Assembly (NCBI GenBank): GCA_018401695.1
Contig: JAGYKD010000001.1
Location: forward strand, 1,242,016 to 1,306,015
Origin: Flavobacteriales bacterium
GTDB taxonomy: Bacteria; Bacteroidota; Bacteroidia; CAIKAF01
Direction: 5' to 3'
DNA length: 64,000 nt
Shown here one piece after another: positions 1 through 64,000 of the stretch. The notes below the pieces were generated by a model. That model was not told where the DNA came from. It did no database searches and was given only the letters and a program-made list of their open reading frames with translations. Each line of letters starts with the position of its first letter. Positions within the stretch are counted from its first letter, which is position 1. The translations under genes and the position numbers were made by a program.

Positions 1-1
1 A

Positions 2-751
2 TTTTTTGTGGGGAGAGACCGCACCAATCCATTGCTGGACGTAACCTTTGATGGTATTCGAATTATGGATGGGGACCTGGTTTCGGCAAATCCGTTGATT
101 CAAATTAGCCTTAGCGACGAGAACCCCTTACTTCCCCTAAACGATACCGCTGATTTTGAACTGTACTTAAGGCGTCCGGGAAGCAGTCAACCGGTATTGA
201 TTCCCATGGGCGATCCGGCCGTTACTTTTTTCCCGGCAACTGCTCAAGACAATGAAGCTAGATTGGAGTTTCGACCGGATTTGGAGCAGACGGATGGCAT
301 GTATGAGCTGTTGGTAAGGGCAAGAGACCGCTCCGGAAATATTTCGGGAACAGGCGATGGAAACTACGATTACCGAGTACGTTTTGAAGTGGTGCATCAA
401 TCTACCATTACGGAGGTAATGAACTATCCGAACCCTTTTAGCACCAGCACCCGTTTTGTATTTACCTTAACCGGAACAGAGGTTCCCGATGAGCTGACCA
501 TTCGAATCATAACCGTATCGGGAGTGGTGGTTCGCGAAATAACCATGGATGAGTTGGGTCCTTTGCATATTGGAAGAAACATTACTCAGTTTGCTTGGGA
601 TGGAACGGATGAGTTTGGCGATCCATTGGCCACCGGAACCTATATTTATCAGGTGGTGGCAAAGACCCAGGGGGAGGATCTGGAGCGAAGAGCCTCCGGT
701 GCAGACCGTTTCTTTAAGAATGGCTTTGGCAAAATGTACCTCTTGCGCTAA
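2..751 (+). CDS. C-terminal part of PorU-like C25 (gingipain-family) secretion protein, 5' truncated by window edge
   Basis: The reading frame is open from base 2 to the TAA at 749-751, and the first possible start (GTG at 8) lies inside conserved sequence, so the gene begins before the window. The tail reads like the large Bacteroidota C25 peptidase-family proteins related to the T9SS sortase PorU (PorU2-type). It contains the segment NPLLDVTFDGIRI, then a sorting-type beta domain beginning NYPNPFSTSTRF (about residue 140 of the visible part), a FlgD-like WDGTDEFGDPLATGTYIYQV motif, and the terminal FGKMYLLR. The peptidase domain itself is outside the window, so catalytic residues cannot be checked. 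The protein would cross the outer membrane through T9SS and act at the cell surface. It ends 19 bp before lnt on the same strand. Confidence 0.8.
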   Translation, partial: FFVGRDRTNPLLDVTFDGIRIMDGDLVSANPLIQISLSDENPLLPLNDTADFELYLRRPGSSQPVLIPMGDPAVTFFPATAQDNEARLEFRPDLEQTDGMYELLVRARDRSGNISGTGDGNYDYRVRFEVVHQSTITEVMNYPNPFSTSTRFVFTLTGTEVPDELTIRIITVSGVVVREITMDELGPLHIGRNITQFAWDGTDEFGDPLATGTYIYQVVAKTQGEDLERRASGADRFFKNGFGKMYLLR

Positions 752-770
752 AATTCCCTAATTTCGGGGG

Positions 771-2345
771 ATGCGAAGCATACTTGCCCCCCTGCTTTCC
801 GGTGTTCTTTTGGCCTTGGCCTGGCCGGTTCACGGAATTCCTTTGTTGCTTTTTGTAGCCTTAGTGCCCTTGTTTTGGCTCGAAGAACATATCCGAAAGG
901 ATGGGTTCTCCAAAAAGGGGCTGCGGTTTTTTATGCTTTCGTGGTCGGGGTTTTTGCTGTTCAATGCCCTTACCACTTGGTGGGTTTGGAACTCTACGGC
1001 CGGAGGAGCCATTCTGGCCATTGTGTGCAATGCCCTATTTATGGCTTTGGTGTTCTTGCTTTACTTTAAGACCGCAGGACGTTTGGGTGCTTTTCGCGGA
1101 AAAGTGAGTTTGGTATTTTTTTGGCTGGCTTTTGAGTATGCCCACCTCAATTGGGATTTAAGTTGGCCTTGGCTTCAGTTGGGCAATGGGTTTGCGGCTT
1201 GGTATCCAATGATTCAGTGGTATGAATGGACAGGCGTTATGGGCGGCACGCTTTGGGTTTTAGTGGCCAATATGTTGGTTTGGAAAGCCCTTTGCAGCAA
1301 TCCACGGAGGGTAGCCTCTTTTGCTCCTTTTCTTTTGTTGGTTTTTATCCCTTCTGTTTGGAGTTTAGTACGTTATTTTACTTGGGAAGATAAAGGGGAG
1401 GTCGTAGAAGTGGTGGCCGTACAGCCCAATATAGACCCTTACACGGAAAAGTTTAAAACAAGTGCCGTTGTTCAAGCAGAGGCTATGACAAACTTAGCTC
1501 AGCAAGGCATAGGTCCCGAAACCCGTTTGGTTTTGTTTCCCGAAACAGCAGTTCCTTCGTCCATTTGGCATCAGGATGTGGCCAGCACTCCAAAGTTGCG
1601 TTTTTACAGGGCTTTGTTGGAGAACCGACCTGAAATTTCGGTGATTACCGGGGTTTATTACATCCAAACCTTTCCTTTTTCCGAAGGCCCCGCTCCCTTA
1701 TCGGCCAAAGTGTTACCAAACGGCGATTTTGTAGAGGATTACAACAGCGCTTTGCAGCTGAACCCGGATGGTAGCGTGGCCATTTACCATAAGTCTAAAT
1801 TGGTGCCGGGCCCTGAAACCTTTCCTTTTGCGGAGGTTTTAAAGCCTTTTCAAGAAACCTTATTAAAAAACATCCATGGGGTTGGCGATATGGGAAAACA
1901 AAAAGAGCGTAGTGTTTTTCCGCATCCCACCCAAGCTGCTTTAGTAGCTGCACCCGTGATTTGTTATGAGTCGGTGTATGGCGATTTTGTTACAGAGTAT
2001 ATTCGAAAAGGCGCTACCTGCATTGCCGTCATTACCAATGACGCTTGGTGGGGCGATACACCGGGCCATAAACAGCTGTTGGCCTATACGCGTTTGCGCG
2101 CCATAGAAAACCGGCGTTCGGTGGCGCGTTCAGCCAATACAGGCATTAGTGGCTTCATTAATCAACGGGGCGACAGCTATGGAACCCTTGGCTATTTGGA
2201 AAGGGGTTGGGTGAAAGATAGCATTCAATTAAACAGTGATTTGACCCTATACAGTCGTAGCGGAGATTGGATGGGGCGTTTGTGTTTGTTGTTGGCTCCC
2301 TTGCTTTGGTTGTATGGGTTGGTGCATCACAAGCTCAAGAAATAG
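771..2345 (+). CDS. lnt: Apolipoprotein N-acyltransferase
   Basis: This inner-membrane enzyme adds the third acyl chain to the N-terminal cysteine of lipoproteins. The 524-residue length is normal. The first ~215 residues are hydrophobic with several membrane segments. A nitrilase-type domain follows, with the catalytic triad visible as Glu258 (in LFPETAVP), Lys341 (in YHKSKLVPGPE) and Cys398 (in PVICYESVYG). The downstream TNDAWWGDTPGHKQ and RAIENRRSVARSANTG motifs are typical of Lnt. ATG at 771 follows a promoter-like TAATTTCG (759-766) by 4 nt. This is one base off the TAnnTTTG box, and the same arrangement recurs in front of other genes here. Several genes in the window encode likely lipoproteins that would be substrates. 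Confidence 0.95.
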   Translation: MRSILAPLLSGVLLALAWPVHGIPLLLFVALVPLFWLEEHIRKDGFSKKGLRFFMLSWSGFLLFNALTTWWVWNSTAGGAILAIVCNALFMALVFLLYFKTAGRLGAFRGKVSLVFFWLAFEYAHLNWDLSWPWLQLGNGFAAWYPMIQWYEWTGVMGGTLWVLVANMLVWKALCSNPRRVASFAPFLLLVFIPSVWSLVRYFTWEDKGEVVEVVAVQPNIDPYTEKFKTSAVVQAEAMTNLAQQGIGPETRLVLFPETAVPSSIWHQDVASTPKLRFYRALLENRPEISVITGVYYIQTFPFSEGPAPLSAKVLPNGDFVEDYNSALQLNPDGSVAIYHKSKLVPGPETFPFAEVLKPFQETLLKNIHGVGDMGKQKERSVFPHPTQAALVAAPVICYESVYGDFVTEYIRKGATCIAVITNDAWWGDTPGHKQLLAYTRLRAIENRRSVARSANTGISGFINQRGDSYGTLGYLERGWVKDSIQLNSDLTLYSRSGDWMGRLCLLLAPLLWLYGLVHHKLKK

Positions 2346-2361
2346 AATACTAGGATTTCAA

Positions 2362-2545
2362 GCGGCCGGCCCCCCTGCCCGGCGGAGGGCCATGGCGGGT
2401 TGGGGCCTTGCCGCAGCGAGGGCGAGGCTGCGACCGAAGGAAGCACCCGGCAGCCCCGCTGCGGCCGGCCCCAGCCGGCCATGACCGAAGCAAAGGCAGG
2501 ATGCGTAGTAGTGCACTTTTTTGGAACCGGGGCCCAAAACCCATT
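2362..2545. repeat. GC-rich intergenic repeat, family 1 copy
   Basis: This block is far richer in G and C than the genes on either side and lies between the convergent lnt and the FGE-like gene. Its right end carries TGGAACCGGGGCCCAAAA (2522-2539), which recurs exactly at 35983-36000 and in diverged, inverted form at 57842-57859. The middle holds short palindromes such as GGCCGGCC. Open frames across it have low-complexity translations and are not believable genes. Confidence 0.7.
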
Positions 2546-2585
2546 GGCTGAAGAAAAATGGTGTTCTATACGTTCAAAGCTGCGC

Positions 2586-3446
2586 TTAGTCTTCTCCGGT
2601 TAGGGCTTTGCTTTGCAGGGCGCGGTATTCGGTCCATGAAATCCACCGGCATACGTTGCGGAAACCTAACCAAACCGTAGGATTTTCATAGCTTTTTGGG
2701 GCATCGGCCACGGAGGCTTTTCCTTGCAAAAAGTTGCCTCCATAGGCTTGGCCGTGGCTGTTGGTCATTTCGGAAACGTTATCGCTGAGGCCATAAAAGC
2801 CTTTCTTTTTGCTATGGCCTCGGCAGTGGTTGGGCAGGGTGGTTGTTTGGCTGTTGCTTATTGCTTTGTTGTGTTTTTCCATGGCCAGCAAATCTGCGGG
2901 ACTTGGCAGGCTGAACCAAGGAATTCGGAGGGTGGTATCCAGGGTGATGCCTTCCATTCTTGCGGTGAAATAGCCGCTAATGCTAAGTGGGGTGTTTTCC
3001 CAATCGGCGGTCAGTTTTTTTTGTTTTAGGAGGAGTTGTTTAAAAACCATTTCACTGCGCCAATAGCTGTAGTTAAGCGCTTGTTCCCAGCTGAGTCCCA
3101 CCACGGGGTAATCGGCAAAATTGGGATGGGAAAAATAGGTGGTATAGAAACCGGGTGGTGTGGAGGTTTGTAAGGTATGGAATACCGAAGTATCGGGCAG
3201 GGCGGTTGCAAATGCGGGGTGTTGTTGTCCCAGCTGTGTTTTTAAATAAAAGAGATATTCTCGGTAGGCCATGTTGGTGATTTCGTGCTGGTCGCCATAG
3301 AGGTTTGGGCTTATCTCTAAGCAGCCGGGCGGCAAGGGGTCTTTGGGTTTCTTATTGGTGGGCAGCGCAAAGGAGCAAAGACTTGCCAAGGCCAGGAATA
3401 GCAAGGCTCGACCTAGCGGTGTTGTTGAGTAGTATAAGGAGTTCAT
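2586..3446 (-). CDS. Secreted FGE/SUMF1-fold protein (GldK/GldJ-like)
   Basis: The protein has 286 residues with an N-terminal signal peptide (about residues 1-28, ending near SFALP). The rest resembles the formylglycine-generating-enzyme/sulfatase-modifying-factor fold. It has the conserved VVGLSWEQALNYSYWRS region, the GLSDNVSEM turn, and a C-terminal WLGFRNVCRW in place of the usual GFRxAR. In Bacteroidota this fold is used by T9SS/gliding lipoproteins GldJ and GldK and by other surface proteins. I see no lipobox here, so it is probably periplasmic or surface-exposed rather than GldJ or GldK. The cysteine pair of true FGE enzymes is not evident, so sulfatase maturation is unlikely. The ATG overlaps the stop of the upstream helicase gene by 4 bp (ATGA), which suggests translational coupling. 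The specific role is unknown. Confidence 0.7.
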   Translation of the reverse strand: MNSLYYSTTPLGRALLFLALASLCSFALPTNKKPKDPLPPGCLEISPNLYGDQHEITNMAYREYLFYLKTQLGQQHPAFATALPDTSVFHTLQTSTPPGFYTTYFSHPNFADYPVVGLSWEQALNYSYWRSEMVFKQLLLKQKKLTADWENTPLSISGYFTARMEGITLDTTLRIPWFSLPSPADLLAMEKHNKAISNSQTTTLPNHCRGHSKKKGFYGLSDNVSEMTNSHGQAYGGNFLQGKASVADAPKSYENPTVWLGFRNVCRWISWTEYRALQSKALTGED

Positions 3447-5707
3447 TCTTTCGATAGGGCTTCTTGGTGTTTTTTCATTTCCTGAATCACCCTAAGGTGG
3501 GCATAGCCTAAGTTGGGTCGGCCGGAGATCTCCCTAAGTTCTTCAAGTTTGGCGTTGGGATGTTCTTTAAGGAGTCCTTCCAAAGCTTCTAAGTCATCGG
3601 GGTCTACCAGTCGGTCTATGGGGATTTTCCCTTGAGCAATTAAACGGGCAAAGTGCCCTTCTATGGTACTTAGAGCCAAGCCTCTTTCGGCGGCTATGGC
3701 TTCTATGGACATATCTTGTTGGTATAAGGCAAAGGTAGTTTCGAAGGTTTCGCCTTTTTTGATTTTCCCGGACTTGGATTTTGCCGGGTTTTCTTTCTGT
3801 TGCTGCTCAAGTTCTTGCATCCATGCTTCTCTCCAAGCCGGTTTAAATGCGGCTTCCCAAGCTTGTTTGCCCATGGGTTTATTTTCTAAGATGGCTTGGG
3901 CGAGCAAACAGGCTTTGGAAAAGTTTTTTATTTGCTGAAACACCTGGAGCTCTAAATCTTTGACTTCGGCGGCATAGCTCTTGTTGCGGCTTGTTTGGCC
4001 CAATTCGCTGTGGTGCTGAAGCAGTTCGAGGCTCCATTCCCTGAATTTGGGTTCAAAATAGGCACGGGCGGCTTGCAAGCGTTGCAATATAAAGGCCAGA
4101 TCGGGTTGTTCTTGATGAAAAAGTTGCCAAAGCTGGTTTCCAAAGGCCGAGGCTGCTTTTTGCCACTCCGGAGCGCGGGAGGCCATGGACCATGCCCACT
4201 CGCGATAGGGCGCTTTTGCGGCTTTGGCGCCTGCTTGCAAATAGCTTTCGTAATGTTCTTGAAAAACCTTTCCAAGACGCGTGAAGTCGAAGGACTGGCG
4301 GCTAAATTCGAACAAATAGGACCAAGCCGCCTGACTGTATTCCTTGGCAAGTGCAGTGGCTTGGGGTTTGGTAGATTCAAAATCCTGCAAAGGAAGCGGA
4401 ATGTCAATCCCCGACTCCGGGAAAGGGCTGGTGAGGACCAGGCCCTGCAGGCCGGTTAACCTCGAAAGTGCCACATAGGCCTGTCCGGAGGCAAACACTT
4501 GCTGCACATCCAAAACGGCTTTTTCAAAAGTTAGGCCTTGGCTTTTGTGTATGGTAATGGCCCAGGCCAGTTGCAAGGGAAACTGCTTAAAACTTCCGAT
4601 TTCTTCTTCTTCAATTTCTCCGGTTTTTTCCGAAACCAAATACCTCAGGTTTTGCCAGGTATAGCTTTCGACATCAATAAACTGGCCTTCCTCTGTTTTT
4701 ACGGTAATGTGGGACTCCCCCAAGGAGCTAACCCGACCCAGCTTGCCGTTGTAAAAGCGGCCCATTCCGCTGGGATCGTTCTTAATGAACATAACTTGCG
4801 CTCCTTCCTTCAGCAATAAATCTGTGGGGCAGGGGTACATACTTTCCGGAAAATCGCCTTGAGTTTCTGCCTCAAAGCGAAACACAGGTTCGGGAATACT
4901 TCTAAGCCCATGTTCGTTGATGCGTTTGGCCAGATAATTGTGTGTGGTAAGGGTTATGTATTGCTCGTCCATGTCGGGACGGAAATCGGGCTGGAAATAG
5001 CGGTTGAGCGTTTCCAAATCTTCCGGTGCCGTTTGATTGTACCTTAAACGGTTGAGCAAGTCGGTGAATTTTCGATCGCTTTGCCGGTATATTTTTTCGA
5101 GTTCTATATATACAGGAGGGTTTTCTTTGAGGGCTCTGGCATGAAAAAAATAAAGTCCGTCGGGATAATAAGGCCGCAAATAGCTGTACTCTTCATCTTT
5201 AATTACGGGCGGCAGCTGCATCATATCGCCAATGAGCAACAGCTGTATTCCACCAAAAGGTCGGGCGTCGCGGCGCACATAGCGCAATACCTGATCTATG
5301 GCGTCTAGGGTATCGGCACGAAGCATACTCACCTCATCAATCACCAATAGTTCTGCTTCCCGAATGGCCAGTCTTTTTTGCCGACTCATGCGAAAATGAC
5401 GCAGCAAGGACTGAGCCGTTTCGATGCGTACCGGGCCGTCAAACACCGGAGCAACCCTGTCGGGTAAATAGGTGCAGGGAGGCAGTTGAAATTGGGCATG
5501 CAAGGTTACGCCTCGGGCATTGAGCGCTGCAATACCTGTGGGTGCGGTAATGAGCATACGCTTGTGGGCAGCCTCCCGAATGCGATGCAAAAAGGTGGTT
5601 TTTCCTGTGCCCGCTTTTCCGGTTAGAAAAACATGCGCATTGGTGTGGTTTAAAAAGGCTTCAGCAAGTTGGGCAGGGTCCTGTTGGGATTGTTCAGGAT
5701 CGGACAT
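3443..5707 (-). CDS. Pif1/RecD-like SF1B helicase with C-terminal helicase HTH domain
   Basis: This 754-residue ATP-dependent DNA helicase is of the Pif1-like type common in Bacteroidota. Walker A is GKAGTGKT (residues 30-37) and Walker B is DEVS (124-127). Motif V-like AWAITIHKSQGLTF and motif VI-like YVALSRLTGLQG mark the second RecA domain. The last ~110 residues (FETTFALYQQDMSIEAIA onward) match the helicase helix-turn-helix domain (HTH_40 type) found at the end of RecQ and Pif1-like proteins. A long helical linker lies between. The start is fixed by TAAATTTG ending 4 nt before the ATG. Its likely role is DNA unwinding in repair or replication; the substrate is not visible from sequence. 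It is followed with a 4-bp overlap by the FGE-like gene. Confidence 0.9.
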   Translation of the reverse strand: MSDPEQSQQDPAQLAEAFLNHTNAHVFLTGKAGTGKTTFLHRIREAAHKRMLITAPTGIAALNARGVTLHAQFQLPPCTYLPDRVAPVFDGPVRIETAQSLLRHFRMSRQKRLAIREAELLVIDEVSMLRADTLDAIDQVLRYVRRDARPFGGIQLLLIGDMMQLPPVIKDEEYSYLRPYYPDGLYFFHARALKENPPVYIELEKIYRQSDRKFTDLLNRLRYNQTAPEDLETLNRYFQPDFRPDMDEQYITLTTHNYLAKRINEHGLRSIPEPVFRFEAETQGDFPESMYPCPTDLLLKEGAQVMFIKNDPSGMGRFYNGKLGRVSSLGESHITVKTEEGQFIDVESYTWQNLRYLVSEKTGEIEEEEIGSFKQFPLQLAWAITIHKSQGLTFEKAVLDVQQVFASGQAYVALSRLTGLQGLVLTSPFPESGIDIPLPLQDFESTKPQATALAKEYSQAAWSYLFEFSRQSFDFTRLGKVFQEHYESYLQAGAKAAKAPYREWAWSMASRAPEWQKAASAFGNQLWQLFHQEQPDLAFILQRLQAARAYFEPKFREWSLELLQHHSELGQTSRNKSYAAEVKDLELQVFQQIKNFSKACLLAQAILENKPMGKQAWEAAFKPAWREAWMQELEQQQKENPAKSKSGKIKKGETFETTFALYQQDMSIEAIAAERGLALSTIEGHFARLIAQGKIPIDRLVDPDDLEALEGLLKEHPNAKLEELREISGRPNLGYAHLRVIQEMKKHQEALSKE

Positions 5708-5711
5708 ACTA

Positions 5712-5719
5712 CAAATTTA
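5712..5719 (-). promoter_or_regulatory. TAnnTTTG -7 promoter box of the Pif1-like helicase gene
   Basis: On the minus strand this reads TAAATTTG, an exact match to the Bacteroidota -7 consensus. A TTG lies 20 nt upstream, an acceptable -33 spacing. The box ends 4 nt before the ATG, so the transcript would start at or within a few bases of the start codon. Confidence 0.6.
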
Positions 5720-5754
5720 CAAAAAGCCCGTTCCCTGCACAAGCAGTACCAAAT

Positions 5755-7908
5755 TTAGTTTTTCACGATAGTAAGTTCGTCCAACAGACGTTGCGCACCG
5801 CCCAATTTATCCATCACAAATAGCACATAGCGGATGTCTGCCGAAATGGTCCGCTTGTAGCGCGGGTCAAATACAATGTCTCCGGCCATGCTTTCCCAGT
5901 TCCCGTCAAAAGCTATACCCACCAATTGGCCTTTGGCATTGATGACCGGGCTTCCTGAGTTTCCTCCGGTAATGTCGTTGTTGCTCAAAAAATTTACTTG
6001 GAGGTCACCGGAACCATTGGCATAAGGCCCAAAATCACGCTTTTTGAGGAGGGATTTCAATGTTGCCGGTAAATCAAATTCATGGTCCCCTGGAATTTCT
6101 TTTTCCAACAAGCCTTCGTAGCTGGTGGTGGCGCTATACTCTACCGCATCTCTTGGGTCGTAAGCCTCTACAGTTCCATAGGTGAGTCTAAGGGTCGAAT
6201 TGGCATCCGGATAAAAGTTGCGGTTGGGTTGGTATTTCATCCAAGCCTCCATCCACAGATGCAGCAACTGCTCTTCTCTGCTATTAAAATAGGCTGTGGC
6301 GGCTTCGATTTCTGTTTCCAGCTTCACTAAATCTTTGGCCAACACAAAGCCGGGATCTTTTTCTAAGTCTTTGGCGCTTGGTTTGGACAAAAAACGCATA
6401 AGCTTTTCCTGAGTAGCTAAAACAGACGCGTCGTATATATGGTTGGCCATGGCTTGGTAACGGTCTCCCCCTTCGGGGGTCTTAAGTTTTGCCACTTCTT
6501 TGCTGTTCATCCAGTTGGGAATGCGTTCGGCAGGCACCGAGAATTTGTATTGCTTCAAGAGTGCACCCAACACTTTTTGGTAGGTAGCAGGCTGGTCGTT
6601 CTCAAAGCTGCGTTCCAGCCTTTTTTTCAGTTGGTCGGCCAAAGCCTGGGCTTCCTCGTCTTTTCCCTCATTTAGTTTGCGGTACAAAGGGTATAAGGTC
6701 TTTCCACGTGCCAAAACCGGATTCAAGGATTGCACCAAACGGATGGCCAATCCTTGCATCATGCTGCTTTGGGCGCTTTCGTATAAGGCTCTAAAATCTT
6801 TTAGCACGGTTTTCATGTCGCCTTCCTGATTTGCGGCCCAGGCTTCCAGCCCGGACTCAAAGGCTTGCCGTTGCTCCCAAATGCCGGCGTCACGCATGGC
6901 TTCCATTACTCCTTGGTAATATTTTTCGGAGTTGGCAAACCGGGCTTGAGTACTTGCCAGTGCCAATTTTACGCGAATGTTGGCAGCCATATCCCGTTCC
7001 ATAATGCGCAACATGGCGGCAAACATGCTTTTAAGCGCAGGGTATTGTTCTCTAACTTTAAATTCCATGGCCGGTAAGGGAAGGTAGCGGGTGGTACGTG
7101 CCGGGAATCCCATAATCATGGTGAAATCTCCGGGAGAAATTCCTGCCAAAGAAATAGGTAAGAAGTGCTTGGGTTGGTAAGGTTTGTTGTCGGGGCTGTA
7201 GGCCGCAGGCTCATTGTTGGCATCGGCATAAACCCTAAAAACCGAGAAATCACCTGTGTGACGCGGCCACATCCAGTTGTCGGTATCGCCGCCAAATTTT
7301 CCAATGGAGGCCGGGGGCGTGCCTACAAAACGGACATCTTCAAAGGTTTGATACACCCACAAAATGTATTGATGTTCGTAAAGTATAGGAGTAACCCTTG
7401 CGGTATATTTCCCCTCGGACTCTACTTCCTGAACAATCCGTTTAATGGCTTCGTCTTTGTCTTTGGCATAACGCACCCGGTCGGTTACGTCTTCCATGCG
7501 CACCAAAAAGGTGACAAAAAGCCCTTCCGCAGGAAGCTCTTTTTCGAAACTTGGCGCCCAATAGCCCGAATCGAGGTAGTTATGCTCGGGACTCGAAAGC
7601 GAGGCAATGGCATCGTAGCCGCAATGGTGATTGGTAAATACCAGGCCTTGAGACGAAACCAGCTCTCCGGTACAAAATCCGCCAAAATGCACAATGGCAT
7701 CTTTTAAACTGGCCTTATTGAGGCTGTAAATGTCCTCGGCACTCAACAAACAGCCTTTCTGACGCATAACCTCCATGTAGTTTTTTACATGCATGGGCAA
7801 CCACATGCCTTCATCGGCCTTCCCTTGCTTGGAAAAAAGAAGAAGTGCGCATACAAAAAGGAGGGCTTTTCCCAATTTAAGAATCTGTGGTCTGGCCATA
7901 AAATGCAT
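5755..7908 (-). CDS. S46 family serine peptidase, dipeptidyl-peptidase 7 type
   Basis: The 717-residue secreted exopeptidase releases dipeptides from peptide N-termini in the periplasm. A signal peptide covers about residues 1-31. The S46 chymotrypsin-like triad is visible: His in TNHHCGYDA (94-95), Asp in WPRHTGDFSVFR, and Ser651 in GGNSGSPV. The specificity position is Gly669 (in AFDGNWE). In this family glycine marks DPP7-like preference for hydrophobic P1 residues, while arginine marks the acidic-specific DPP11. Length and the helical insert are normal. ATG at 7908 is taken as the start; a second ATG lies 9 nt downstream. A good TAnnTTTG box sits 25 nt upstream. It stands alone, facing away from the respiratory operon. 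Confidence 0.93.
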   Translation of the reverse strand: MHFMARPQILKLGKALLFVCALLLFSKQGKADEGMWLPMHVKNYMEVMRQKGCLLSAEDIYSLNKASLKDAIVHFGGFCTGELVSSQGLVFTNHHCGYDAIASLSSPEHNYLDSGYWAPSFEKELPAEGLFVTFLVRMEDVTDRVRYAKDKDEAIKRIVQEVESEGKYTARVTPILYEHQYILWVYQTFEDVRFVGTPPASIGKFGGDTDNWMWPRHTGDFSVFRVYADANNEPAAYSPDNKPYQPKHFLPISLAGISPGDFTMIMGFPARTTRYLPLPAMEFKVREQYPALKSMFAAMLRIMERDMAANIRVKLALASTQARFANSEKYYQGVMEAMRDAGIWEQRQAFESGLEAWAANQEGDMKTVLKDFRALYESAQSSMMQGLAIRLVQSLNPVLARGKTLYPLYRKLNEGKDEEAQALADQLKKRLERSFENDQPATYQKVLGALLKQYKFSVPAERIPNWMNSKEVAKLKTPEGGDRYQAMANHIYDASVLATQEKLMRFLSKPSAKDLEKDPGFVLAKDLVKLETEIEAATAYFNSREEQLLHLWMEAWMKYQPNRNFYPDANSTLRLTYGTVEAYDPRDAVEYSATTSYEGLLEKEIPGDHEFDLPATLKSLLKKRDFGPYANGSGDLQVNFLSNNDITGGNSGSPVINAKGQLVGIAFDGNWESMAGDIVFDPRYKRTISADIRYVLFVMDKLGGAQRLLDELTIVKN

Positions 7909-7933
7909 GTTTTCTTTCGGGTGTAATGGTAAA

Positions 7934-7941
7934 CAAAGGTA
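7934..7941 (-). promoter_or_regulatory. TAnnTTTG -7 box of the S46 peptidase gene
   Basis: The minus strand reads TACCTTTG, an exact consensus -7 element, leaving a leader of about 20 nt before the ATG at 7908. No convincing -33 TTG at normal spacing was found. Confidence 0.5.
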
Positions 7942-7966
7942 AGCAGCCTAAGTTAATTTTAGCTTG

Positions 7967-8125
7967 GGGGCAACCCTAAAGGGTCGGGCCCTCCCTGCTA
8001 CGCACCCTCCGAAAAAAGCACAAAGGCAAGCCCAAAGCGGGCGTTCCGCAAGCTCCACACCGCTTTAAGCACCTTTGTAGCTTTTTCCGGAGGGTGGGTA
8101 TCCGTGCCGGTCCCTTGCCCAAAAA
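7967..8125. repeat. Long-hairpin GC-rich intergenic repeat
   Basis: This occupies most of the 410-bp gap between the divergent S46 and actA genes. Two arms, 8003-8026 and 8072-8096, are near-perfect inverted repeats (CACCCTCCG, A-tract, CAAAGG and its complement). An inner pair AAAGCGG/CCGCTTT (8034-8040, 8060-8066) extends the stem. The outer sequence GGGTCGGGCCCTCCCTGCTA resembles the GGGTCGGGCTATCCGCT-type intergenic repeats known in many Bacteroidota. That resemblance is from memory and was not searched. The rest of the gap holds only the two promoters. Confidence 0.65.
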
Positions 8126-8261
8126 AATCCCCTATTTGTGGTATCTCCGATGTGTTTCAATTACAGCACCCTACCTAAGTCTAGTGGAGTTTAGAATCAT
8201 TCCAAAGAGCCTAAAAGGCGTTTTTTTCCAAACAAAATAACCCATTGAACATGTTTTCCTA

Positions 8262-8269
8262 TAAATTTG
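8262..8269 (+). promoter_or_regulatory. Candidate -7 box for the act-cox operon
   Basis: TAAATTTG is an exact TAnnTTTG match 49 nt before the actA ATG. The nearest TTG (8245-8247) is only 14 nt upstream, too close for a standard -33, so the promoter may need an activator or lie elsewhere. Confidence 0.4.
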
Positions 8270-8318
8270 CACCAATCCTTTAATAGGGTTTTTTAACATT
8301 GAGGCAACAATTCGCTCT

Positions 8319-9686
8319 ATGAGTAACGCAATGCGCATGACCCGATGGTTTGTAATGCTCCTGCTCCTCTCCTTAACCGGACAGGGTCGGGCACAAGACA
8401 TAGCACAAGGTGAACAGTTGTTTAAAGCCAACTGTGCCCGGTGTCATTACGTCACCGATAAACGTTTCGTGGGTCCGGGCCTCGCCGGAATCCGTGACCG
8501 CTGGGACGACGAAACCAATCTTATTGCTTGGATTCGTAATTCTTCCGACTTCCTTAAAACCGGAGACGCTTACGCCACCAAGTTGTTCGAAGAATATAAC
8601 GGCTCCGTCATGCCTGCCTTTAATCTCGCCGACGACGAGATACGCTCCATTCTTGCTTACATAGATAACCCTCCTGTTGAAGAAGGGGGAGATGGCGGCG
8701 GCGAACAAGCCGGAGGAGAAGGAGCCGCCGGCGGCTCGGGCGATGACGGCGACAATAGTGTACTTACCTACATCCTTATTGGCTTTGCCATAATTCTCTT
8801 GATTCTCGCCCGTTCCTTGAATAATGTCACCAAAGCATTGGAAAACCTACGCCGCGAAAAGGCAGGTGAAGATCCCTTGCCTGATTTCAAGCCGGATTAC
8901 GTAGGTCGCTTGGTAACCTGGGCTGCCAAAAACAAAAAAATTGTGGGCGTCGCTTCCATTGTTGTGGTAAGTTTTCTGGCCTATCAAGGCTTTAAAGGAC
9001 TCAATACCATTGGTCTTTACCAAGGTTACCAGCCTTCTCAGCCTATTAAATTCTCCCATAAGTTGCACGTAGGGCAAAACAAAATCGAGTGTCAGTATTG
9101 TCACTCCACTGTAGAGAAAAGCAAGCACGCCAATATTCCTTCTGCCAACGTGTGTATGAATTGCCACAAGGCGGTGCAAGAAGGACCTCAATACGGCAAA
9201 AACGAGATTACCAAAATCTATGCATCCATTGGTTGGAACCCTGAGAAGTTGGCCTATTTCGAAAATTATCAACAGATGGATCCCGAAGAGGTGAAGGCCG
9301 TTTTTGCTTCCTATTTGGGCGACGACAAAGCCATGAAGGATGTGGAACCCTTCATTCAAAAGCCTATCGAATGGGTGCAAATCCACAAACTTCCCGATCA
9401 TGCGTTCTTTAGCCATGCACAACACGTTAAAGTGGGTAAAGTAGAATGTACTACCTGCCACGGTGAGTTGGCCGAAATGGAGGAAGTGTATCAATATTCT
9501 CCTCTTACCATGGGCTGGTGCATCAACTGCCACCGTGAAACGGAGGTGCAATATGCCAACAACGGCTATTACGAGCGCTTACACGATTACTACAAAGAAC
9601 ATAAGGGCGAATACGAAATGCGCGAAGGTCAAGCCTTCACCGTAGAGAAAATCGGTGGCCTTGAATGTTCTAAATGTCATTATTGA
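8319..9686 (+). CDS. actA: Alternative complex III subunit ActA fused to an N-terminal monoheme cytochrome c domain
   Basis: This is the multiheme cytochrome subunit of the quinol:cytochrome c oxidoreductase (ACIII) on the periplasmic face. It has 455 residues. A signal peptide (to about residue 25) precedes a monoheme cytochrome c domain with CARCH at 39-43 and a VMPAF methionine ligand candidate. A Gly-rich linker and two membrane segments (about 145-170 and 205-225) follow. The ActA part has five CXXCH sites starting at residues 258, 279, 377, 401 and 450, giving six hemes in total. The last site is four residues from the C-terminus. Canonical ActA is pentaheme, so the extra N-terminal heme domain is a fusion. 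First gene of an eight-gene operon, 36 bp before actB. Confidence 0.92.
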   Translation: MSNAMRMTRWFVMLLLLSLTGQGRAQDIAQGEQLFKANCARCHYVTDKRFVGPGLAGIRDRWDDETNLIAWIRNSSDFLKTGDAYATKLFEEYNGSVMPAFNLADDEIRSILAYIDNPPVEEGGDGGGEQAGGEGAAGGSGDDGDNSVLTYILIGFAIILLILARSLNNVTKALENLRREKAGEDPLPDFKPDYVGRLVTWAAKNKKIVGVASIVVVSFLAYQGFKGLNTIGLYQGYQPSQPIKFSHKLHVGQNKIECQYCHSTVEKSKHANIPSANVCMNCHKAVQEGPQYGKNEITKIYASIGWNPEKLAYFENYQQMDPEEVKAVFASYLGDDKAMKDVEPFIQKPIEWVQIHKLPDHAFFSHAQHVKVGKVECTTCHGELAEMEEVYQYSPLTMGWCINCHRETEVQYANNGYYERLHDYYKEHKGEYEMREGQAFTVEKIGGLECSKCHY

Positions 9687-9722
9687 TCGTTCTTTCCTAA
9701 TAGTAACCGACCGGAATCGGAT

Positions 9723-12700
9723 ATGAGCAACAAGAAAATGTACTGGAAAGGATACGAAGAGCTGGAGCAAGACCCCGCCTTTGTAGCCAATCGCGAAAAA
9801 GAATTTCCCGGCGAAGTGCCTATGGACGAATTCCTGGGCGACGGCGAGGCATTGGATGCCACGTCAACCAACCGGCGTGACTTCCTGAAGTTTCTTGGCT
9901 TCAGCGTAACTGCAGCTACCCTTGCGGCCTGCGAAACCCCGGTGACCAAGGCCATACCCTATGTGGTAAAGCCCGAAACCATTACGCCCGGAGTCCCCAA
10001 CTATTACGCCTCTGCCTATTACGATGGCAAAGATTTTGCCAGCTTGTCGGTTAAGACGCGCGAGGGAAGACCCATTAAAGTAAAAGGCAATAAGCATTGC
10101 TCCATAACGCATGGAGGTACCAATGCCCGTATTCAAGCCTCCGTACTTTCCTTGTACGATGGTAAAAGGGCCAAGTCTGCCTTAAAAGATGGTCAATCCA
10201 TCGCTTGGTCCGAAGCAGATAAGGAAATCATTACTTCCCTGCAAAAGATTGCCGATTCAGGAAAGAAGACGGTATTGCTTAGTCATAGTATTGTTTCCCC
10301 TTCCACCAAAAGAGCCATTGCTCAATTTGCGGAAGTTTACGGAAACATTGAGCATATTTCTTACGATGCCGTTTCTTGGAGAAGCATCCGCGATGCCCAC
10401 CAAGAAATTATGGGCAAGTCCATTATCCCTTGCTTGGATTTTGGCAAAGCCAAGTCCATCGTTTCCATTGGTGCCGACTTTTTGAATGGCTGGCTCTTTT
10501 CCACGGCTTACGAACATGGCTATGCCGAGGGACGTAATCCGGACAATCCGCACATGAGCCGTCATTTCCAATTTGAGACGGTAATGTCCTTGGCCGGAGC
10601 CAACGCCGATTACCGAACCATGATTAAGGCTTCGGAACATGGCGCTGCCGTGGTAGCATTGCACAACTACCTTGCTTCTAAGCTCGGTCAAGCCAAAGCA
10701 GGAAATGCAGAGGTTTCTTTTAGCGAAGACATCGCCCGTGCCGGAGATCATTTGCTCAGCAATAAAGGAAAAGGGCTTGTAGTTTGTGGATTAAACGATA
10801 AGCATGCTCAAGGATTAGTAGCGCGCATCAACCAAATGTTGGGCAACTACGGACATACCTTGCGCACCGACCATACCGTGAATTTATACCAAGGCAACGA
10901 CACTGCTGCCGCTAAGTTGGCAGGTCGTATTGCCAAAGGGGAAGTGGCCGGACTAATTGTGTACGGCTGCAATCCGGTATATTCCATGCCCAATGGTGTG
11001 GAACTTGCCGAAGCAATGAAAGGCCTAAGCCTTTCTGTTTCCTTTGCCGATAGAGTTGAGGAGACTCAAACCCAATATTTGTTGCCGGATCATCACAGCC
11101 TGGAAAGCTGGAACGACCACGAGGCAGTAACGGGACGTTACACCATGCAGCAACCTACCATTCACCCACTGTTCGACACACGTCAGGCCCAGGAGAGCTT
11201 TTTGGTGTGGACCGGACAGGTGCGCCGTGGGAACAAGAACAACACCAACTTCCGGGATTTTCTTAAAAAGCAATGGCAAGATGGTTTGTTTGTTGGAGGA
11301 GAGGGTCTGTTTTTTAGCGACTTCTGGAACAGCTTCTTGTTTGATGGAGTATATGCCGCCAAGCACAACAGCTCCGAATCTGCCGAAGCCCATTCGGAAG
11401 CTTCTGTAGCGGGCGGAGACGAAACCCTTGGCAGCTCTTTTGATGCTGTTGCTGCAGCAAAGGCACTATTGAACGCTTCAACCCAAGGCTGGGAAGTGGT
11501 GCTTTATGAAAAGGCAGGAATGGGCTGGGGTAACCACAGCAACAATCCTATCCTTCAAGAGCTTCCTGACCCGATTACCCGAGTGACCTGGGACAACTAT
11601 GTTACCATGGCTCCCTCGGATATGGACGAGTTGAAGCTCAATAAACGCATGGGCCAAGAACAATATGCTCATGTGGTTAAGGTGACCCTTAACGGTAAAA
11701 CCTTAGAACTTCCTGCTTTGGCCCAACCCGGTCAAGCCCCCAAAACCATAGGTCTTGCGCTAGGCTATGGTCGTTTGTTTGGTCGTCAAGAGCAAAAAGC
11801 CATTGGAGCAAACGTGTTCTCTCTGGTTCAGGTGAGCAAGGGATATCTGCAAACGCATGCCTTGGGAGCCCAGGTTGAAGCTACAGACACAAGGTATCAA
11901 TTGGCCGGTACTCAAACCCACCACACCATGATGGGTAGAGACATTATTAAAGAGACTTCTCATAAGGAGTATCAAGGCAATCCGCAATCAGGAAATGCCC
12001 CCAAATTGTTGCATACCAACATTAAGGAGTTGATTGCTGAAGGGGAGCATGGTGCACCACTGGATAAGATTGACTACTGGCGGGAATTTAAAATGATTAA
12101 CCACCGTTGGGGTATGTCTATTGACCTCAACGCATGCACGGGCTGTGGAGCATGTGTGGTTTCTTGTCACGTAGAGAACAACGTTCCCGTGGTAGGAAAA
12201 GACGAGATTCGCCGCTCGCGCGATATGCATTGGCTGCGGATTGACCGATACTACACCTCAGACGCTGACCCGAGTACTCGGTATGAGCGTGGAAATAAGA
12301 ACCATAGTGCCAAGGAAATTCCTCAGGCGAACCCGAGGGTTGCTTTCCAGCCGGTAATGTGTCAACATTGCAACCATGCTCCTTGCGAAACGGTTTGTCC
12401 GGTATTGGCCACTACCCACAGCACAGAGGGGCTTAACCAAATGACCTACAACCGTTGTGTAGGTACCCGCTACTGTGCCAACAATTGCCCTTACAAAGTG
12501 CGTCGCTTCAATTGGTTTAGCTATCATGACAACGATAAGTTTGACTATTACATGAACGATGATTTGGGCAAAATGGTGCTCAATCCCGACGTTACTGTTC
12601 GTGCGCGCGGTGTCATGGAGAAATGCTCTATGTGCGTGCAACGTATTCAAGCAGGCAAGCTTACCGCTAAGTCGGAAGGGCGTATGGTAAAAGACGGCGA

Positions 12701-13001
12701 GATTCAAACCGCCTGCGCCGAAGCTTGTCCCGCCAACGCCATTGTTTTTGGTGACTTTAATGACGACAAAGGTCAATTGAGCAAAAAGTCTCAAGAAGGT
12801 CGTGCCTATTATTTGCTGGAAGATGTAGGTGTGAAACCGAATATTGTGTACCAAACCAAAGTACGCAATGTGGAGGAAGCTTATGGACACGCAGCCCACG
12901 GTCATCATGGTGGTGCACATGAAGAAGCGCACGAAGAAGCGCATGGCCATTCCGAAGCCGGTCACGAAGAAGCGGCCCACGACATGCCTAATGGACATTA
13001 A
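9723..13001 (+). CDS. actB: Alternative complex III iron-sulfur subunit ActB
   Basis: This 1092-residue periplasmic subunit carries electrons inside ACIII. The N-terminus has a twin-arginine signal (TNRRDFLKF, about residue 51) followed by LAACE, so it may be a Tat-exported lipoprotein. Residues ~60-780 resemble the molybdopterin-oxidoreductase fold, which in ActB lacks the cofactor. The C-terminal ferredoxin-like part has cysteine groups at 805/808/811/815, 880/883/888/892, 912/918/922, and 968/971 with 998/1002. This is 15 cysteines, fitting three [4Fe-4S] clusters and one [3Fe-4S] cluster. The final ~40 residues are very rich in His and Glu (AHGHHGGAHEEAHEEAHGH), an unusual possible metal-binding tail. 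Confidence 0.93.
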   Translation: MSNKKMYWKGYEELEQDPAFVANREKEFPGEVPMDEFLGDGEALDATSTNRRDFLKFLGFSVTAATLAACETPVTKAIPYVVKPETITPGVPNYYASAYYDGKDFASLSVKTREGRPIKVKGNKHCSITHGGTNARIQASVLSLYDGKRAKSALKDGQSIAWSEADKEIITSLQKIADSGKKTVLLSHSIVSPSTKRAIAQFAEVYGNIEHISYDAVSWRSIRDAHQEIMGKSIIPCLDFGKAKSIVSIGADFLNGWLFSTAYEHGYAEGRNPDNPHMSRHFQFETVMSLAGANADYRTMIKASEHGAAVVALHNYLASKLGQAKAGNAEVSFSEDIARAGDHLLSNKGKGLVVCGLNDKHAQGLVARINQMLGNYGHTLRTDHTVNLYQGNDTAAAKLAGRIAKGEVAGLIVYGCNPVYSMPNGVELAEAMKGLSLSVSFADRVEETQTQYLLPDHHSLESWNDHEAVTGRYTMQQPTIHPLFDTRQAQESFLVWTGQVRRGNKNNTNFRDFLKKQWQDGLFVGGEGLFFSDFWNSFLFDGVYAAKHNSSESAEAHSEASVAGGDETLGSSFDAVAAAKALLNASTQGWEVVLYEKAGMGWGNHSNNPILQELPDPITRVTWDNYVTMAPSDMDELKLNKRMGQEQYAHVVKVTLNGKTLELPALAQPGQAPKTIGLALGYGRLFGRQEQKAIGANVFSLVQVSKGYLQTHALGAQVEATDTRYQLAGTQTHHTMMGRDIIKETSHKEYQGNPQSGNAPKLLHTNIKELIAEGEHGAPLDKIDYWREFKMINHRWGMSIDLNACTGCGACVVSCHVENNVPVVGKDEIRRSRDMHWLRIDRYYTSDADPSTRYERGNKNHSAKEIPQANPRVAFQPVMCQHCNHAPCETVCPVLATTHSTEGLNQMTYNRCVGTRYCANNCPYKVRRFNWFSYHDNDKFDYYMNDDLGKMVLNPDVTVRARGVMEKCSMCVQRIQAGKLTAKSEGRMVKDGEIQTACAEACPANAIVFGDFNDDKGQLSKKSQEGRAYYLLEDVGVKPNIVYQTKVRNVEEAYGHAAHGHHGGAHEEAHEEAHGHSEAGHEEAAHDMPNGH

Positions 13002-13032
13002 TCAGATTAGAGAAACAACAGAATAACGCCTT

Positions 13033-14445
13033 ATGCAAATTGAATCCCCCATCAGGCAGCCACTGATTTTAGGAAATAAATCCTATGCTCAGATTACGGA
13101 CGAAATAGTTCGGCCCATCGAAGGGCGTGCAAACAAGATGTGGTATCTGGTTTTTACCATTGCCGCATTGTGCGCACTCTGGGGACTTGGGTTGATTGCT
13201 TACACCTTTGGAACAGGAATTGGGGTATGGGGCCTCAATAAAACGGTAGGTTGGGCCTGGGATATTACCAACTTCGTATGGTGGGTAGGTATTGGTCACG
13301 CCGGTACCTTGATTTCCGCCATTCTTTTGTTGTTCCGTCAAAAGTGGCGGATGGCTATCAATAGGTCGGCTGAGGCCATGACCATTTTTGCGGTTATTTG
13401 TGCCGCCATGTTCCCGGGCATTCACGTAGGTCGTGTTTGGGTGGTGTATTGGTTCTTCCCCGTGCCAAACCAGTTTGGTTCTCTATGGGTGAACTTTAAC
13501 TCACCGCTGCTTTGGGACTTGTTTGCTATTTCGACCTACTTCTCGGTTTCCCTTGGATTTTGGTATGTGGGTTTGATTCCTGACTTTGCTACGGTGCGCG
13601 ACCGCCAAATTGTTCCCTTTATGAAGCGTATTTATAAAATCGTTTCTTTCGGATGGAGCGGCACCACCAAAAGCTGGCAGCGATTTGAGGAAGTTTCCTT
13701 GGTGCTTGCCGGTCTTTCTACTCCTTTGGTACTTTCAGTACATACCATTGTATCCTTTGACTTTGCTACTTCGGTGATTCCGGGCTGGCACACCACCATT
13801 TTCCCTCCTTACTTTGTTGCAGGTGCGATTTTCTCCGGCTTTGCCATGGTAGCCACGCTTCTCATTATCATGCGTAAGGTTTTGAACTTGGAGGAGTACA
13901 TTACGGTGAATCACCTGGAGTCCATGAACAAGATTATTGTGGTTACCGGTTCTATTGTAGGTGTAGCCTATATCACCGAACTGGTTATTGCTTGGTATTC
14001 GGGAGTACAGTATGAGCACTATGCTTTCTTGAACCGTGCTACAGGGCCATATGCCTGGGCATATTGGATTATGATGAGCTGTAATGTGATAAGTCCACAG
14101 CTGTTTTGGTTTAGGGGTATACGTCGCAGTTTGGTGGGAACGTTCCTCTTGTCCATTGTGGTTAACATTGGTATGTGGTTTGAGCGCTTCGTAATTATTG
14201 TTACCTCATTGCATCGCGATTATTTACCCTCCTCTTGGACTATGTTTTATCCAACCTGGGTGGATGTGGGCATATTTGTAGGGACGTTAGGAATTTTCTT
14301 TACGCTTTTCCTGTTGTTTGCTCGCACCTTCCCCGTTATTGCTATTGCAGAGACCAAATCCATTTTGAAGTCTAGCGGTGACGGTTGGAAACGCAAGACA
14401 AAAGAAAAGTATGCACGCATCGGTGAAGAAGCCGAAGCCCATTAA
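13033..14445 (+). CDS. actC: Alternative complex III membrane subunit ActC (NrfD/PsrC family)
   Basis: This 470-residue, multi-pass protein of the NrfD/PsrC family anchors ActB and forms a quinol site in ACIII. About ten hydrophobic segments can be counted, beginning with the one at ~37-60. Family-typical stretches include WVGIGHAGTLISAILLL and VSFDFATSVIPGWHTTIFPP, whose polar residues line the quinol pocket in the family. ATG at 13033 lies 31 bp after actB. The cytoplasmic C-terminus is charged. No anomalies were seen; the identity follows from both sequence and its fixed place in the act operon. Confidence 0.93.
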   Translation: MQIESPIRQPLILGNKSYAQITDEIVRPIEGRANKMWYLVFTIAALCALWGLGLIAYTFGTGIGVWGLNKTVGWAWDITNFVWWVGIGHAGTLISAILLLFRQKWRMAINRSAEAMTIFAVICAAMFPGIHVGRVWVVYWFFPVPNQFGSLWVNFNSPLLWDLFAISTYFSVSLGFWYVGLIPDFATVRDRQIVPFMKRIYKIVSFGWSGTTKSWQRFEEVSLVLAGLSTPLVLSVHTIVSFDFATSVIPGWHTTIFPPYFVAGAIFSGFAMVATLLIIMRKVLNLEEYITVNHLESMNKIIVVTGSIVGVAYITELVIAWYSGVQYEHYAFLNRATGPYAWAYWIMMSCNVISPQLFWFRGIRRSLVGTFLLSIVVNIGMWFERFVIIVTSLHRDYLPSSWTMFYPTWVDVGIFVGTLGIFFTLFLLFARTFPVIAIAETKSILKSSGDGWKRKTKEKYARIGEEAEAH

Positions 14446-14466
14446 TTTATTTCATCAGAGACCGTT

Positions 14467-15012
14467 ATGAGCAAGAAAACGATTCTGGCCAAATTCACAG
14501 ACCCCGACGAGTGTTTGCACGCTGCAGAAGCTTTGGTAAAAGGTGGAGTTAAGATTCGTGAGGTATATTCTCCATTCCCAATCCACGGAATCGATCCGGT
14601 GTTGGGATTATCCAAAACCAGAATTTCAACTGCTGCATTTTTTTATGGTGGAGCCGGCTTAAGCCTTGCCTTATTAATGATGTGGTACATGAACGTTCAG
14701 GATTGGCCCATGGATATTGGTGGAAAACCCAGTTTTTCTTTGGCAACCAATTTACCTGCTTTTATTCCTGTAGCATTTGAAATCACGGTTCTTATTGCTG
14801 CTCATGGAATGATAGGAACCTATTTTTTCCGCACCCGCTTGGCTCCGGGTATTCAGCCCATGAACCCGGAACCCCGGTCAACCAACGACCTGTTTGTTAT
14901 GGAAATTGTTTTGCAAGACAACCCCAAGCAAGAAGCTACCGCTTTGAAAAATCAATTGCTGGAACTCGGTGCTCTAGAATGTACTGATGATGAATTGCGT
15001 TATGAAGACTAA
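14467..15012 (+). CDS. actD: Alternative complex III subunit ActD (DUF3341)
   Basis: The 181-residue protein is of the DUF3341 family. A soluble N-terminal part (KTILAKFTDPDECLHAAEALVKGG, shown in pieces: TDPDE, AAEALVKGG) precedes the conserved YSPFPIHGID motif. Two transmembrane helices follow (about 57-77 and 98-120). The C-terminal part (FVMEIVLQDN) is a short soluble domain. In ACIII, ActD is an accessory integral-membrane subunit with no cofactor. It starts 21 bp after actC and is followed by actE after 22 bp. Length and motif order are normal. Confidence 0.92.
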   Translation: MSKKTILAKFTDPDECLHAAEALVKGGVKIREVYSPFPIHGIDPVLGLSKTRISTAAFFYGGAGLSLALLMMWYMNVQDWPMDIGGKPSFSLATNLPAFIPVAFEITVLIAAHGMIGTYFFRTRLAPGIQPMNPEPRSTNDLFVMEIVLQDNPKQEATALKNQLLELGALECTDDELRYED

Positions 15013-15034
15013 CCGAAATCGGAAAAACGGCACC

Positions 15035-15712
15035 ATGAAATCATTTAAGCAAATAGCACTGATAGGATGTAGCGCCCTGCTCTCATTAGGGCTGACTTCA
15101 TGTTTCCAGTCGGACCCGAACAGCCCGGGGTACGAATATATGCCGGATATGTATTACAGCCCGGCCTACAAACCCGGTGAGCCGAATCCGAACTATGAGA
15201 ATGGCATCACCAATCAAGTGCCGGTTGAAGGTACGGTGGCGCATACCGATGAGGCCTTGGACAAAATCAATTTTGCTCCATTTCCCTACGAGGATACCCC
15301 TGAGGGGCGCGAAGCGGCTATTGCTGAACTTAAAAGCCCATTAGAACGTAACTCCTTTCATTTGGATGAAGGCAAACGTTTGTACGACGTTTACTGCATA
15401 GCTTGCCATGGTAAAGAAGGTAAAGGGGATGGTTCCGTAGTTAAAATATTGCTGGAAAAGGACAATTATGGTCTACAACCACCGGCTTACAACAGCGACC
15501 AACTTAAAGGTATTTCTGAAGGTCAAATATATTATGCTATGCAATACGGCAAAGGAAATATGGGTAGCTATGCCTCTCAAACCAATGCCGTAGAACGTTG
15601 GCAGATTGTACAGTATGTACAAACCCTCCAACAACTCGGAGCCGAAGAGGCAGAGGAAACGGATGCCGAAACTACAGAAGTAGCTTCCTCGGACTCTACT
15701 GTTGCTAATTGA
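15035..15712 (+). CDS. actE: Alternative complex III monoheme cytochrome c lipoprotein ActE
   Basis: This is the periplasmic monoheme cytochrome of ACIII. I choose ATG at 15035 rather than upstream in-frame ATGs that overlap actD. The resulting N-terminus MKSFKQIALIGC leads to a clean lipoprotein signal ending LTSC, with the acylated cysteine at residue 23. The heme site is CIACH (121-125). A GNMGSYA segment supplies the likely Met ligand. The protein is 225 residues, with an acidic, Thr/Ala-rich tail. It probably hands electrons toward the cytochrome c domain of the oxidase or of ActA. Confidence 0.92.
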   Translation: MKSFKQIALIGCSALLSLGLTSCFQSDPNSPGYEYMPDMYYSPAYKPGEPNPNYENGITNQVPVEGTVAHTDEALDKINFAPFPYEDTPEGREAAIAELKSPLERNSFHLDEGKRLYDVYCIACHGKEGKGDGSVVKILLEKDNYGLQPPAYNSDQLKGISEGQIYYAMQYGKGNMGSYASQTNAVERWQIVQYVQTLQQLGAEEAEETDAETTEVASSDSTVAN

Positions 15713-15750
15713 TTTGTTAAACCATTTGCACCACGCCTAAAAAGATAATC

Positions 15751-16926
15751 ATGCAATTCTCCTTACCTGGAAATATCCGCAACCTACTCCTCGGCATGAT
15801 GGGTATTGGTTTAGTTTCTATCATCGGAGCCTTTGTGGCCGATGCGCATTATGCTTGGGCTAATTTGCTGCTCAACAGTTTCTGGTTCACTGCTATTGCT
15901 TTAGCAGGGACCTTCTTTGTTGCCGTGCATTATGTAGGTGAAGGCGGTTGGCATATTGGCTTTAAGCGTGTGCCCGAAGCCATGAGCCAATATTTGCCTA
16001 TTGGTTCCCTCTTCCTTTTTATTGTGGTTATTATGGGCTATTTCCATGGTCACCACCTGTACCATTGGCTCGATCCTGAAGTACAAGCTACCGATGAAAT
16101 ATACCTTACCTCCGGTAAAAAAGTATGGCTTCAAAACGAGTTTTGGCTCATCCGCACCGTATTTTATCTGGCAGGTTGGATTTTCTTTACCATGAAACTT
16201 CGTCAGTTTTCTTTGAAAGAAGACTTGGAAGGTGGCTTAACTTGGCATAAGAAATCGTACCGCTGGTCTGCAGCCTTCTTGGTTTTTTTCGCCGTTACAT
16301 CCTCTACCGCTTCTTGGGACTGGTTGATGTCTTTGGATTTCCATTGGTTTTCTACCCTATTTGGTTGGTATGTTTTCGCCGGTTTCTTTGTTTCTGCGCT
16401 TACCCTCATGCTTTTGCTAACGCTTTGGTTAAAGCAAAACGGATATATGCCTCACCTTAACACCAGCCATATTCATGATTTGGCCAAAATGATGTTTGCT
16501 TTCAGCATCTTTTGGACATACCTGTGGTTTAGCCAATACATGCTGATTTGGTATTCCAATATTCCCGAAGAAATCAACTATTTCATGGAGCGTTTCCATA
16601 CCGCTTACCAACCTTTTATGATTTTTATGTTGGTAATAAACTTTGCCTTTCCTTTGCTGGTGCTTATGCACCGTGATGCAAAGCGTAGCTATAGACTCAC
16701 CTTCGCTGCAGGAATCATAGTATTCTTTGGTCACTTTTTAGATATGTACCAAATCATCATGCCGGGTGCTATGGCAGGATACCAAATATTATTGCCTCAA
16801 TCCATAGGTATGATGATCGGCTTTTTAGGTCTGTTTTTGTTCGTTACTTACCGGGCACTTGGAAAAGCAGCCTTGGTTCCTAAAAATCACCCTTTCTTAA
16901 ACGAGTCGAAACAACACCATATTTAA
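15751..16926 (+). CDS. actF: Alternative complex III membrane subunit ActF
   Basis: The 391-residue polytopic membrane protein is homologous to ActC/NrfD-type subunits but lacks cofactors. About ten hydrophobic helices are visible. Conserved stretches include SSTASWDWLMSLDFHWFSTLFGWYVFAG (cited in part: WDWLMSLD, FSTLFGWY) and FWTYLWFSQYMLIWYSN in the second half, both hallmarks of ActF. The gene starts 38 bp after actE and precedes coxB by 40 bp. In the ACIII-oxidase supercomplex, this subunit contacts the oxidase, in line with the direct linkage to cox genes here. Confidence 0.92.
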   Translation: MQFSLPGNIRNLLLGMMGIGLVSIIGAFVADAHYAWANLLLNSFWFTAIALAGTFFVAVHYVGEGGWHIGFKRVPEAMSQYLPIGSLFLFIVVIMGYFHGHHLYHWLDPEVQATDEIYLTSGKKVWLQNEFWLIRTVFYLAGWIFFTMKLRQFSLKEDLEGGLTWHKKSYRWSAAFLVFFAVTSSTASWDWLMSLDFHWFSTLFGWYVFAGFFVSALTLMLLLTLWLKQNGYMPHLNTSHIHDLAKMMFAFSIFWTYLWFSQYMLIWYSNIPEEINYFMERFHTAYQPFMIFMLVINFAFPLLVLMHRDAKRSYRLTFAAGIIVFFGHFLDMYQIIMPGAMAGYQILLPQSIGMMIGFLGLFLFVTYRALGKAALVPKNHPFLNESKQHHI

Positions 16927-16966
16927 AACTTTTTTTAATCCCACGGTGTTTCAATAACAGCTTGCC

Positions 16967-18175
16967 ATGTTGATGAATATTGCACTTATTGCCCTCATTG
17001 TACTTACAGTCTTAACGGCTGCAAGATTGCTTAATGTTATTCAAGCAGCTGCGACCCTGCGTGGTCAAAAGGCGCATGAGGTTTCAGAATCCGACAACCA
17101 ACTGAACGCCTTTATTTGGCTCCTCTATTTGGTGGGTCTATTGGGTATGTTTGTATACCTCACCGTTAAGTATTACAACGATCAGTTTGTTCCTCAGGCC
17201 GCTTCTGCGCATGGCGAAGAGGTAGATAGCCTATTGAATTTGAACTTTATTGTAATTAGCATTGCTTTTGTAATTACTCAGGTGCTGCTTATTTGGTTTA
17301 GTTGGAAATACCGCTACAACAAGACACGCCGAGCTACCCACTACGCCCACAACAACAATTTGGAACTGATTTGGACATTGGTTCCTGCCGTCGTTATGGC
17401 TGTGTTGGTTCTCAAAGGCTTGATTGTATGGAGCCATATTACCGACGACGACGAAGGTGCGATTAATCTCGAACTTTATGCGCGTCAATTCGACTGGTCT
17501 GCTCGATATTCAGGCGCAGACAATGCCTTAGGAAAAGCCAATTATACCATGATCAACAACGACAATATCCTGGGTCTGTTGTCGCCCGAATCCATCATGG
17601 AACAAATGACTTTATTGCGCAGAGATTCCACCGTTACCGACTCGTCCATTGTAAACGGGTTTTTGCCCGAAGAAAAGCTAGGGAAAGAGAAAACCAGATT
17701 GAGAAGAATCATTCACCAAATTCGTACCATCGCCGGTTTTAGATACGAGTACGAAACCGGAGCTGAGTCTTTTGCTTCAACCTACGACGATGTTATTGTT
17801 CGCGATACCATTTATTTGCCGGTAAATCGCCCTATCAAACTCACCATGCGCTCTCAAGATGTAATCCATAGTGCATATATGCCTCATTTCCGGGTGCACA
17901 TGTATTGTGTGCCGGGAACTGAAACCTACTTTAACTTTACTCCCATCATTACCTCAGAGGAAATGAAGGAGAAACTTAGCGATCCGGATTTTGAATACCG
18001 CCTGTATTGCAACAATATTTGTGGCGCCACCCACTTTAACATGATGTTGCCCATCCGTGTTATTGATGGCGAAGCCTACGATACTTGGGCAGCCGGTAAA
18101 AAGACTTTCGGACAGGAAACTACCGAACGTTTGGCAGCTAAAGGGTGGATTACCCGTTTTGCCAACAATAATTAA
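16967..18175 (+). CDS. coxB: Cytochrome c oxidase subunit II
   Basis: The 402-residue subunit carries the CuA site that accepts electrons from cytochrome c. Three hydrophobic N-terminal segments (about 1-22, 45-66, 88-110, the first possibly a signal anchor) precede the cupredoxin domain. A family-unusual insert of about 100 residues (170-275, DNALGKANY to GFRYEYETG) lies in the periplasmic part. CuA ligands are visible as His in DVIHSAYMPHF and the CNNICGATHFNM motif, where Asn takes the place of the usual Glu between the two cysteines. That position binds copper through its backbone, and the variant is common in Bacteroidota as far as I recall. There is no fused cytochrome c domain. It precedes coxA by 24 bp. 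Confidence 0.93.
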   Translation: MLMNIALIALIVLTVLTAARLLNVIQAAATLRGQKAHEVSESDNQLNAFIWLLYLVGLLGMFVYLTVKYYNDQFVPQAASAHGEEVDSLLNLNFIVISIAFVITQVLLIWFSWKYRYNKTRRATHYAHNNNLELIWTLVPAVVMAVLVLKGLIVWSHITDDDEGAINLELYARQFDWSARYSGADNALGKANYTMINNDNILGLLSPESIMEQMTLLRRDSTVTDSSIVNGFLPEEKLGKEKTRLRRIIHQIRTIAGFRYEYETGAESFASTYDDVIVRDTIYLPVNRPIKLTMRSQDVIHSAYMPHFRVHMYCVPGTETYFNFTPIITSEEMKEKLSDPDFEYRLYCNNICGATHFNMMLPIRVIDGEAYDTWAAGKKTFGQETTERLAAKGWITRFANNN

Positions 18176-18199
18176 TTTTTGAACGAACAAGCACGAGTC

Positions 18200-20020
18200 A
18201 TGAGTCAAGTTCAATCCAATCAAGTCGCTCAAGAGTCTATTCACGGACACGAGCATGCACACGACCACCACGATCACAAAGAGACGTTCATTACCAAATA
18301 CATTTTTTCCCAAGATCATAAAATGATCGCTAAGCAATTCCTGATTACTGGAATGTTTATGGGACTTGTGGGGATGATGCTCTCTTTGTTCTTTAGGCTT
18401 CAACTGGGATGGCCAGGACAAGAAATGCCCATATTGGAGACCTTCTTAGGCAAGTGGGCTCCCGACGGAGTTTTAGACCCCAACTTTTATTTGGCCGCAG
18501 TAACTATTCACGGCACCATCCTTATTTTTATGGTGCTCACCGCAGGCCTTTCGGGTACTTTTTCGAATTTATTGATTCCATTGCAGCTGGGCGCACGCGA
18601 CATGGCTTCGCCTTTCCTTAACATGCTCTCTTACTGGTTCTTTTTTGCTTCCAGTGCTGTTATGATGGTTTCGCTTTTTGTAGAAACTGGACCCGCTTCT
18701 GCAGGATGGACGGTTTACCCTCCGCTGTCCGCTTTGCCTGAGGCTTCATCCGGTTCCGGTTTGGGGATGACTCTATGGTTGGTTTCCATCATCTTGTTTA
18801 TTGTTTCAGTGCTTATTGGTGGCCTCAATTACATCACTACCGTCCTAAACCTGCGCACCAAGGGAATGTCTATGACGCGCATGCCGCTTACCATTTGGGC
18901 CTTCCTTATTACAGCCATCTTGGGACTCCTTTCTTTTCCAGTCCTTCTGGCAGCAGGTCTTTTGCTGTTGTTCGACCGTTCCATGGGAACTTCCTTTTAT
19001 TTGTCCGATATCTACATTTCCGGTCAAGCCATGGAGCAAACGGGTGGTAGCCCTGTGCTTTACCAACACTTGTTTTGGTTCCTTGGACACCCCGAAGTGT
19101 ATATCATTCTATTGCCATCCTTGGGCATTACCTCTGAGGTTTTGGCCGTTAACTCACGCAAACCCATCTTTGGTTACCGTGCCATGATTGGCTCCATGCT
19201 GGGTATTGCCTTCCTGTCCTTTATTGTTTGGGGACACCACATGTTCGTTACCGGTATGGATCCCTTGTTAGGTTCTGTGTTCACCTTCACTACTTTGTTG
19301 ATTGCTATTCCATCTGCCATTAAGGCCTTCAACTACATCACCACACTTTGGAAGGGCAATATTGTGTTTACACCGGGCATGCTCTTCGCTATTGGCGTTG
19401 TATCTCTATTCATCTCCGGTGGTCTTACCGGTATCATCCTTGCCGACTCAGCTCTTGATGTGAATTTGCACCATACCTATTTTGTGGTTGCTCACTTCCA
19501 CCTAGTAATGGGCGTAGCGTCAATGTTTGGAACTTTTGCCGGGGTCTATCACTGGTTCCCTAAGATGTTCGGACGCATGATGAACAAAAAATTGGGATAC
19601 ATCCACTTCTGGGTTACCATTATCTCGGCTTACGGGGTGTTCTTCCCCATGCACTACATGGGTTTGGCCGGTGTTCCGCGTCGCTACTACCAAAACTTTG
19701 AATTTTTCGACGGTTTTGCTGACTTAAATGTGGTCATCTCCATCTTTGCCATCATTGGAGGTTTGGTACAGTTCCTCTTTGTCTTTAACTTCTTTTACAG
19801 TGCCTTCCGTGGTCCTAAAGCTCCCAAGAATCCTTGGAAATCAGCAACTTTGGAATGGACTACTCCGGTAAAAGGAATCCATGGAAACTGGCCCGGCGAA
19901 ATTCCTGCAGTACATCGTTGGCCTTACGATTATAGTGTGCCCAACGGGGAAGAACGAGACTTTATTCCTCAGGACGAGGCTCTATCCGAACAGGAAAAAG
20001 AAGCCAAGGTCACCCATTAA
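18200..20020 (+). CDS. coxA: Cytochrome c oxidase subunit I (heme-copper oxidase)
   Basis: The 606-residue catalytic subunit reduces oxygen and pumps protons. An upstream in-frame TTG exists at 18179, but ATG at 18200 gives a normal N-terminus and is preferred. The start is His-rich (HGHEHAHDHHDHKE, about residues 15-28), then twelve membrane helices follow. Signature motifs are HGTILIFMVL (heme a ligand region), FLGHPEVYIILLPSLGI (CuB His and Tyr cross-link), WGHHMFVTGMD (CuB His pair) and HHTYFVVAHFHLVMG (heme ligands). The GHPEVY motif indicates an A-type oxidase. No coxC or assembly genes follow; the operon ends at a strong terminator 15 bp later. Confidence 0.95.
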   Translation: MSQVQSNQVAQESIHGHEHAHDHHDHKETFITKYIFSQDHKMIAKQFLITGMFMGLVGMMLSLFFRLQLGWPGQEMPILETFLGKWAPDGVLDPNFYLAAVTIHGTILIFMVLTAGLSGTFSNLLIPLQLGARDMASPFLNMLSYWFFFASSAVMMVSLFVETGPASAGWTVYPPLSALPEASSGSGLGMTLWLVSIILFIVSVLIGGLNYITTVLNLRTKGMSMTRMPLTIWAFLITAILGLLSFPVLLAAGLLLLFDRSMGTSFYLSDIYISGQAMEQTGGSPVLYQHLFWFLGHPEVYIILLPSLGITSEVLAVNSRKPIFGYRAMIGSMLGIAFLSFIVWGHHMFVTGMDPLLGSVFTFTTLLIAIPSAIKAFNYITTLWKGNIVFTPGMLFAIGVVSLFISGGLTGIILADSALDVNLHHTYFVVAHFHLVMGVASMFGTFAGVYHWFPKMFGRMMNKKLGYIHFWVTIISAYGVFFPMHYMGLAGVPRRYYQNFEFFDGFADLNVVISIFAIIGGLVQFLFVFNFFYSAFRGPKAPKNPWKSATLEWTTPVKGIHGNWPGEIPAVHRWPYDYSVPNGEERDFIPQDEALSEQEKEAKVTH

Positions 20021-20034
20021 AGCAATTCAAAAAA

Positions 20035-20062
20035 AAGCCGCTCATAGAGCGGCTTTTTTTTA
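20035..20062 (+). terminator. Rho-independent terminator after coxA
   Basis: A 9-bp GC-rich stem (20035-20043 with 20047-20055, loop ATA) is followed by a run of T residues. A-runs on the left side let it also act on the convergent ddl transcript. Confidence 0.9.
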
Positions 20063-20117
20063 TTCTTTCCCTAAACCCGTTTTGGTTGGCTACACTTTGC
20101 TGGCATCAGGGAAATTG

Positions 20118-21110
20118 TCAGTGATCTGCCAAAGCCTCCCATAACAAGCGCGAAATGAGCTCTTTTTCGGTTTGCCCTGCAGCGCGTATCTGTTGCGGAA
20201 CAATGGAAGCCTCCGAAAAGCCGGGAACGGTATTGATTTCCATGAAAATTAAACCTTCCGATGGGTGAAGCATGTAGTCCATGCGTACCAAACCGCGAAT
20301 GTTTAAAAAAGCGTATATGGCCTTGCTATAGGCTTCCATTTGCTTTCTTAGTTCTTCCGGTATTTGTGCAGGGGTTATCTCGTCGGATTGACCTTCGTAT
20401 TTTGCTTGATAGTCAAAGAATTCATTGTGCGGTACAATTTCAGTAGGCGGCAAGCAAATCAAGGTATCCTGAAACTTATAAAGCCCTACGGTTAGCTCTC
20501 TGCCCGGCAAAAATCCCTCGGCCAGAACTTCGTGGTCTACCTCAAAGGCCTTTTCAATAGCCTCTACCATTTCGGTTTTGCTTTTCACCTTAAAGGTAGC
20601 TAAGCTGGACCCTCCATGGTTTGGCTTCACAAAAAGAGGTAAGCCTAGCTCCTCAACCGCTTCGTCAATGGATATTTGTGCCTGATTGGCACGATACAAC
20701 AGGGATTTAGCCACCGGAATTTTTAAAGAAGCTACCAAGGTTTTGGTAAGTTGCTTGTTCATGGTGAGCGAGGAAACCAACACTCCGGGCGTGGTGTAGG
20801 GAAGACCACACATTTCCAACAAGCCCTGCACCTCTCCGCTTTCTCCGGGAACTCCGTGCATAATAATATAGGCCACGTCAAAAGAAATCAATTGCCCTTG
20901 GTAAGCAAATTCCCAAAGCGATGCGTCAATTTCCAGCTCCTCTTCTTGGGGGAGTTGTACCCACCAGGTATTGTCCTTAAATACCACAAGCCAAGGCCTG
21001 AACACCTCACGGTCGATCTGATCCATTACACGGGCTGCCGATTTTAAGCTGATGTCATGTTCGCCGGTATAGCTCCCTGCCAGTACGGCGACAACAGGTG
21101 TTGCACTCAT
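20118..21110 (-). CDS. ddl: D-alanine--D-alanine ligase
   Basis: This 330-residue cytoplasmic ATP-grasp enzyme makes D-Ala-D-Ala for peptidoglycan. Motifs seen are HGVPGESGEVQG (N-terminal), TMNKQLTK, FVKPNHGGSS (ATP binding), LAEGFLPGRELTVG (the 'EGF' type site) and MEINTVPGFSEASIVPQQ, with the metal-binding Glu/Asn near the C-terminus. The start ATG is set by a TACATTTG box ending 4 nt before it. It is convergent with coxA. The PH-like membrane gene lies upstream in the same direction, 102 bp away. Confidence 0.95.
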   Translation of the reverse strand: MSATPVVAVLAGSYTGEHDISLKSAARVMDQIDREVFRPWLVVFKDNTWWVQLPQEEELEIDASLWEFAYQGQLISFDVAYIIMHGVPGESGEVQGLLEMCGLPYTTPGVLVSSLTMNKQLTKTLVASLKIPVAKSLLYRANQAQISIDEAVEELGLPLFVKPNHGGSSLATFKVKSKTEMVEAIEKAFEVDHEVLAEGFLPGRELTVGLYKFQDTLICLPPTEIVPHNEFFDYQAKYEGQSDEITPAQIPEELRKQMEAYSKAIYAFLNIRGLVRMDYMLHPSEGLIFMEINTVPGFSEASIVPQQIRAAGQTEKELISRLLWEALADH

Positions 21111-21114
21111 ATTT

Positions 21115-21122
21115 CAAATGTA
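21115..21122 (-). promoter_or_regulatory. TAnnTTTG -7 box of ddl
   Basis: The minus strand reads TACATTTG, with a TTG 19 nt upstream as a good -33 element, so this is one of the best promoters in the window. The box ends 4 nt before the ATG of ddl, implying a leaderless or nearly leaderless mRNA. Confidence 0.65.
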
Positions 21123-21212
21123 GCGGGCAAAATGCTCGGCGCAACACCACAGGGTAATTTTAATCAACAAAGTAATGCACAGGCATATGCGCAAAAGCTT
21201 GTCCTTAACCTA

Positions 21213-21725
21213 TCAAGAGCCAGTATCTTTTGGACTGCGCAGATTCAAGGCGTTCTCAATTGCCTCTGCTAATGCATTATCCTCGGGCGTTCCCAGCAGC
21301 AATTGCTTATTGTTTTTAAGGTACAGACGCACCCCTCGATTTCCGTAAACCGACACCGCAGCTTTGGTACCTCGTAGGTTGTAACGCAGGCCCCAACCAC
21401 CAAATTCGCGGATGGGTTGGTAAGGTCCATGTTCTACCTTTTCGATTTGATCCAAAGGAATTTGTTTGAACCTTTGCATCAAAGGCAAAAGCTTATAGCT
21501 AAGGGTTTGATTATCAAGACGAATGTGCAAGCGCATAAAGGCCAACAAGCATAAAATACCCCATGCCGTAATGCTTAGAGAGAGCCAAAGCATGCCATGG
21601 GCAGCAAAAGGGGCAACCGCCAGCCAGCCCAGCACAAAAAAAAGGGCAAAAATCGTGCCGGGCAAAAGCAGCAAAAATCTGAAACCACGCAAGTTCCAAC
21701 GCACCGAATCTTCGTACAAAAGCAT
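21213..21725 (-). CDS. Small membrane protein with PH-like C-terminal domain, uncharacterised
   Basis: The 170-residue protein has two transmembrane helices (about 16-38 and 43-64) and a soluble C-terminal domain of about 100 residues. The segment QIEKVEHGPYQPIREFGGWGLRY is typical of Bacteroidota PH-domain-like proteins (DUF6141-like). It is cited in part as FGGWGLRYN, followed by SVYGNRGVRLYL and LLLGTPED. This motif set is familiar, but no function is known to me. A TACTTTTA box ends 3 nt before the ATG, one base off the usual TAnnTTTG. It lies upstream of ddl on the same strand. Membrane sensing or lipid binding would be speculation. Confidence 0.65.
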   Translation of the reverse strand: MLLYEDSVRWNLRGFRFLLLLPGTIFALFFVLGWLAVAPFAAHGMLWLSLSITAWGILCLLAFMRLHIRLDNQTLSYKLLPLMQRFKQIPLDQIEKVEHGPYQPIREFGGWGLRYNLRGTKAAVSVYGNRGVRLYLKNNKQLLLGTPEDNALAEAIENALNLRSPKDTGS

Positions 21726-21747
21726 GCATAAAAGTAGCGAAATTTGG

Positions 21748-22087
21748 TTTTGGGCGCCTTATCCTGCCCTTACCTTTAGTGTAGGGTCCACCCATGGGCA
21801 ATTCCAGGCCCTGCAGGGTCCCCGAAGAATCGGGGCCGCTTCGGTGCCGGAATTGCTCCATGGCTGCACCCTACAGCTATCGGTGCGGTCAGGGGCGCAG
21901 TGCTCCGTGGGGAGATGCTTTTTTGGAAGATGATTTGGGCCCCGGATGGACGCGATAGCCTGAGGTAAGGAAGGCTTAGTGGGGCTGCCTGAGGCGGGCG
22001 GAGCTTTAGCGAGCCCCGCCAAAGGCTTGCCCCACTTAGCTTTCCTAAGTCAGCTAAAGCGGAGAGCCGGATAAGGCCCCCAAAAAA
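21748..22087. repeat. GC-rich intergenic element with inverted ends, family 2
   Basis: This fills the 420-bp gap between the divergent PH-like and PASTA genes. Its left end, TTTTGGGCGCCTTATCC (21748-21764), and right end (22069-22087, complement of the same word with one change) are inverted copies. Inside are further palindromes, such as CTTAGTGGGGC / GCCCCACTTAG (from about 21976 to 22039) and CCCGAAGAATCGGGG. The same end sequence occurs at 60292-60310 and, partly, at 46394-46411. There is no protein-coding capacity I would defend. Confidence 0.7.
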
Positions 22088-22145
22088 CTAAGCCCGAAAA
22101 AAAAACGTATTTTCGAGGCCTGCAATATAATTAAGCCCTATCGGA

Positions 22146-22796
22146 ATGTTTCGCTCCAAGAATTTTTGGCTCAATGTTGCGCTGTCCATACTGTCGGTGC
22201 TGCTGTTGTTGTGGCTTACGTTTCGGTTTTTTCATTGGTACACCAACCATGGAGAAACAATCGAGGTTCCACAGTTGATTGGGCGGAGCGAGGCAGAAGC
22301 CATGGAGGAATTGGAAGCTTTGGGCCTGCAAGGTTTGCTGAGCGATACGCTGTACGAAGTTCCAGATTCTTTGGCAAGTGTTCCTGCCGGGCATGTGTTG
22401 GACCAAAATCCACGGGATGGAGTTGGCGTGAAGGAGGGGCGTAAAGTGCGTCTTTTTTTGCGGTCTTCGGCTCCGCCTATGGTTTCCATACCCAATTTGG
22501 TGAATTTTAGTGTGAATGTGGCACGCGCGGAACTCGAAGCCAAAGGATTGGTCATCGAAGGGGTGCAGACTCCATCGGGAATGGCTCCTAAGATGGAGTT
22601 GAATCCGCCTATAGTTGAGCTTTTGCATAAAGGAAAAATACTGGAGTCCGGGCAAAAAATTCCCAAGGGAAGCCCTATTTTGCTTGTGGTAGACGACCTT
22701 AAAGAGCAAGACGATGACTCACTTTTGATCGAGCAAGTTTTGAATAATGGTGAGAATAGTTTACCTTCAAATTTCAATAACGGAATGAATCCATGA
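22146..22796 (+). CDS. PASTA domain membrane protein
   Basis: The 216-residue protein has one N-terminal membrane helix (about residues 10-30) and then periplasmic PASTA-type repeats. Repeat one runs from IEVPQLIGRSEAEAMEEL to VGVKEGRKVRLFL, with the typical hallmark DQNPRDG. Repeat two begins VSIPNLVNFSVNVARAEL and includes GMAPKMELNPP. PASTA domains bind peptidoglycan fragments or mediate cell-wall association. No kinase or transpeptidase domain is attached. The neighbourhood ddl, PASTA, T9SS protein, rluD recurs in Bacteroidota as I recall, which suggests a cell-envelope link. Its stop overlaps the ATG of the next gene by 4 bp. ATG at 22146 is the first good start. Confidence 0.85.
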   Translation: MFRSKNFWLNVALSILSVLLLLWLTFRFFHWYTNHGETIEVPQLIGRSEAEAMEELEALGLQGLLSDTLYEVPDSLASVPAGHVLDQNPRDGVGVKEGRKVRLFLRSSAPPMVSIPNLVNFSVNVARAELEAKGLVIEGVQTPSGMAPKMELNPPIVELLHKGKILESGQKIPKGSPILLVVDDLKEQDDDSLLIEQVLNNGENSLPSNFNNGMNP

Positions 22797-25045
22797 GGCC
22801 GGCCCTGATTTCCATATTGTTTTTCGTCCTGTTGAGCGTTAATTTTGTTGATGCTCAAGTGATTATGGGCTCTTTGGATTATAATCCAAGCAAGCAACAG
22901 TTGCCTGCTATAAAGCAATCGGGCCCGCAAGAGATTCTTTTTCCTAATGAATCCAATCGTTTTTTCCCACCCGACACGCTCAACCTTCCTTTTTTGGATG
23001 ATTTTTCAACCGACCGTTATACCTCTTATGATGCTTGGGAGTATCCGGCACCTCTAGATTCGGTTCGTCCAAAGTACCGAGTAATTCCTGCACCCCTTCA
23101 GTGGCCTTTCAATTATAAAACTACACCGGCCTACACCTATATGATTGCCGGAAATGCGGTAGATAGTTTTCAAACTCCGGTGCATGAAATTGTATTCTAT
23201 AACGATAGCTTAAATCCGTTTCGACCAAACGATACGCTTACGGTTTGGGAGTTTAGCCCTTTTCGTTTGGTGTATAACGAGAATACGCAGTTGGTAGATA
23301 CGATTCCTCAATTGGCCGATGGTTTTGTTGCAGCCGATACGACAGATACTATTCGGGTTTTTTTCCCATTGAACGACGGTGCGGTGTGGTTGGATCACTA
23401 TACCTACCGCAACAACACCATGGCCATAGATCCGCCCAGTTGGGGTGTGGCAACTTTTGACGGAACCGATGAGTTGGGAGCCCCCTACGATTTTCAGGCC
23501 TCGGCCTATGGTCGTGCCGATCGTTTAACATCCAAACCCATTGATTTGAATTATCCGGCATCGGATTCTATTTATTTAAGTTTTTGGGTTCAGCCCCAAG
23601 GCCTGGGTTACGCCCCGGCGGCCCAAGACTCCTTGGTTTTGGAGTTTTTAGACCCTGTGGCGCGTCGCTGGAACCGGCGATTTGCTTTGCCCGGTGACTC
23701 GGTTCAAGATTTTCGTCCCATTCTTATTCCTATAGTAGAGGCTCAATATTTGAGGCGTGGCTTTCAATTTCGTTTCGTTAATTACGCCAACCGGAGCGGC
23801 AATCAAGACCATTGGTCTATAGATTATGTGGAGTTGGACCGCTTCCGCACCTTTGATGATACCCTCTTAGATGATGTGGCTTTGGTAAATGTGCAGCCAC
23901 ATTTTTTGCGCTTTTATACCGCCATGCCCTGGACGCAGGTTACCATGCCGGAAATTGAGCAAAAATGGCGGAATCAAATTGCCAATAGAGACGATGTTCC
24001 TCGGGTTATTTCCTATGGATTTGAAGTTAGAGATACCGATGGAAATCTGTTTAATCAATATCCCCAGGATTATAATCCCTTGCCCTCGGATACCAACATT
24101 ATTCAACCATATTTAACCAATGGGTATGCAAACTTCAGCCGCTGGAGTCAGCCCGACTTTACGTATGACTTTGCCAACGGCGGTTATTTCCCCTTGCAAG
24201 ATAGTGCCACCTTTACGGTAAAGCATGTATTAACCCAGCTCAATAACGATAAGTTGTTAGACAACGATACCATTACCATTACCCAACCTTTCCATAATTA
24301 TTTTGCTTACGACGACGGTACCGCCGAAGTAGCCGTATGGCTTGGAGTACCCGGATCCTTTGCGGTTAAGTTCAGGAATAATTTTACCGATACCCTGTAC
24401 GGAATAAGCATGTATTTTTCGCCGGTTAAGGAGAACAATCTTAACCGTAATATTGACCTTTCGGTTTGGAAGAATTTGGAGGATGATCCGTTGTATACTG
24501 AGCGAGTAAGGATTGGTGTTAGTCCATTGGACAATGACGCCAGGCGCATAAACGAAAACAATGGCTTTACGACCTATGTGTTGGAGGAGCCTTTGCCCTT
24601 GTCCTCCGGTCCCTTTTATGTGGGCTGGACACAAAGCCAAATTTTTAAAGTCAATTTGGGCTTTGATCGGAACAACGATGCATCCAACAATACCTTTTAT
24701 CGAATTTATTCGGATTGGGACACCTTAGACTTGGGTGGAGCGGCCATGATTCGCCCCTTGGTTGCCAATGATTTTCGATTGAATGAGTTGAATCAAGAGC
24801 CTGTGGTGTCTGATGAGAAAATACACGTTTTCCCAAACCCGAATCAAGGCCTGGTTCATGTGCAAACGGATGCAGAAATTGGCTCTTGGCGTTTGATGGA
24901 TTTAAGTGGCCGTGTTGTATGCCATGGAGTGGCCAATCCGGGGCAGCATAGTTTTCATTTGCCCGGTGTTCCACAGGGGATGTATGTATTTGAAATAACC
25001 ACCTTGGAGGGGTATCAGTTTTGCGAAAAATTACTGATGCATTAA
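22793..25045 (+). CDS. Large secreted protein with T9SS type A sorting domain
   Basis: The 750-residue protein has a signal peptide (about 1-22, ending VDAQ) and a C-terminal sorting domain. That domain starts IHVFPNPNQGLVHVQ (about residue 676) and includes LMDLSGRVV and GMYVFEI. The middle is rich in Asp, Asn and aromatic residues and includes FLDDFSTDRY and YLSFWVQPQGLGY, typical of beta-jelly-roll surface proteins. I recognise no catalytic motif. Translation is probably coupled to the PASTA gene (ATGA overlap). Homologues with this context exist in many Bacteroidota, but the function is unknown. Expected location is the cell surface or outside the cell. Confidence 0.8.
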   Translation: MRPALISILFFVLLSVNFVDAQVIMGSLDYNPSKQQLPAIKQSGPQEILFPNESNRFFPPDTLNLPFLDDFSTDRYTSYDAWEYPAPLDSVRPKYRVIPAPLQWPFNYKTTPAYTYMIAGNAVDSFQTPVHEIVFYNDSLNPFRPNDTLTVWEFSPFRLVYNENTQLVDTIPQLADGFVAADTTDTIRVFFPLNDGAVWLDHYTYRNNTMAIDPPSWGVATFDGTDELGAPYDFQASAYGRADRLTSKPIDLNYPASDSIYLSFWVQPQGLGYAPAAQDSLVLEFLDPVARRWNRRFALPGDSVQDFRPILIPIVEAQYLRRGFQFRFVNYANRSGNQDHWSIDYVELDRFRTFDDTLLDDVALVNVQPHFLRFYTAMPWTQVTMPEIEQKWRNQIANRDDVPRVISYGFEVRDTDGNLFNQYPQDYNPLPSDTNIIQPYLTNGYANFSRWSQPDFTYDFANGGYFPLQDSATFTVKHVLTQLNNDKLLDNDTITITQPFHNYFAYDDGTAEVAVWLGVPGSFAVKFRNNFTDTLYGISMYFSPVKENNLNRNIDLSVWKNLEDDPLYTERVRIGVSPLDNDARRINENNGFTTYVLEEPLPLSSGPFYVGWTQSQIFKVNLGFDRNNDASNNTFYRIYSDWDTLDLGGAAMIRPLVANDFRLNELNQEPVVSDEKIHVFPNPNQGLVHVQTDAEIGSWRLMDLSGRVVCHGVANPGQHSFHLPGVPQGMYVFEITTLEGYQFCEKLLMH

Positions 25046-25069
25046 ACACAAAGGGTGGAACATAAGCCG

Positions 25070-26119
25070 ATGGAGGATATTGAGGAGCAGTTCGAGGAGG
25101 AACTGTATGAACATAAGAGCTTTACAGTAGATCCGGGTCAGGCTGTTTTACGGGTAGACAAGTTTTTGACCATTCGCTTGGAAAAAACCAGTAGAAACCG
25201 GGTTCAGAAAGCTGCCGATGCCGGTTGCTTGCAGGTGAATGGGGTTGCTGTAAAAAGTAACTATAAAATAAAGCCCGGTGATGTGGTGAGTCTGGTATTT
25301 CCCACGCCTCCACAAGACCACACCTTAGAGCCAGAAGATATACCCTTGGAAGTATTGTACCAAGACGAACACCTGTTGGTAATCAATAAGCCGGCGGGGA
25401 TGGTGGTGCATCCGGGAGTTGGGAATTATAGCGGCACTTTGGTAAACGCCTTGTTGCACCATGTACGGCATTTGCCGGGAGGGGACGACCAGAGACCGGG
25501 ACTGGTGCACCGCTTGGACAAAGATACCAGTGGGGTTATGGTGATAGCCCGAACCGAAGAAGCGATGACTCATTTGGCTGCTCAGTTTTTTCATAGAACC
25601 ATTCATAGGCGTTATTTGGCCTTGTGTTGGGGACGCCCGGATCCGGAGTCAGGTACAATTACAGGGAACATTGGTCGAGATCAAAACAATAGACAACTTT
25701 TTAAGGTCTATACCGATGAGGACTTAGGCAAGCATGCGGTTACGCATTACGAAACAGTAGAACATCTGGGCTTTGTGAGTCTTATACGGTGTCGCCTAGA
25801 AACCGGTCGGACCCATCAGATTCGGGTACATTTAAAGTTTAAGGGGCATCCCTTGTTTAATGACCCATTTTATGGCGGGGACCGTATTTTGCGGGGGGTA
25901 GATACAACCAAGTATAAGCAGTTTATAAAGAATTGTTTGGCATTGATTCCCGGGCAAGCATTGCACGCGGAGTCTTTGGCTTTTGTTCATCCGGCTACCG
26001 GGGAGGAAATGCTTTTTAAAACGGACCCTCCGTCTGGTTTTGTTGAAATCTTGGAAAAGTGGCACAGATATTTGGCGGGTCGCACGCAAGGTGTTGAAAA
26101 AGAAGAAGAAGAGTCCTAG
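25070..26119 (+). CDS. RluD-family 23S rRNA pseudouridine synthase
   Basis: The enzyme isomerises uridine to pseudouridine in rRNA, probably positions like 1911/1915/1917 if truly RluD. An in-frame GTG lies at 25055, but the ATG at 25070 is preferred, giving 349 residues. The N-terminal S4 RNA-binding domain covers about 18-85 (RVDKFLTIRL, NGVAVKSNYKIKPGD). The catalytic motif HRLDKDTSG contains Asp150. Further motifs are LAQ-like HLAAQFFHRTIHRRYLAL (in part) and CRLETGRTHQIRVHL. The C-terminus ends in a run of Glu after KKEEE-like residues. It follows the T9SS gene by 24 bp. Confidence 0.9.
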   Translation: MEDIEEQFEEELYEHKSFTVDPGQAVLRVDKFLTIRLEKTSRNRVQKAADAGCLQVNGVAVKSNYKIKPGDVVSLVFPTPPQDHTLEPEDIPLEVLYQDEHLLVINKPAGMVVHPGVGNYSGTLVNALLHHVRHLPGGDDQRPGLVHRLDKDTSGVMVIARTEEAMTHLAAQFFHRTIHRRYLALCWGRPDPESGTITGNIGRDQNNRQLFKVYTDEDLGKHAVTHYETVEHLGFVSLIRCRLETGRTHQIRVHLKFKGHPLFNDPFYGGDRILRGVDTTKYKQFIKNCLALIPGQALHAESLAFVHPATGEEMLFKTDPPSGFVEILEKWHRYLAGRTQGVEKEEEES

Positions 26120-26216
26120 AGCGCAGTAGCTGTAAGTTATTGGTTAATAAAATTGACCCATGAACATCACGGATTCTGTAGGTTTTTTGGTAATTTTATT
26201 CGTGTTTTAAATAAAC

Positions 26217-26224
26217 TACTTTTG
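26217..26224 (+). promoter_or_regulatory. TAnnTTTG box at the start of the subtilase gene
   Basis: TACTTTTG is an exact consensus match and ends 3 nt before the ATG at 26228. No -33 TTG at normal spacing was found; the next TTG is 28 nt upstream. Confidence 0.45.
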
Positions 26225-26227
26225 TAC

Positions 26228-29143
26228 ATGCGCTCTTTATTTTTTCTTCTTTCAGTGTTTACAGTCCTTTCTTTACACGGGCAAACCGAACAAAATATTA
26301 GACCGGGGGAGTTATTGGTTATGCTGCATAAAGGTGCTGCTATCCAAAACCTATTGACCGAACAAGAAGATTGGTCGCTTGAATCTACGGTTAGCGATCG
26401 ATACAACATCCATGTACTAAAATTTCCATTGACTACGCCTGCTGAAGTAGCGTTGCGGCAGGTTCAATCCATACCCGGTGTGGCCTTGGCCCAGTTCAAC
26501 CATACTTTGGAGCACAGAGCTGTACCCAACGATCCAAGTTATGCGTCGGATCAATGGAGCCTGAACAATACGGGGCAAGGAGGAGGAACGCCCGGAGCAG
26601 ATGTAGATGCCGAGTTGGCTTGGAACATTACTACAGGAGGCTTAACTACTACCGGCGATACCTTGGTAGTCGCCGTTGTAGATGGAAGCTTTCAAATAAA
26701 CCATCCGGACTTAGCACCTAATATGTATAGAAATTGGGCCGAAATACCCAACAACAACATAGACGACGACAATAATGGCTATGTGGATGATGTGAATGGT
26801 TGGAACGCCTACAACAATAATGGAAACATAAGCAGCGGAACGCACGGAACCCATGTGGCCGGTATTATTGGAGCCAGAGGCGACAACGGAATTGGTGTTT
26901 CCGGGGTGAATTGGCGCGTAAAAATTTTACCCATTCAAGGTTCCAGTGGCAATGAATCTACTGTGGTAGGTGCCTATGCTTATGCTGCCACTCTGCGGGA
27001 ACAGTACAACAACTCCAATGGGCAACAAGGCGCTTTTGTGGTCTCAACCAATGCTTCATTTGGAGTAGATTTCGGTAATGCGGCCAACTATCCTATTTGG
27101 TGTGCTTTTTACGACACTTTAGGTACTCTGGGCATTCTTAATGCCGGTGCAGGGCCTAATCAAGGTGTGGATATTGACCAAGTCGGCGATGTGCCTACTA
27201 CTTGCCCTTCTAGTTATATGGTGGCGGTAACCAACACCACACGCACCGATCAAAGAAACAATGGAGCGGGGTATGGGGCTATAAACATGGACTTGGGAGC
27301 GCCCGGAACCAGTATTTACAATACCGTTCCTTCCAACACCGGCGGTAGTGATTACAGCAACCTGACCGGGACCTCCATGGCCACGCCCCATGTTGCAGGA
27401 GCCATTGCCCTGTATTATGCTGCTGCGTGCCCTTTATTTATTCAAAATTACAAAGCCAATCCGGCAGCTTTGGCCTTAACCATGCGCCAATGGTTATTAA
27501 CAGGCGTTGACTCCATTGCTTCTATGGCAGGGACTACCTCTAGTGAGGGGCGCTTGAATCTCTACAAGGGTATTTTGAATGTTCAAACGTACCTGTGCAA
27601 CCCCAACCAGCCCCCTCAGGCAAATTTTGGCGGTGGAGGCCAAGCCGGTTGCCCCGGTGCTACGTTTAGCTTTAATAGCACGAGCGTGGGTACGGTAGAT
27701 AGTTTGATTTGGCTATTTCCGGGAGGCAACCCTGCCCAATCCTCAAGTCCAAATCCAAATGTAGTTTACAATACTTTGGGAAGCTATGATGTGCAGTTGG
27801 TAGCATGCAATGGTTTTGGCTGCGATACACTGGTACAACAAGGAGCAGTGCAGGTTACCAATACGGGTACTGCCGTAATTTTTGAGGAAACCTTTGAGTC
27901 AGGAAGTTTTTCCCAATCAGGCTGGCAAGTTCAAAACCCGGACAACAACAATACCTGGGAATTGGGGGTTGCCAATGGGACTGCACCAGGGAACGCAGCA
28001 GCTTATGTTGACATTTGGAACAATAACCAACTGGGCGGAGCAGAAGATATACTCATTAGTCCTGCCATTGACGCAAGTCAACATACCTCTTTAAGTTTGA
28101 GTTTTGAGCATGCCCACAGACGCCGCAGTGCAAATTTTAGGGATTCTCTTTTTGTTCTCCTTAGCACAGACGGTGGACAAAGTTTTCCTCACGCTCTTTT
28201 ACGTGTAGCCGAAGACGGCTCAGGCACCTTTGCCACAGGCTTTTTGCTCAACAGCAGTTTTGAACCCACAGGGGCCGGTGACTGGTGTTTTAATGCACAA
28301 ACCAACGCCAGTTGTTTTAGTTTGGACCTTTCCGCTTTTGATGGGTATCCCAACCTCCACCTTGCTTTTGTAGTGCAGAACAATGGAGGTAACAACATTT
28401 GGCTTGATAATGTAAGGCTCACGGGTATTTGCAGCGGTCCTCCAACCATTGCCCCTGTAGCAGACTTTGCTCAATCCTTGGAAACGGTTTGTGTGGGGCA
28501 GTCGGTGCAATTTACAGACCAATCCCTGTTTGCTCCAACCTCATGGAATTGGACATTTGCCGGAGGAACCCCGGGGGCAAGTACCCAGCAAAACCCAACG
28601 GTGGTGTACAATCAAGTGGGGGCTTATCCGGTGGTTTTATTGGCCACCAATAGCCATGGCAGCGACCAATTGTCCAGCTCCATTACCGTAAATTCGGGTC
28701 CACAGCCCCCTATTTATGAACAAGGAGGCATTCTAAGTACGGATCCTTTTGCCTCTTATCAATGGTTTTTGAATGGGAACCCAATCCCCGGTGCCAATGG
28801 GCAAAGTTACATTCCAGGTCAGCCGGGTAACTATACAGTAAAAGTGGACGATGGCAATGGATGTTCCGGCCAAAGTGAAGCCTTTTCGTTCCAAACCGGT
28901 ATTGCAAAGCAAAATGGACTAACGTTCCGTTTGTTTCCCAACCCAAGTCAAGGCGAATTGCTATTGTCTTACGAAGGGAAAGAAAGCTATGATTACCAGA
29001 TTTTGGATTTGAGAGGTAGAGTGCTGCAATCCGGCCGGATAGAAAACAGTGTTGTTTTAGACGTACAAACCCTTCCTGCCGGTTACTATGTGCTTAAGCT
29101 TCCATCGATGGGCCTAGCCATGCCTTGGATAAAACTGCCTTAA
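26228..29143 (+). CDS. Secreted subtilisin-like S8 serine protease with PKD domains and T9SS sorting domain
   Basis: With the ATG at 26228 ([10 protein letters not shown]), the 971-residue protein has a clean signal peptide ending near LHGQ. Upstream in-frame non-ATG starts would bury it. A propeptide leads to the S8 domain with Asp152 (VVDGSFQI, where the usual D-T-G is changed to D-G-S), His206 ([10 protein letters not shown]) and Ser383 ([11 protein letters not shown]). Then come a PKD domain (about 462-535), a choice-of-anchor J/MAM-like jelly roll (about 540-735, [17 protein letters not shown]), a second PKD domain (about 740-825), an Ig-like repeat, and a type A sorting domain starting [11 protein letters not shown]. 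It is a surface or released protease. Its end overlaps the convergent next gene by 4 bp. Confidence 0.92.
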
Positions 29144-29607
29144 GCAGGAAAAACAAAACTTCGCCAGTGGTTGCGGTCTTCGCGTGTAGGTTCCAGCAGT
29201 TCATGATAGGTTTCCCAATCTTCGTCCAAAACTTGCCCGATTTGGATGTTCCATTGAGTGTGATGCTTAATAAATGGGCGGAATACGCTCATTTTTCGGA
29301 CTCTTTTAGAGCAATAGAAGAGGAACATTACTTCTCCTTTTTGGACGGTAAGTCCGGCTAAGTGGCATGGCATATTAGCCAATACCTCTTGAATTTGGGG
29401 AAGTAGTTCTATAACTCGGTGCCTTGTTTCCGAAATATCCATGAGTCCTTCTGAGTTTGGTTTGGCTTTTAATTGTACCCAACCAAGGTAACGGAAGTTT
29501 TGACCATCCAATTCTTCTTTCAAGGCATGATCCATAGAAATCATAGCCGGCTTCTGGTCAATTTCGCTGTGGTAGCGAATCCATCGGAATTGTTCTGGAT
29601 AGGACAT
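29140..29607 (-). CDS. Uncharacterised cytosolic protein, possibly DUF695-like
   Basis: The 155-residue soluble protein has no signal peptide or membrane helix. It begins [16 protein letters not shown] and contains [29 protein letters not shown] and a C-terminal [19 protein letters not shown]. The last part, with a Tyr/Trp-rich 'W-x-Y-x-x-L-x-P' pattern, resembles DUF695 proteins, but I am not sure. The ATG is supported by TAACTTTA ending 4 nt upstream. It overlaps the subtilase stop by 4 bp tail to tail. The role is unknown. Confidence 0.6.
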
Positions 29608-29658
29608 GGAGTAAAGTTAGCTATTTCCTTGTGCCTTTTAAGGGTTAAGCAGGTCCCA

Positions 29659-30579
29659 TCAGTAATTTAGCATGACTTCATTGGCCTGCCAGACAGGAAA
29701 AAAGCCTTTAGACTCGAAATAGCTGCGGGTTTTTTCCGGAGGCCCAAAGGCAAGAAAAAAGTCGCCGCCCCATGCCCCCATGGGCTTTAGAATGCCCGGA
29801 TAGTCCGGGTAAAAGTCCTTAAGACTGTTGAGCATTAAATGGCCGCTAACTTTTTCTTCAATAGCTTGCAAACAGGCGCTAAATGCATCTACCGTTCTTG
29901 CCTTGGTAAGCTCAATGCTTAGTTGATGCATATCCTGCGCAAAAGTGTGGGAGTCTTTTTTTGACCGGTATAATTTAATGCCCTCCCGGCTATTTTGCTT
30001 TTTTCCGCTATACACAAAGAATAAATGGTCTAGAATGTCCTCGGGTAGAGCCACCGGTGTACTGGACGGCTTGCCTTGGTTTCGTTGATAAACGATAGGG
30101 CCTGCAGCTGCCGCACAAGCCAAATCGTAACCGGAGCCTCCAAAGGAGGCATCAAGTAGAGGGTATGGACTGGTTTTAAGAAGGCTGGCAACCAACCAAA
30201 CCAAAGTTGCGCTGGAACCAAGCCCCCAATCACGATTGAAGTCTGCTTGAATACGAAGGTGTTGACTTTTTAGGATGCTTCTTCTGGCTTCTTCAGGAGC
30301 TGCCCTGAGTAGTTTTTCGAGCGAGAGCCCCACCTCACGGTCGGTGCTTTCCATTAAAAGACCGGTTCCCGGATGAAAGGTGGCTTGAAACCATGGGCTT
30401 CCATCGGCCTCCAAGCTAGTCCATATCAGATGTTCACCTTGATGAGGCCTAAGGTGCATAGATTGTCCAAATCTCAAGGGAATAGCCAAGCCTGCGGCTC
30501 CATCGAGAAGCGCGTACTCCCCAGAGAGCAGAAATTTTCCGTTTGCCCTAAAGGCGCTTTCTGTTCGTGGGGTTTTCAA
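29659..30579 (-). CDS. GYDIA-family GHMP kinase (mevalonate pathway)
   Basis: This 306-residue GHMP-superfamily kinase sits beside HMG-CoA reductase and type 2 IPP isomerase, so it probably phosphorylates a mevalonate intermediate. The ATP-binding motif is GLGSSA at 119-124, preceded by RDW. The motif GYDLA at 150-154 marks the Bacteroidota 'GYDIA' subgroup, with Leu for Ile. N-terminal RANGKFLLSGEYALLDG is the typical sugar/mevalonate-kinase opening, and C-terminal PMGAWGGDFFLAFG is motif 3. The only usable start in frame is TTG at 30579; a stop lies six codons upstream. It begins 11 bp after HMGR ends. Mevalonate versus phosphomevalonate specificity cannot be told from sequence. Confidence 0.85.
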   Translation of the reverse strand: MKTPRTESAFRANGKFLLSGEYALLDGAAGLAIPLRFGQSMHLRPHQGEHLIWTSLEADGSPWFQATFHPGTGLLMESTDREVGLSLEKLLRAAPEEARRSILKSQHLRIQADFNRDWGLGSSATLVWLVASLLKTSPYPLLDASFGGSGYDLACAAAAGPIVYQRNQGKPSSTPVALPEDILDHLFFVYSGKKQNSREGIKLYRSKKDSHTFAQDMHQLSIELTKARTVDAFSACLQAIEEKVSGHLMLNSLKDFYPDYPGILKPMGAWGGDFFLAFGPPEKTRSYFESKGFFPVWQANEVMLNY

Positions 30580-30590
30580 GAGAACAAAAC

Positions 30591-31958
30591 TTAACTACTT
30601 TTTTTAGAGTCTGAGTGGCTCAACAGGTGTTCTCGTTGGCTAAGAACAAAAGCCCGGACCGCTGTAAAAGACACTTTGTGATGCTTAAAATATTCCATGG
30701 CTTTTTCCTTTTCAAGAGAAGTAGCGTCAAAATGGTTGAGAATATTCAGCAGGTGCATTTTCATGTGCCCTTTTTGGATGCCGGTGGTAGTGAGGGACCT
30801 TAGGGCTCCAAAATTATTGGCGAGGCCAAGACTGGCCGCAATGCACATGAGTTCGGAAGCAGAAGGGTGTCCCAACATTTCAAGGCCTCGCTTTACCAAA
30901 GGATGTAAGCCGGTTAAGCCTCCCACAACACCTAAAGCCATAGGGATTTCAAGTTCGTAATGGAAGGTGTCGTTTTCCAAATTGAGCTTAGTAAGGCTGG
31001 TATAGCTACCGTTTCGTGCCGCCCAAGTATGACCACACGCCTCTACTGCCCTAAAATCATTACCGGTAGCCAAGACTACCGCATCAATGCCATTAAAAAT
31101 GCCCTTATTGTGCGTGGTTGCCCTATGAACATCTGCAGCGGCTACCTTTACTGCTTTTTCAAATTTCCAAGCAAACTCTTTGGAAGACATGCCTTCTTGA
31201 ACACCTAGCTGTTCAATAGGGCAGCTGACCCAAGTACGCACGCGGCATTCCGGTGTGTAGTTGCTTAAAATGCTCATAATAATGTGCACTTCTCCATGGT
31301 CCTCAGAAAAGTGACCGCTCTCTTTGAACCAGTCTTGAAGAATACGGGCAAATTCTTCCAAACACGAGTTGATAAAATTGGCGCCCATGGAGTCGCAGGT
31401 CTCAAAACTGGCTTTTAGTTGGAAATAGCCCGGCTCGTAAACTTGCATGTCTACCAGCTCAATATCTAGAATTCCACCACCCCGCTTGTCCATGTTTGAG
31501 GTAATGTGCCCGGTTTGCTCTTTTAGCAGCTCCTTAAGTTCTACAAAGTGTTGCTTCAAAAGATCTTCAGGACCATTCCAAATAAAGTGGACTTGACCTA
31601 CCTTAACGGTGCCTACAATTTCTGCATGAAACCCACCTTTGTCTTGCCAGAACTTTGCGCTTTTTGATGCCGCAGCAACCACTGAGCTTTCCTCAATTAC
31701 CATCGGTACCATATAAAGCTTTTGATTCAGCTGAAAATTAGGTACCACGCCAAAAGGAAAATAAAAATTCGAGAGGGTATTTTCGCTAAACTCATCGAAC
31801 CGCTGTTGAAGTCCCGGATCGTCGTGCCAAAAACTCTCCAATTCCTTTTGTACCACTTTTGGGTCGTTAAAAAGGGAGGAAACTACCGCGATTTTTTCCG
31901 TTTTCGTTAATTTGGAGAACCCTTCAATGGGTGCTGAGTATTTGGGATTCATAAGCAT
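30591..31958 (-). CDS. Class II hydroxymethylglutaryl-CoA reductase
   Basis: This enzyme interconverts HMG-CoA and mevalonate; in this isoprenoid cluster it is expected to work in the biosynthetic direction. The sequence is of the class II ('degradative'-type) form. It shows GFSKLTKTEKIAVV near the start, IEESSVVAAASKSAKFW (catalytic Glu region), DKRGGGILDIEL, HNKGIFNGIDAVVLATGNDFRA, GVVGGLTGLHPL, and GHMKMHLLNI near the C-terminus with the likely catalytic His. I choose ATG at 31958 (455 residues); ATG at 31952 is equally possible, and a TTG at 31985 only adds a poor extension. Directly followed by the GHMP kinase gene; the fni gene lies upstream in the same direction. Confidence 0.93.
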   Translation of the reverse strand: MLMNPKYSAPIEGFSKLTKTEKIAVVSSLFNDPKVVQKELESFWHDDPGLQQRFDEFSENTLSNFYFPFGVVPNFQLNQKLYMVPMVIEESSVVAAASKSAKFWQDKGGFHAEIVGTVKVGQVHFIWNGPEDLLKQHFVELKELLKEQTGHITSNMDKRGGGILDIELVDMQVYEPGYFQLKASFETCDSMGANFINSCLEEFARILQDWFKESGHFSEDHGEVHIIMSILSNYTPECRVRTWVSCPIEQLGVQEGMSSKEFAWKFEKAVKVAAADVHRATTHNKGIFNGIDAVVLATGNDFRAVEACGHTWAARNGSYTSLTKLNLENDTFHYELEIPMALGVVGGLTGLHPLVKRGLEMLGHPSASELMCIAASLGLANNFGALRSLTTTGIQKGHMKMHLLNILNHFDATSLEKEKAMEYFKHHKVSFTAVRAFVLSQREHLLSHSDSKKSS

Positions 31959-32065
31959 TCGGCTATGTGGATTGAAACGTATCAACCTGCCGGTTAGTTT
32001 ACAAAGAAATGAACTTCAGAAATTTTAAGAAAGCAAAGCGGTTTCAGTTTTCCTCTGTCGGCTGT

Positions 32066-33079
32066 TTACAACGCCCTTGGACGCAGTACAGCCCTTGCCA
32101 TGGCCAGTCCTTCCAATTGCGCTTTGACAAATTTTTGCAACTCCGTATACTCCCCACGGGCATGGGCTAAAAAGCCGGAGGCCATCCCATAAACCGCCGG
32201 CATGGGGGCTTGCGAAAGAAGCCAAAACCCCGACAAATAATCGCTAATGCCCCCGCTTATAATCAGCTGATGACAAGCAAGCTGACCCTTGTGGCGGTGG
32301 TAAATTTCATCTGCAAAACCCAACATTTCTGCGGCACTGTGACCGACTTTTGTGAACGACTCATGTAGGTTTTTTTCTTTGCCTTGTTGCCGAAGGTATT
32401 CCAGTAGCGCAAAGTTGGTGCCTCCAAATGCCCCAAAATCTAGCGCTGCCAATGGAAGTTGCAACAAAGCTTCTACCCCGGCAGGACCAATACCTTGCCC
32501 AACCTCCTTTACAATTATCGGAAAGTCAGCCGCATGCAAAACCTGTTTAATGGTTTCCAAAGGTGATCGTGTAAACGCATCTCCACCCGCTTGCATCCAT
32601 TCTTGCAAGGGGTTCACATGTATGATTAAGCCGTCGGCCTGAAGCGATTGGATAAGGTCTCGAATGGTAGCAAACGCCCCTCTATCCATGAGCTCTTCCA
32701 GTTGCGCAATGCCTAAGTTGGCATAAAAGGGGAGTTCTTGGCCTAAAATAGGACGTAAATTGAAATCTTCGAAAGCCTGGCTGGAATCCAACAAGGGCCT
32801 ACAGCTGCCTAAACCCATGCCCATGCCAAATTCGGCACAAGCTCTGGCTAAATTTTTGTTGATATTAGCCGCCTCAGCAGTGCCACCAGTCATTGAGCTT
32901 ACCCATAGCGGTGCCCTTAGCTGCTTATTAAGAAAGACCAAAGGCCAGTCAGTTTGGCTTGGGTGGCCACTAAACAGTGGCTCATAATAAAACCTAGGGT
33001 CCGCCTCGAGAGTCCTAGAGTGGAATGCTAAGTCTATATGGTCTTTTTTACGTGTCTCTAGAGACTCCTGTTTCGACAT
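32066..33079 (-). CDS. fni: Type 2 isopentenyl-diphosphate delta-isomerase
   Basis: This FMN- and NADPH-dependent cytosolic enzyme interconverts IPP and DMAPP. The 337 residues show RKKDHIDLAF near the N-terminus, LWVSSMTGGT, GLGSCRPLL, IHVNPLQEWMQAGGD, VKEVGQGIGPAGVEAL, DFGAFGGTNFALLEY (the substrate and flavin-binding region) and IISGGISD. Length and motif order fit the family. It heads the three-gene mevalonate cluster, with 107 bp to HMGR, and is divergent from the ACMSD gene. The ATG is preceded by TAATATTG, an imperfect -7 box 4 nt upstream. Confidence 0.93.
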   Translation of the reverse strand: MSKQESLETRKKDHIDLAFHSRTLEADPRFYYEPLFSGHPSQTDWPLVFLNKQLRAPLWVSSMTGGTAEAANINKNLARACAEFGMGMGLGSCRPLLDSSQAFEDFNLRPILGQELPFYANLGIAQLEELMDRGAFATIRDLIQSLQADGLIIHVNPLQEWMQAGGDAFTRSPLETIKQVLHAADFPIIVKEVGQGIGPAGVEALLQLPLAALDFGAFGGTNFALLEYLRQQGKEKNLHESFTKVGHSAAEMLGFADEIYHRHKGQLACHQLIISGGISDYLSGFWLLSQAPMPAVYGMASGFLAHARGEYTELQKFVKAQLEGLAMARAVLRPRAL

Positions 33080-33267
33080 AATGCAATATTAAGGAATTCA
33101 TTGGTAGAGCCACCTTTTTATGGCTTTGCCATTGAAACAACAAAATGGTTTTTTTGTGCATTTTCGCTTTTGATTGGACGTTTTTAATAAAGCCAACACG
33201 CCTTGTTTCCTTTACATCTTGATAGGGCTCTGGTGCATCCTTTGGAATAATCTGTACCTTTAATGCC

Positions 33268-34281
33268 ATGCTCAAAGTGGATATGCACTCCCATATTCTC
33301 CCTTCGGAGATTCCGGATTTCTCTAAAAAGTTCGGCTACGAAGGATTCATTCGTTTGCATCACCACAAGGAGGGGGCTGCTCGCATGATGCAAGGCGAAA
33401 AGTTTTTCCGAGAAATTAAATCCAATTGCTGGGATCCCGGATTAAGAATTCAAGAATATGCAGCCCATGGAACACAAGTGCAAGTGGTTTGTACCATTCC
33501 TGTCATGTTTTCCTATTGGGCCAAACCCAAAGATGGGCTGGAAGTAGCCAAGTTCTTAAACGATCATATTGCAGAGCTTCAACATAACTACCCCAAACAC
33601 TACATTTCTTTAGGTACTCTACCTCTTCAGGATACTAAATTGGCCATACAAGAGCTGAGAAGGATTAAAGAAGACTTAAGGTTGCCGGGCATTCAAATAG
33701 GCTCTAACATCAACGATAAGAACTTGGGTGAAGAAAGCCTGTTTCCCATTTTTGAGGCCTGCGCTGACCTAGGAATTGCCGTAATGGTGCATCCTTGGAA
33801 TATGATGGGAACGGAGTTTATGGGCAAGTATTGGCTGCCTTGGTTGGTAGGCATGCCTGCCGAAACAGCAAGGGCTATTGCCAGTATGATTTTTTCAGGA
33901 ACTTTAGAGCGCTTGCCTAAACTTCGGGTGTGTTTTGCCCATGCAGGCGGCTCCTTTATTCCTACTATCGGGCGTCTCGAACATGGGTTCAATTGCCGAC
34001 CGGATTTGGTAGCCATTGACAATCCCATTAACCCTAGAGAATATCTTGGCAAGTTTTGGGTAGACTCCATTACACATGATGCTGAGTTAACCCGTTATAT
34101 TTTGTCAAAAGTAGGACCTCAAAAAATGGCCATGGGATCTGATTATCCTTTCCCTCTAGGCGATTTGGAAATTGGAGCTTATTTAGAAACCATGGGCTTA
34201 AATGATAAAGATAAAGCATGGATTTACCACAAGTCGGCATTAGAGTGGTTGGATTTAGATCCTGCCTTCTTTGCCTCGTAA
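33268..34281 (+). CDS. ACMSD-like amidohydrolase (aminocarboxymuconate-semialdehyde decarboxylase)
   Basis: The 337-residue zinc-dependent decarboxylase belongs to the amidohydrolase superfamily. The metal site is visible: His7 and His9 in VDMHSH, His175 in VMVHPWNMMG, His225 in CFAHAGGSF and Asp292 in GSDYPFPLGD. The last motif and the overall sequence strongly match ACMSD, which removes CO2 from 2-amino-3-carboxymuconate semialdehyde in tryptophan/3-hydroxyanthranilate breakdown. No other kynurenine-pathway genes are in the window. A TACCTTTA box ends 5 nt before the ATG. The last 64 bp overlap the start of a lipoprotein gene in another frame. Confidence 0.9.
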   Translation: MLKVDMHSHILPSEIPDFSKKFGYEGFIRLHHHKEGAARMMQGEKFFREIKSNCWDPGLRIQEYAAHGTQVQVVCTIPVMFSYWAKPKDGLEVAKFLNDHIAELQHNYPKHYISLGTLPLQDTKLAIQELRRIKEDLRLPGIQIGSNINDKNLGEESLFPIFEACADLGIAVMVHPWNMMGTEFMGKYWLPWLVGMPAETARAIASMIFSGTLERLPKLRVCFAHAGGSFIPTIGRLEHGFNCRPDLVAIDNPINPREYLGKFWVDSITHDAELTRYILSKVGPQKMAMGSDYPFPLGDLEIGAYLETMGLNDKDKAWIYHKSALEWLDLDPAFFAS

Positions 34282-34736
34282 TTCTTTTTTTCCAAACAGC
34301 ATGTAAGTCCTCGGTAATCCAAGGAAGTGGAGAGCCTCCCTCAAGACCAGAACCTGAATTGCAAGGTCCTATGCCCCCACCTCCCGGAAGAGCTAAGCCT
34401 AGCTGCGGACTGGCTTGGGTGCAGGATACGGCTCTTTGGAAACAAACAAGTGCCGAATTTAGCCTAGACTCCGCTTGGCTTGACGGTAAGTGCTTGGTGG
34501 TAAAAATCCAACGCAGTGGAGGCTGCGTAGAGCAGCAAGCGCTACTGGTGACCAACGGGGTACAAAACAAATCCTTGCCTCCACAAAGACCCTTACGTTT
34601 ACTTTTTTTGCAAGAAGACCCGTGTAGGGGACTATTACAAGAAACCTACAGCTTTGAAATATCAACCCTAGGTGGAGGAGACGCCTTTGTTATTCAACTG
34701 GAAGCTTGGCCTAAGCCCCTGCTGTTTAAACCTTAA
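34218..34736 (+). CDS. Small uncharacterised lipoprotein
   Basis: The 172-residue protein has a lipoprotein signal ending FFQTAC (cysteine about residue 29), then a Pro-rich linker (PPSRPEPELQGPMPPPPG in part). A globular domain follows with RSGGCVEQ, KSLPPQRPLRLLF and CRGLLQETYSFEIS. A similar pattern (SGGC, SLPP, C-x-x-L-x-x-T-x-x-F-D/E) occurs in unnamed Bacteroidota lipoproteins; the conserved cysteines may form disulfides. ATG at 34218 overlaps the ACMSD gene by 64 bp. A GTG at 34245 would shorten the overlap and keep the signal, so the start is uncertain. It ends overlapping the convergent metF gene by 11 bp. No function is known. Confidence 0.7.
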   Translation: MDLPQVGIRVVGFRSCLLCLVILFFQTACKSSVIQGSGEPPSRPEPELQGPMPPPPGRAKPSCGLAWVQDTALWKQTSAEFSLDSAWLDGKCLVVKIQRSGGCVEQQALLVTNGVQNKSLPPQRPLRLLFLQEDPCRGLLQETYSFEISTLGGGDAFVIQLEAWPKPLLFKP

Positions 34737-35685
34737 ACACCGAACCGGCAATTTCTTTTACCGCCTCAGATTTGCCCATCGTAAAAAAGTGTATCCCGGC
34801 AACGCCCTCTTTTAACAGTTCGGCACATTGCTTTTTGCCCCAAGCAACCCCTACTTCTACGATTTCTTTGTCATTGCTGCATTTCATGAGGTCGTGTGTG
34901 AGGGCTTCGGGTAAGTCTACATGAAAAAACTTTGGCATAAACGTCAAGTGGGCCTGGCGGGCTATGGGCTTAATGCCTGGTATGATGGGCACCTGAATTC
35001 CCGCTTCCTCACATTTTTTTCTGAACGAAAAAAACTTGCTATTGTCAAAAAATAACTGGGTTATGATATAGCTCGCACCGGCATCTACCTTTTCCTTTAA
35101 ATATTTGATATCCAAATCCATATTTGGAGATTCAAAATGCTTTTCAGGATATCCGGCTACACCTATGCAAAAATTGGTGGCATGTGCCCCTTTTAAGTCC
35201 TCGTCTAAGTATTTCCCTTGGTTAAGTTCTCGAATTTGGTGCACCAAATCCACTGCATAGTTGTGCCCTCCTTCTGTAGGTGTAAAGTGTGGCTCGGTTT
35301 TTATTGGGTCACCACGCAAAGCAAGAACATTATGAATATCTAGAAAGTTGAGGTCAATGAGGGCGTTTTCTGTTTCCTCTTTAGAAAAGCCTCCGCAAAT
35401 GAGGTGAGGAACGGTGTCAACATTGTATTTGTTTTGAATGGCAGCACAAATGCTCACCGTTCCCGGGCGTTTCCGGATGGACACTTTTTCGAGGTAACCT
35501 TTCTCACGCTTTTTATACACGAACTCCTCTCGGTGGTAGGTAACGTTTATAAACGAGGGACTCAAAGGCATGAGAGGATCTATGGCGTCGAACAAACTGC
35601 CAATGCCTTTTCCTTTGAGGGGTGGAATGACCTCAAAAGAAAATAGAGGGGCGTCGGAAGACTCAATTCTTTCAATAACGTTCAT
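34726..35685 (-). CDS. metF: 5,10-methylenetetrahydrofolate reductase
   Basis: The FAD enzyme reduces methylene-THF to methyl-THF for methionine synthesis. ATG at 35685 gives 319 residues, and the upstream in-frame TTG is not needed. The sequence shows FSFEVIPPLKG with the conserved Glu, PSFINVTYHRE, PHLICGGFSKEE, NVLALRGDP (FAD region) and YIITQLFFDN, ending in a G-I-H-F-F-T-M motif typical of MetF. The promoter box TATCTTTG ends 6 nt before the ATG. No SAM or cobalamin riboswitch is seen upstream. Confidence 0.94.
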   Translation of the reverse strand: MNVIERIESSDAPLFSFEVIPPLKGKGIGSLFDAIDPLMPLSPSFINVTYHREEFVYKKREKGYLEKVSIRKRPGTVSICAAIQNKYNVDTVPHLICGGFSKEETENALIDLNFLDIHNVLALRGDPIKTEPHFTPTEGGHNYAVDLVHQIRELNQGKYLDEDLKGAHATNFCIGVAGYPEKHFESPNMDLDIKYLKEKVDAGASYIITQLFFDNSKFFSFRKKCEEAGIQVPIIPGIKPIARQAHLTFMPKFFHVDLPEALTHDLMKCSNDKEIVEVGVAWGKKQCAELLKEGVAGIHFFTMGKSEAVKEIAGSVFKV

Positions 35686-35691
35686 GTACAA

Positions 35692-35699
35692 CAAAGATA
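35692..35699 (-). promoter_or_regulatory. TAnnTTTG -7 box of metF
   Basis: The minus strand reads TATCTTTG, ending 6 nt before the metF ATG. A TTTG lies 23 nt upstream as a possible -33. Confidence 0.6.
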
Positions 35700-35743
35700 T
35701 GCCTTAAAAAGGAAAACACCGCCAAACCCCAAAAGTTGCAAGG

Positions 35744-35782
35744 CCCGACGAAAGTCGGCCCAAACCACGCCCAAACCACGCC
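35744..35782. repeat. GNRA-type hairpin and 11-bp tandem repeat upstream of metF
   Basis: CCGAC-GAAA-GTCGG (35745-35758) can form a 5-bp stem with a GAAA loop. It is followed by two exact copies of CAAACCACGCC (35761-35771, 35772-35782) and two degenerate ones reaching about 35800. It lies upstream of the metF promoter, so it is unlikely to be a metF leader. Confidence 0.5.
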
Positions 35783-35814
35783 CAAACCCAAACCGCGCCC
35801 AAAAAAATCTGTCA

Positions 35815-36006
35815 AACCTCAAAAAAGTTGCCCCCCGGCCGGAGAAGGGCCGCCTGCAGGCGCCGGGTATGGGCAAAGGGCAGGGAGGAGGTGTAGCTTT
35901 GCGGAACCCCCGCACCGCCCTGAGCCCACCCGGAGCCAAAGGAGACCGGAACCGGGGCCGGTTAGAATACACAAATGCCTTTTGGAACCGGGGCCCAAAA
36001 CCCCTA
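35815..36006. repeat. GC-rich intergenic repeat, family 1 copy
   Basis: This lies between metF and the DUF6952 gene. It ends with TGGAACCGGGGCCCAAAA (35983-36000), identical to 2522-2539. Its interior shares GGAGGAGGTGTAGCTTTGCGG-like sequence (quoted in part: TGCGGAACCCCC) with the block at 46700-46730. No gene is supported in the 325 bp between 35686 and 36010. Confidence 0.7.
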
Positions 36007-36010
36007 ATCC

Positions 36011-36250
36011 TTAAGAAATGGACTTGCGTACCCGCTGGGTGTAGTTGCGTAATGCTTCCGGAAAGCTTTGTCCCTGAGATATATATCCCAAAATTTCGCG
36101 GGCAGCCAACACATGGGTAAGCTGTTCGCCTTCGTCTTCGCCTTCAATGTCAATGGCGGGTTTTTGCTCTTCGAGCAGGGCTTCTTCGGCCAGTTTCAAA
36201 GCCTCATCGTTATGCTCTTGCACCAATTTTTTAATCACTGGAATTTTCAT
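36011..36250 (-). CDS. DUF6952 family protein
   Basis: The 79-residue acidic protein begins MKIPVIKKLVQEH and contains the conserved IDIEGEDEGEQLTHVLAA and ALRNYTQRVRKSI elements of DUF6952. It is a small family restricted, as far as I know, to Bacteroidota and usually placed directly after a thioredoxin gene, as here. Its ATG overlaps the thioredoxin stop by 4 bp, so the two are probably co-translated and work together in thiol redox control. There is no signal peptide or cysteine, so it cannot itself do thiol exchange. The function is unknown. Confidence 0.85.
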   Translation of the reverse strand: MKIPVIKKLVQEHNDEALKLAEEALLEEQKPAIDIEGEDEGEQLTHVLAAREILGYISQGQSFPEALRNYTQRVRKSIS

Positions 36251-36567
36251 GAAGCAACTTGGTTGAGCAGTTCTACGGCCTTTTCTTCTTTGCTGGTAGC
36301 GCTTCCGGCCACGAGTTTGCCGTCTTTAAACACCGCAATAAAGGGCAGGTTGTCTACACCGGCCAGTTGTCGGCTTTCGGGATTGTTTTCGGCGTTGATG
36401 TCTACAAACTGAATTCCGGCGAAGCGCTCGTCTTCGGAAAGTCGGCGGAATTTTGGGGCAAAAAGTTTGCAGCTGCCGCACCAATCGGCGTAATATTTTA
36501 CGGCAATGGCCTCGCCGCTGTCCAGTAAAGTTTTGAATTCAGTATCGTTAAGCACGTTCACAGCCAT
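36247..36567 (-). CDS. Thioredoxin family protein
   Basis: The 106-residue cytoplasmic thioredoxin-fold protein has the active site WCGSC (about residues 30-34) in YYADWCGSCKLFAPKF, and the cis-Pro loop in VDNLPFIAVFKDG. The ATG at 36567 is chosen because it gives the standard thioredoxin N-terminus (MAVNVLNDTEFK). Longer in-frame extension to 36651 lacks an ATG and overlaps mazG. The gene is 58 bp downstream of mazG and overlaps the DUF6952 gene by 4 bp. Confidence 0.9.
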   Translation of the reverse strand: MAVNVLNDTEFKTLLDSGEAIAVKYYADWCGSCKLFAPKFRRLSEDERFAGIQFVDINAENNPESRQLAGVDNLPFIAVFKDGKLVAGSATSKEEKAVELLNQVAS

Positions 36568-36625
36568 GATTTTATGGATTTTAATTGTTGCAAAATAACG
36601 AAAGCCGCTTCGAAAGGGTTCGATA

Positions 36626-37435
36626 TTAAGGTTTTTTAGTTTTGGGAACATGTCCGGCTTTTACCCGCTCCCAGTAAAGGTCGGCTTGGGCCTCGGTCAG
36701 CTCGTCCCAGCTTTTGTTTTCGGCCTGCATCCAGGCTTCCAGACCTTCGAAGCGCTGTTTGAATTTTTGATTGGCCCTTGCGAGTGCATCCTCTGGGTTT
36801 ATGTGCTGAAAGCGTGCCAGATTCACAAGGCTAAAAAGCAAATCTCCAAACTCGTCTTCTTTTTCCCGCTCGGAGCCCTCTTGCACTGCTTGTTTAAATT
36901 CTTGAATTTCCTCGGTGATTTTGTCCCAAACCGGGGCTTCGTGTTTCCAGTCAAAGCCCACACCGGAGGCCTTTTCTTGCATGCGCCAAGCCTTTACCAG
37001 TGCCGGCAGGCTGTTTGGGACTCCGGCCAAGACAGAGCGGTGGCCTTCTTTGAGTTTGATTTTTTCCCAGTTTTGCTTTACGGTTTCGGCATCATTGGCC
37101 TCTACATCGCCGTATATGTGAGGATGCCGTTCAATGAGTTTGTCGCAGATGCCATGCAGCACTTCGGAAAGCTGAAACCAGTTTTTTTCGTTGGCTATGC
37201 GGGCATAAAAAACCAGATGCAGAAACAAATCCCCGAGTTCATTTCGAATTTCTCTGGGCTTGTTGTCTAAAATGGCATCGGAAAGTTCGTAAAGTTCTTC
37301 AATGCTGAGCGTGCGCAGACTTTCCATGGTTTGCTTTTGATCCCATGGACATTTGGTGCGCAGTTCATCCATGATTTGGAGCAAGCGAACAAAGGCCTCG
37401 GCGGCTTCTTGATGGTTCTTTTGTACTTTTGTCAT
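36626..37435 (-). CDS. mazG: Nucleoside triphosphate pyrophosphohydrolase MazG
   Basis: The 269-residue enzyme hydrolyses NTPs to NMP and PPi, protecting against non-canonical nucleotides and modulating ppGpp. Two tandem MazG domains are visible. The N-terminal one starts KCPWDQKQTMESL and has the metal-binding EELYELSDAI and RNELGDLFLHLVF; the C-terminal one has KITEEIQEFKQA and EDEFGDLLFSLVNLARF. I set the start at ATG 37435 (MTKVQKNHQE) because TATCTTTG ends 5 nt before it. A longer reading from 37456 would begin inside that promoter box. Confidence 0.93.
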   Translation of the reverse strand: MTKVQKNHQEAAEAFVRLLQIMDELRTKCPWDQKQTMESLRTLSIEELYELSDAILDNKPREIRNELGDLFLHLVFYARIANEKNWFQLSEVLHGICDKLIERHPHIYGDVEANDAETVKQNWEKIKLKEGHRSVLAGVPNSLPALVKAWRMQEKASGVGFDWKHEAPVWDKITEEIQEFKQAVQEGSEREKEDEFGDLLFSLVNLARFQHINPEDALARANQKFKQRFEGLEAWMQAENKSWDELTEAQADLYWERVKAGHVPKTKKP

Positions 37436-37440
37436 TGAAA

Positions 37441-37448
37441 CAAAGATA
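37441..37448 (-). promoter_or_regulatory. TAnnTTTG -7 box of mazG
   Basis: The minus strand reads TATCTTTG, ending 5 nt before the ATG at 37435. It decides the start codon against an in-frame ATG at 37456 that lies upstream of the box. No clear -33. Confidence 0.55.
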
Positions 37449-37478
37449 GGATGCATACGTATCCTTTACCAGAAACGC

Positions 37479-37676
37479 ATGATTTGGAAGTTAGCACTTA
37501 TTAGTATAGGCCTTTTGGCTTTGGGCTTTGCCGGCATTGCCATTAAGATTTTGGTTAAGAAGAACGGTAAGTTTGCCGGTACTTGCGCCAGCCAAAGCCC
37601 TTTTTTGAATCCTGAGGGAAAGGCATGCAGCATGTGTGGGGCACTACCGGAAGAACAATGCAAAAGCGAAAGTTAA
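37479..37676 (+). CDS. Small membrane-anchored protein with conserved cysteine tail
   Basis: The 65-residue protein has one N-terminal membrane helix (about 4-25), then a short tail with GTCASQSPFLNPEGKACSMCGALPEEQC. The C-x(n)-C-x-x-C-G pattern suggests a metal or disulfide knuckle. Similar short 'membrane or secreted' proteins with a TCAS, G-x-x-C-x-x-C-G tail are common in Bacteroidota genomes, with no known role. The gene lies between mazG (divergent) and frr (53 bp downstream). Confidence 0.7.
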   Translation: MIWKLALISIGLLALGFAGIAIKILVKKNGKFAGTCASQSPFLNPEGKACSMCGALPEEQCKSES

Positions 37677-37728
37677 ACCCGGTAATAAATTTCTTTATTT
37701 TTACGCTGCTTCAACCAATTGCTGAATT

Positions 37729-38286
37729 ATGAGTATCGACGCTGTTCTGTCATCTTGCAAGAGTGCCATGTCTAAGGCCATTGAACATTTAGAAAGTGGA
37801 CTGCTTAAAATACGAACGGGCAAGGCCAGTCCTGCCATGTTGGATTCAGTTATGGTGTCTTATTACGGCACACCTACGCCCATTCAACAAGTAGCCTCGG
37901 TCAACACGCCGGACGCACGCACCCTGTCGGTTCAACCTTGGGAGAAGCAGCTTATTCCTGACATTGAGAAAGCCATTATTCAGTCCAATTTGGGCTTGAA
38001 TCCGCAAAACGACGGTGAAATGATTCGGATTAATGTGCCGCCTTTGACCGAAGAGCGACGCAAAGAAATGGTAAAGCTGGCCAAAGCAGAAGGGGAACAT
38101 GCTAAAGTGAGCTTGCGCAATACGCGGCGCGAAGCCAACGAGGCGGTGAAAAAACTGCAAAAAGAAGGCTTGGCAGAAGATTTGGCAAAGGATGCCGAAG
38201 CAGAAATCCAGCAAATTATCGATGGATTCACCAAAAAAGTAGATGAGCTTTGCGCCATTAAGGAGAAAGAGATTTTGAAGGTTTGA
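37729..38286 (+). CDS. frr: Ribosome recycling factor
   Basis: The 185-residue protein, with EF-G, splits post-termination ribosomes. All family elements are present: KIRTGKASPAMLDSVMVSYYGTPTP, LSVQPWEKQLIPDIEKAI, LTEERRKEMVKLAK and the long three-helix bundle ending DELCAIKEKEI. The length is exactly standard. ATG at 37729. A TATTTTTA sequence about 25 nt upstream may be its promoter. Confidence 0.96.
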   Translation: MSIDAVLSSCKSAMSKAIEHLESGLLKIRTGKASPAMLDSVMVSYYGTPTPIQQVASVNTPDARTLSVQPWEKQLIPDIEKAIIQSNLGLNPQNDGEMIRINVPPLTEERRKEMVKLAKAEGEHAKVSLRNTRREANEAVKKLQKEGLAEDLAKDAEAEIQQIIDGFTKKVDELCAIKEKEILKV

Positions 38287-38581
38287 GACACTTAATGAAA
38301 CCTGGATCTCTGTGTCTTAGCTTGCCTCCTATGGGCATTTTTATGGCACGCATGCTTTATTGACTTCGCATTGCCCCAATCGTTTGATTTTAAATACAGC
38401 CCGCAGCATCTGGTTTTTTTCGAAGGGTTCGTAGGCTTGAACTTCGGCTCGAAGTTGTATCGTTTCTTAGCTTGTGCGCTAATAAAGACCGAAGAAAGAA
38501 AGGTGAATGGGTTTGGAATTAGCTACTGCATTAGGGCTTTTTAAAAGAGGGGCTCAGATGCTCTTGAGAAGGACTTATGGG

Positions 38582-38896
38582 CTAATTGTTTCTCATTTTT
38601 CCAAGAATGGTGGTTAACGTCGCCTTTAATTTATCGATGGCATCGTCCACTGCTTTTTCTTTAGATGCGCTGCTGCCGGTAACTAGCACGGGTTGCCTGC
38701 CTTCTAAACGAGCCTCTAACTTGCATTGTATGTCATCGGGTCCTGATTTTTCAGCGTTTTGGTCCGATAAATGCACTTCGATGCGTGTGATTTTATCGGC
38801 AAAGTGTCTTAAGTCATGGTTTAATTTTTCGGTTACCATAGCTTCCAGTACCTCGGTTCCCTGAATATTTTTGTCGGTATTGAACTGTAGTTTCAT
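38582..38896 (-). CDS. Short-form HPF/RaiA ribosome-associated inhibitor
   Basis: The 104-residue protein has the HPF/RaiA fold: MKLQFNTDKNIQGTEVLEAMV, RIEVHLSDQNAEK, CKLEARLEGRQPVLVTG and AVDDAIDKLKATL. It binds the 30S subunit during stationary phase or stress. The long C-terminal dimerisation domain is absent, so it is a short HPF/YfiA type. There is no signal peptide. The 295 bp between frr and this gene hold nothing I can support. Confidence 0.9.
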   Translation of the reverse strand: MKLQFNTDKNIQGTEVLEAMVTEKLNHDLRHFADKITRIEVHLSDQNAEKSGPDDIQCKLEARLEGRQPVLVTGSSASKEKAVDDAIDKLKATLTTILGKMRNN

Positions 38897-39204
38897 GAAT
38901 TAGCCGTTTCGGTTTTATAATAGAATACAAAAAATGCAAAACATATACAACAGGTCAAGCGTAAGCTCCCTGCCTGTAGTATCAAAGATAGGCAATGTGG
39001 GTCTGAAAGGCAGTACGAAACGGGTAAAATTGAAGCATAGTCCTTGGATTTTTCATTTCCCAAGGCTGTGTATAGAAGGTTTTTAAACTTGCACCCTCTA
39101 TTTTTTGGGTGTTTAGTCTGTTTTTTGGGTTGTAAGATTTAATTTGCCAAGAGGGCTAATGGGAGGCATGGGGCTTTTGCCGTCCATTAGTTTGGTCGTA
39201 AATA
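38897..39204. other. 308-bp intergenic region between divergent hpf and crp/fnr-like genes
   Basis: I see no ORF, repeat or stable hairpin with confidence. A TATTTTTTG stretch near 39101-39109 and TAGTTTG near 39188-39194 are imperfect -7 boxes (spacing off by one), and one of them may drive the regulator gene. Confidence 0.4.
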
Positions 39205-39750
39205 GTGGACTATCTTTTGGAAGCATTAACGAAACAACTGATTAGCGTCTTTGGGAGCATTTTAAGCCCGGTGTCTTATAAAAAGGGCGCAGTGGTTCAG
39301 GAGGGCAACAGCTTAGGCGATAGCCTGTTTATTGTGCAGTCGGGTCTACTTCGGTCCTATTATTTTCAGAATGGTACAGACATTACTGCCCATTTTGCGG
39401 TTCCCTTTGGGATTGTGGGCGCGGTAGACAGCATTTTGAAGCAACAACGGAGCATATATTGGATAGAGGCGCTTCAGTGCAGTGAGGTGTTGCAATTGTA
39501 TTATGGCCAAATGGAAGCCTTTTTGGAGGATAATCCCGAGTATGAGCGTGTGGCACGGCAAGTGTTGCAAATGTTGTATTTAGACTTGGTGGAGCGTTTT
39601 GAGGGGTTGATGTTTTTGAATGCTCAGGAGCGCTATATGCATTTCTGTCGACGCTACCCGGACCTTATTCAAAACGCAAGTTTGGGACATATTGCTTCCT
39701 ATTTGGGCATGACCCAGGAAACCCTTAGTCGCGTGCGGAGATCCAAATGA
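39205..39750 (+). CDS. Crp/Fnr-family transcriptional regulator
   Basis: The 181-residue protein has an N-terminal cyclic-nucleotide-binding-like domain (KKGAVVQEGNSLGDSLFIVQSGLLRSYY; cited parts EGNSLGDSLFIVQSG and AHFAVPFGIVGAVDS). The C-terminal winged helix has recognition helix SYLGMTQETLSRVRR. It lacks the four cysteines of oxygen-sensing FNR, so its signal is not oxygen through an Fe-S cluster; the ligand is unknown. The best start is GTG at 39205. A perfect FNR-type palindrome 5 bp after its stop codon precedes the next gene, a likely target. Confidence 0.85.
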   Translation: MDYLLEALTKQLISVFGSILSPVSYKKGAVVQEGNSLGDSLFIVQSGLLRSYYFQNGTDITAHFAVPFGIVGAVDSILKQQRSIYWIEALQCSEVLQLYYGQMEAFLEDNPEYERVARQVLQMLYLDLVERFEGLMFLNAQERYMHFCRRYPDLIQNASLGHIASYLGMTQETLSRVRRSK

Positions 39751-39754
39751 TTTT

Positions 39755-39768
39755 TTGATGTAGATCAA
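39755..39768. promoter_or_regulatory. FNR/Crp-type operator
   Basis: TTGATGTAGATCAA matches the consensus TTGAT-N4-ATCAA perfectly on both half sites. Its centre (39761.5) is about 40 bp upstream of the start point predicted from the TAnnTTTG box at 39791-39798, the position of class II activators. Confidence 0.75.
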
Positions 39769-39790
39769 AGGGAATGCCCTGTGGTCAGGG

Positions 39791-39798
39791 TAATTTTG
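39791..39798 (+). promoter_or_regulatory. TAnnTTTG -7 box downstream of the FNR-type operator
   Basis: TAATTTTG is an exact match, 23 nt before ATG 39822. No -33 TTG at the usual spacing exists; the FNR-type site occupies the upstream position, as expected for an activated promoter. Confidence 0.6.
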
Positions 39799-39821
39799 GG
39801 GTCAATCAAAATCTAAAGCCC

Positions 39822-40208
39822 ATGTATATTTCGGTAAAGAAGTTACTTTTATTGGATGGGCTAGGAGCTGTCCTAACCGCCGCCATGTGTCTTGTGGTGG
39901 CTCGATTCGAAGCCTATTTTGGCATGCCTAAGCTGCCCATGGTGGTGCTTTCGTGCATAGCCTTTGGATTTGCCTTGTTTTCGATTTGCAATTATTTGTT
40001 CCTTAAGAGGGGGTTTAAAAGACCGTTGAGGAGAATTATGTTTGCCAACATTGCTTATTGCATGGCCACCGGTTTTCTTATCCTTTGGTATGTTGAACGC
40101 CTCACGGCTTTGGGCCTGGCGTATTTTTTTGGGGAGATTCTGGTGGTTTCTTTTGTGGTGCGTTTGGAATACATAAACACCAGAGACGCCGGTGGGGTGG
40201 GCGACTAA
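39822..40208 (+). CDS. Small four-helix integral membrane protein, likely Crp/Fnr target
   Basis: The 128-residue protein starts at ATG 39822 (MYISVKKLLLLDGLGAVL). The upstream in-frame ATG at 39774 overlaps the promoter region and is rejected. Four hydrophobic helices are seen (about 6-28, 36-58, 67-88, 92-114). Features include LLDGLGAVLTA at the start of helix one and YFFGEILVVSFVVRLEY in helix four, a Glu-containing helix. Similar small proteins occur in Bacteroidota without assigned function. Its promoter carries an FNR-type operator next to the regulator gene. Confidence 0.7.
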   Translation: MYISVKKLLLLDGLGAVLTAAMCLVVARFEAYFGMPKLPMVVLSCIAFGFALFSICNYLFLKRGFKRPLRRIMFANIAYCMATGFLILWYVERLTALGLAYFFGEILVVSFVVRLEYINTRDAGGVGD

Positions 40209-40217
40209 AAACCCTTG

Positions 40218-40452
40218 GAGACCGTTGACGCGTTGTGTTTTCAAGTTTTTAACCCTGACCAAGGCGTCAGGGACCTAGTTCCTGACCGAAGCGTCAGGAG
40301 ACAATTAAGGCACGGCCAAATTGAAAGTCTCCTGACGCTTCGGTCAGCATCTTTGAGTCAGGATAAAATACTAGAGATTTGGCCCTAAGGTAAACCCTAA
40401 CGCTGCGGTCAGGACAGGGTCGCCGCCAGAATAGCCATGCGTCAACGGTCTC
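40218..40452. repeat. Non-coding element with 14-bp terminal inverted repeats
   Basis: The left end GAGACCGTTGACGC (40218-40231) and right end GCGTCAACGGTCTC (40439-40452) are perfect inverted repeats. Inside, CTGACCGAAGCGTCAGGAGAC (about 40282-40302) and its complement (about 40326-40346) form a second inverted pair, and GCTGCGGTCAGGAC recurs as a related word. The right ~50 bp recur, diverged, at 58088-58136. It lies between two convergent genes and encodes no convincing protein. The layout is that of a MITE-like or structured intergenic element; no target-site duplication is obvious. Confidence 0.65.
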
Positions 40453-40470
40453 GTTTTAGTTAAGTCTTAA

Positions 40471-41691
40471 CTACTCCATTTCCTCCACTGTGGAAGGCAT
40501 GCTCAAACGGCTAAAGGCAAGCCAGGCTAAAGAGGCCGCGCCATACACAAAGCATTCCGGATCTACATCAAAAGCCGGGTGGTGCACAGAATACTGGTTT
40601 AATCCGTTAGAGCTGGCTGTGCCAAGACGCATAAATACCAGAGGTGCTTGTTTGCCGTAAAAGGCAAAGTCTTCGGCAGTCATACGTACGGGTAAATCCA
40701 GAACCTTCTCTTGTCCCAGCAATTCGGCGGCACGATGCTTCATGTGCAGCGTAGCTGCCGGATCGTTTATTAGTGGTGGATAGCCGGTTCTAATATCGAC
40801 AAACACCTCCACCCCATGCTTTTTTGCGGTGTCTTGGGCAAGTTTACGGATTGCCGAATGAAGAAGTTCCCGTTGCTCTTCCCTAAGGCAGCGCACCGTA
40901 CCTTGCATTAAAACCTCAGAAGGAATAACATTGGTTGCCCCCGGTGCTTCCAAACGTCCAATGGCTAAAACGGGAGTGGGATGGGTGTCGGCAAAGTGTA
41001 GTTTGGGCAGTGCATACAGGTTCGTTGTGAATTCGGCTGCTGCCAGCAAGGGGTTGGTTAATCTATCGGGCAGGGCAGCATGTCCTCCACTGCCTATAAC
41101 ACGAATGTGCAATTCATCGGTCGATGCCATGTAGGGACCCGGTCTAAAGCCTAGGGTTCCTACCTGAGCTTCTGGAAATACATGCAGAGCCAATAATGGT
41201 CCCGATTCCAGTGCATCTAAGGCTCCGGAATCGATCATGGCATTGGCGCCTCCCGGCAGTTTTTCTTCTCCCGGCTGAAAGAGATAGCTAAGTGTTCCGC
41301 CCCAATGCTGTTCGCAATCCTTTAGCATATGCAAAGCCCCCAATAAGCAAGTCATGTGTACATCGTGACCGCAGGCGTGCATTACCCCCTTGTTTTGGGA
41401 GGCATAGGTTCTGCCGTCTCGCGGGTCTTCTTCCAAGGGTAGAGCATCCATGTCGGCCCTTAAACCTATAGTTGAGCCCATGGGCCCATTGCCTTTCCAA
41501 GCCCCCCAAAGCCCTGCATGGGTTTTGGAAGTGTGTACCGCTCCAATGTTGGGGGGAAGAGCTTCCATTACACGTTTACGGGTTTCCCATTCTTCAAAAG
41601 ACAATTCCGGGAACTGGTGAAACAGAGCTCTTTTTTCCTGCATCCAGGAAAGGTAGTGGCGGGCTCGTTCCAAAAACCAATCCGGTTTCAT
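40471..41691 (-). CDS. M20-family amidohydrolase (hippurate hydrolase/IAA-amino acid hydrolase type)
   Basis: The 406-residue zinc hydrolase cleaves N-acyl amino acids or peptides. Metal ligands and catalytic residues are visible: Asp80/Asp82 in LRADMDALP, His105, Cys107 and His109 in MHACGHDVHM, and Glu142/Glu143 in QPGEEKLPGG. MTAEDFAFYGKQ is near the C-terminus. The dimerisation domain (GSGGHAALPDRLTNPL) is present. No signal peptide, so it is cytoplasmic. Its ATG overlaps the stop of the TauE/SafE gene by 4 bp, so the two and the Ycf48-like gene probably form an operon. Confidence 0.9.
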   Translation of the reverse strand: MKPDWFLERARHYLSWMQEKRALFHQFPELSFEEWETRKRVMEALPPNIGAVHTSKTHAGLWGAWKGNGPMGSTIGLRADMDALPLEEDPRDGRTYASQNKGVMHACGHDVHMTCLLGALHMLKDCEQHWGGTLSYLFQPGEEKLPGGANAMIDSGALDALESGPLLALHVFPEAQVGTLGFRPGPYMASTDELHIRVIGSGGHAALPDRLTNPLLAAAEFTTNLYALPKLHFADTHPTPVLAIGRLEAPGATNVIPSEVLMQGTVRCLREEQRELLHSAIRKLAQDTAKKHGVEVFVDIRTGYPPLINDPAATLHMKHRAAELLGQEKVLDLPVRMTAEDFAFYGKQAPLVFMRLGTASSNGLNQYSVHHPAFDVDPECFVYGAASLAWLAFSRLSMPSTVEEME

Positions 41692-42068
41692 TTGCCAAAT
41701 ACGAATTTAAGGGCGACCAATAGCATAAAGCCGCCAAAGATGCGGCGGACTAGAATAGGATCCAGTTTGAGGGCAATTTTAGAGCCTAGAAAGCTTCCGG
41801 CAACAAAGCAAAGGGCAATTACCAGTGCGTAATTAAACTTTACATGGCCTTTGTTGTAATAATTGAGCACCCCTAAAATGCCTACAGGCACCATAAGCAC
41901 TGCCAGGCTGGTTCCTTGTGCCGTTAATTGACTTAAGCCCAGAAAGAAGACAAGGGCGGGAACCATAACCACCCCTCCTCCGATGCCCACAAAACCACTC
42001 AAAAATCCTGCCGATAAGCCAATTAGAGCAAGCATTAAAAAGGTTTGGTTGTCCATAGGCGCTTTCAT
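41688..42068 (-). CDS. Half-length TauE/SafE family permease
   Basis: The 126-residue membrane protein has about four helices. It contains the repeat signature GLSAGFLSGFVGIGGGVVMVPAL (key part GFVGIGGG) that occurs once per half in full TauE/SafE transporters, and AQGTSLAVLMVPVGILG. Typical members have two such halves (about 250 residues), so this is a half-size form that would have to dimerise. No second half is found nearby, and the reading frame is intact, so it is not an obvious truncation. The substrate is unknown; the family moves organosulfur anions and sulfite. Its ATG overlaps the preceding stop by 1 bp (TAATG). Confidence 0.8.
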   Translation of the reverse strand: MKAPMDNQTFLMLALIGLSAGFLSGFVGIGGGVVMVPALVFFLGLSQLTAQGTSLAVLMVPVGILGVLNYYNKGHVKFNYALVIALCFVAGSFLGSKIALKLDPILVRRIFGGFMLLVALKFVFGK

Positions 42069-43231
42069 TAGAAGTCGTTGGGATGTAGCAGCAGTTTAGC
42101 GCGTGTGTTGCCCTGTACCAAAATATATGTTCCTTTTGGCAAATGGCTTAGATGTAAAACTCCTTGGCTGTCAGGTGCTTGAGTGGAAATAAGTCGACCT
42201 TCGGTGGTGTATATTTCTACTGAAGGTGTGCCGGGGCCGGGCTTGAGCCATTGTACCCTACCCTCACTGGGGTTGGGGAAAAGCAGGAAAACAGAGTGTT
42301 GGGATTCAAGTCCCATAGGGTTGGTTTGTTTGAGCAAAAGGCCGCCTTTACCGGAGGCGTACAAAGTGCCGTTTGCCAATCCGGTGATGGCGCTTATTTC
42401 GAGGTAATTTAGGGGGTAGGGCTGCTGTGTCCAAGAGTTTCCTCCATCGGTGGTATGCAAAATAATGCCATCGCCAACGGCCCAGCCTGTAAGCGGGGAA
42501 GCGAACCAAAGGTCGTTTAGGTTTTGTTCTCCGGTTCTTATACGCTGCCAAGATTCACCGCCATTATAGGTTCTTAAAATAAGGCCGTTAAAACCCGTTA
42601 CAAACACGGTGTCTTTGTTAAGGACATGAATACCGGTAAGGGTTTCGGGTGCTTCTAAATCTTCTTTTTCCCAAGAGCTTCCTTCGTCGGTACTTTTGAG
42701 GATTGTACCGTTTTCGCCCACACACCAAAGCTGTCCTTCCGGAGAGCAAGCCAAGGCCAAAAGCCAAGACTGGGTGGTGCTTGGCACTACAGTCCAACCA
42801 TTTTCTATTTGGTTGGACACCTGAATGCTTCCGTTGAGTCCACAGGCAATAAGTTTTCCTTGGGGTGTTTGGGTCCAATCCATCATCCAACTGCCGTTGG
42901 CAAATTCCATGGAATTCCAGCTTAACCCTAAATCGCTGCTGTAAAGTCCTTGTCCTTCGAATCCTGAGCAGAAAAGCCTTCCATCTTGCGTACTTCCTAT
43001 GGCGTATTGGATGGGTTGGTTTTGCAGCACCTGCAAGTTCCAGGTAAGGCCTCCATTGGTTGTTCGGTACAATCGTGCAGCATCTGTAGTTCCTCCAACG
43101 GCAAAGCCGGTATCGGGGTGAATGAAATGAATGTCGAGCAAATTGTCGGGATGAAAGGGCCCCATGGATTGCCAACTTTGGGCTTTAGCAACCAAAGGCA
43201 ACAGGAGCATTACGAAATACCATTTGGGCAT
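42068..43231 (-). CDS. Ycf48-like beta-propeller protein with T9SS sorting domain
   Basis: The 387-residue secreted protein has a signal peptide (ending VAKAQ, about residue 18). It then has repeated blades of the type GFAVGG-x-L-x-RTTNGGLTW, seen at least six times (TTNGGLTW, STDEGSSWEK, TYNGGESWQR, TTDGGNSWTQ). This is the Ycf48/sialidase-like propeller common in Bacteroidota surface proteins. The C-terminus is a type A sorting domain starting VFLLFPNPSEGRVQW with LSHLPKGTYIL. Its role is unknown, but it is probably surface-exposed. A TACCTTTG box lies 13 nt before the ATG. Confidence 0.85.
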   Translation of the reverse strand: MPKWYFVMLLLPLVAKAQSWQSMGPFHPDNLLDIHFIHPDTGFAVGGTTDAARLYRTTNGGLTWNLQVLQNQPIQYAIGSTQDGRLFCSGFEGQGLYSSDLGLSWNSMEFANGSWMMDWTQTPQGKLIACGLNGSIQVSNQIENGWTVVPSTTQSWLLALACSPEGQLWCVGENGTILKSTDEGSSWEKEDLEAPETLTGIHVLNKDTVFVTGFNGLILRTYNGGESWQRIRTGEQNLNDLWFASPLTGWAVGDGIILHTTDGGNSWTQQPYPLNYLEISAITGLANGTLYASGKGGLLLKQTNPMGLESQHSVFLLFPNPSEGRVQWLKPGPGTPSVEIYTTEGRLISTQAPDSQGVLHLSHLPKGTYILVQGNTRAKLLLHPNDF

Positions 43232-43244
43232 GGTGATTTTTTTT

Positions 43245-43252
43245 CAAAGGTA
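43245..43252 (-). promoter_or_regulatory. TAnnTTTG -7 box of the Ycf48-like/TauE/M20 operon
   Basis: The minus strand reads TACCTTTG, 13 nt before the ATG at 43231, giving a leader shorter than 10 nt. No clear -33. Confidence 0.5.
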
Positions 43253-43317
43253 GGAAATCTGAAAGTGGCGATAGACTCAGCTTGGGAGGTTGAGGCATAA
43301 AGAGTTATTTTTAAACC

Positions 43318-44769
43318 ATGAAATATGTGCTACCGCTTTTTCTTGTGTTTGGTGTTTTTTCCATGAGCCTTTTTGGACAAGGGGTAACTATTGGCAGCAA
43401 TAATCCTCCCGACTCATCGGCAGTACTCGATTTGCAGTCGACCACCCGTGGGTTTGCTCTGCCCCGATTAAGCACAGCTCAGCGGAATGCGATTAATAAT
43501 CCTGTATTTGGATTGCAGATTTACAATACTGACAGCGACTGTCTGGAAATGTATTTTGCTTCAGGTACCTGGAAGGCTATTGAGTGCGGCTGTACTGCTT
43601 TTCCAAACGCAGTTTTTGGCTTGCCTTCAGCGTCCGTGAATAATCCGGTATCTTTTTCAGCCCCGGCACCAAATATGACCTATGCGTGGATTTTTCAAAA
43701 TGGAACGCCGGCAAGTTCGGTAGCTCAAAATCCTCAAGTTACTTGGAGTAATGCCGGCACTTATGCGGTAAGTTTAACGGCGACAGACAGTGCGGGCTGT
43801 CAAAGCAGCCATGCCGATAGTGTGGTTGTAAGTAGTTGTAATCCCTTAAGCATAACGTTTTCAAATTGTGGCCAAACCGGTCAAACCGGTCCCAGTCAAG
43901 CCCAATGCAACAGCAGTTATGGTCAAGGGGTAGTGAATGTAAGCAATGGAATTCAGGAATGGACGGTTCCTTCCTCCGGACAATGGCAAATAGAGGTTGC
44001 GGGTGCCCAGGGTGGTGCCGGAGGCTCTCCCACGGTGGGTGGTTCCGGAGCTATTGTTCGGGGAACATTGTCTTTAAACTCCGGCGCTGTATTGCGCATT
44101 TTGGTTGGACAGCAAGGAGGTACCCAGCCGGACGGCGGCGGTGGCGGGGGTGGATCTTTTGTGGAGCTTCAGGGAGGCAACTTACTTATGGCAGCCGGAG
44201 GTGGCGGTGGTGGAAATGGGTTTAGCGGAAGCCCTCGAGGTTTTTCGAACGGAGGAAATGGCCGGACATCTACCGTAGGCGGAAATTCGAACATTTTAAC
44301 AGGCAGTTATGGAAATCCGGCTCCCGGTTCCGGCGGCGGTGGAATCGCTCAAGGCGGATCACAAGGCTATGGCGGCGGTGGTGCTGTGGCTGGCGGCGGC
44401 GGCGGCTACTTAAACGATGGGGGCCAAGGCTCCAGTGCCAACGAAGGCTTAGGCTTTGTTAATGGAGGAATAGGGGGTAATGGAAGCAGCAGCAATCAAG
44501 GCGGCTTTGGGGGCGGTGGCGGAGGCGTAACTTCTTCGGGTTACGGCGGCGGCGGCGGCGGTTACAGCGGCGGTGGCGGCGGCAATTGGAACAGCACCAC
44601 CCATGGAAATGGCGGTGGAGGGGGCAGCTTCATTGCTCCTAGTGCAACCAATGTGGCTACCTCGGACGGAAACTATGCCGGTAGTGGGAATCTGAATGGG
44701 CCGATTCAAAACTTAGGAAGTTTTCGAACGGGGCATGGATATGTAACCTTGACGAGGGTGTGTCCTTAA
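43318..44769 (+). CDS. Secreted glycine-rich protein with PKD-like and ALK-type glycine-rich domains
   Basis: The 483-residue protein has a signal peptide (ending LFGQG, about residue 20). It then has the Bacteroidota surface-protein opening TIGSNNPPDSSAVLDLQST (key part DSSAVLD) and a fibrinogen-like WKAIECGC. A PKD-like domain (about 95-170) follows, then a long domain of about 270 residues dominated by runs of Gly (positions ~235-460). It begins WTVPSSGQWQIEVAGAQGG and has the form of the Gly-rich domain (PF12810) of ALK/LTK receptors, where Gly runs form packed polyglycine helices. No T9SS sorting domain is present, and the sequence ends VTLTRVCP. The export route is unclear. TATTTTTA ends 4 nt before the ATG. 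It overlaps lysA tail to tail by 4 bp. Confidence 0.8.
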   Translation: MKYVLPLFLVFGVFSMSLFGQGVTIGSNNPPDSSAVLDLQSTTRGFALPRLSTAQRNAINNPVFGLQIYNTDSDCLEMYFASGTWKAIECGCTAFPNAVFGLPSASVNNPVSFSAPAPNMTYAWIFQNGTPASSVAQNPQVTWSNAGTYAVSLTATDSAGCQSSHADSVVVSSCNPLSITFSNCGQTGQTGPSQAQCNSSYGQGVVNVSNGIQEWTVPSSGQWQIEVAGAQGGAGGSPTVGGSGAIVRGTLSLNSGAVLRILVGQQGGTQPDGGGGGGGSFVELQGGNLLMAAGGGGGGNGFSGSPRGFSNGGNGRTSTVGGNSNILTGSYGNPAPGSGGGGIAQGGSQGYGGGGAVAGGGGGYLNDGGQGSSANEGLGFVNGGIGGNGSSSNQGGFGGGGGGVTSSGYGGGGGGYSGGGGGNWNSTTHGNGGGGGSFIAPSATNVATSDGNYAGSGNLNGPIQNLGSFRTGHGYVTLTRVCP

Positions 44770-45983
44770 TCAAGGATTTGATTCCTCAACAAATCTTCAA
44801 AAACTTCTCTTTTTCGAATGCGTTGAAGCTTGCCGTTTTTTATCATTACCTCCGCAGGCCTAAGCCGTGCATTATAGTTCATAGACATTTCAAATCCGTA
44901 GGCTCCTGCATTGTAAAACATAAGGATATCTCCCTCATGCACTTGGTTTAATGGAATATCGGACGCAAACGTATCGGTTTCGCAAATCATGCCAACCACG
45001 GTGTAAATTCGTTTCGGTCCCTCTCTATGGCTTAGGTTTTCAATGAAATGGTTGGCCCGGTACAACATGGGGCGAATAAGATGATGAAATCCGCTATCTA
45101 CCCCGGCAAAAACGGTGGCTGTGGTGTGCTTCACTACATTTACTCTTGTTAAGAATTTGCCCGCTTCGCTCACTAAAAACTTGCCGGGTTCAAACCAAAG
45201 CTCCACTTCTTTTCCATAGTCGCGGTAAAAGTCTGCCATTCGATGCTTGAGACCTTGGGCCAGGGCTTCTATGTCGGTTTCCAAATCGTCGGGGTGATAG
45301 GGTACTTTAAACCCGCTTCCGAAGTCTACAAATTTAAGCCTCGGGAAAAGACCGGCGTAAGACAACAAAACATCGGCGCCTTGCAAAAAGACTTCGGTAT
45401 CCAGAATATCGGAACCGGTGTGCATGTGCAGTCCCTCTACTTCCAGTCCTGTTTTTTGGACTACCCGCTCCACATGCCTCATTTGGTGAATAGAAATCCC
45501 AAATTTGCTGTCGATATGCCCGGTAGAAATATTGGCATTTCCTCCGGCCATAATGTGTGGATTGATTCGAATGGAAATGGGGTAATCGGCTCCAAAGCGA
45601 TCGCCAAACTGCTCCAGAATAGAAATATTGTCAATATTGATAACAACGCCCAGTTCTACAGCTTCCAAAAACTCTTGAAAACCTACGCTATTTGGAGTGA
45701 AAATGATTTGCTTGGGCTCAAAACCGGCTAAAAGTCCGAGTTTCACCTCTTGAATGGAGACGGTATCCAAGCCGGCTCCCAGTTCATGAAAAAGCTTCAA
45801 AACAGCCTGATTGGAGAGCGCTTTGCACGCATAATTGAACCGCACCGGCAAGCCTTCAAAGGCCTTGGTGAGTCGTTTGTATTGAAACTCCATACGGTCT
45901 GCATCGTACAAATAAAGAGGACTTCCGTAAGTTTCTACAGCCTGGAGACAAAGCTCCGGTTGGGACTCAAGAGAAAAGGCCAT
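44766..45983 (-). CDS. lysA: Diaminopimelate decarboxylase
   Basis: The PLP enzyme converts meso-DAP to lysine. I set the start at ATG 45983 (405 residues). The upstream extension overlaps the promoter box and lacks an ATG. The PLP lysine is Lys54 in RFNYACKALSN. Other motifs are NPHIMAGGN/HIDSKFGI, LHMHTGSDI, DFGSGFKVPYH, ELWFEPGKF, ICETDTFASD (active-site Cys) and YNAGAYGFEMSMNYN. It is a lone lysine-pathway gene here, transcribed toward the Gly-rich protein gene. Confidence 0.95.
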   Translation of the reverse strand: MAFSLESQPELCLQAVETYGSPLYLYDADRMEFQYKRLTKAFEGLPVRFNYACKALSNQAVLKLFHELGAGLDTVSIQEVKLGLLAGFEPKQIIFTPNSVGFQEFLEAVELGVVINIDNISILEQFGDRFGADYPISIRINPHIMAGGNANISTGHIDSKFGISIHQMRHVERVVQKTGLEVEGLHMHTGSDILDTEVFLQGADVLLSYAGLFPRLKFVDFGSGFKVPYHPDDLETDIEALAQGLKHRMADFYRDYGKEVELWFEPGKFLVSEAGKFLTRVNVVKHTTATVFAGVDSGFHHLIRPMLYRANHFIENLSHREGPKRIYTVVGMICETDTFASDIPLNQVHEGDILMFYNAGAYGFEMSMNYNARLRPAEVMIKNGKLQRIRKREVFEDLLRNQILD

Positions 45984-45996
45984 ACTCGATTTTTCG

Positions 45997-46004
45997 CAAA
46001 AATA
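45997..46004 (-). promoter_or_regulatory. TAnnTTTG -7 box of lysA
   Basis: The minus strand reads TATTTTTG, 13 nt before ATG 45983, and supports that start. No lysine riboswitch features are visible. Confidence 0.5.
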
Positions 46005-46010
46005 CCACAA

Positions 46011-46390
46011 GGCCGGTCCTTTGAGGCCTGATTTCTCCGTTTTTTGCTATAAAATTCGGATTTTCTTTTTGCCTGAAGCAATAGGTTTATGGAAAATTTA
46101 ATTTAGCCCAAAAAGGCAAGAACCACAACATCCAACCCATGGAAGGTGCTGTGGCTCTTCTCCCTTCTACAAATGCATTGGACACCCCTGATTTGCGGTT
46201 GAAGTCTTCAGGCTAATGTATACAATAATAGAGCATTAAAAATTAATTATCAAGGATTTGATATACATATATTGGAGAAAAATTCAAATTACTTGTGTTC
46301 TTTACTTTCGGAATTGGAGTTTAAACAGCCTTTTTTGGTCCTTTTTCAGCCTCCCATAAGGACAAAAATGTTGGTGTGTGCTTGTAGGGT
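46011..46390. other. Intergenic region upstream of lysA
   Basis: This 380-bp stretch is AT-rich and holds no ORF, tRNA or clear repeat that I can support. It leads into the GC-rich element that follows. Confidence 0.4.
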
Positions 46391-46393
46391 TTC

Positions 46394-46815
46394 TTTTTGG
46401 GCGCCTTTTCCGTTTCCGTTTTCAAGTCCTCGGCTCCGTCCCAGGGCAGGCTAAGCGGTGCGTGGGCTTCCCCGAAGTATCGGGGTCAGCCTCCGCCCGC
46501 CAAGCCTGCCCAAGGACCGAGCCTGTGGGCTTTCCAACTCCACCGGGGCGCATGGTCTTCCAGAATAAAACGCAGCTGATTTTAAGTAGGTACTTCAAAA
46601 AAATAGGGTTTCTAATAAAGGGTTTAGCGTGCAAAAGAGTTCGGCCCCCGGCCAAGTGTAGGCCCGCCCGAAGCCGATGCGTTTGGCGGCAAGTGCCCGA
46701 GGAGGTGGAGCTTAGCGGAACCCCCGGAGGGCCTATGCCGCCACGCATGGGCGAGGGAGGCCGGAGCTAAGGCCGGCTCTGGAACATAATTTACCTATGG
46801 GCGAGGCCCCAAAAG
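46394..46815. repeat. GC-rich intergenic repeat (two blocks), family 2 left end
   Basis: The left edge TTTTTGGGCGCCTTTTCC (46394-46411) resembles the ends at 21748 and 60292. The right edge GCGAGGCCCCAAAAG (46801-46815) is roughly its complement. An AT-rich gap (about 46560-46640) separates two GC-rich blocks. The second block shares the word TTAGCGGAACCCCC with the element at 35815-36006. The long open frames across it are low-complexity and not credible genes. Confidence 0.65.
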
Positions 46816-46828
46816 CAAGAATTTGGAA

Positions 46829-47569
46829 TTAATCTCGGGTTTTGGGACGGCGAAGTTCGAAATGTTGACCTAAGTAAACTTTTCTCACTTGCTCGTCAGC
46901 GGCAAGTTCTTCCGCAACTCCTGATTTAAGTATTTTTCCTTCGAATAGAAGGTAGGCCCTGTCTGTTATACTTAGAGTTTCATGGACATTATGGTCGGTA
47001 ATAAGGATTCCAATGTTTCGTTTTTTGAGTCCGTAAACAATGGATTGAATGTCTTCGACGGCAATGGGGTCCACCCCGGCGAAAGGTTCGTCGAGGAGGA
47101 TGAAGCCGGGGTTTGTGGCCAATGCCCTTGCGATTTCGGTGCGTCGTCGTTCGCCACCGGAGAGGAGGTCGCCGCGGTTTTTGCGCACCCTTTCAAGGCC
47201 AAATTCCTGTATAAGTTCTTCGCAGCGATTGCGCTGTTCATTTTTACTGAGGTCTAGGTGTTCTAGTACAGCTCTGATGTTGTCTTCTACACTGAGTTTT
47301 CGGAATACCGAGGCTTCTTGAGGCAGGTAGCCAATGCCTTTACGTGCGCGCTTGTACATGGGCAAGTCGGTAATCCGCTCCTTGTCCAGGAAAATATTTC
47401 CTTGGTTTGGGCGGATCATGCCGGTGACCATATAAAAGGTGGTGGTTTTTCCGGCTCCGTTGGGTCCAAGGAGGCCTACAATTTCGCCTTGGTTTACGCT
47501 GATGGATACGTCGTTGACCACGATGCGTTTTTTGTAGCGTTTAACCAGATGCTCGGCTCGTAACTCCAT
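46829..47569 (-). CDS. lptB: LPS export ABC transporter ATPase LptB
   Basis: The 246-residue ATPase drives lipopolysaccharide transport from the inner membrane through LptFG. Walker A is GPNGAGKT (35-42), the signature is LSGGERRR, Walker B is [13 protein letters not shown], and the switch His is in [12 protein letters not shown]. This FAGVDP and DHNV combination is diagnostic for LptB. ATG 47569 gives the standard start [12 protein letters not shown]; a longer frame running into the upstream gene is not needed. It begins 5 bp after the stop of the DUF5686 gene. Confidence 0.95.
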
Positions 47570-47574
47570 TGGGA

Positions 47575-50160
47575 TTAAATCTTTACGCGAATTTCGCCGG
47601 TAATTCCCCAGGTGGGTGTGTTGGGATACAGTTCCTGACCGGGGTTGGTGGGATCGGGTTGGTTTCGATGGGTTAAGCGCCAATGAAAGTCAATGCGGAG
47701 GACGTTAAAAATATTTTCGATGCCGGCATTGATTTCTACGTAAGGAATAAAGTTGCCCGTGCGTTGATCCCGCAGTTCATAGGTTCCTTCGGGCAGTGCC
47801 ATGTAGCGTTTGTTAGCGTCGTTGATGCTTCCAATGAGGGCACGTGCTCCAATGGTTTCTCTCCATTTGAGTTTTCGTATTCCTGGTATTTTATTGAAGA
47901 ACAGCCCGTCGAAGAAATGTTCTACGCGTACGGTGGCATATTGGTCGCTTACAAACTCAAAATAGTTCATAAGGTTGAATCCAAAGCGGTCGTACATATA
48001 GGTATCGTTGCCGAGGTGAATTTCCATGAGTGGGTAGGGGATGGTTCCGAAGATTTTACCGGCTTTGATTTCCCAGTCGGTGTATCCGAGAGGACGGATA
48101 CGAAAGCGATCGGCAATGGAGCAACGGACGGCATGGTAGGTATAATCGCTGCCTAATATGTTGGGCAGGCCGAGGGTGTATTCGAGTTTTACCACGGGGT
48201 ATTCGCCTCGAATGGCCCTTCTTTTTACCCTACCGCGGAGCCACTGTTGACCATAGGCGAGTTCGGTTTCAATTTTGATTTCTGCTCGGGTAAAGTCGCT
48301 GAGGAAGTTGTTGATTTGGTTGTTTTCGTCGAGTATTCCAAACCTAAGCGTTCCGGTGTCGTAGACGCGCATCCAGCTGGCGGTAATTTTGGAATTAAGT
48401 CCTGTAAACCAGTCGTGTTCGTAAAACATGGTAGCTTCGTCGATGTAGGAAACATCGGAAAGGGAGCGCCTACGGAGGAAAGTGCCTAATAGGTTGTCGG
48501 GGCGCCATTGATTTCGGGAGAGGCCCAATTGTTCTACGTCATGCCGGAATTTCCATCCGAACATGCGCCAGGGGTTTTTGCGTTTATTGACGTGGTAAAT
48601 GCCGGAGAAGTCCCATTTGAATTTTTGGTCGCGCGTGCCGTATATCAGGTGGGCTTCGGTATAAAAGCGTTTGGAAAGGCTGTCGGAGGTTCTTCCCCCA
48701 ATCTTGATTCTATGACCTTCGATGTCGTTCATAGACCAGGTTTCGTAGAGGGGGCCGTAGCCAAAATAGCCGAAGTTCCAAAAGCCGGAGGAAACGAGGT
48801 CACCCACTTTGTAGACGAAGCGGAACAACCCGTTTTTCTTTACTTCTTCGGTGGCAGAATCAATGGCCGCTTCTTGGGGTGATAGTTTTAGGGGGCGAAT
48901 GGAGTCCCAATAGCTTTGGGGGCGTCGGACTTCTTCCAGCATATCTACTTCATTGCCTGCAGCGGGAAAAATATCTGAGGCGGGTTGGTTGTAAATATAA
49001 TCTTTGAAGTAGCGGAAACGGTGAACGACGACTCGGTAATTGGTGTCTTTTTCGGCAAGATTGAGTGAAAAGTCGACAAAGTCCTTTGGGTTAATGTCTA
49101 GGTGTGCTTCATCGTTGGAAAGGATCCAAGTATGGTTCAGGGTATCGATATCGAATTCCTGTTTGATTTCGAAACCTGCGATAAAATTCACGTTGGCGGT
49201 TCGGTTCATGTGGAGCTCCACTTTACGCACGCCCCAGGTTTGGTCGTGCACCCACATGCGACCTTCGTAAATCATTTCGCGTTGGGTGAGTCCCATGGGT
49301 TCAAACCGGATTTGATAGCAGCGCATATCTCCGATCATAAGGGAATCTTCTAAAATATATTTATAGTAAGCCGATCCGAAGGGAGATAATGGGCCGATGA
49401 AGTTCTTCCCAAGGATTTGCTGGTTGTCGTCGTAGAAGTTGAAGTTTTGGAAAGTGGCGCTCATGAAAGGCGCAAACTGATCGTTTTCGACCCCTGTAAT
49501 GTCGAATTTATGGATGATTTCTCGTATGGATGCGCCCTTTTTGCGGTATACGTTGCTCACCATTTCGATAAGCATAAACGGGTAATAGGTGTTGGTATCG
49601 CCTAGCCGGCTGTCTTGGTAAGAGAGTTCGTAAAAGGGTTTAAACACGCGGCCCAATTTGGATTTGCGCATTTTTTCGGGGAGGTTGTAAGCGTCGAGTT
49701 GGTTTTTGGTGTAGACTTCGGCTTCTACGCTGGGAAAGCGGAAGGGGTCGTTTTGTTTTCGATAGGTTTTTACGGAGTCAATAACCACTAAAGCGGGGTT
49801 TCGGAAGCGTTTGTATTTAAGTTCGAATTCTCCAAGAGTTTTGGCCGAAAGAGCTAAGGTGATTTTTACGTCGTTTACGGTTCCGGGTCGGATTTTGACC
49901 AAAGTATCCTTGTAGCCCATGAGATTTACACGGAGGAACTGAGGCTTTTGGTCGGTTTGGAGTTCAAATCGCCCATCCAAATTGGTTACATCGCCAATGG
50001 TAGTTCCTTCCAGGATTACATTGGCAAAAGGCAAGGGGGTCTTTTTGTTTTGCCCAGGGTCGCCATCGTAGATAACACCTCTAACGATGGTTACTTGAGC
50101 GGTTACGATTGCCGGGATGCCAAGTAAAGCGATAAAAAGCCAGATAAACCAATGCCTCAT
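47575..50160 (-). CDS. DUF5686 outer-membrane protein with carboxypeptidase-regulatory-like domain
   Basis: The 861-residue protein has a signal peptide (1-22, ending VTAQ) and an N-terminal carboxypeptidase regulatory-like beta-sandwich (about 25-105; [22 protein letters not shown] in part). A DUF5686 region follows whose C-terminal half alternates short beta strands rich in Tyr, Trp and Arg, as in an outer-membrane beta-barrel. It ends GEIRVKI, a typical barrel-closing strand. It resembles SusC-type proteins without a plug. The substrate is unknown. Its ATG overlaps the upstream AhpD-like gene by 4 bp, and lptB follows 5 bp later, an envelope-biogenesis context. Confidence 0.88.
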
Positions 50161-50519
50161 GCCTTTGAATTGCTAGCGGATTCATGTAAGTAATCCCACC
50201 ATTCAATGGCTCTACGGGCGTGGGGAATAACAATGGTTCCGCCAACGAGCTGTGCAAGAGCTAAAACTTCAAGAATTTCGGCTTCGGAAACTTGAGCCTG
50301 CATGGCTTGTTCTAAGTGGTATTTTACGCAATCGTCGCAGCGGAGCACTAAGGACATGGCCAAGCCGAGCATTTCTTTGGTTGGAACGGAGAGGGCACCT
50401 GCTTGATAGGCCCGGCTATCTAAACTGTACAAACGCTTAATGACCAGGTTATCGCTTTCAAGCAACCGTTTGTTTTGCTTTGCCCTATAGGCGTTGAATT
50501 CAGAGACCGATGCTTTCAT
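50157..50519 (-). CDS. Carboxymuconolactone decarboxylase/AhpD-like protein
   Basis: The 120-residue helical protein belongs to the CMD/AhpD family. The motif LRCDDCVKYHLEQA contains the C-x-x-C and following His of the alkylhydroperoxidase-type active site, so a thiol peroxidase role is more likely than ring cleavage. ALAQLVGGTIVIPHARRAIEW is the usual C-terminal helix. It is the first well-supported gene of a likely operon with DUF5686 and lptB. A 46-codon frame ends 3 nt upstream of its ATG. Confidence 0.88.
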   Translation of the reverse strand: MKASVSEFNAYRAKQNKRLLESDNLVIKRLYSLDSRAYQAGALSVPTKEMLGLAMSLVLRCDDCVKYHLEQAMQAQVSEAEILEVLALAQLVGGTIVIPHARRAIEWWDYLHESASNSKA

Positions 50520-50522
50520 AAT

Positions 50523-50663
50523 TTACTCCAACACGTGCATCCGTGCACAGTGGGCTATATCCATAACAAGGACGGCATTAAGCAACGAAGGGTTGCCTTG
50601 AGTACCATCATGGTTTTGTTCCTGTGCTAATGGCAGGGCAAAACTATGGCAAAACCTGCACAT
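50523..50663 (-). CDS. Candidate 46-residue protein ending 3 nt before the AhpD-like gene
   Basis: ATG at 50663 opens a frame of 46 codons ending in TAA at 50523-50525, just 3 nt before the next ATG. The product is MCRFCHSFALPLAQEQNHDG followed by residues ending DIAHCARMHVLE. It has a C-x-x-C-H at the start and balanced composition. I do not recognise it, and no exact promoter box was found. The tight spacing is what a coupled small gene would show, but a frame this short can arise by chance. Confidence 0.25.
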   Translation of the reverse strand: MCRFCHSFALPLAQEQNHDGTQGNPSLLNAVLVMDIAHCARMHVLE

Positions 50664-50779
50664 TTTTTACATTTTAACAGATATTGAAATCTTCTATGGC
50701 AAAAAAAGGGAGGGTACCCATTCGCGTATGTTCTTTTAGCCCTTTTGGGTGTTGCTTTTTTTTTGTTGCGGAGTGTGGC

Positions 50780-51232
50780 CTATCCTCTGTTTTTCTTGTG
50801 CCTTTTTTCGGCTTCGCGTTTGTTTTTTTTCATGCGTTTGCGCGTTTTTTTGTCTTGGATGTCAAGGTGACGACGCTTTTGTTGTTTTTTGAGCTTTTTG
50901 AGTTGCCGGCGCTCTTTTCGGGTAAGTTGTTCTTTTTGTCGGGCTTCTTCCTGTTCTTTTTCGCTTTTAAAGCTTTCCATGGTTTCCTTGTTGGCTTTGG
51001 CCTTGCGTTTTCTTTGGCGTCTGTCGGCACCTTGTTCTCCCCCCAAGAAGTCACGCTGTTGCATGGCCTTTCGTTTTTTAGCCGAAACCCCGCTTTTGCC
51101 TTTGGGTGCAGTACTTTGTTGGCCTTCGGAGAGGCGACCATAGCGGTTTTGATTGCCCTTGCACGCGGAGCATAGGAAACAAAGGAGAAAGGCGATAGAT
51201 AATAACCGCAGGAAATGTGGAAGGCGGTTCAT
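50780..51232 (-). CDS. Small, extremely basic lipoprotein
   Basis: The 150-residue product starts at ATG 51232 and has a lipoprotein signal ending FLCSAC (cysteine about residue 24). The rest is almost only Lys, Arg, Gln and Glu, with repeats such as RKERRQLKKLKKQQKRRH and ending HLDIQDKKTRKRMKKNKR (in part). Such a polycationic, helical tail anchored in a lipid membrane could bind LPS, DNA or peptidoglycan; that is inference. Similar 'IQDKKTRKRMKK' tails occur in Bacteroidota lipoproteins, as I recall. Its ATG overlaps the stop of the metallopeptidase-like gene by 4 bp, so the two are probably co-translated. Confidence 0.7.
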   Translation of the reverse strand: MNRLPHFLRLLSIAFLLCFLCSACKGNQNRYGRLSEGQQSTAPKGKSGVSAKKRKAMQQRDFLGGEQGADRRQRKRKAKANKETMESFKSEKEQEEARQKEQLTRKERRQLKKLKKQQKRRHLDIQDKKTRKRMKKNKREAEKRHKKNRG

Positions 51233-53343
51233 TTGTTGCTTTCCAAAATTACCAATTGCCCGCGTTTGAGCCATTTTATTTTTTGTGGAGCAGGTACTTC
51301 TAGGATACTTCCCGGGTGTTGTACCAAAGTGGTTCCTTTTTCCAAAATAATTTTTCCTTTACGTTGCACCTTAAGCTTGCTTCCGGGCAAGAGGTGGAGC
51401 TCCGTAGCCCCGGTTAAATCTGTGCTTTTTTCGGGAGCCCTGGCCATTGTAGGGCTAGTGGACTTGGCAAGTCGGAGGTTTCGCTTATTGGGAACCAACA
51501 AGGAAGGCAGGTTAAGACTATCGTGTCTTGGGTGTAGATGAATGATTCCACACCAACGTACATTATTATTGATTTGGTATACATTTCGTTCTACCACTAC
51601 TTTCATGTGTTGTGCTATGGTGTCTTCAAAGAATTGAATGCGTAGGCCGTTTAAATGAATGATTCTATTTTCGAAGGAGGCATTTGGAGGGCCTGCATAT
51701 TGCCCTTCGAAATGTGTGGCATGCGTGTATACGGGCACGGGGGCGGGGTTGGTAGAAAGGCTTAGTTCCGTGTAGCCTGTTCGTGCACCAAAAGCGTCTT
51801 GGCTGTCGCCGGAACTTCTTTGATTCCAAAGGATGGTATCGGGTATCCATTCTGCAAGTCCGGGTTGGGCAGGGTCTCCGCCCCAGATTCTGCCGTCTTT
51901 ATTGGTGTCGTAGGTCAAAAATAAATCATGAAGACCAGTAAAAGGGTTTGAGAGGCTGGACGTATAATCGACAGGAATGGAGCGGTTGTTCCAACAGCAG
52001 GCTCCATAATGGGGCTTTGCTTCCTTATCCGGCCTAAACCGGTAATCCCATCGTCCGTCGGCAGGTAAAGGAAAAATAAAGGAACCTAAGCCATTGGGCA
52101 ATTCCGGGCGGGCATTATAGAGATCCATGTTTCCCCTTTGTTGGTCTTTGCCTACTTGAATGTAGGCATAAGCTCCCGGTGTTCCTTGCCGGAAAAACTC
52201 GTTTTCTCGGTAGTTGCAATCGTGCTTTGGGCTAAGGTATTCTTCGGACTCATGGTCTAAAAGGCGGTATTCAATCCAGAGGTATTGGTTTTTTACATCT
52301 CCTTTATTTTGGTAATTTAGGTGGGGTAGTTTAATTCGTAGGGCATCTCCGGTGGTTCTGAAATTCCTGAGGTAAAACACTTCGCGGTTGGGCCCTTGGT
52401 CGCCGCGTAAGTTGTCGGTAGGGACTTCTTGTCCTAAACTGTCAAGGGCGGAGGTGATGAATTTTTTTTGAGGATTTTTCCATTGCATCATCCAACGGTC
52501 CCAGGCGCTAAAGGCAATCATAGGACTATTCATTTGCCCGGTTAAGCCATAGTTTGCAGGAATTGCAAAAAAGGTATGCATTCCGGCTCCACCGCCCGAA
52601 TGCCAGTTGTTTCCGCCAAAGAGGGCATGCAAATGTTCGCAAACGGTTACATGTAGGCTATGCCCCAAACCTTGACTTTGGTTAAAAGAGGCTGCTGTAT
52701 TTAGTCCAACAAAGGGCCCAAATGGTTTTCCACGAAAAGGGGTCACTCCATATCCTGAATGATCTAGGGTATGCATTCCATGTAGGTAACGGTTGTTTTT
52801 CCAAACCACATAAAGTAAATCTACCTTACCATCTGGAGCTTTGATTTTAGGCAAACCGGCTTCGGTAGGCGTCCAACGGTCAAAAACATGGGCAGGCAGC
52901 CCTGCGGCGCTTTGCAAACTGTCTAAACCAAACCATGCCGCTAGCGTGTCAAGCACCTGATCAATTCCATAGCTTCGGGGTCTAAGGCTGCTGCAGGGTA
53001 TTCGGACGGCTTTGGGCAAAAAGTCGCCCAAAAGCATATAGTTACCAAAAGAGGCTTCGCGGTAATACATGGTAGCTTTTCCTTCGGGGGTGCTGTGGGC
53101 AAAAGGCGACAAAAGGTTGGAAGCGTGGGTTGGAGGAAGGAGTAATCCGTTTTCTTCCGGCCAGCTTACATTCCAGGGGCTTCCTAAATTTCCGGGACAG
53201 TTTTTGCTGTAGTCAACTTCAGCAAAAACCATGAGCACATGTAAGGTATCTCTTGGGGGGAGCAGGTAGCCATCGGCCATTTGCCTTTGGGCAAAGCCCT
53301 TTAAGCCCAAAAAAAGAAAAAATATAGCAATTGATGGCCTCAT
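51229..53343 (-). CDS. Secreted M6-like metallopeptidase homologue with altered zinc motif
   Basis: Start at ATG 53343 (an ATG two codons upstream is also possible) gives 704 residues with a signal peptide ending KGFAQ. The N-terminal half resembles Bacteroidota M6-like secreted peptidases: LHVLMVFAEVDYS, VDLLYVVWKNN and a segment reading CEHLHALFGGNNWHSGGG. The expected H-E-x-x-H is C-E-H-L-H here, with Cys235 in place of the first His; Glu236 and His239 are kept. A beta-rich C-terminal domain ends GSKLKVQRKGKIILEKGTTL in part and lacks a clear T9SS domain. It is either an inactive homologue or one with a Cys-containing metal site. Coupled to the basic lipoprotein gene. Confidence 0.65.
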   Translation of the reverse strand: MRPSIAIFFLFLGLKGFAQRQMADGYLLPPRDTLHVLMVFAEVDYSKNCPGNLGSPWNVSWPEENGLLLPPTHASNLLSPFAHSTPEGKATMYYREASFGNYMLLGDFLPKAVRIPCSSLRPRSYGIDQVLDTLAAWFGLDSLQSAAGLPAHVFDRWTPTEAGLPKIKAPDGKVDLLYVVWKNNRYLHGMHTLDHSGYGVTPFRGKPFGPFVGLNTAASFNQSQGLGHSLHVTVCEHLHALFGGNNWHSGGGAGMHTFFAIPANYGLTGQMNSPMIAFSAWDRWMMQWKNPQKKFITSALDSLGQEVPTDNLRGDQGPNREVFYLRNFRTTGDALRIKLPHLNYQNKGDVKNQYLWIEYRLLDHESEEYLSPKHDCNYRENEFFRQGTPGAYAYIQVGKDQQRGNMDLYNARPELPNGLGSFIFPLPADGRWDYRFRPDKEAKPHYGACCWNNRSIPVDYTSSLSNPFTGLHDLFLTYDTNKDGRIWGGDPAQPGLAEWIPDTILWNQRSSGDSQDAFGARTGYTELSLSTNPAPVPVYTHATHFEGQYAGPPNASFENRIIHLNGLRIQFFEDTIAQHMKVVVERNVYQINNNVRWCGIIHLHPRHDSLNLPSLLVPNKRNLRLAKSTSPTMARAPEKSTDLTGATELHLLPGSKLKVQRKGKIILEKGTTLVQHPGSILEVPAPQKIKWLKRGQLVILESNK

Positions 53344-53381
53344 CCACATACCAATCGTATAAATTTACGGTTTATTATACT

Positions 53382-53843
53382 ATGCACAGATTTACTTCTC
53401 GGTTAAACGTAAGATTTGGGTGCCTGTGCCTACTTTTTCCGATCGCTTGGGGCTGTACGCCTCAGTATCCGCCAAATATCCCCCAAGTACAAGTAGATAT
53501 CACGCTTTTTCTTGGAGATCCCTTTTTGGTGAATTTGCAAGGCGTTGGAGGCTCGGTAGAAATTCCCGGAGGAAGTCGGGGAATTTTGCTTTACCGAGCA
53601 AGTATAGACCAATTCAACGCCTATGAGTTGCACTGCCCTTATGCCCATACAGATGCCTGTGGTAAAGTTCATCCGGATCAAAGTGGCTTATTTTTGGTGG
53701 ATGACAGCTGTGACACCGGTTCGGGGTGTGGCAGTCGTTTCAATATTATTAATGGTCAGGTAGAGGGTGGGCCTGCCACATACCCTTTGGTGCAATACAA
53801 TACAAACTTTGATGGCCAAGCTACGCTTCGCATTTTCAATTGA
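53382..53843 (+). CDS. Rieske-fold-like lipoprotein without canonical cluster ligands
   Basis: The 153-residue product starts at ATG 53382. A lipoprotein signal ends IAWGC (residue 25). The domain has FNAYELHCPYAHTDACGKV, then DDSCDTGSGCGSRFNIINGQVEGGPATYPL (in part: GCGSRFNI, GPATYPL). This matches the shape of Rieske domains, where C-x-H and C-x-x-H bind a [2Fe-2S] cluster and are followed by F-x-x-x-G-x-x-x-x-G-P-A-x-x-P-L. Here the second histidine position is Ser (C-G-S), so no normal Rieske cluster is expected. Several cysteines could form disulfides. Divergent from the metallopeptidase-like gene. Confidence 0.7.
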   Translation: MHRFTSRLNVRFGCLCLLFPIAWGCTPQYPPNIPQVQVDITLFLGDPFLVNLQGVGGSVEIPGGSRGILLYRASIDQFNAYELHCPYAHTDACGKVHPDQSGLFLVDDSCDTGSGCGSRFNIINGQVEGGPATYPLVQYNTNFDGQATLRIFN

Positions 53844-53909
53844 TTAAGTGGCTTATTTGAAAGTGATCAAAGGGCCAAACAAGGTGTTGTTTTGGTCAGA
53901 GAGTTTTGA

Positions 53910-55391
53910 TTAAAGGCATTCTTTTAATCGGTTCAATTGTTCGAGGGCTAGAATGCGGCAGCGATGGGTTCCGTTTTTGGGTTCCACTTGACTTCTTTCT
54001 TGGGTTAAGAGTTGAATAAGCTCCAACTTTTGGATTTCGGTCCACAGGGAGCTGGGAGTAGGCCATGTGTCGGCTTGGGATTTGAGCTTATCGGACAATT
54101 GGCCATGTTTAGCAAGGAATGCCAGATATTTTTGACAAATGGTACTCAATTTGCGGTCGTTCTGGTTTTGCAATTGAACGGCAATACGCATAAGCCAGGC
54201 ACCTTCTTGCGTAGCTAATCCAAAGCTATCGTCGCTTTGTCTGCAAATGCGAATGAACTGTCCGTCCGCCTGTTCCGCATCGTCATTTAAAAAAGGAACT
54301 AAACCTTGCATGAATTCTATGTTCAGTTCTTGCTCCGGAATAAAACCGGGCTGCTTACGCAGTTCGTGGTGAAGTTTCAGGAGTTTATGTTTGGCAGATT
54401 CCCTCATCCCCTGTTGCACAGACTCTTTAACATCAATATAATTTTGAGCAAAGGTCAGCCAAGCATGGGCATAGACGCTAAGCTCTTCCACGCCAAGTTG
54501 GTTTTTTAGAAACTGCAGCCGTTGGCGTGCTTCGGAAAACCGTGCTTTGTAAACATGGACTTGAACCTCCAAAGACAGTGCACGTAAATAGAGGTATGGC
54601 TGCCTTTTCCAAAATTCCTGGTCGCCTTCCAAAACCTTGAGCAACAAGCCTAACTGTTCTTGGGCTTTTTCTGTTTGGTTTAAAATTAGGAACCATTGGC
54701 AACGCACAATGCGGTCTAAATAATAATTGCGGAAATAAGAGGTGGTGTATTCTTGGGGAGGGTTTTGTTCCACGTAAGATTGAATATCTTCAAATGCATT
54801 CAAATGGGTGAGGTAATCACCGTTTCGGAGCATTGACAGGCGTGTGCTGAACAACCAAAGCTTTTGCTGTTGTTTTCTTTTTTTAGAAATGTCTTCTTGG
54901 TCCGTCAAAATGGCTCCCAATTGTTGATTGCTCAAGTGGCGGTAACCTGAGGCGAGGAGTATAAGTTTTTCCCAATGCAAAATTAAATCCCTTGCAGCCA
55001 CCAATCCCGACTCTACGCTTAGGTCTCTTGCTTTGTTTACTAGTTGAAGGGCTTGGTCAAAAATTCCTTTTCCATAGAGGAACTCAACATCTTGAATTAA
55101 GTCGAGCACTCTTTTATCCGGGGAGTGTTTGGAATAGGACCGCATGGCCTTTAAAAGCAAATCATAGAGGTAGCTTTTAGTAACCGCATAATGCTCCAAA
55201 AACCTTTCTCCCTCTAAATTGGCTTTGATTTTTTGCTCATCTAAGACCTCTTGCCGGTCAAATTCTTTGAACAGCTTCATGTAGTCGTTATCCTCTCCCT
55301 TGATGTGCATCTGCGTGTAGATGCTGAAATAGCGCTTCTCTGACTTGGAGAGCGAGCGCACCAACTGAAACAACTTATCCCTTTTGGGCAT
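53910..55391 (-). CDS. Uncharacterised helical-repeat (TPR-like) protein
   Basis: The 493-residue soluble protein is almost entirely alpha-helical. It begins MPKRDKLFQLVRSLSKSEKR, an opening I recall from unnamed Flavobacteriales proteins, and contains repeated helical hairpins (FDQALQLVNKARDL, FSEARQRLQFLKNQL) that suggest TPR or SNAP-like repeats from about 90 to 440. There is no signal peptide, membrane helix or catalytic motif. It may act as a scaffold. It is 107 bp downstream of the frameshifted GT-C-like gene on the same strand. Confidence 0.65.
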   Translation of the reverse strand: MPKRDKLFQLVRSLSKSEKRYFSIYTQMHIKGEDNDYMKLFKEFDRQEVLDEQKIKANLEGERFLEHYAVTKSYLYDLLLKAMRSYSKHSPDKRVLDLIQDVEFLYGKGIFDQALQLVNKARDLSVESGLVAARDLILHWEKLILLASGYRHLSNQQLGAILTDQEDISKKRKQQQKLWLFSTRLSMLRNGDYLTHLNAFEDIQSYVEQNPPQEYTTSYFRNYYLDRIVRCQWFLILNQTEKAQEQLGLLLKVLEGDQEFWKRQPYLYLRALSLEVQVHVYKARFSEARQRLQFLKNQLGVEELSVYAHAWLTFAQNYIDVKESVQQGMRESAKHKLLKLHHELRKQPGFIPEQELNIEFMQGLVPFLNDDAEQADGQFIRICRQSDDSFGLATQEGAWLMRIAVQLQNQNDRKLSTICQKYLAFLAKHGQLSDKLKSQADTWPTPSSLWTEIQKLELIQLLTQERSQVEPKNGTHRCRILALEQLNRLKECL

Positions 55392-55498
55392 AGAACTAAT
55401 TTACAATACTAAAGTAAGTGTTTACTATTTATTTTTTTGCAAAGAAAATACGCTATTGGGATTCTACATAGTGTCTTTCAGTTGAATTCAAGCCTTTT

Positions 55499-56814
55499 TT
55501 AGGGGGGTGTCGTGGCCTTTTTGGCTAAATTCGTGCTCCTAAATAATGGGGAAATCACCCATCGGGAGCTTAGCAACCAAAATACCCCCATAAGCTCCAT
55601 GCGCATTCGATTTGCTTCGTTGGGATCGAGGCCGGCGTAAGCAAAGCCAATTAAGAACATCAATACCAGCAACTGCTGCTGTTCTTTTTCCATTCTTTTC
55701 CAGTGAAAAAGAGCCCAGAAGAAAATAAAGGCCAAGCCAGGGTCATGCAGGACAAACGAATTTCGCTTCCTTCATAGTTTAGGTTGGGCAAATCCCCCCA
55801 ATAAACATAGGTCTTTAACCAAGATGGACCAAGTACACGCTCTTCTTGATATTCGTTGTCTGCAATGGGGTGGCTCAAAAAGGTCGCCATGCCATAAGCC
55901 AGGGTTGCTGCACTGTGCAACCCATTGGTCTGCTTCTTTAGCGCTTGACGGTAGGCTTGGTTTATTTCAAAGAAGCGTAGGTCGTTGTGGCCGCCCAAAA
56001 AGCACACAGAGCAGTCGGCAAAGCGCTTTTTAAGCGAATCTCCCCAAGCTAAGCCCGGGTTCTCTATAAAATAGCTAAGGGAGTCGAAACGGCGTTCAAA
56101 ATTGATGGGTTCCGGTTTCCCGGGGGGAATATGAGCTGCAAGATTTCTCCATTGCCAACTGCTGCTGGTCCATTGACCAAAAACTAAGCCATTTTTGATA
56201 GGTAAAAAGCTTAGGGCTAGCAAAGGGAGTATCCAGTGCCAACGGCGTTTGGGCCACCAGTAGGGAAAAAAGGGGAGCACGCCAATGGCCAAGAATAGGG
56301 GATTGAATAGGGGGCGAAACCAAGCCGTAAAGGCTAAGGCAAACCAAAGGATGGTCCAAAAATGCTTTGGCCAGACCCAATGGGCTGCGGCGGCTATGGC
56401 AAGTGCATGCATAGCAAAGGTGCTTCCGTGCCATTGACCTGCCTGAAAAAGTACCGCCGGGTTTAGCAGCCAAAAAAACAGCGGCCAAAGAACGACATAG
56501 GCAAGTCCCATGTTTTTGCACGCCCTATGTATGGTGGTAAAGCTAAAGGCATGCATAATTCCCAGGATTCCTGCCGCCGCATATGCTGCCGGAATAGGTT
56601 TGAGGATTTCAAAAAGCACCTGGAATCCTTGCAAACCCGGAGGAGCAGCATGCCAAAACCAAAGGCTGTCGGGCCAATGCTTCAGCGCTTGTTCGGGCGG
56701 TAAATAATACCAGCTTTGCGGCGTATAGCCTATCCACCAACCCAAGGCCACGGCCATTACATGGAATGCCGGAATGGCAAGCCAGGGAAGCAGCCGTACA
56801 AGCTTCCAATACAT
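55499..56814 (-). pseudogene. Multi-pass GT-C-like membrane protein, broken by a frameshift
   Basis: Frame one runs from ATG 56814 to a stop at 55660 (384 codons) but its last ~30 codons are out of frame. A second frame continues the membrane protein to 55499 as FVLHDPGLAFIFFWALFHW, then a segment with EANRMRMELMGVFWLL. Joining the two, with one base missing somewhere in 55751-55771, gives about 438 residues with ten or more helices. The opening (PWLAIPAFHVMAV), the loop WYYLPPEQALKHWPD and the final E-x-N-R-x-R motif resemble GT-C glycosyltransferases. No slippery heptamer for programmed -1 shifting is evident, so a mutation or sequencing error is more likely. ATG overlaps the tdh stop by 1 bp. 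Confidence 0.75.
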
Positions 56815-57743
56815 TACTTAATATGTGCCAACATATCGGCTACCATGGCTTCTAAGTCGTAGCGATGGGCCCAGTGCCAGTCGCTGCGGGCGGCTTCGTC
56901 GTTGATGACCTGCGGCCAACTGTCCGCAATGGCCTGCCGGAAATCAGGGGCGTAGTCGATGGTAAAATCCGGTAAGTGTTTTTTGATTTCCTGCGCCAGG
57001 CTTTCGGGAGAAAAGGAAAAAGCCGCCAGATTGTAGCTGCCTCTTTGTTTGATTTGCTCGGCAGGAGCCTCCATCAATTCCATGGTGGCACGGATCGCAT
57101 CCGGCATATACATCATGGGAAGTAAGGTGTCGGACCTTAAAAAAGAGGTATAATGGCCTTTTTTCCGGGCTTGGTGAAAAATATCGACGGCGTAGTCGGT
57201 GGTGCCTCCTCCCGGAGGTGCCGTGTAGCTAATGAGCCCGGGGTAACGCAAGGACCGCACGTCCACCCCATGGTTGTGATGGTACCAGGCACACCAACGC
57301 TCCCCGGCAAACTTGCTAATGCCATATACGGTGGTGGGTTCGGCAATGGTATGCTGGGGGGTACCCATTTTAGGCGTTGTTGGGCCAAAGGCCGCTATGG
57401 AGCTGGGCCAGTAAAGCTTGCGAATGAGGCCTTCTTTGGCGAGTTCCAAGCAAATAAACAGGCTGTCCATGTTGAGGTCCCAACCTTTGCGCGGGAGCTT
57501 TTCGGCCGTGGCAGAAAGCATAGCCGCCAAAAGGTACACCTGGTCTACCTTCCCATCTTCTATGGTTTTTCGGACCGCAGCTCCATCGGTAGCGTCGAGC
57601 GCCACAAAAGGGCCTTCCGTATGTTCGGGAACCTTTAGGTCTGAAGCTATAACTTGGTCTTGGCCGTACACTTCGCGGAGGCTTTGTACCAATTCAGTGC
57701 CGATTTGCCCTCCGGCACCAAGGATTAGGATGCGCTTTTCCAT
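56814..57743 (-). CDS. tdh: L-threonine 3-dehydrogenase, short-chain (SDR) type
   Basis: The 309-residue NAD-dependent enzyme oxidises threonine to 2-amino-3-ketobutyrate. The Rossmann motif is GAGGQIG (9-15). The active site has Ser114/Ser115 and Tyr140-x3-Lys144 in PSSIAAFGPTTPK and VYGISKFAGERW. SDR-TDH hallmarks include PGGGTTDYAVDIF, LPMMYMPDAIRAT, PDFRQAIADSWP and the terminal AARSDWHWAHRYDLEAMV (in part). These separate it from UDP-glucose epimerases of similar size. TATCTTTA ends 4 nt before the ATG. It is followed by the frameshifted membrane-protein gene with a 1-bp overlap (TAATG). Confidence 0.93.
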   Translation of the reverse strand: MEKRILILGAGGQIGTELVQSLREVYGQDQVIASDLKVPEHTEGPFVALDATDGAAVRKTIEDGKVDQVYLLAAMLSATAEKLPRKGWDLNMDSLFICLELAKEGLIRKLYWPSSIAAFGPTTPKMGTPQHTIAEPTTVYGISKFAGERWCAWYHHNHGVDVRSLRYPGLISYTAPPGGGTTDYAVDIFHQARKKGHYTSFLRSDTLLPMMYMPDAIRATMELMEAPAEQIKQRGSYNLAAFSFSPESLAQEIKKHLPDFTIDYAPDFRQAIADSWPQVINDEAARSDWHWAHRYDLEAMVADMLAHIK

Positions 57744-57794
57744 GGCTTAAAGATACATTTCGGACGGATATGCCGAATGGGGCAAGTCCCGCGA

Positions 57795-58040
57795 ATTTTT
57801 GAGGAGGGCTTGCCCAAGCCGCTCGGTTTTTTGCGACTTGGTTTTTGGGGCCTGGTTCCATAGGGCATGTTTGCATCCTAACCTCCCCTGGCTCCTGCCC
57901 TGCTTGCGACCGGTCGGGGCTCCTTGCCCCTGCGGGGGCTTGCTGCGCGCCGCCTCCTCGTGGCGGAGCCCCAGACCCGTCGCAGCGCAGGGGCATCCAC
58001 CCGGTCGGGGGCCTCAAAAAAGAAGATTTTGGACCCTTAG
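57795..58040. repeat. GC-rich intergenic repeat, family 1 copy, inverted
   Basis: Inside the 703-bp gap between divergent tdh and trhO. TTTTTGGGGCCTGGTTCCA (57842-57859 core) followed by GCATGTTTGCATCCTAACC aligns with the reverse complement of the 35983-36000 end and its neighbour (GGTTAGAATACACAAATGC). Several palindromes are inside, for example around CCCCTGCGGGGG (57926-57937). Open frames across it are not credible. Confidence 0.65.
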
Positions 58041-58051
58041 CGCATAAATGT

Positions 58052-58135
58052 TGACTCGAAGCTGCTGACTCGAAGCTGCTTGACATAGCGTCAGGAACAG
58101 GATCGCCGTCAGAATAGCATCGCGTCAACGGTCTC
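58052..58135. repeat. 14-bp tandem repeat and partial copy of the 40.2-40.45 kb element
   Basis: TGACTCGAAGCTGC occurs twice in tandem (58052-58065, 58066-58079). Bases about 58088-58136 then match the right end of the element at 40218-40452, including GCGTCAACGGTCTC (58122-58135). The rest of the gap to 58434 shows nothing I can support except the trhO promoter. Confidence 0.6.
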
Positions 58136-58434
58136 GCTTGGGGTGACCGGTAGATGTTTGGGCCGTTAATTCTTGAAAAATGAGGTGGGGAAGGAGGGCG
58201 TATTTATAGGAAAAACGAATGAAGTAACAGTCATTTATGCATTTCTTTGCCTAATTTCCATAAGGCACTTTTTCCCTTTGATTTAAGCGTGAATGTAACA
58301 AAACAAAGGCAAATTCCTTGAAATCTTGCAACAGAATAAGGGCTGTTGGCTTTTTCACTTCGGCTTGCAAAGCCTAGCCCAATTTCCCCTCCTCCTTGAG
58401 TCACTCGGTCTTGTAGGCTTTCCTCCAGCTTTCG

Positions 58435-58442
58435 TATTTTTG
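58435..58442 (+). promoter_or_regulatory. TAnnTTTG -7 box of trhO
   Basis: TATTTTTG, exact match, ends 4 nt before ATG 58447. TTG lies 21 nt upstream as a -33. This is a well-formed promoter that predicts a leaderless or nearly leaderless mRNA. Confidence 0.65.
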
Positions 58443-58446
58443 CGCT

Positions 58447-59490
58447 ATGGACTTTTCAACTTTGCCGGGCAACAAGTACGACCGGGAAACTTTACGCAAA
58501 CGATTGGAAGCCGAGCCTTTTGAGCGCCGCACGCTTTCCTTTTACAAGTACGCCATCATAGAGAACGTGGTGGAGTTCAGAAACTCCTTGTTTCGTGCTT
58601 GGGAAGGCTTTGGCGTATTGGGCCGCACTTACGTTTCTTCCGAAGGCATCAACGGTCAAATTTCGGTACCTGAGCCTGCCTTTGAAGCGTTCCGAACGCA
58701 TTTGTACAGCTACCCGTTTTTGGATGGAATTCGTTTAAACTTGGCCGTAGAAGACCAAAAGGAAGCTTTTTTGAAACTCATTGTGCGCATTCGACCTAAA
58801 ATTGTATCGGATGGTTTGCCGGAGCACTTTTTTGATGTGACCCGCCCAGGTCCACACCTTAAAGCCAAAGCGTTTAACGAACTGCTGGATCGGGAAGACA
58901 GCGTGGTGGTAGACATGCGCAACCACTACGAATCCGAAGTAGGGCATTTTGAAGGCGCTATCTGCCCCGATGTGGACACTTTTCGAGACAGTCTACCCTT
59001 GGTAGAACGCATGTTGGAGCAGCACAAACAAAAGCCCGTGTTGCTGTATTGCACCGGTGGCATTCGCTGCGAAAAGGCCTCTGCCTATTTGAGGCACAAA
59101 GGTTTTGAGCAGGTATATCAACTGGAAGGAGGCATTATAGAATACACACGTCAAGCAAAAGCGGAAGGTTTGCCGGTGAAATTTATAGGAAAGAATTTCG
59201 TGTTTGACGAACGCATGGGCGAGCGAATTTCAGACGATGTTATTGCTGCATGCCACCAATGCGGTGCCCCTTGCGACGACCATACCAACTGCGCCAACGA
59301 GGCCTGCCACATGTTGTTTATTCAATGCCCCAATTGCAAGCAACGTTTTGAAGCTTGCTGCACCGAAGATTGCCAACAAGAAATAAAACTTCCTTTGGCC
59401 GAACGCAAACTAAAGCGCAAGGGAAAGACGGCACGCGTGACTTACGAAAAGGCCCGTTTGCGTCCAAAACCTAAGTTAGCTGCCTCCTAA
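58447..59490 (+). CDS. trhO: Rhodanese-related tRNA uridine(34) hydroxylase
   Basis: The 347-residue cytosolic protein matches the TrhO/YceA family, which installs 5-hydroxyuridine at tRNA position 34 using oxygen. The N-terminal acylphosphatase-like part (YVSSEGINGQISVP) precedes a rhodanese domain with catalytic Cys202 in LLYCTGGIRCEKAS. The C-terminal extension carries paired cysteines (CHQCGAPCDDHTNCANEAC in part, CPNCKQRFEACCTEDC in part), likely a zinc-binding knuckle common in this family. The last 15 bp overlap pth, tail to tail. Confidence 0.92.
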   Translation: MDFSTLPGNKYDRETLRKRLEAEPFERRTLSFYKYAIIENVVEFRNSLFRAWEGFGVLGRTYVSSEGINGQISVPEPAFEAFRTHLYSYPFLDGIRLNLAVEDQKEAFLKLIVRIRPKIVSDGLPEHFFDVTRPGPHLKAKAFNELLDREDSVVVDMRNHYESEVGHFEGAICPDVDTFRDSLPLVERMLEQHKQKPVLLYCTGGIRCEKASAYLRHKGFEQVYQLEGGIIEYTRQAKAEGLPVKFIGKNFVFDERMGERISDDVIAACHQCGAPCDDHTNCANEACHMLFIQCPNCKQRFEACCTEDCQQEIKLPLAERKLKRKGKTARVTYEKARLRPKPKLAAS

Positions 59491-60087
59491 ATCGGAAGAA
59501 TCATCTTCCGATGTTTCCGGTTTCCAACCATTGACCCAATTCATGGTACGTTCCGGACCCATGAAGCAAAAGTCTAGGCAGGCTTTGGCGGCAGTTTCTA
59601 TGGCCCTGGGAAGCAAGACTTTTTCTGAAGTTGCCCAAGGCCCCAGCACATAATCGGATTGGCCGCCGGGTGGAAAATCTTTGCCAATGCCAAAACGCAA
59701 ACGTGCATAGGCTTGGCTTTGCAGGGTCTCCTCGATGTGGCTTAGGCCATTGTGCCCGCCGCTACCCCCTTTGGTTTTGAGCCGCAGATGCATAGGCGGC
59801 AAGGCCAAATCGTCCGTGATGACCAACAGTTGATTTGGTGGGAGTTTATGTTGTTGTTGCCAATAGCGCAGGGATTTTCCGGACAAATTCATGAAGGTGT
59901 TTGGCTTGAGCAAGATCAAAGGACGGCCTTTAAACTTGGCTTCTGCTACAAGACCGAGCTTGGCAGGTGCAAACGCAACACCTAGTTTTTTTGCCAGGGC
60001 ATCCAGTACGTCAAAGCCAATATTGTGTCGGGTATGCTGGTATTCGGCACCGGGATTTCCTAAACCGCAGAAAAGAAATTTTGCCAT
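59476..60087 (-). CDS. pth: Peptidyl-tRNA hydrolase
   Basis: The 203-residue enzyme recycles peptidyl-tRNA. I choose ATG 60087 (MAKFLFCGLGNPG); the longer frame from 60135 adds a poor hydrophobic extension. Asn11 and the catalytic His21 (HTRHNIGFD) are present, with PNTFMNLSG, VITDDLALP and KGGSGGHNGL, all diagnostic. The C-terminus has an extra Asp/Ser-rich tail (SEDDSSDLGGS). It overlaps trhO tail to tail by 15 bp and diverges from lpdA across a GC-rich repeat. Confidence 0.95.
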   Translation of the reverse strand: MAKFLFCGLGNPGAEYQHTRHNIGFDVLDALAKKLGVAFAPAKLGLVAEAKFKGRPLILLKPNTFMNLSGKSLRYWQQQHKLPPNQLLVITDDLALPPMHLRLKTKGGSGGHNGLSHIEETLQSQAYARLRFGIGKDFPPGGQSDYVLGPWATSEKVLLPRAIETAAKACLDFCFMGPERTMNWVNGWKPETSEDDSSDLGGS

Positions 60088-60134
60088 GGAGCAAAAAAAC
60101 AAAAAGAAAACGGCATCTAAGACGCATACCGGCA

Positions 60135-60310
60135 TTGGAAGACCAAGCGCCCCGGACCGCAGCAGCTACCCCGAAAAGGACGCGGCCCGCAAGGCTTGGG
60201 GCGCGGAGGCTTGCCCCCCGAAGGATTGGGGGGAAGACCCCGCAGCCCTTAGCCTTGCGTGGCCGGGGACTGCGGAGTAGCGCTAAGGGCCGGATAAGGC
60301 GCCCAAAAAA
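60135..60310. repeat. GC-rich intergenic repeat, family 2 copy
   Basis: Between divergent pth and lpdA. The right end (60292-60310) is the reverse complement of TTTTTTGGGCGCCTTATCC, identical over 17 bp to the left end of the element at 21748. Inner palindromes include CCCCCCGAAGGATTGGGGGG (60218-60237). It occupies most of the 303-bp gap. Confidence 0.65.
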
Positions 60311-60367
60311 TACCCACACCTTAACCCTTTTTAGGCGAATTTGAACCCATTATTCGATTAAGCACCC

Positions 60368-60375
60368 TATTTTTG
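60368..60375 (+). promoter_or_regulatory. TAnnTTTG -7 box of lpdA
   Basis: TATTTTTG is an exact match, with TTG 24 nt upstream. A TSS a few bases downstream falls before ATG 60391 and after ATG 60376, which favours 60391 as the start. Confidence 0.5.
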
Positions 60376-60390
60376 ATGAAAATTTGGTCT

Positions 60391-61794
60391 ATGGAAAGCT
60401 TTCAGGTGGTAATTATTGGATCGGGTCCCGGTGGTTATGTGGCGGCCATTCGCTGCGCGCAATTGGGAATGAAAACAGCCCTCGTGGAAAAGTACAATAC
60501 CCTTGGTGGAACCTGTTTGAATGTGGGTTGTATTCCTTCGAAGGCGATGCTGGACAGTTCCGAGCATTACCACAATGCCAACAAGCATTTTGCTACGCAT
60601 GGCATTGAACTTAAAGACCTAAAAGTAAACTTGCCCCAAATGGTTGCCCGCAAAAATGAGGTGGTGCAGCAGACCTGCGATGGAGTGGCCGGTTTGATGA
60701 AAAAAAATGGGGTTCAGGTGTTTCATGGAACCGGAAGTTTTGCCGCAAAAGGTAAGGTAAAGGTTACCGATGCCGAAGGGAAAGTGACCGAGTTGGGTTT
60801 TGAAAAGGCCATCATTGCCACGGGAAGCAAACCCGGCTCCTTGCCTTTCATCCATATAGATAAAGAACGCATCATCACCAGTACCGAAAGTTTGAATTTG
60901 CAGGAGGTGCCGGAGCATTTAATTGTGATTGGAGGTGGCGTAATCGGCTTGGAAATGGGTTCGGTGTATGCCCGTTTGGGTGCCAAATTGACCGTGGTGG
61001 AGTATGCCGACCGACTGATTCCTGGCTTTGACTCAGCCATGAGCAAAGATTTGGCGCGGGTAATGAAAAAGCTGGGCGCAAGCATACACACAAATACCAA
61101 AGTAACTTCCGTGGAACGCGAGGGCGATGTGGTGGTGGTAAAAGCCCAAGACGCCAAAGGCAAAGAACTAAGCTGGGAGGCTCCCTATTGTTTGGTGTCT
61201 GTTGGTCGTAGACCCTATACCGATGGCCTGAATTTGGAGGCCGTGGGCTTGTCGACCGATGCGCAAGGCCGAATTGAAGTGAACGAACATTTGCAAACCA
61301 AGGTCGAGGGTATTTATGCCATAGGTGATGTGGTCCGTGGTGCCATGCTGGCCCACAAAGCCGAAGAAGAAGGCATGTTTGTGGCCGAGCATATGGCCGG
61401 ACAAAAACCACACATCAATTATTTGTTGATTCCCAACGTGGTATACACTTGGCCGGAGGTGGCTTCGGTGGGCTATACCGAAGAGCAATTGAAGGAACAA
61501 GGCGCCAAGTATAAAGTGGGTGCCTTCCCCTTCCGTGCCAGTGGACGTGCCCGTGCAAGCATGGACCTCGACGGTCAAATTAAAGTCTTGGCCGATGCCG
61601 AAACCGATGAAATTTTGGGCGTGCATATGTGTGGTCCTCGGGTCGCCGATATGATTGCCGAGGCGGTGGTTGCCATGGAATACCGGGCTACCGCGGAAGA
61701 TATTGCCCGCATGAGTCATGCGCATCCCACCTTTACCGAATCTTTTAGAGAGGCTTGTTTGGCGGCAACAGCGGATCGGGCGATACATATCTAA
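60391..61794 (+). CDS. lpdA: Dihydrolipoyl dehydrogenase
   Basis: The 467-residue FAD disulfide oxidoreductase is the E3 of pyruvate and 2-oxoglutarate dehydrogenase complexes and glycine cleavage. The redox pair is Cys42/Cys47 in GGTCLNVGCIPSKA. FAD motif GSGPGGYVAA (10-19), NAD motif GGGVIGLEMGS, AIGDVVRGAMLAHKAEEEG and the catalytic HAHPTFTESF near the C-terminus are all present. Start at 60391 (MESFQVVIIGSG) fits the family and the promoter. No E1/E2 genes are next to it. Confidence 0.95.
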   Translation: MESFQVVIIGSGPGGYVAAIRCAQLGMKTALVEKYNTLGGTCLNVGCIPSKAMLDSSEHYHNANKHFATHGIELKDLKVNLPQMVARKNEVVQQTCDGVAGLMKKNGVQVFHGTGSFAAKGKVKVTDAEGKVTELGFEKAIIATGSKPGSLPFIHIDKERIITSTESLNLQEVPEHLIVIGGGVIGLEMGSVYARLGAKLTVVEYADRLIPGFDSAMSKDLARVMKKLGASIHTNTKVTSVEREGDVVVVKAQDAKGKELSWEAPYCLVSVGRRPYTDGLNLEAVGLSTDAQGRIEVNEHLQTKVEGIYAIGDVVRGAMLAHKAEEEGMFVAEHMAGQKPHINYLLIPNVVYTWPEVASVGYTEEQLKEQGAKYKVGAFPFRASGRARASMDLDGQIKVLADAETDEILGVHMCGPRVADMIAEAVVAMEYRATAEDIARMSHAHPTFTESFREACLAATADRAIHI

Positions 61795-61802
61795 GGATGA
61801 GG

Positions 61803-62020
61803 TAAAGACGGGATGCCTCCCGTCTCCAGTAAAGACGGGATGCCTCCCGTCTCTCCAAGTCGCAGTAAAGACGGGATGCCTCCCGTCTCTCCAGGTCGCA
61901 GTAAAGACGGGATGCCTCCCGTCTCTCATGACTAGATGCCTCCCGTCTCTCATGACTTGATGCCTCCTGTCTCTCATGACTTGATGCCTCCTGTCTCCTC
62001 CCGACTCAGTGCTTCCTGCC
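61803..62020. repeat. Tandem array of palindromic units (array 1)
   Basis: Four full units start at 61803, 61830, 61866 and 61902 (periods 27, 36, 36). Each contains AGACGGGA-TGCC-TCCCGTCT, an 8-bp stem with a 4-base loop. They are separated by CAG or CTCCAGGTCGCAG-like spacers. Four decaying half-units (GATGCCTCCYGTCTC) follow to about 62020. It begins 8 bp after the lpdA stop, so the first hairpins could act as terminators. Confidence 0.9.
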
Positions 62021-62030
62021 TCTTCCGGTC

Positions 62031-62326
62031 TGTTGCACCTCACTTCTTTCTTCCCTGTTGCTTGTCTCTATGGATGATAGGATAAGGACGAGACTAACTT
62101 AACTCTCTATGGCCTGTTTTTGAATGAGGATGTGTTCCATTTCGTCATTTTTGAGCGGGGGCATTGGATACGGGGCTTCCCATTCGTCATTAGGGGTGCG
62201 TTGATAATCAATACTTTATTGGCTTTGCCTTCCCGTTCGTGTTCTTTTACTCGTTTCGGTTGTCTTTGGGTTTCCCATTGGTCATTTCCGAAAAAATAAT
62301 TCCAAAACATGCCTCAATTTTGGGCT
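62031..62326. other. Intergenic region between array 1 and the membrane-protein gene
   Basis: This contains three imperfect copies of TTCCCATTsGTCATT (about 62131, 62178 and 62271), the last just before the next gene. No credible gene is seen; a 67-codon antisense frame reflects these repeats. Confidence 0.45.
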
Positions 62327-62956
62327 ATGAATGCTTGGATTATTTTACACGCTGCTGCCGGAACCCTCGGTTTAATCTGTGGACTGCCGGTTTTTTTTCT
62401 TTCTCCTAAAGGGCCTTGGCACAAGAAAGTGGGACGGGTGTTTTTCTACAGTCTTTCCTTCTCCTTTATTACTGCCATTGGCATTGCCCTGGCAAAGCAA
62501 ATTCCTTTTTTGTTGGTCATTGGTCTGTTTAGCAGTTATTTTTTGGCTGCCGGATTTATGGCCATTCATCCGGTGGGAAGAAGGCAAAATCGGTTTCAAA
62601 ACCCGGCTTTTTGGGTCGATGTTTTTGGTTTAACGGTTGCCCTGGCCATGTTGTGCACCTTGCCGCTTTACCCTCAAGTGGGCATGCGTTGGGTGCAAGG
62701 TGGGTTTGGGATTTTGCTCATGGTCAATAGCTTGCAAGCATTACGTCGACCGGTGTGGACCTTGGAGGCAGGCCAACGTTTTTCGCGGCACTTTGGCGGA
62801 ATGGGTGGGGCCTGGATTGCTGCCTGTACGGCTATGTTGGTGGTGCAGTCGCCGCAATGGCCTTTTTGGATGGTTTGGTTTGGTCCCACCATGGTTTTGA
62901 CCCCTTTGTTGGTTTGGAGGGGAGGGCATTATATAAGGAAAATGAGGATTGGTTAA
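62327..62956 (+). CDS. Multi-pass membrane protein, DUF2306-like
   Basis: With ATG 62327 (MNAWIILHAAAGTLGL), the product has 209 residues and six or seven helices. An alternative ATG at 62309 adds six residues. PKGPWHKKVGRVFFYSL (a 'K-G-x-x-H-K-x-x-G' loop) and HFGGMGGAWIAACTAMLVV resemble DUF2306-like proteins, which often have conserved histidines in membrane helices. The function is unknown. It is the only gene between the two palindromic arrays. Confidence 0.65.
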   Translation: MNAWIILHAAAGTLGLICGLPVFFLSPKGPWHKKVGRVFFYSLSFSFITAIGIALAKQIPFLLVIGLFSSYFLAAGFMAIHPVGRRQNRFQNPAFWVDVFGLTVALAMLCTLPLYPQVGMRWVQGGFGILLMVNSLQALRRPVWTLEAGQRFSRHFGGMGGAWIAACTAMLVVQSPQWPFWMVWFGPTMVLTPLLVWRGGHYIRKMRIG

Positions 62957-62964
62957 TGTGCACG

Positions 62965-63172
62965 TTAAGACGGGATGCCTCCCGTCTCCCCAGGTCGCAG
63001 TAAAGACGGGATGCCTCCCGTCTCGCAGTAAAGACGGGATGCCTCCCGTCTCCCCAGGTCGCAGTAAAGACGGGATGCCTCCCGTCTCTCAGTAAAGACG
63101 GGATGCCTCCCGTCTCTCAGTAAAGACGGGATGCCTCCCGTCTCATGCCTCCCGTCTCATGCCTCCCGTCTC
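62965..63172. repeat. Tandem array of palindromic units (array 2)
   Basis: Six units start near 62965, 63001, 63029, 63064, 63093 and 63121, with the same AGACGGGA-TGCC-TCCCGTCT core as array 1. Spacers alternate short (CGCAG, CTCAG) and long (CCCAGGTCGCAG). The end has two half-units (ATGCCTCCCGTCTC). It fills almost the whole gap between the DUF2306-like gene and the convergent hydrolase gene. Confidence 0.9.
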
Positions 63173-63186
63173 CGTCCTCTAATGGT

Positions 63187-63999
63187 TTAGGGCTTAGCTA
63201 GCACGGTCTTGAACCGTCGCCATGCTCCTTCGTGGGCTAAGGTCCACACATACACGCCATGGGCTAATTGTTTGGGAAAGGCAAAGAATCCGCCAGGCTG
63301 AACAGAGGCATCGGTAGCATAGACCACCCGCCCATTCAGGTCTAGGCATTGTAAGCTGTAGTTGCCGGCTTTTTTCCAAACAAATCCATCGCTACGCAAT
63401 TCCAACCATTCCGATATATCGCCTTCGTTTTGCGTGGATAAGGCGTTGCAGTTCTGCTGCACACCGTCTGAGCCGGGACTGTTCAAAACCGCTTCTACAG
63501 CAGCTCCTGACTCTCCCTTGAGCCAGGTGCCCAGCCAGGGTCTGAGCACACGAAAGGCCCTAACTTGCTGGCTCGTTCTATCCAAACTGGGCAGAGTTGC
63601 CAGTTCTCCCAAGTCGCATGGTGGATCCGGATTCATAAAATAACAATGTCCGCCACCATCGATAGAATACATGACTTTGCAGCCCGCCAAGTTGTTGTAA
63701 ATAGGTTGCTGGGTGGTAGCCGGAGGGGTTATGCCATCCTCAGATCCTGCCAGCAGCAGCGAAGGAATTGTGACTTGAGCAGCGGCCTGAGAAGAGGAGG
63801 GCGATGTTTCGGCTGCTGCAAAGGTAAAACTGCAGGTAAAGGGCTGTTGAGCTTGTGAGCTGGCCAAATAGGTGGCTCCGCCGCCCATGCTATGGCCTGC
63901 GGCCGCCATCCGCGGATCCACTTTTCCGAACCACATGGAATTGCTTTGTCCATGGGCTTGTTGTATGCGCTCGGCCAAAAAAACCATGTCTTGTCCCAA
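63187..63999 (-). CDS. Secreted alpha/beta hydrolase with T9SS sorting domain, 5' part outside the window
   Basis: The visible 270 residues are the C-terminal part; the frame stays open to the right edge. The nucleophile Ser is in AAGHSMGGGATYL, the acid in LLAGSEDGITPP and the His in DGGGHCYFMN. This layout is shared with dienelactone-hydrolase, lipase and PETase-like enzymes. GHSMGGG with a following Cys near the His (GGHCYF) does not let me name a substrate. The end is a type A sorting-like domain (SLQCLDLNGRVVYATD in part, HGVYVWTL), so the enzyme is exported by T9SS. It is convergent with the DUF2306-like gene across array 2. Confidence 0.8.
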   Translation of the reverse strand: MGQDMVFLAERIQQAHGQSNSMWFGKVDPRMAAAGHSMGGGATYLASSQAQQPFTCSFTFAAAETSPSSSQAAAQVTIPSLLLAGSEDGITPPATTQQPIYNNLAGCKVMYSIDGGGHCYFMNPDPPCDLGELATLPSLDRTSQQVRAFRVLRPWLGTWLKGESGAAVEAVLNSPGSDGVQQNCNALSTQNEGDISEWLELRSDGFVWKKAGNYSLQCLDLNGRVVYATDASVQPGGFFAFPKQLAHGVYVWTLAHEGAWRRFKTVLAKP

Positions 64000-64000
64000 G

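Follow-up and report, generated by a model that had tools for sequence, protein, structure and literature searches.

FNR, as known from E. coli and A. fischeri, resembles the regulator described here in its fold, in its box (TTGATNNNNATCAA) and in a recognition helix carrying Glu, Ser and Arg, which we take to be the FNR recognition residues. At class II promoters the operator is by convention centered at -41.5, and the class II spacing of FNR is similar to that of the promoter analyzed below. Among proteins of solved structure, the closest sequence was PDB 3dn7 (E 3.3e-14, residues 26-179), an uncharacterized cyclic-nucleotide-binding regulatory protein that presumably comes from Cytophaga hutchinsonii. 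CprK of Desulfitobacterium, which reads the (de)halobox TTAAT-N4-ATTAA, is likewise a Crp/Fnr-type activator; it has a ligand and an extended C-terminus that contacts DNA, neither of which is in evidence for the window regulator. Val-192 of CprK is the equivalent of FNR Glu-209, and T replaces C at that base pair (TTAAT versus TTGAT; PMC2610375). Another Crp/Fnr protein of Bacteroidota, CrpPg of Porphyromonas gingivalis (PDB 2gau), is described as a cAMP-independent global regulator, assigned by its authors to the Crp family (PMC12040651).

The window (the whole 64,000-nt stretch of Flavobacteriales DNA that was analyzed) encodes a Crp/Fnr-superfamily regulator of 181 aa at 39205-39750 on the plus strand, with a GTG start and the stop codon TGA at 39748-39750. 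Its cNMP-binding-type sensor domain was recovered by Pfam (PF00027, 35.7 bits against a cut-off of 27.5), and the matches to HTH_Crp_2 (15.8 bits, cut-off 27) and Crp (13.0 bits, cut-off 21) both stayed below threshold in a chain that ends early, just past the recognition helix (MTQETLSRVRRSK). The Crp-type helix-turn-helix was recognized by its fold, the alignment with FNR, FixK2 and NtcA continuing to residue 181. The AlphaFold2 model was confident (pLDDT 95.2) and matched A. fischeri FNR best (Z 18.7, rmsd 2.8, 177 aligned residues), with which FixK2 and NtcA are tied when matches less than one Z unit apart are counted as equal; CrpPg reached Z 16.7. The Glu (E172), Ser and Arg residues of the recognition helix are in place, and an FNR-type box adjoins the gene. 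Measured against CprK, the window combines Glu with TTGAT, and not Val with TTAAT. In contrast to FNR, the chain is shorter, ending at the recognition helix, and lacks the cysteine cluster. The first-pass annotation, made from the letters of the window, had called the regulator cysteine-less, which is correct for the N-terminal cluster but overlooks C92 and C148. Neither of these two is common to the four relatives that precede the same membrane gene (see below), and thiol sensing via conserved cysteines was dropped because no cysteine is shared by the window and these four proteins. The same annotation had proposed a signal other than Fe-S oxygen sensing, for which the missing cluster is the single line of support; the effector may be a ligand or a redox signal that does not involve an Fe-S cluster. 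Conservation of the Glu and Arg of the cAMP phosphate-binding cassette, as in CRP, was not apparent by eye in the alignment.

Directly behind this gene lies an FNR-type palindrome whose core, TTGATGTAGATCAA, occupies 39755-39768, where it had first been placed, although it starts 4 nt and not 5 nt downstream of the regulator stop. The palindrome is extensible by one pair to TTTGATGTAGATCAAA (39754-39769), and its center lies 11 nt from the stop. Unlike the operators of FNR, it sits at the 3' end of the regulator's own gene. On the plus strand, TAATTTTG (39791-39798), which we take to be a Bacteroidota-type -7 element, follows 29 bp from the operator center, a class II distance, as originally suggested, that is fixed across relatives. 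The -33 element of such promoters reads TTTG or TTG, and none was seen by eye at the usual place, in agreement with the initial reading. If the operator center sits at -41.5, transcription would start near 39803 on the plus strand, a position predicted from geometry only. Between the operator and the -7 element, folding predicts a plus-strand hairpin (TGCCCTG-TGGT-CAGGGTA, 39775-39792), which may serve the regulator transcript as a weak terminator; a terminator scan called it on the minus strand only. Searches of Rfam near the operator returned only sub-threshold matches, which fall at an unrelated inverted repeat.

The putative target, at 39822-40208 on the plus strand, encodes a membrane protein of 128 aa. 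Its likely start is the ATG at 39822, where its relatives begin in the alignment; a start at 39774 was dropped, as it disagrees with these relatives and lies upstream of the predicted transcription start. The predicted model (pLDDT 81.8) shows four long helices, as the first-pass annotation had described. No match above the cut-off was found in Pfam, nor any near the cut-off in NCBIfam. In structure comparison all hits were generic four-helix bundles with Z scores of 11.9 or less, and values up to about 13 can reflect a common arrangement. A DoxX identity was rejected, since no DoxX match was listed by Pfam at E values up to 1. The neighbors of solo copies of the gene were mixed and gave no functional lead in 15 loci. 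Beyond the target, positions 40218-40452 form a composite of inverted repeats whose unit, CTGACCGAAGCGTCAGG, occurs in 86 copies in the genome when up to one mismatch is allowed (control, 0), which is the behavior of a REP-like dispersed imperfect palindrome.

The same gene pair was found in four loci of Myxococcales or Deltaproteobacteria (L042-L045), where a regulator 48-49% identical to that of the window is followed by a membrane homologue with 42-44% identity. The boxes between the two genes read TTGATTTGCGTCAA, TTGACGCGCGTCAA, TTGACGCACGTCAA or TTGACGGGCGTCAA, and TACGGT or TACCGT was seen by eye 29 bp from the box center, at the position expected for a -10 element. The window regulator groups with these four in a single clade (support 100/99), whose sister comprises regulators that precede DoxX-like genes. 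In all five loci with a regulator directly before the membrane gene the palindrome is kept, and loss of the box where both genes stay, which would have spoken against the pair, was thus observed in none. On the other hand, TTGAN6TCAA was absent within 300 nt upstream in all 37 other membrane-gene rows, 36 of which extend 150 nt or more upstream of the gene, a count that includes fragments and repeats (L041 equals L149; L143 and L150, as well as L144 and L151, overlap). These boxless rows include the paralogue of the membrane gene from the window's own genome (L041). Judged by this distribution, the site goes with the regulator and not with the membrane gene. In one further locus (L128) the order is reversed: the membrane gene comes first, a regulator relative follows, and a box lies behind that regulator. 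Of 60 relatives surveyed, the other 59 did not show the pair. Nor was it found elsewhere in a survey of 395 genomes from the phylum, in which the membrane gene is present in 24, counting this one. Within Bacteroidota, as covered by both surveys, the exact pair was seen in this genome only. The regulator-membrane gene pair has likely been transferred horizontally.

A pattern scan of 84,980 species genomes yielded 76 loci with a gene for a regulator relative, many of which were retrieved through the recognition-helix peptide, and the set is therefore biased to one box type. Within these, TTGAYNNNNRTCAA was found up to 300 nt after the regulator stop in 60 of 76 loci, compared with 1.3 expected from its rate in the remaining sequence of the same loci, and up to 100 nt after the stop in 51. 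When the window, the pattern-scan set and the best-per-genome set were joined, 75 of 105 loci carried TTGAN6TCAA up to 900 nt after the stop. TAnnTTTG was located within 72 bp of the box center in 25 of these 75, at an offset of 29 bp in 23 (the window included) and of 30 bp in the other two, which is class II geometry in every case. Many of the remaining boxed loci have nnnnTTTG at the same place by eye, for example GAnnTTTG. In the pattern-scan loci, 37/75 regulator stops were followed by a palindrome and, at the fixed offset from it, TTTG, versus 2/404 other ORF stops, and a TTGAY box lay up to 60 nt downstream of 48/75 versus 1/404. Upstream of the regulator start (up to 200 nt), a box was present in just 1 of 72 relatives, and autoregulation was dropped for this reason. 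In the best-per-genome set (28 of 29 relatives, L014 being left out for want of a stop), only two had a TTGAY box after the stop, or three if one that overlaps the stop (L015), a type missed by this count, is included; the others had different boxes or none. Such overlap was also seen in L042 (3534-3547), L100, L170, L177 and L178, where the box begins 4 nt before the stop codon ends and the TGA forms part of the TTGA half-site. Three cyanobacterial relatives carry two tandem boxes behind the regulator, with starts 28 bp apart (L110:3524-3565, L112:3517-3558 and L113:1213-1254).

A wider set was assembled by adding regulators from genome searches that used no short helix peptides, with 80 further places taken roughly in list order and some left out. 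This gave 213 usable loci of 215 (L014 and L116 were dropped), five of them without a called helix, and 199 after near-copies, defined as rows sharing more than 80% of 72 nt, had been merged. The combination of a palindrome downstream of the stop and TTTG at the expected offset was present in 76 of the 199 loci and absent in 123. The two neighboring offsets gave 5 and 11 loci, and all others averaged 4.0 (maximum 9). When all five pairs were required, 31 loci remained at the expected offset, with 1 and 2 at its neighbors and 0.61 on average elsewhere (maximum 3). Counting any palindrome among the 213 loci, 22 loci had TAnnTTTG at offset 29 and two had it at 30, compared with one to four loci at 15 other offsets. 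The most common stop-to-center distance, found in 19 of 82 called boxes of the 213 loci, was the 11 nt of the window.

The letters of the half-sites varied with the recognition helix across the 199 non-redundant loci, Glu going with TTGA and Val with TTAA or TTTA. Specifically, of 59 geometry-called boxes behind a Glu helix, 56 had G as the third letter of each half-site, versus 4 of 19 behind others (Fisher p 6e-10, a value that overstates independence because the rows are still partly kin). All 12 boxes behind a Val helix had A or T at this base in both halves, as in L187 (TTTAACAT/ATGTAAAA). Three Glu boxes deviate: the Arg is missing in L007 and L023, and L112 looks like a miscalled box. 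Four rows carry G in both halves without having Glu (L021, L025, L167 and L186), and none is of the Val type. This apparent natural Glu/Val switch agrees with the published FNR/CprK result (PMC2610375), the Val-192 rule of CprK fitting the Val-type relatives of the window regulator. Since the half-site letters track the recognition helix, the window box is very probably bound by the adjacent regulator.

The same genome encodes a second regulator, FNR-like and with an N-terminal CxxC (G000:C13:256344-257039; L120, L284), which could bind the core of the window box. As the main reader of that box it would place the membrane gene in an oxygen or redox regulon, leaving the neighboring regulator incidental. 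Its recognition-helix Glu and Arg are in place by eye, and its own 3' site, TGATTTTAATCA, has the TGAT-N4-ATCA core in common with the window box. We regard this account as improbable, because the box is tied to the neighboring regulator gene across phyla, its letters track the helix of that regulator, and relatives of the membrane gene that stand apart from the regulator have no box. The site of the FNR-like regulator is centered 30 nt after its stop, with TAGCTTTG 29 bp further and what is apparently another Crp/Fnr-type gene next, so that another clade shows the same 3' layout. When this regulator was taken together with its relatives (20 rows), a palindrome of fitting geometry lay no more than about 180 nt from the stop in 10 rows; some of these palindromes are weak or distant, and two (L293 and L311) are apparently the same place.

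With the neighboring regulator as the probable reader of the box, its mode of action is suggested by the promoter. At the class II position, the operator stands in for the -33 element, and activation is therefore likelier than repression, in so far as both binding and its effect can be read from the DNA. A site overlapping the -33 position would also suit a repressor that covers this region of the membrane gene promoter, yet no -33 element was seen there, and the conserved 29-bp class II spacing to the -7 element would be needless for a repressor, which makes repression quite unlikely. That the palindrome is part of an RNA hairpin or terminator behind the regulator gene is highly improbable: the region folds better than shuffles (z -2.4 for 39745-39800 and -3.6 for the palindrome alone, 39751-39772) and a second, GC-rich hairpin follows at 39775-39792, but the T-run stands before and not after the palindrome, the arm letters track a DNA recognition helix at a fixed spacing from the -7 element, and the stretch of the second hairpin shows no conservation in the family consensus.

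We are thus fairly confident in a class II activator that has a single target in this genome and whose operator sits where its own gene ends, on the 3' side. A dimer of the regulator would bind TTTGATGTAGATCAAA directly behind its gene and act as a class II activator, overlapping the place of the missing -33 element. The promoter so activated, with TAATTTTG as its -7 element, would drive the four-helix membrane gene. Regulator, operator, promoter and target would form a compact cassette inherited, and probably transferred, as one. The site described by the first-pass annotation is confirmed, with the small corrections given above, and the compact regulator-target pair it put forward is supported by the box kept in 5/5 loci, the fixed class II geometry and the covariation of helix and half-site.

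The reading of a single target derives from the genome as a whole (2.99 Mb, 19 contigs), where the exact TTGATGTAGATCAA-type pattern was found at 12 places versus 2 for a reversed control pattern; with up to one mismatch, there were 7 matches in the window versus 2.7 expected. TTGAN6TCAA followed by TAnnTTTG at 20-24 nt was detected at two places (control, 0), the second of which, TTGACCAGGCTCAA, falls within an open frame of 533 residues. TTGAYNNNNRTCAA followed by NNNNTTTG at 20-24 nt was detected at three (control, 0), and the two outside the window lie within open frames of 323 and 310 residues. The sites outside the window differ in spacing or are less symmetric. The 22-nt spacing between TTGAYNNNNRTCAA and NNNNTTTG was unique to the window site, and a global FNR regulon of the same geometry in this genome was dropped on these grounds, a result that refers to sites of this exact geometry. 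Whereas FNR governs a global regulon, this genome has one site of this geometry, and in comparison with CrpPg, described as a global regulator (PMC12040651), the window regulator reads as local and one-target. In 12 genomes picked for having many such regulators, nine contained a total of 22 class II TTGA sites, of which nine lay up to 8 nt from a regulator stop, three upstream of a regulator, and ten without a regulator within 1.5 kb. Because of these last two groups, one-site behavior holds for the window genome and not everywhere. We also observed a divergent pair of class II TTGA sites without such a regulator within 1.5 kb in G142:C15:22905-23013 (L274) and G365:C21:30642-30750 (L275), perhaps belonging to a wider FNR-type regulon.

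The genes behind the regulators differ by clade. On a tree of 89 rows, 28 of them without a target label, TolC-HlyD export genes accounted for 44 rows and the four-helix membrane gene for five, followed by DoxX-like (4), YiaA-like (4), metallo-hydrolase-like (2) and DsbA-like (2) genes, all names being assigned by eye from sequence. One DoxX-like protein behind a sister regulator scored 21.2 bits, under the DoxX cut-off of 23.6. These six target types require five changes on the tree, which is the minimum; the YiaA-like group taken on its own requires two. What the first-pass annotation missed is this family-wide arrangement, of which the window appears as one case of a regulator-attached operator architecture. 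We found no description of such an architecture among the open-access papers covered by our literature search.

We consider it reasonably probable that in a large, Bacteroidota-centered Crp/Fnr branch the cognate operator is fixed to the 3' end of the gene for its regulator and keeps a constant distance to the next promoter, and that the unit spreads whole while helix and half-site change together. For local regulators whose signals are unknown, binding sites are difficult to predict. In the present case the site is legible beside the gene, with promoter spacing fixed to the base, and operator, target and mode therefore become testable for many uncharacterized Crp/Fnr proteins. The natural Glu/Val switch (TTGA versus TTAA or TTTA) would provide naturally occurring data from which to study the recognition code. 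If the arrangement holds true, genomes would be a ready library of matched protein-operator pairs, in which specificity may be read behind the stop codon.
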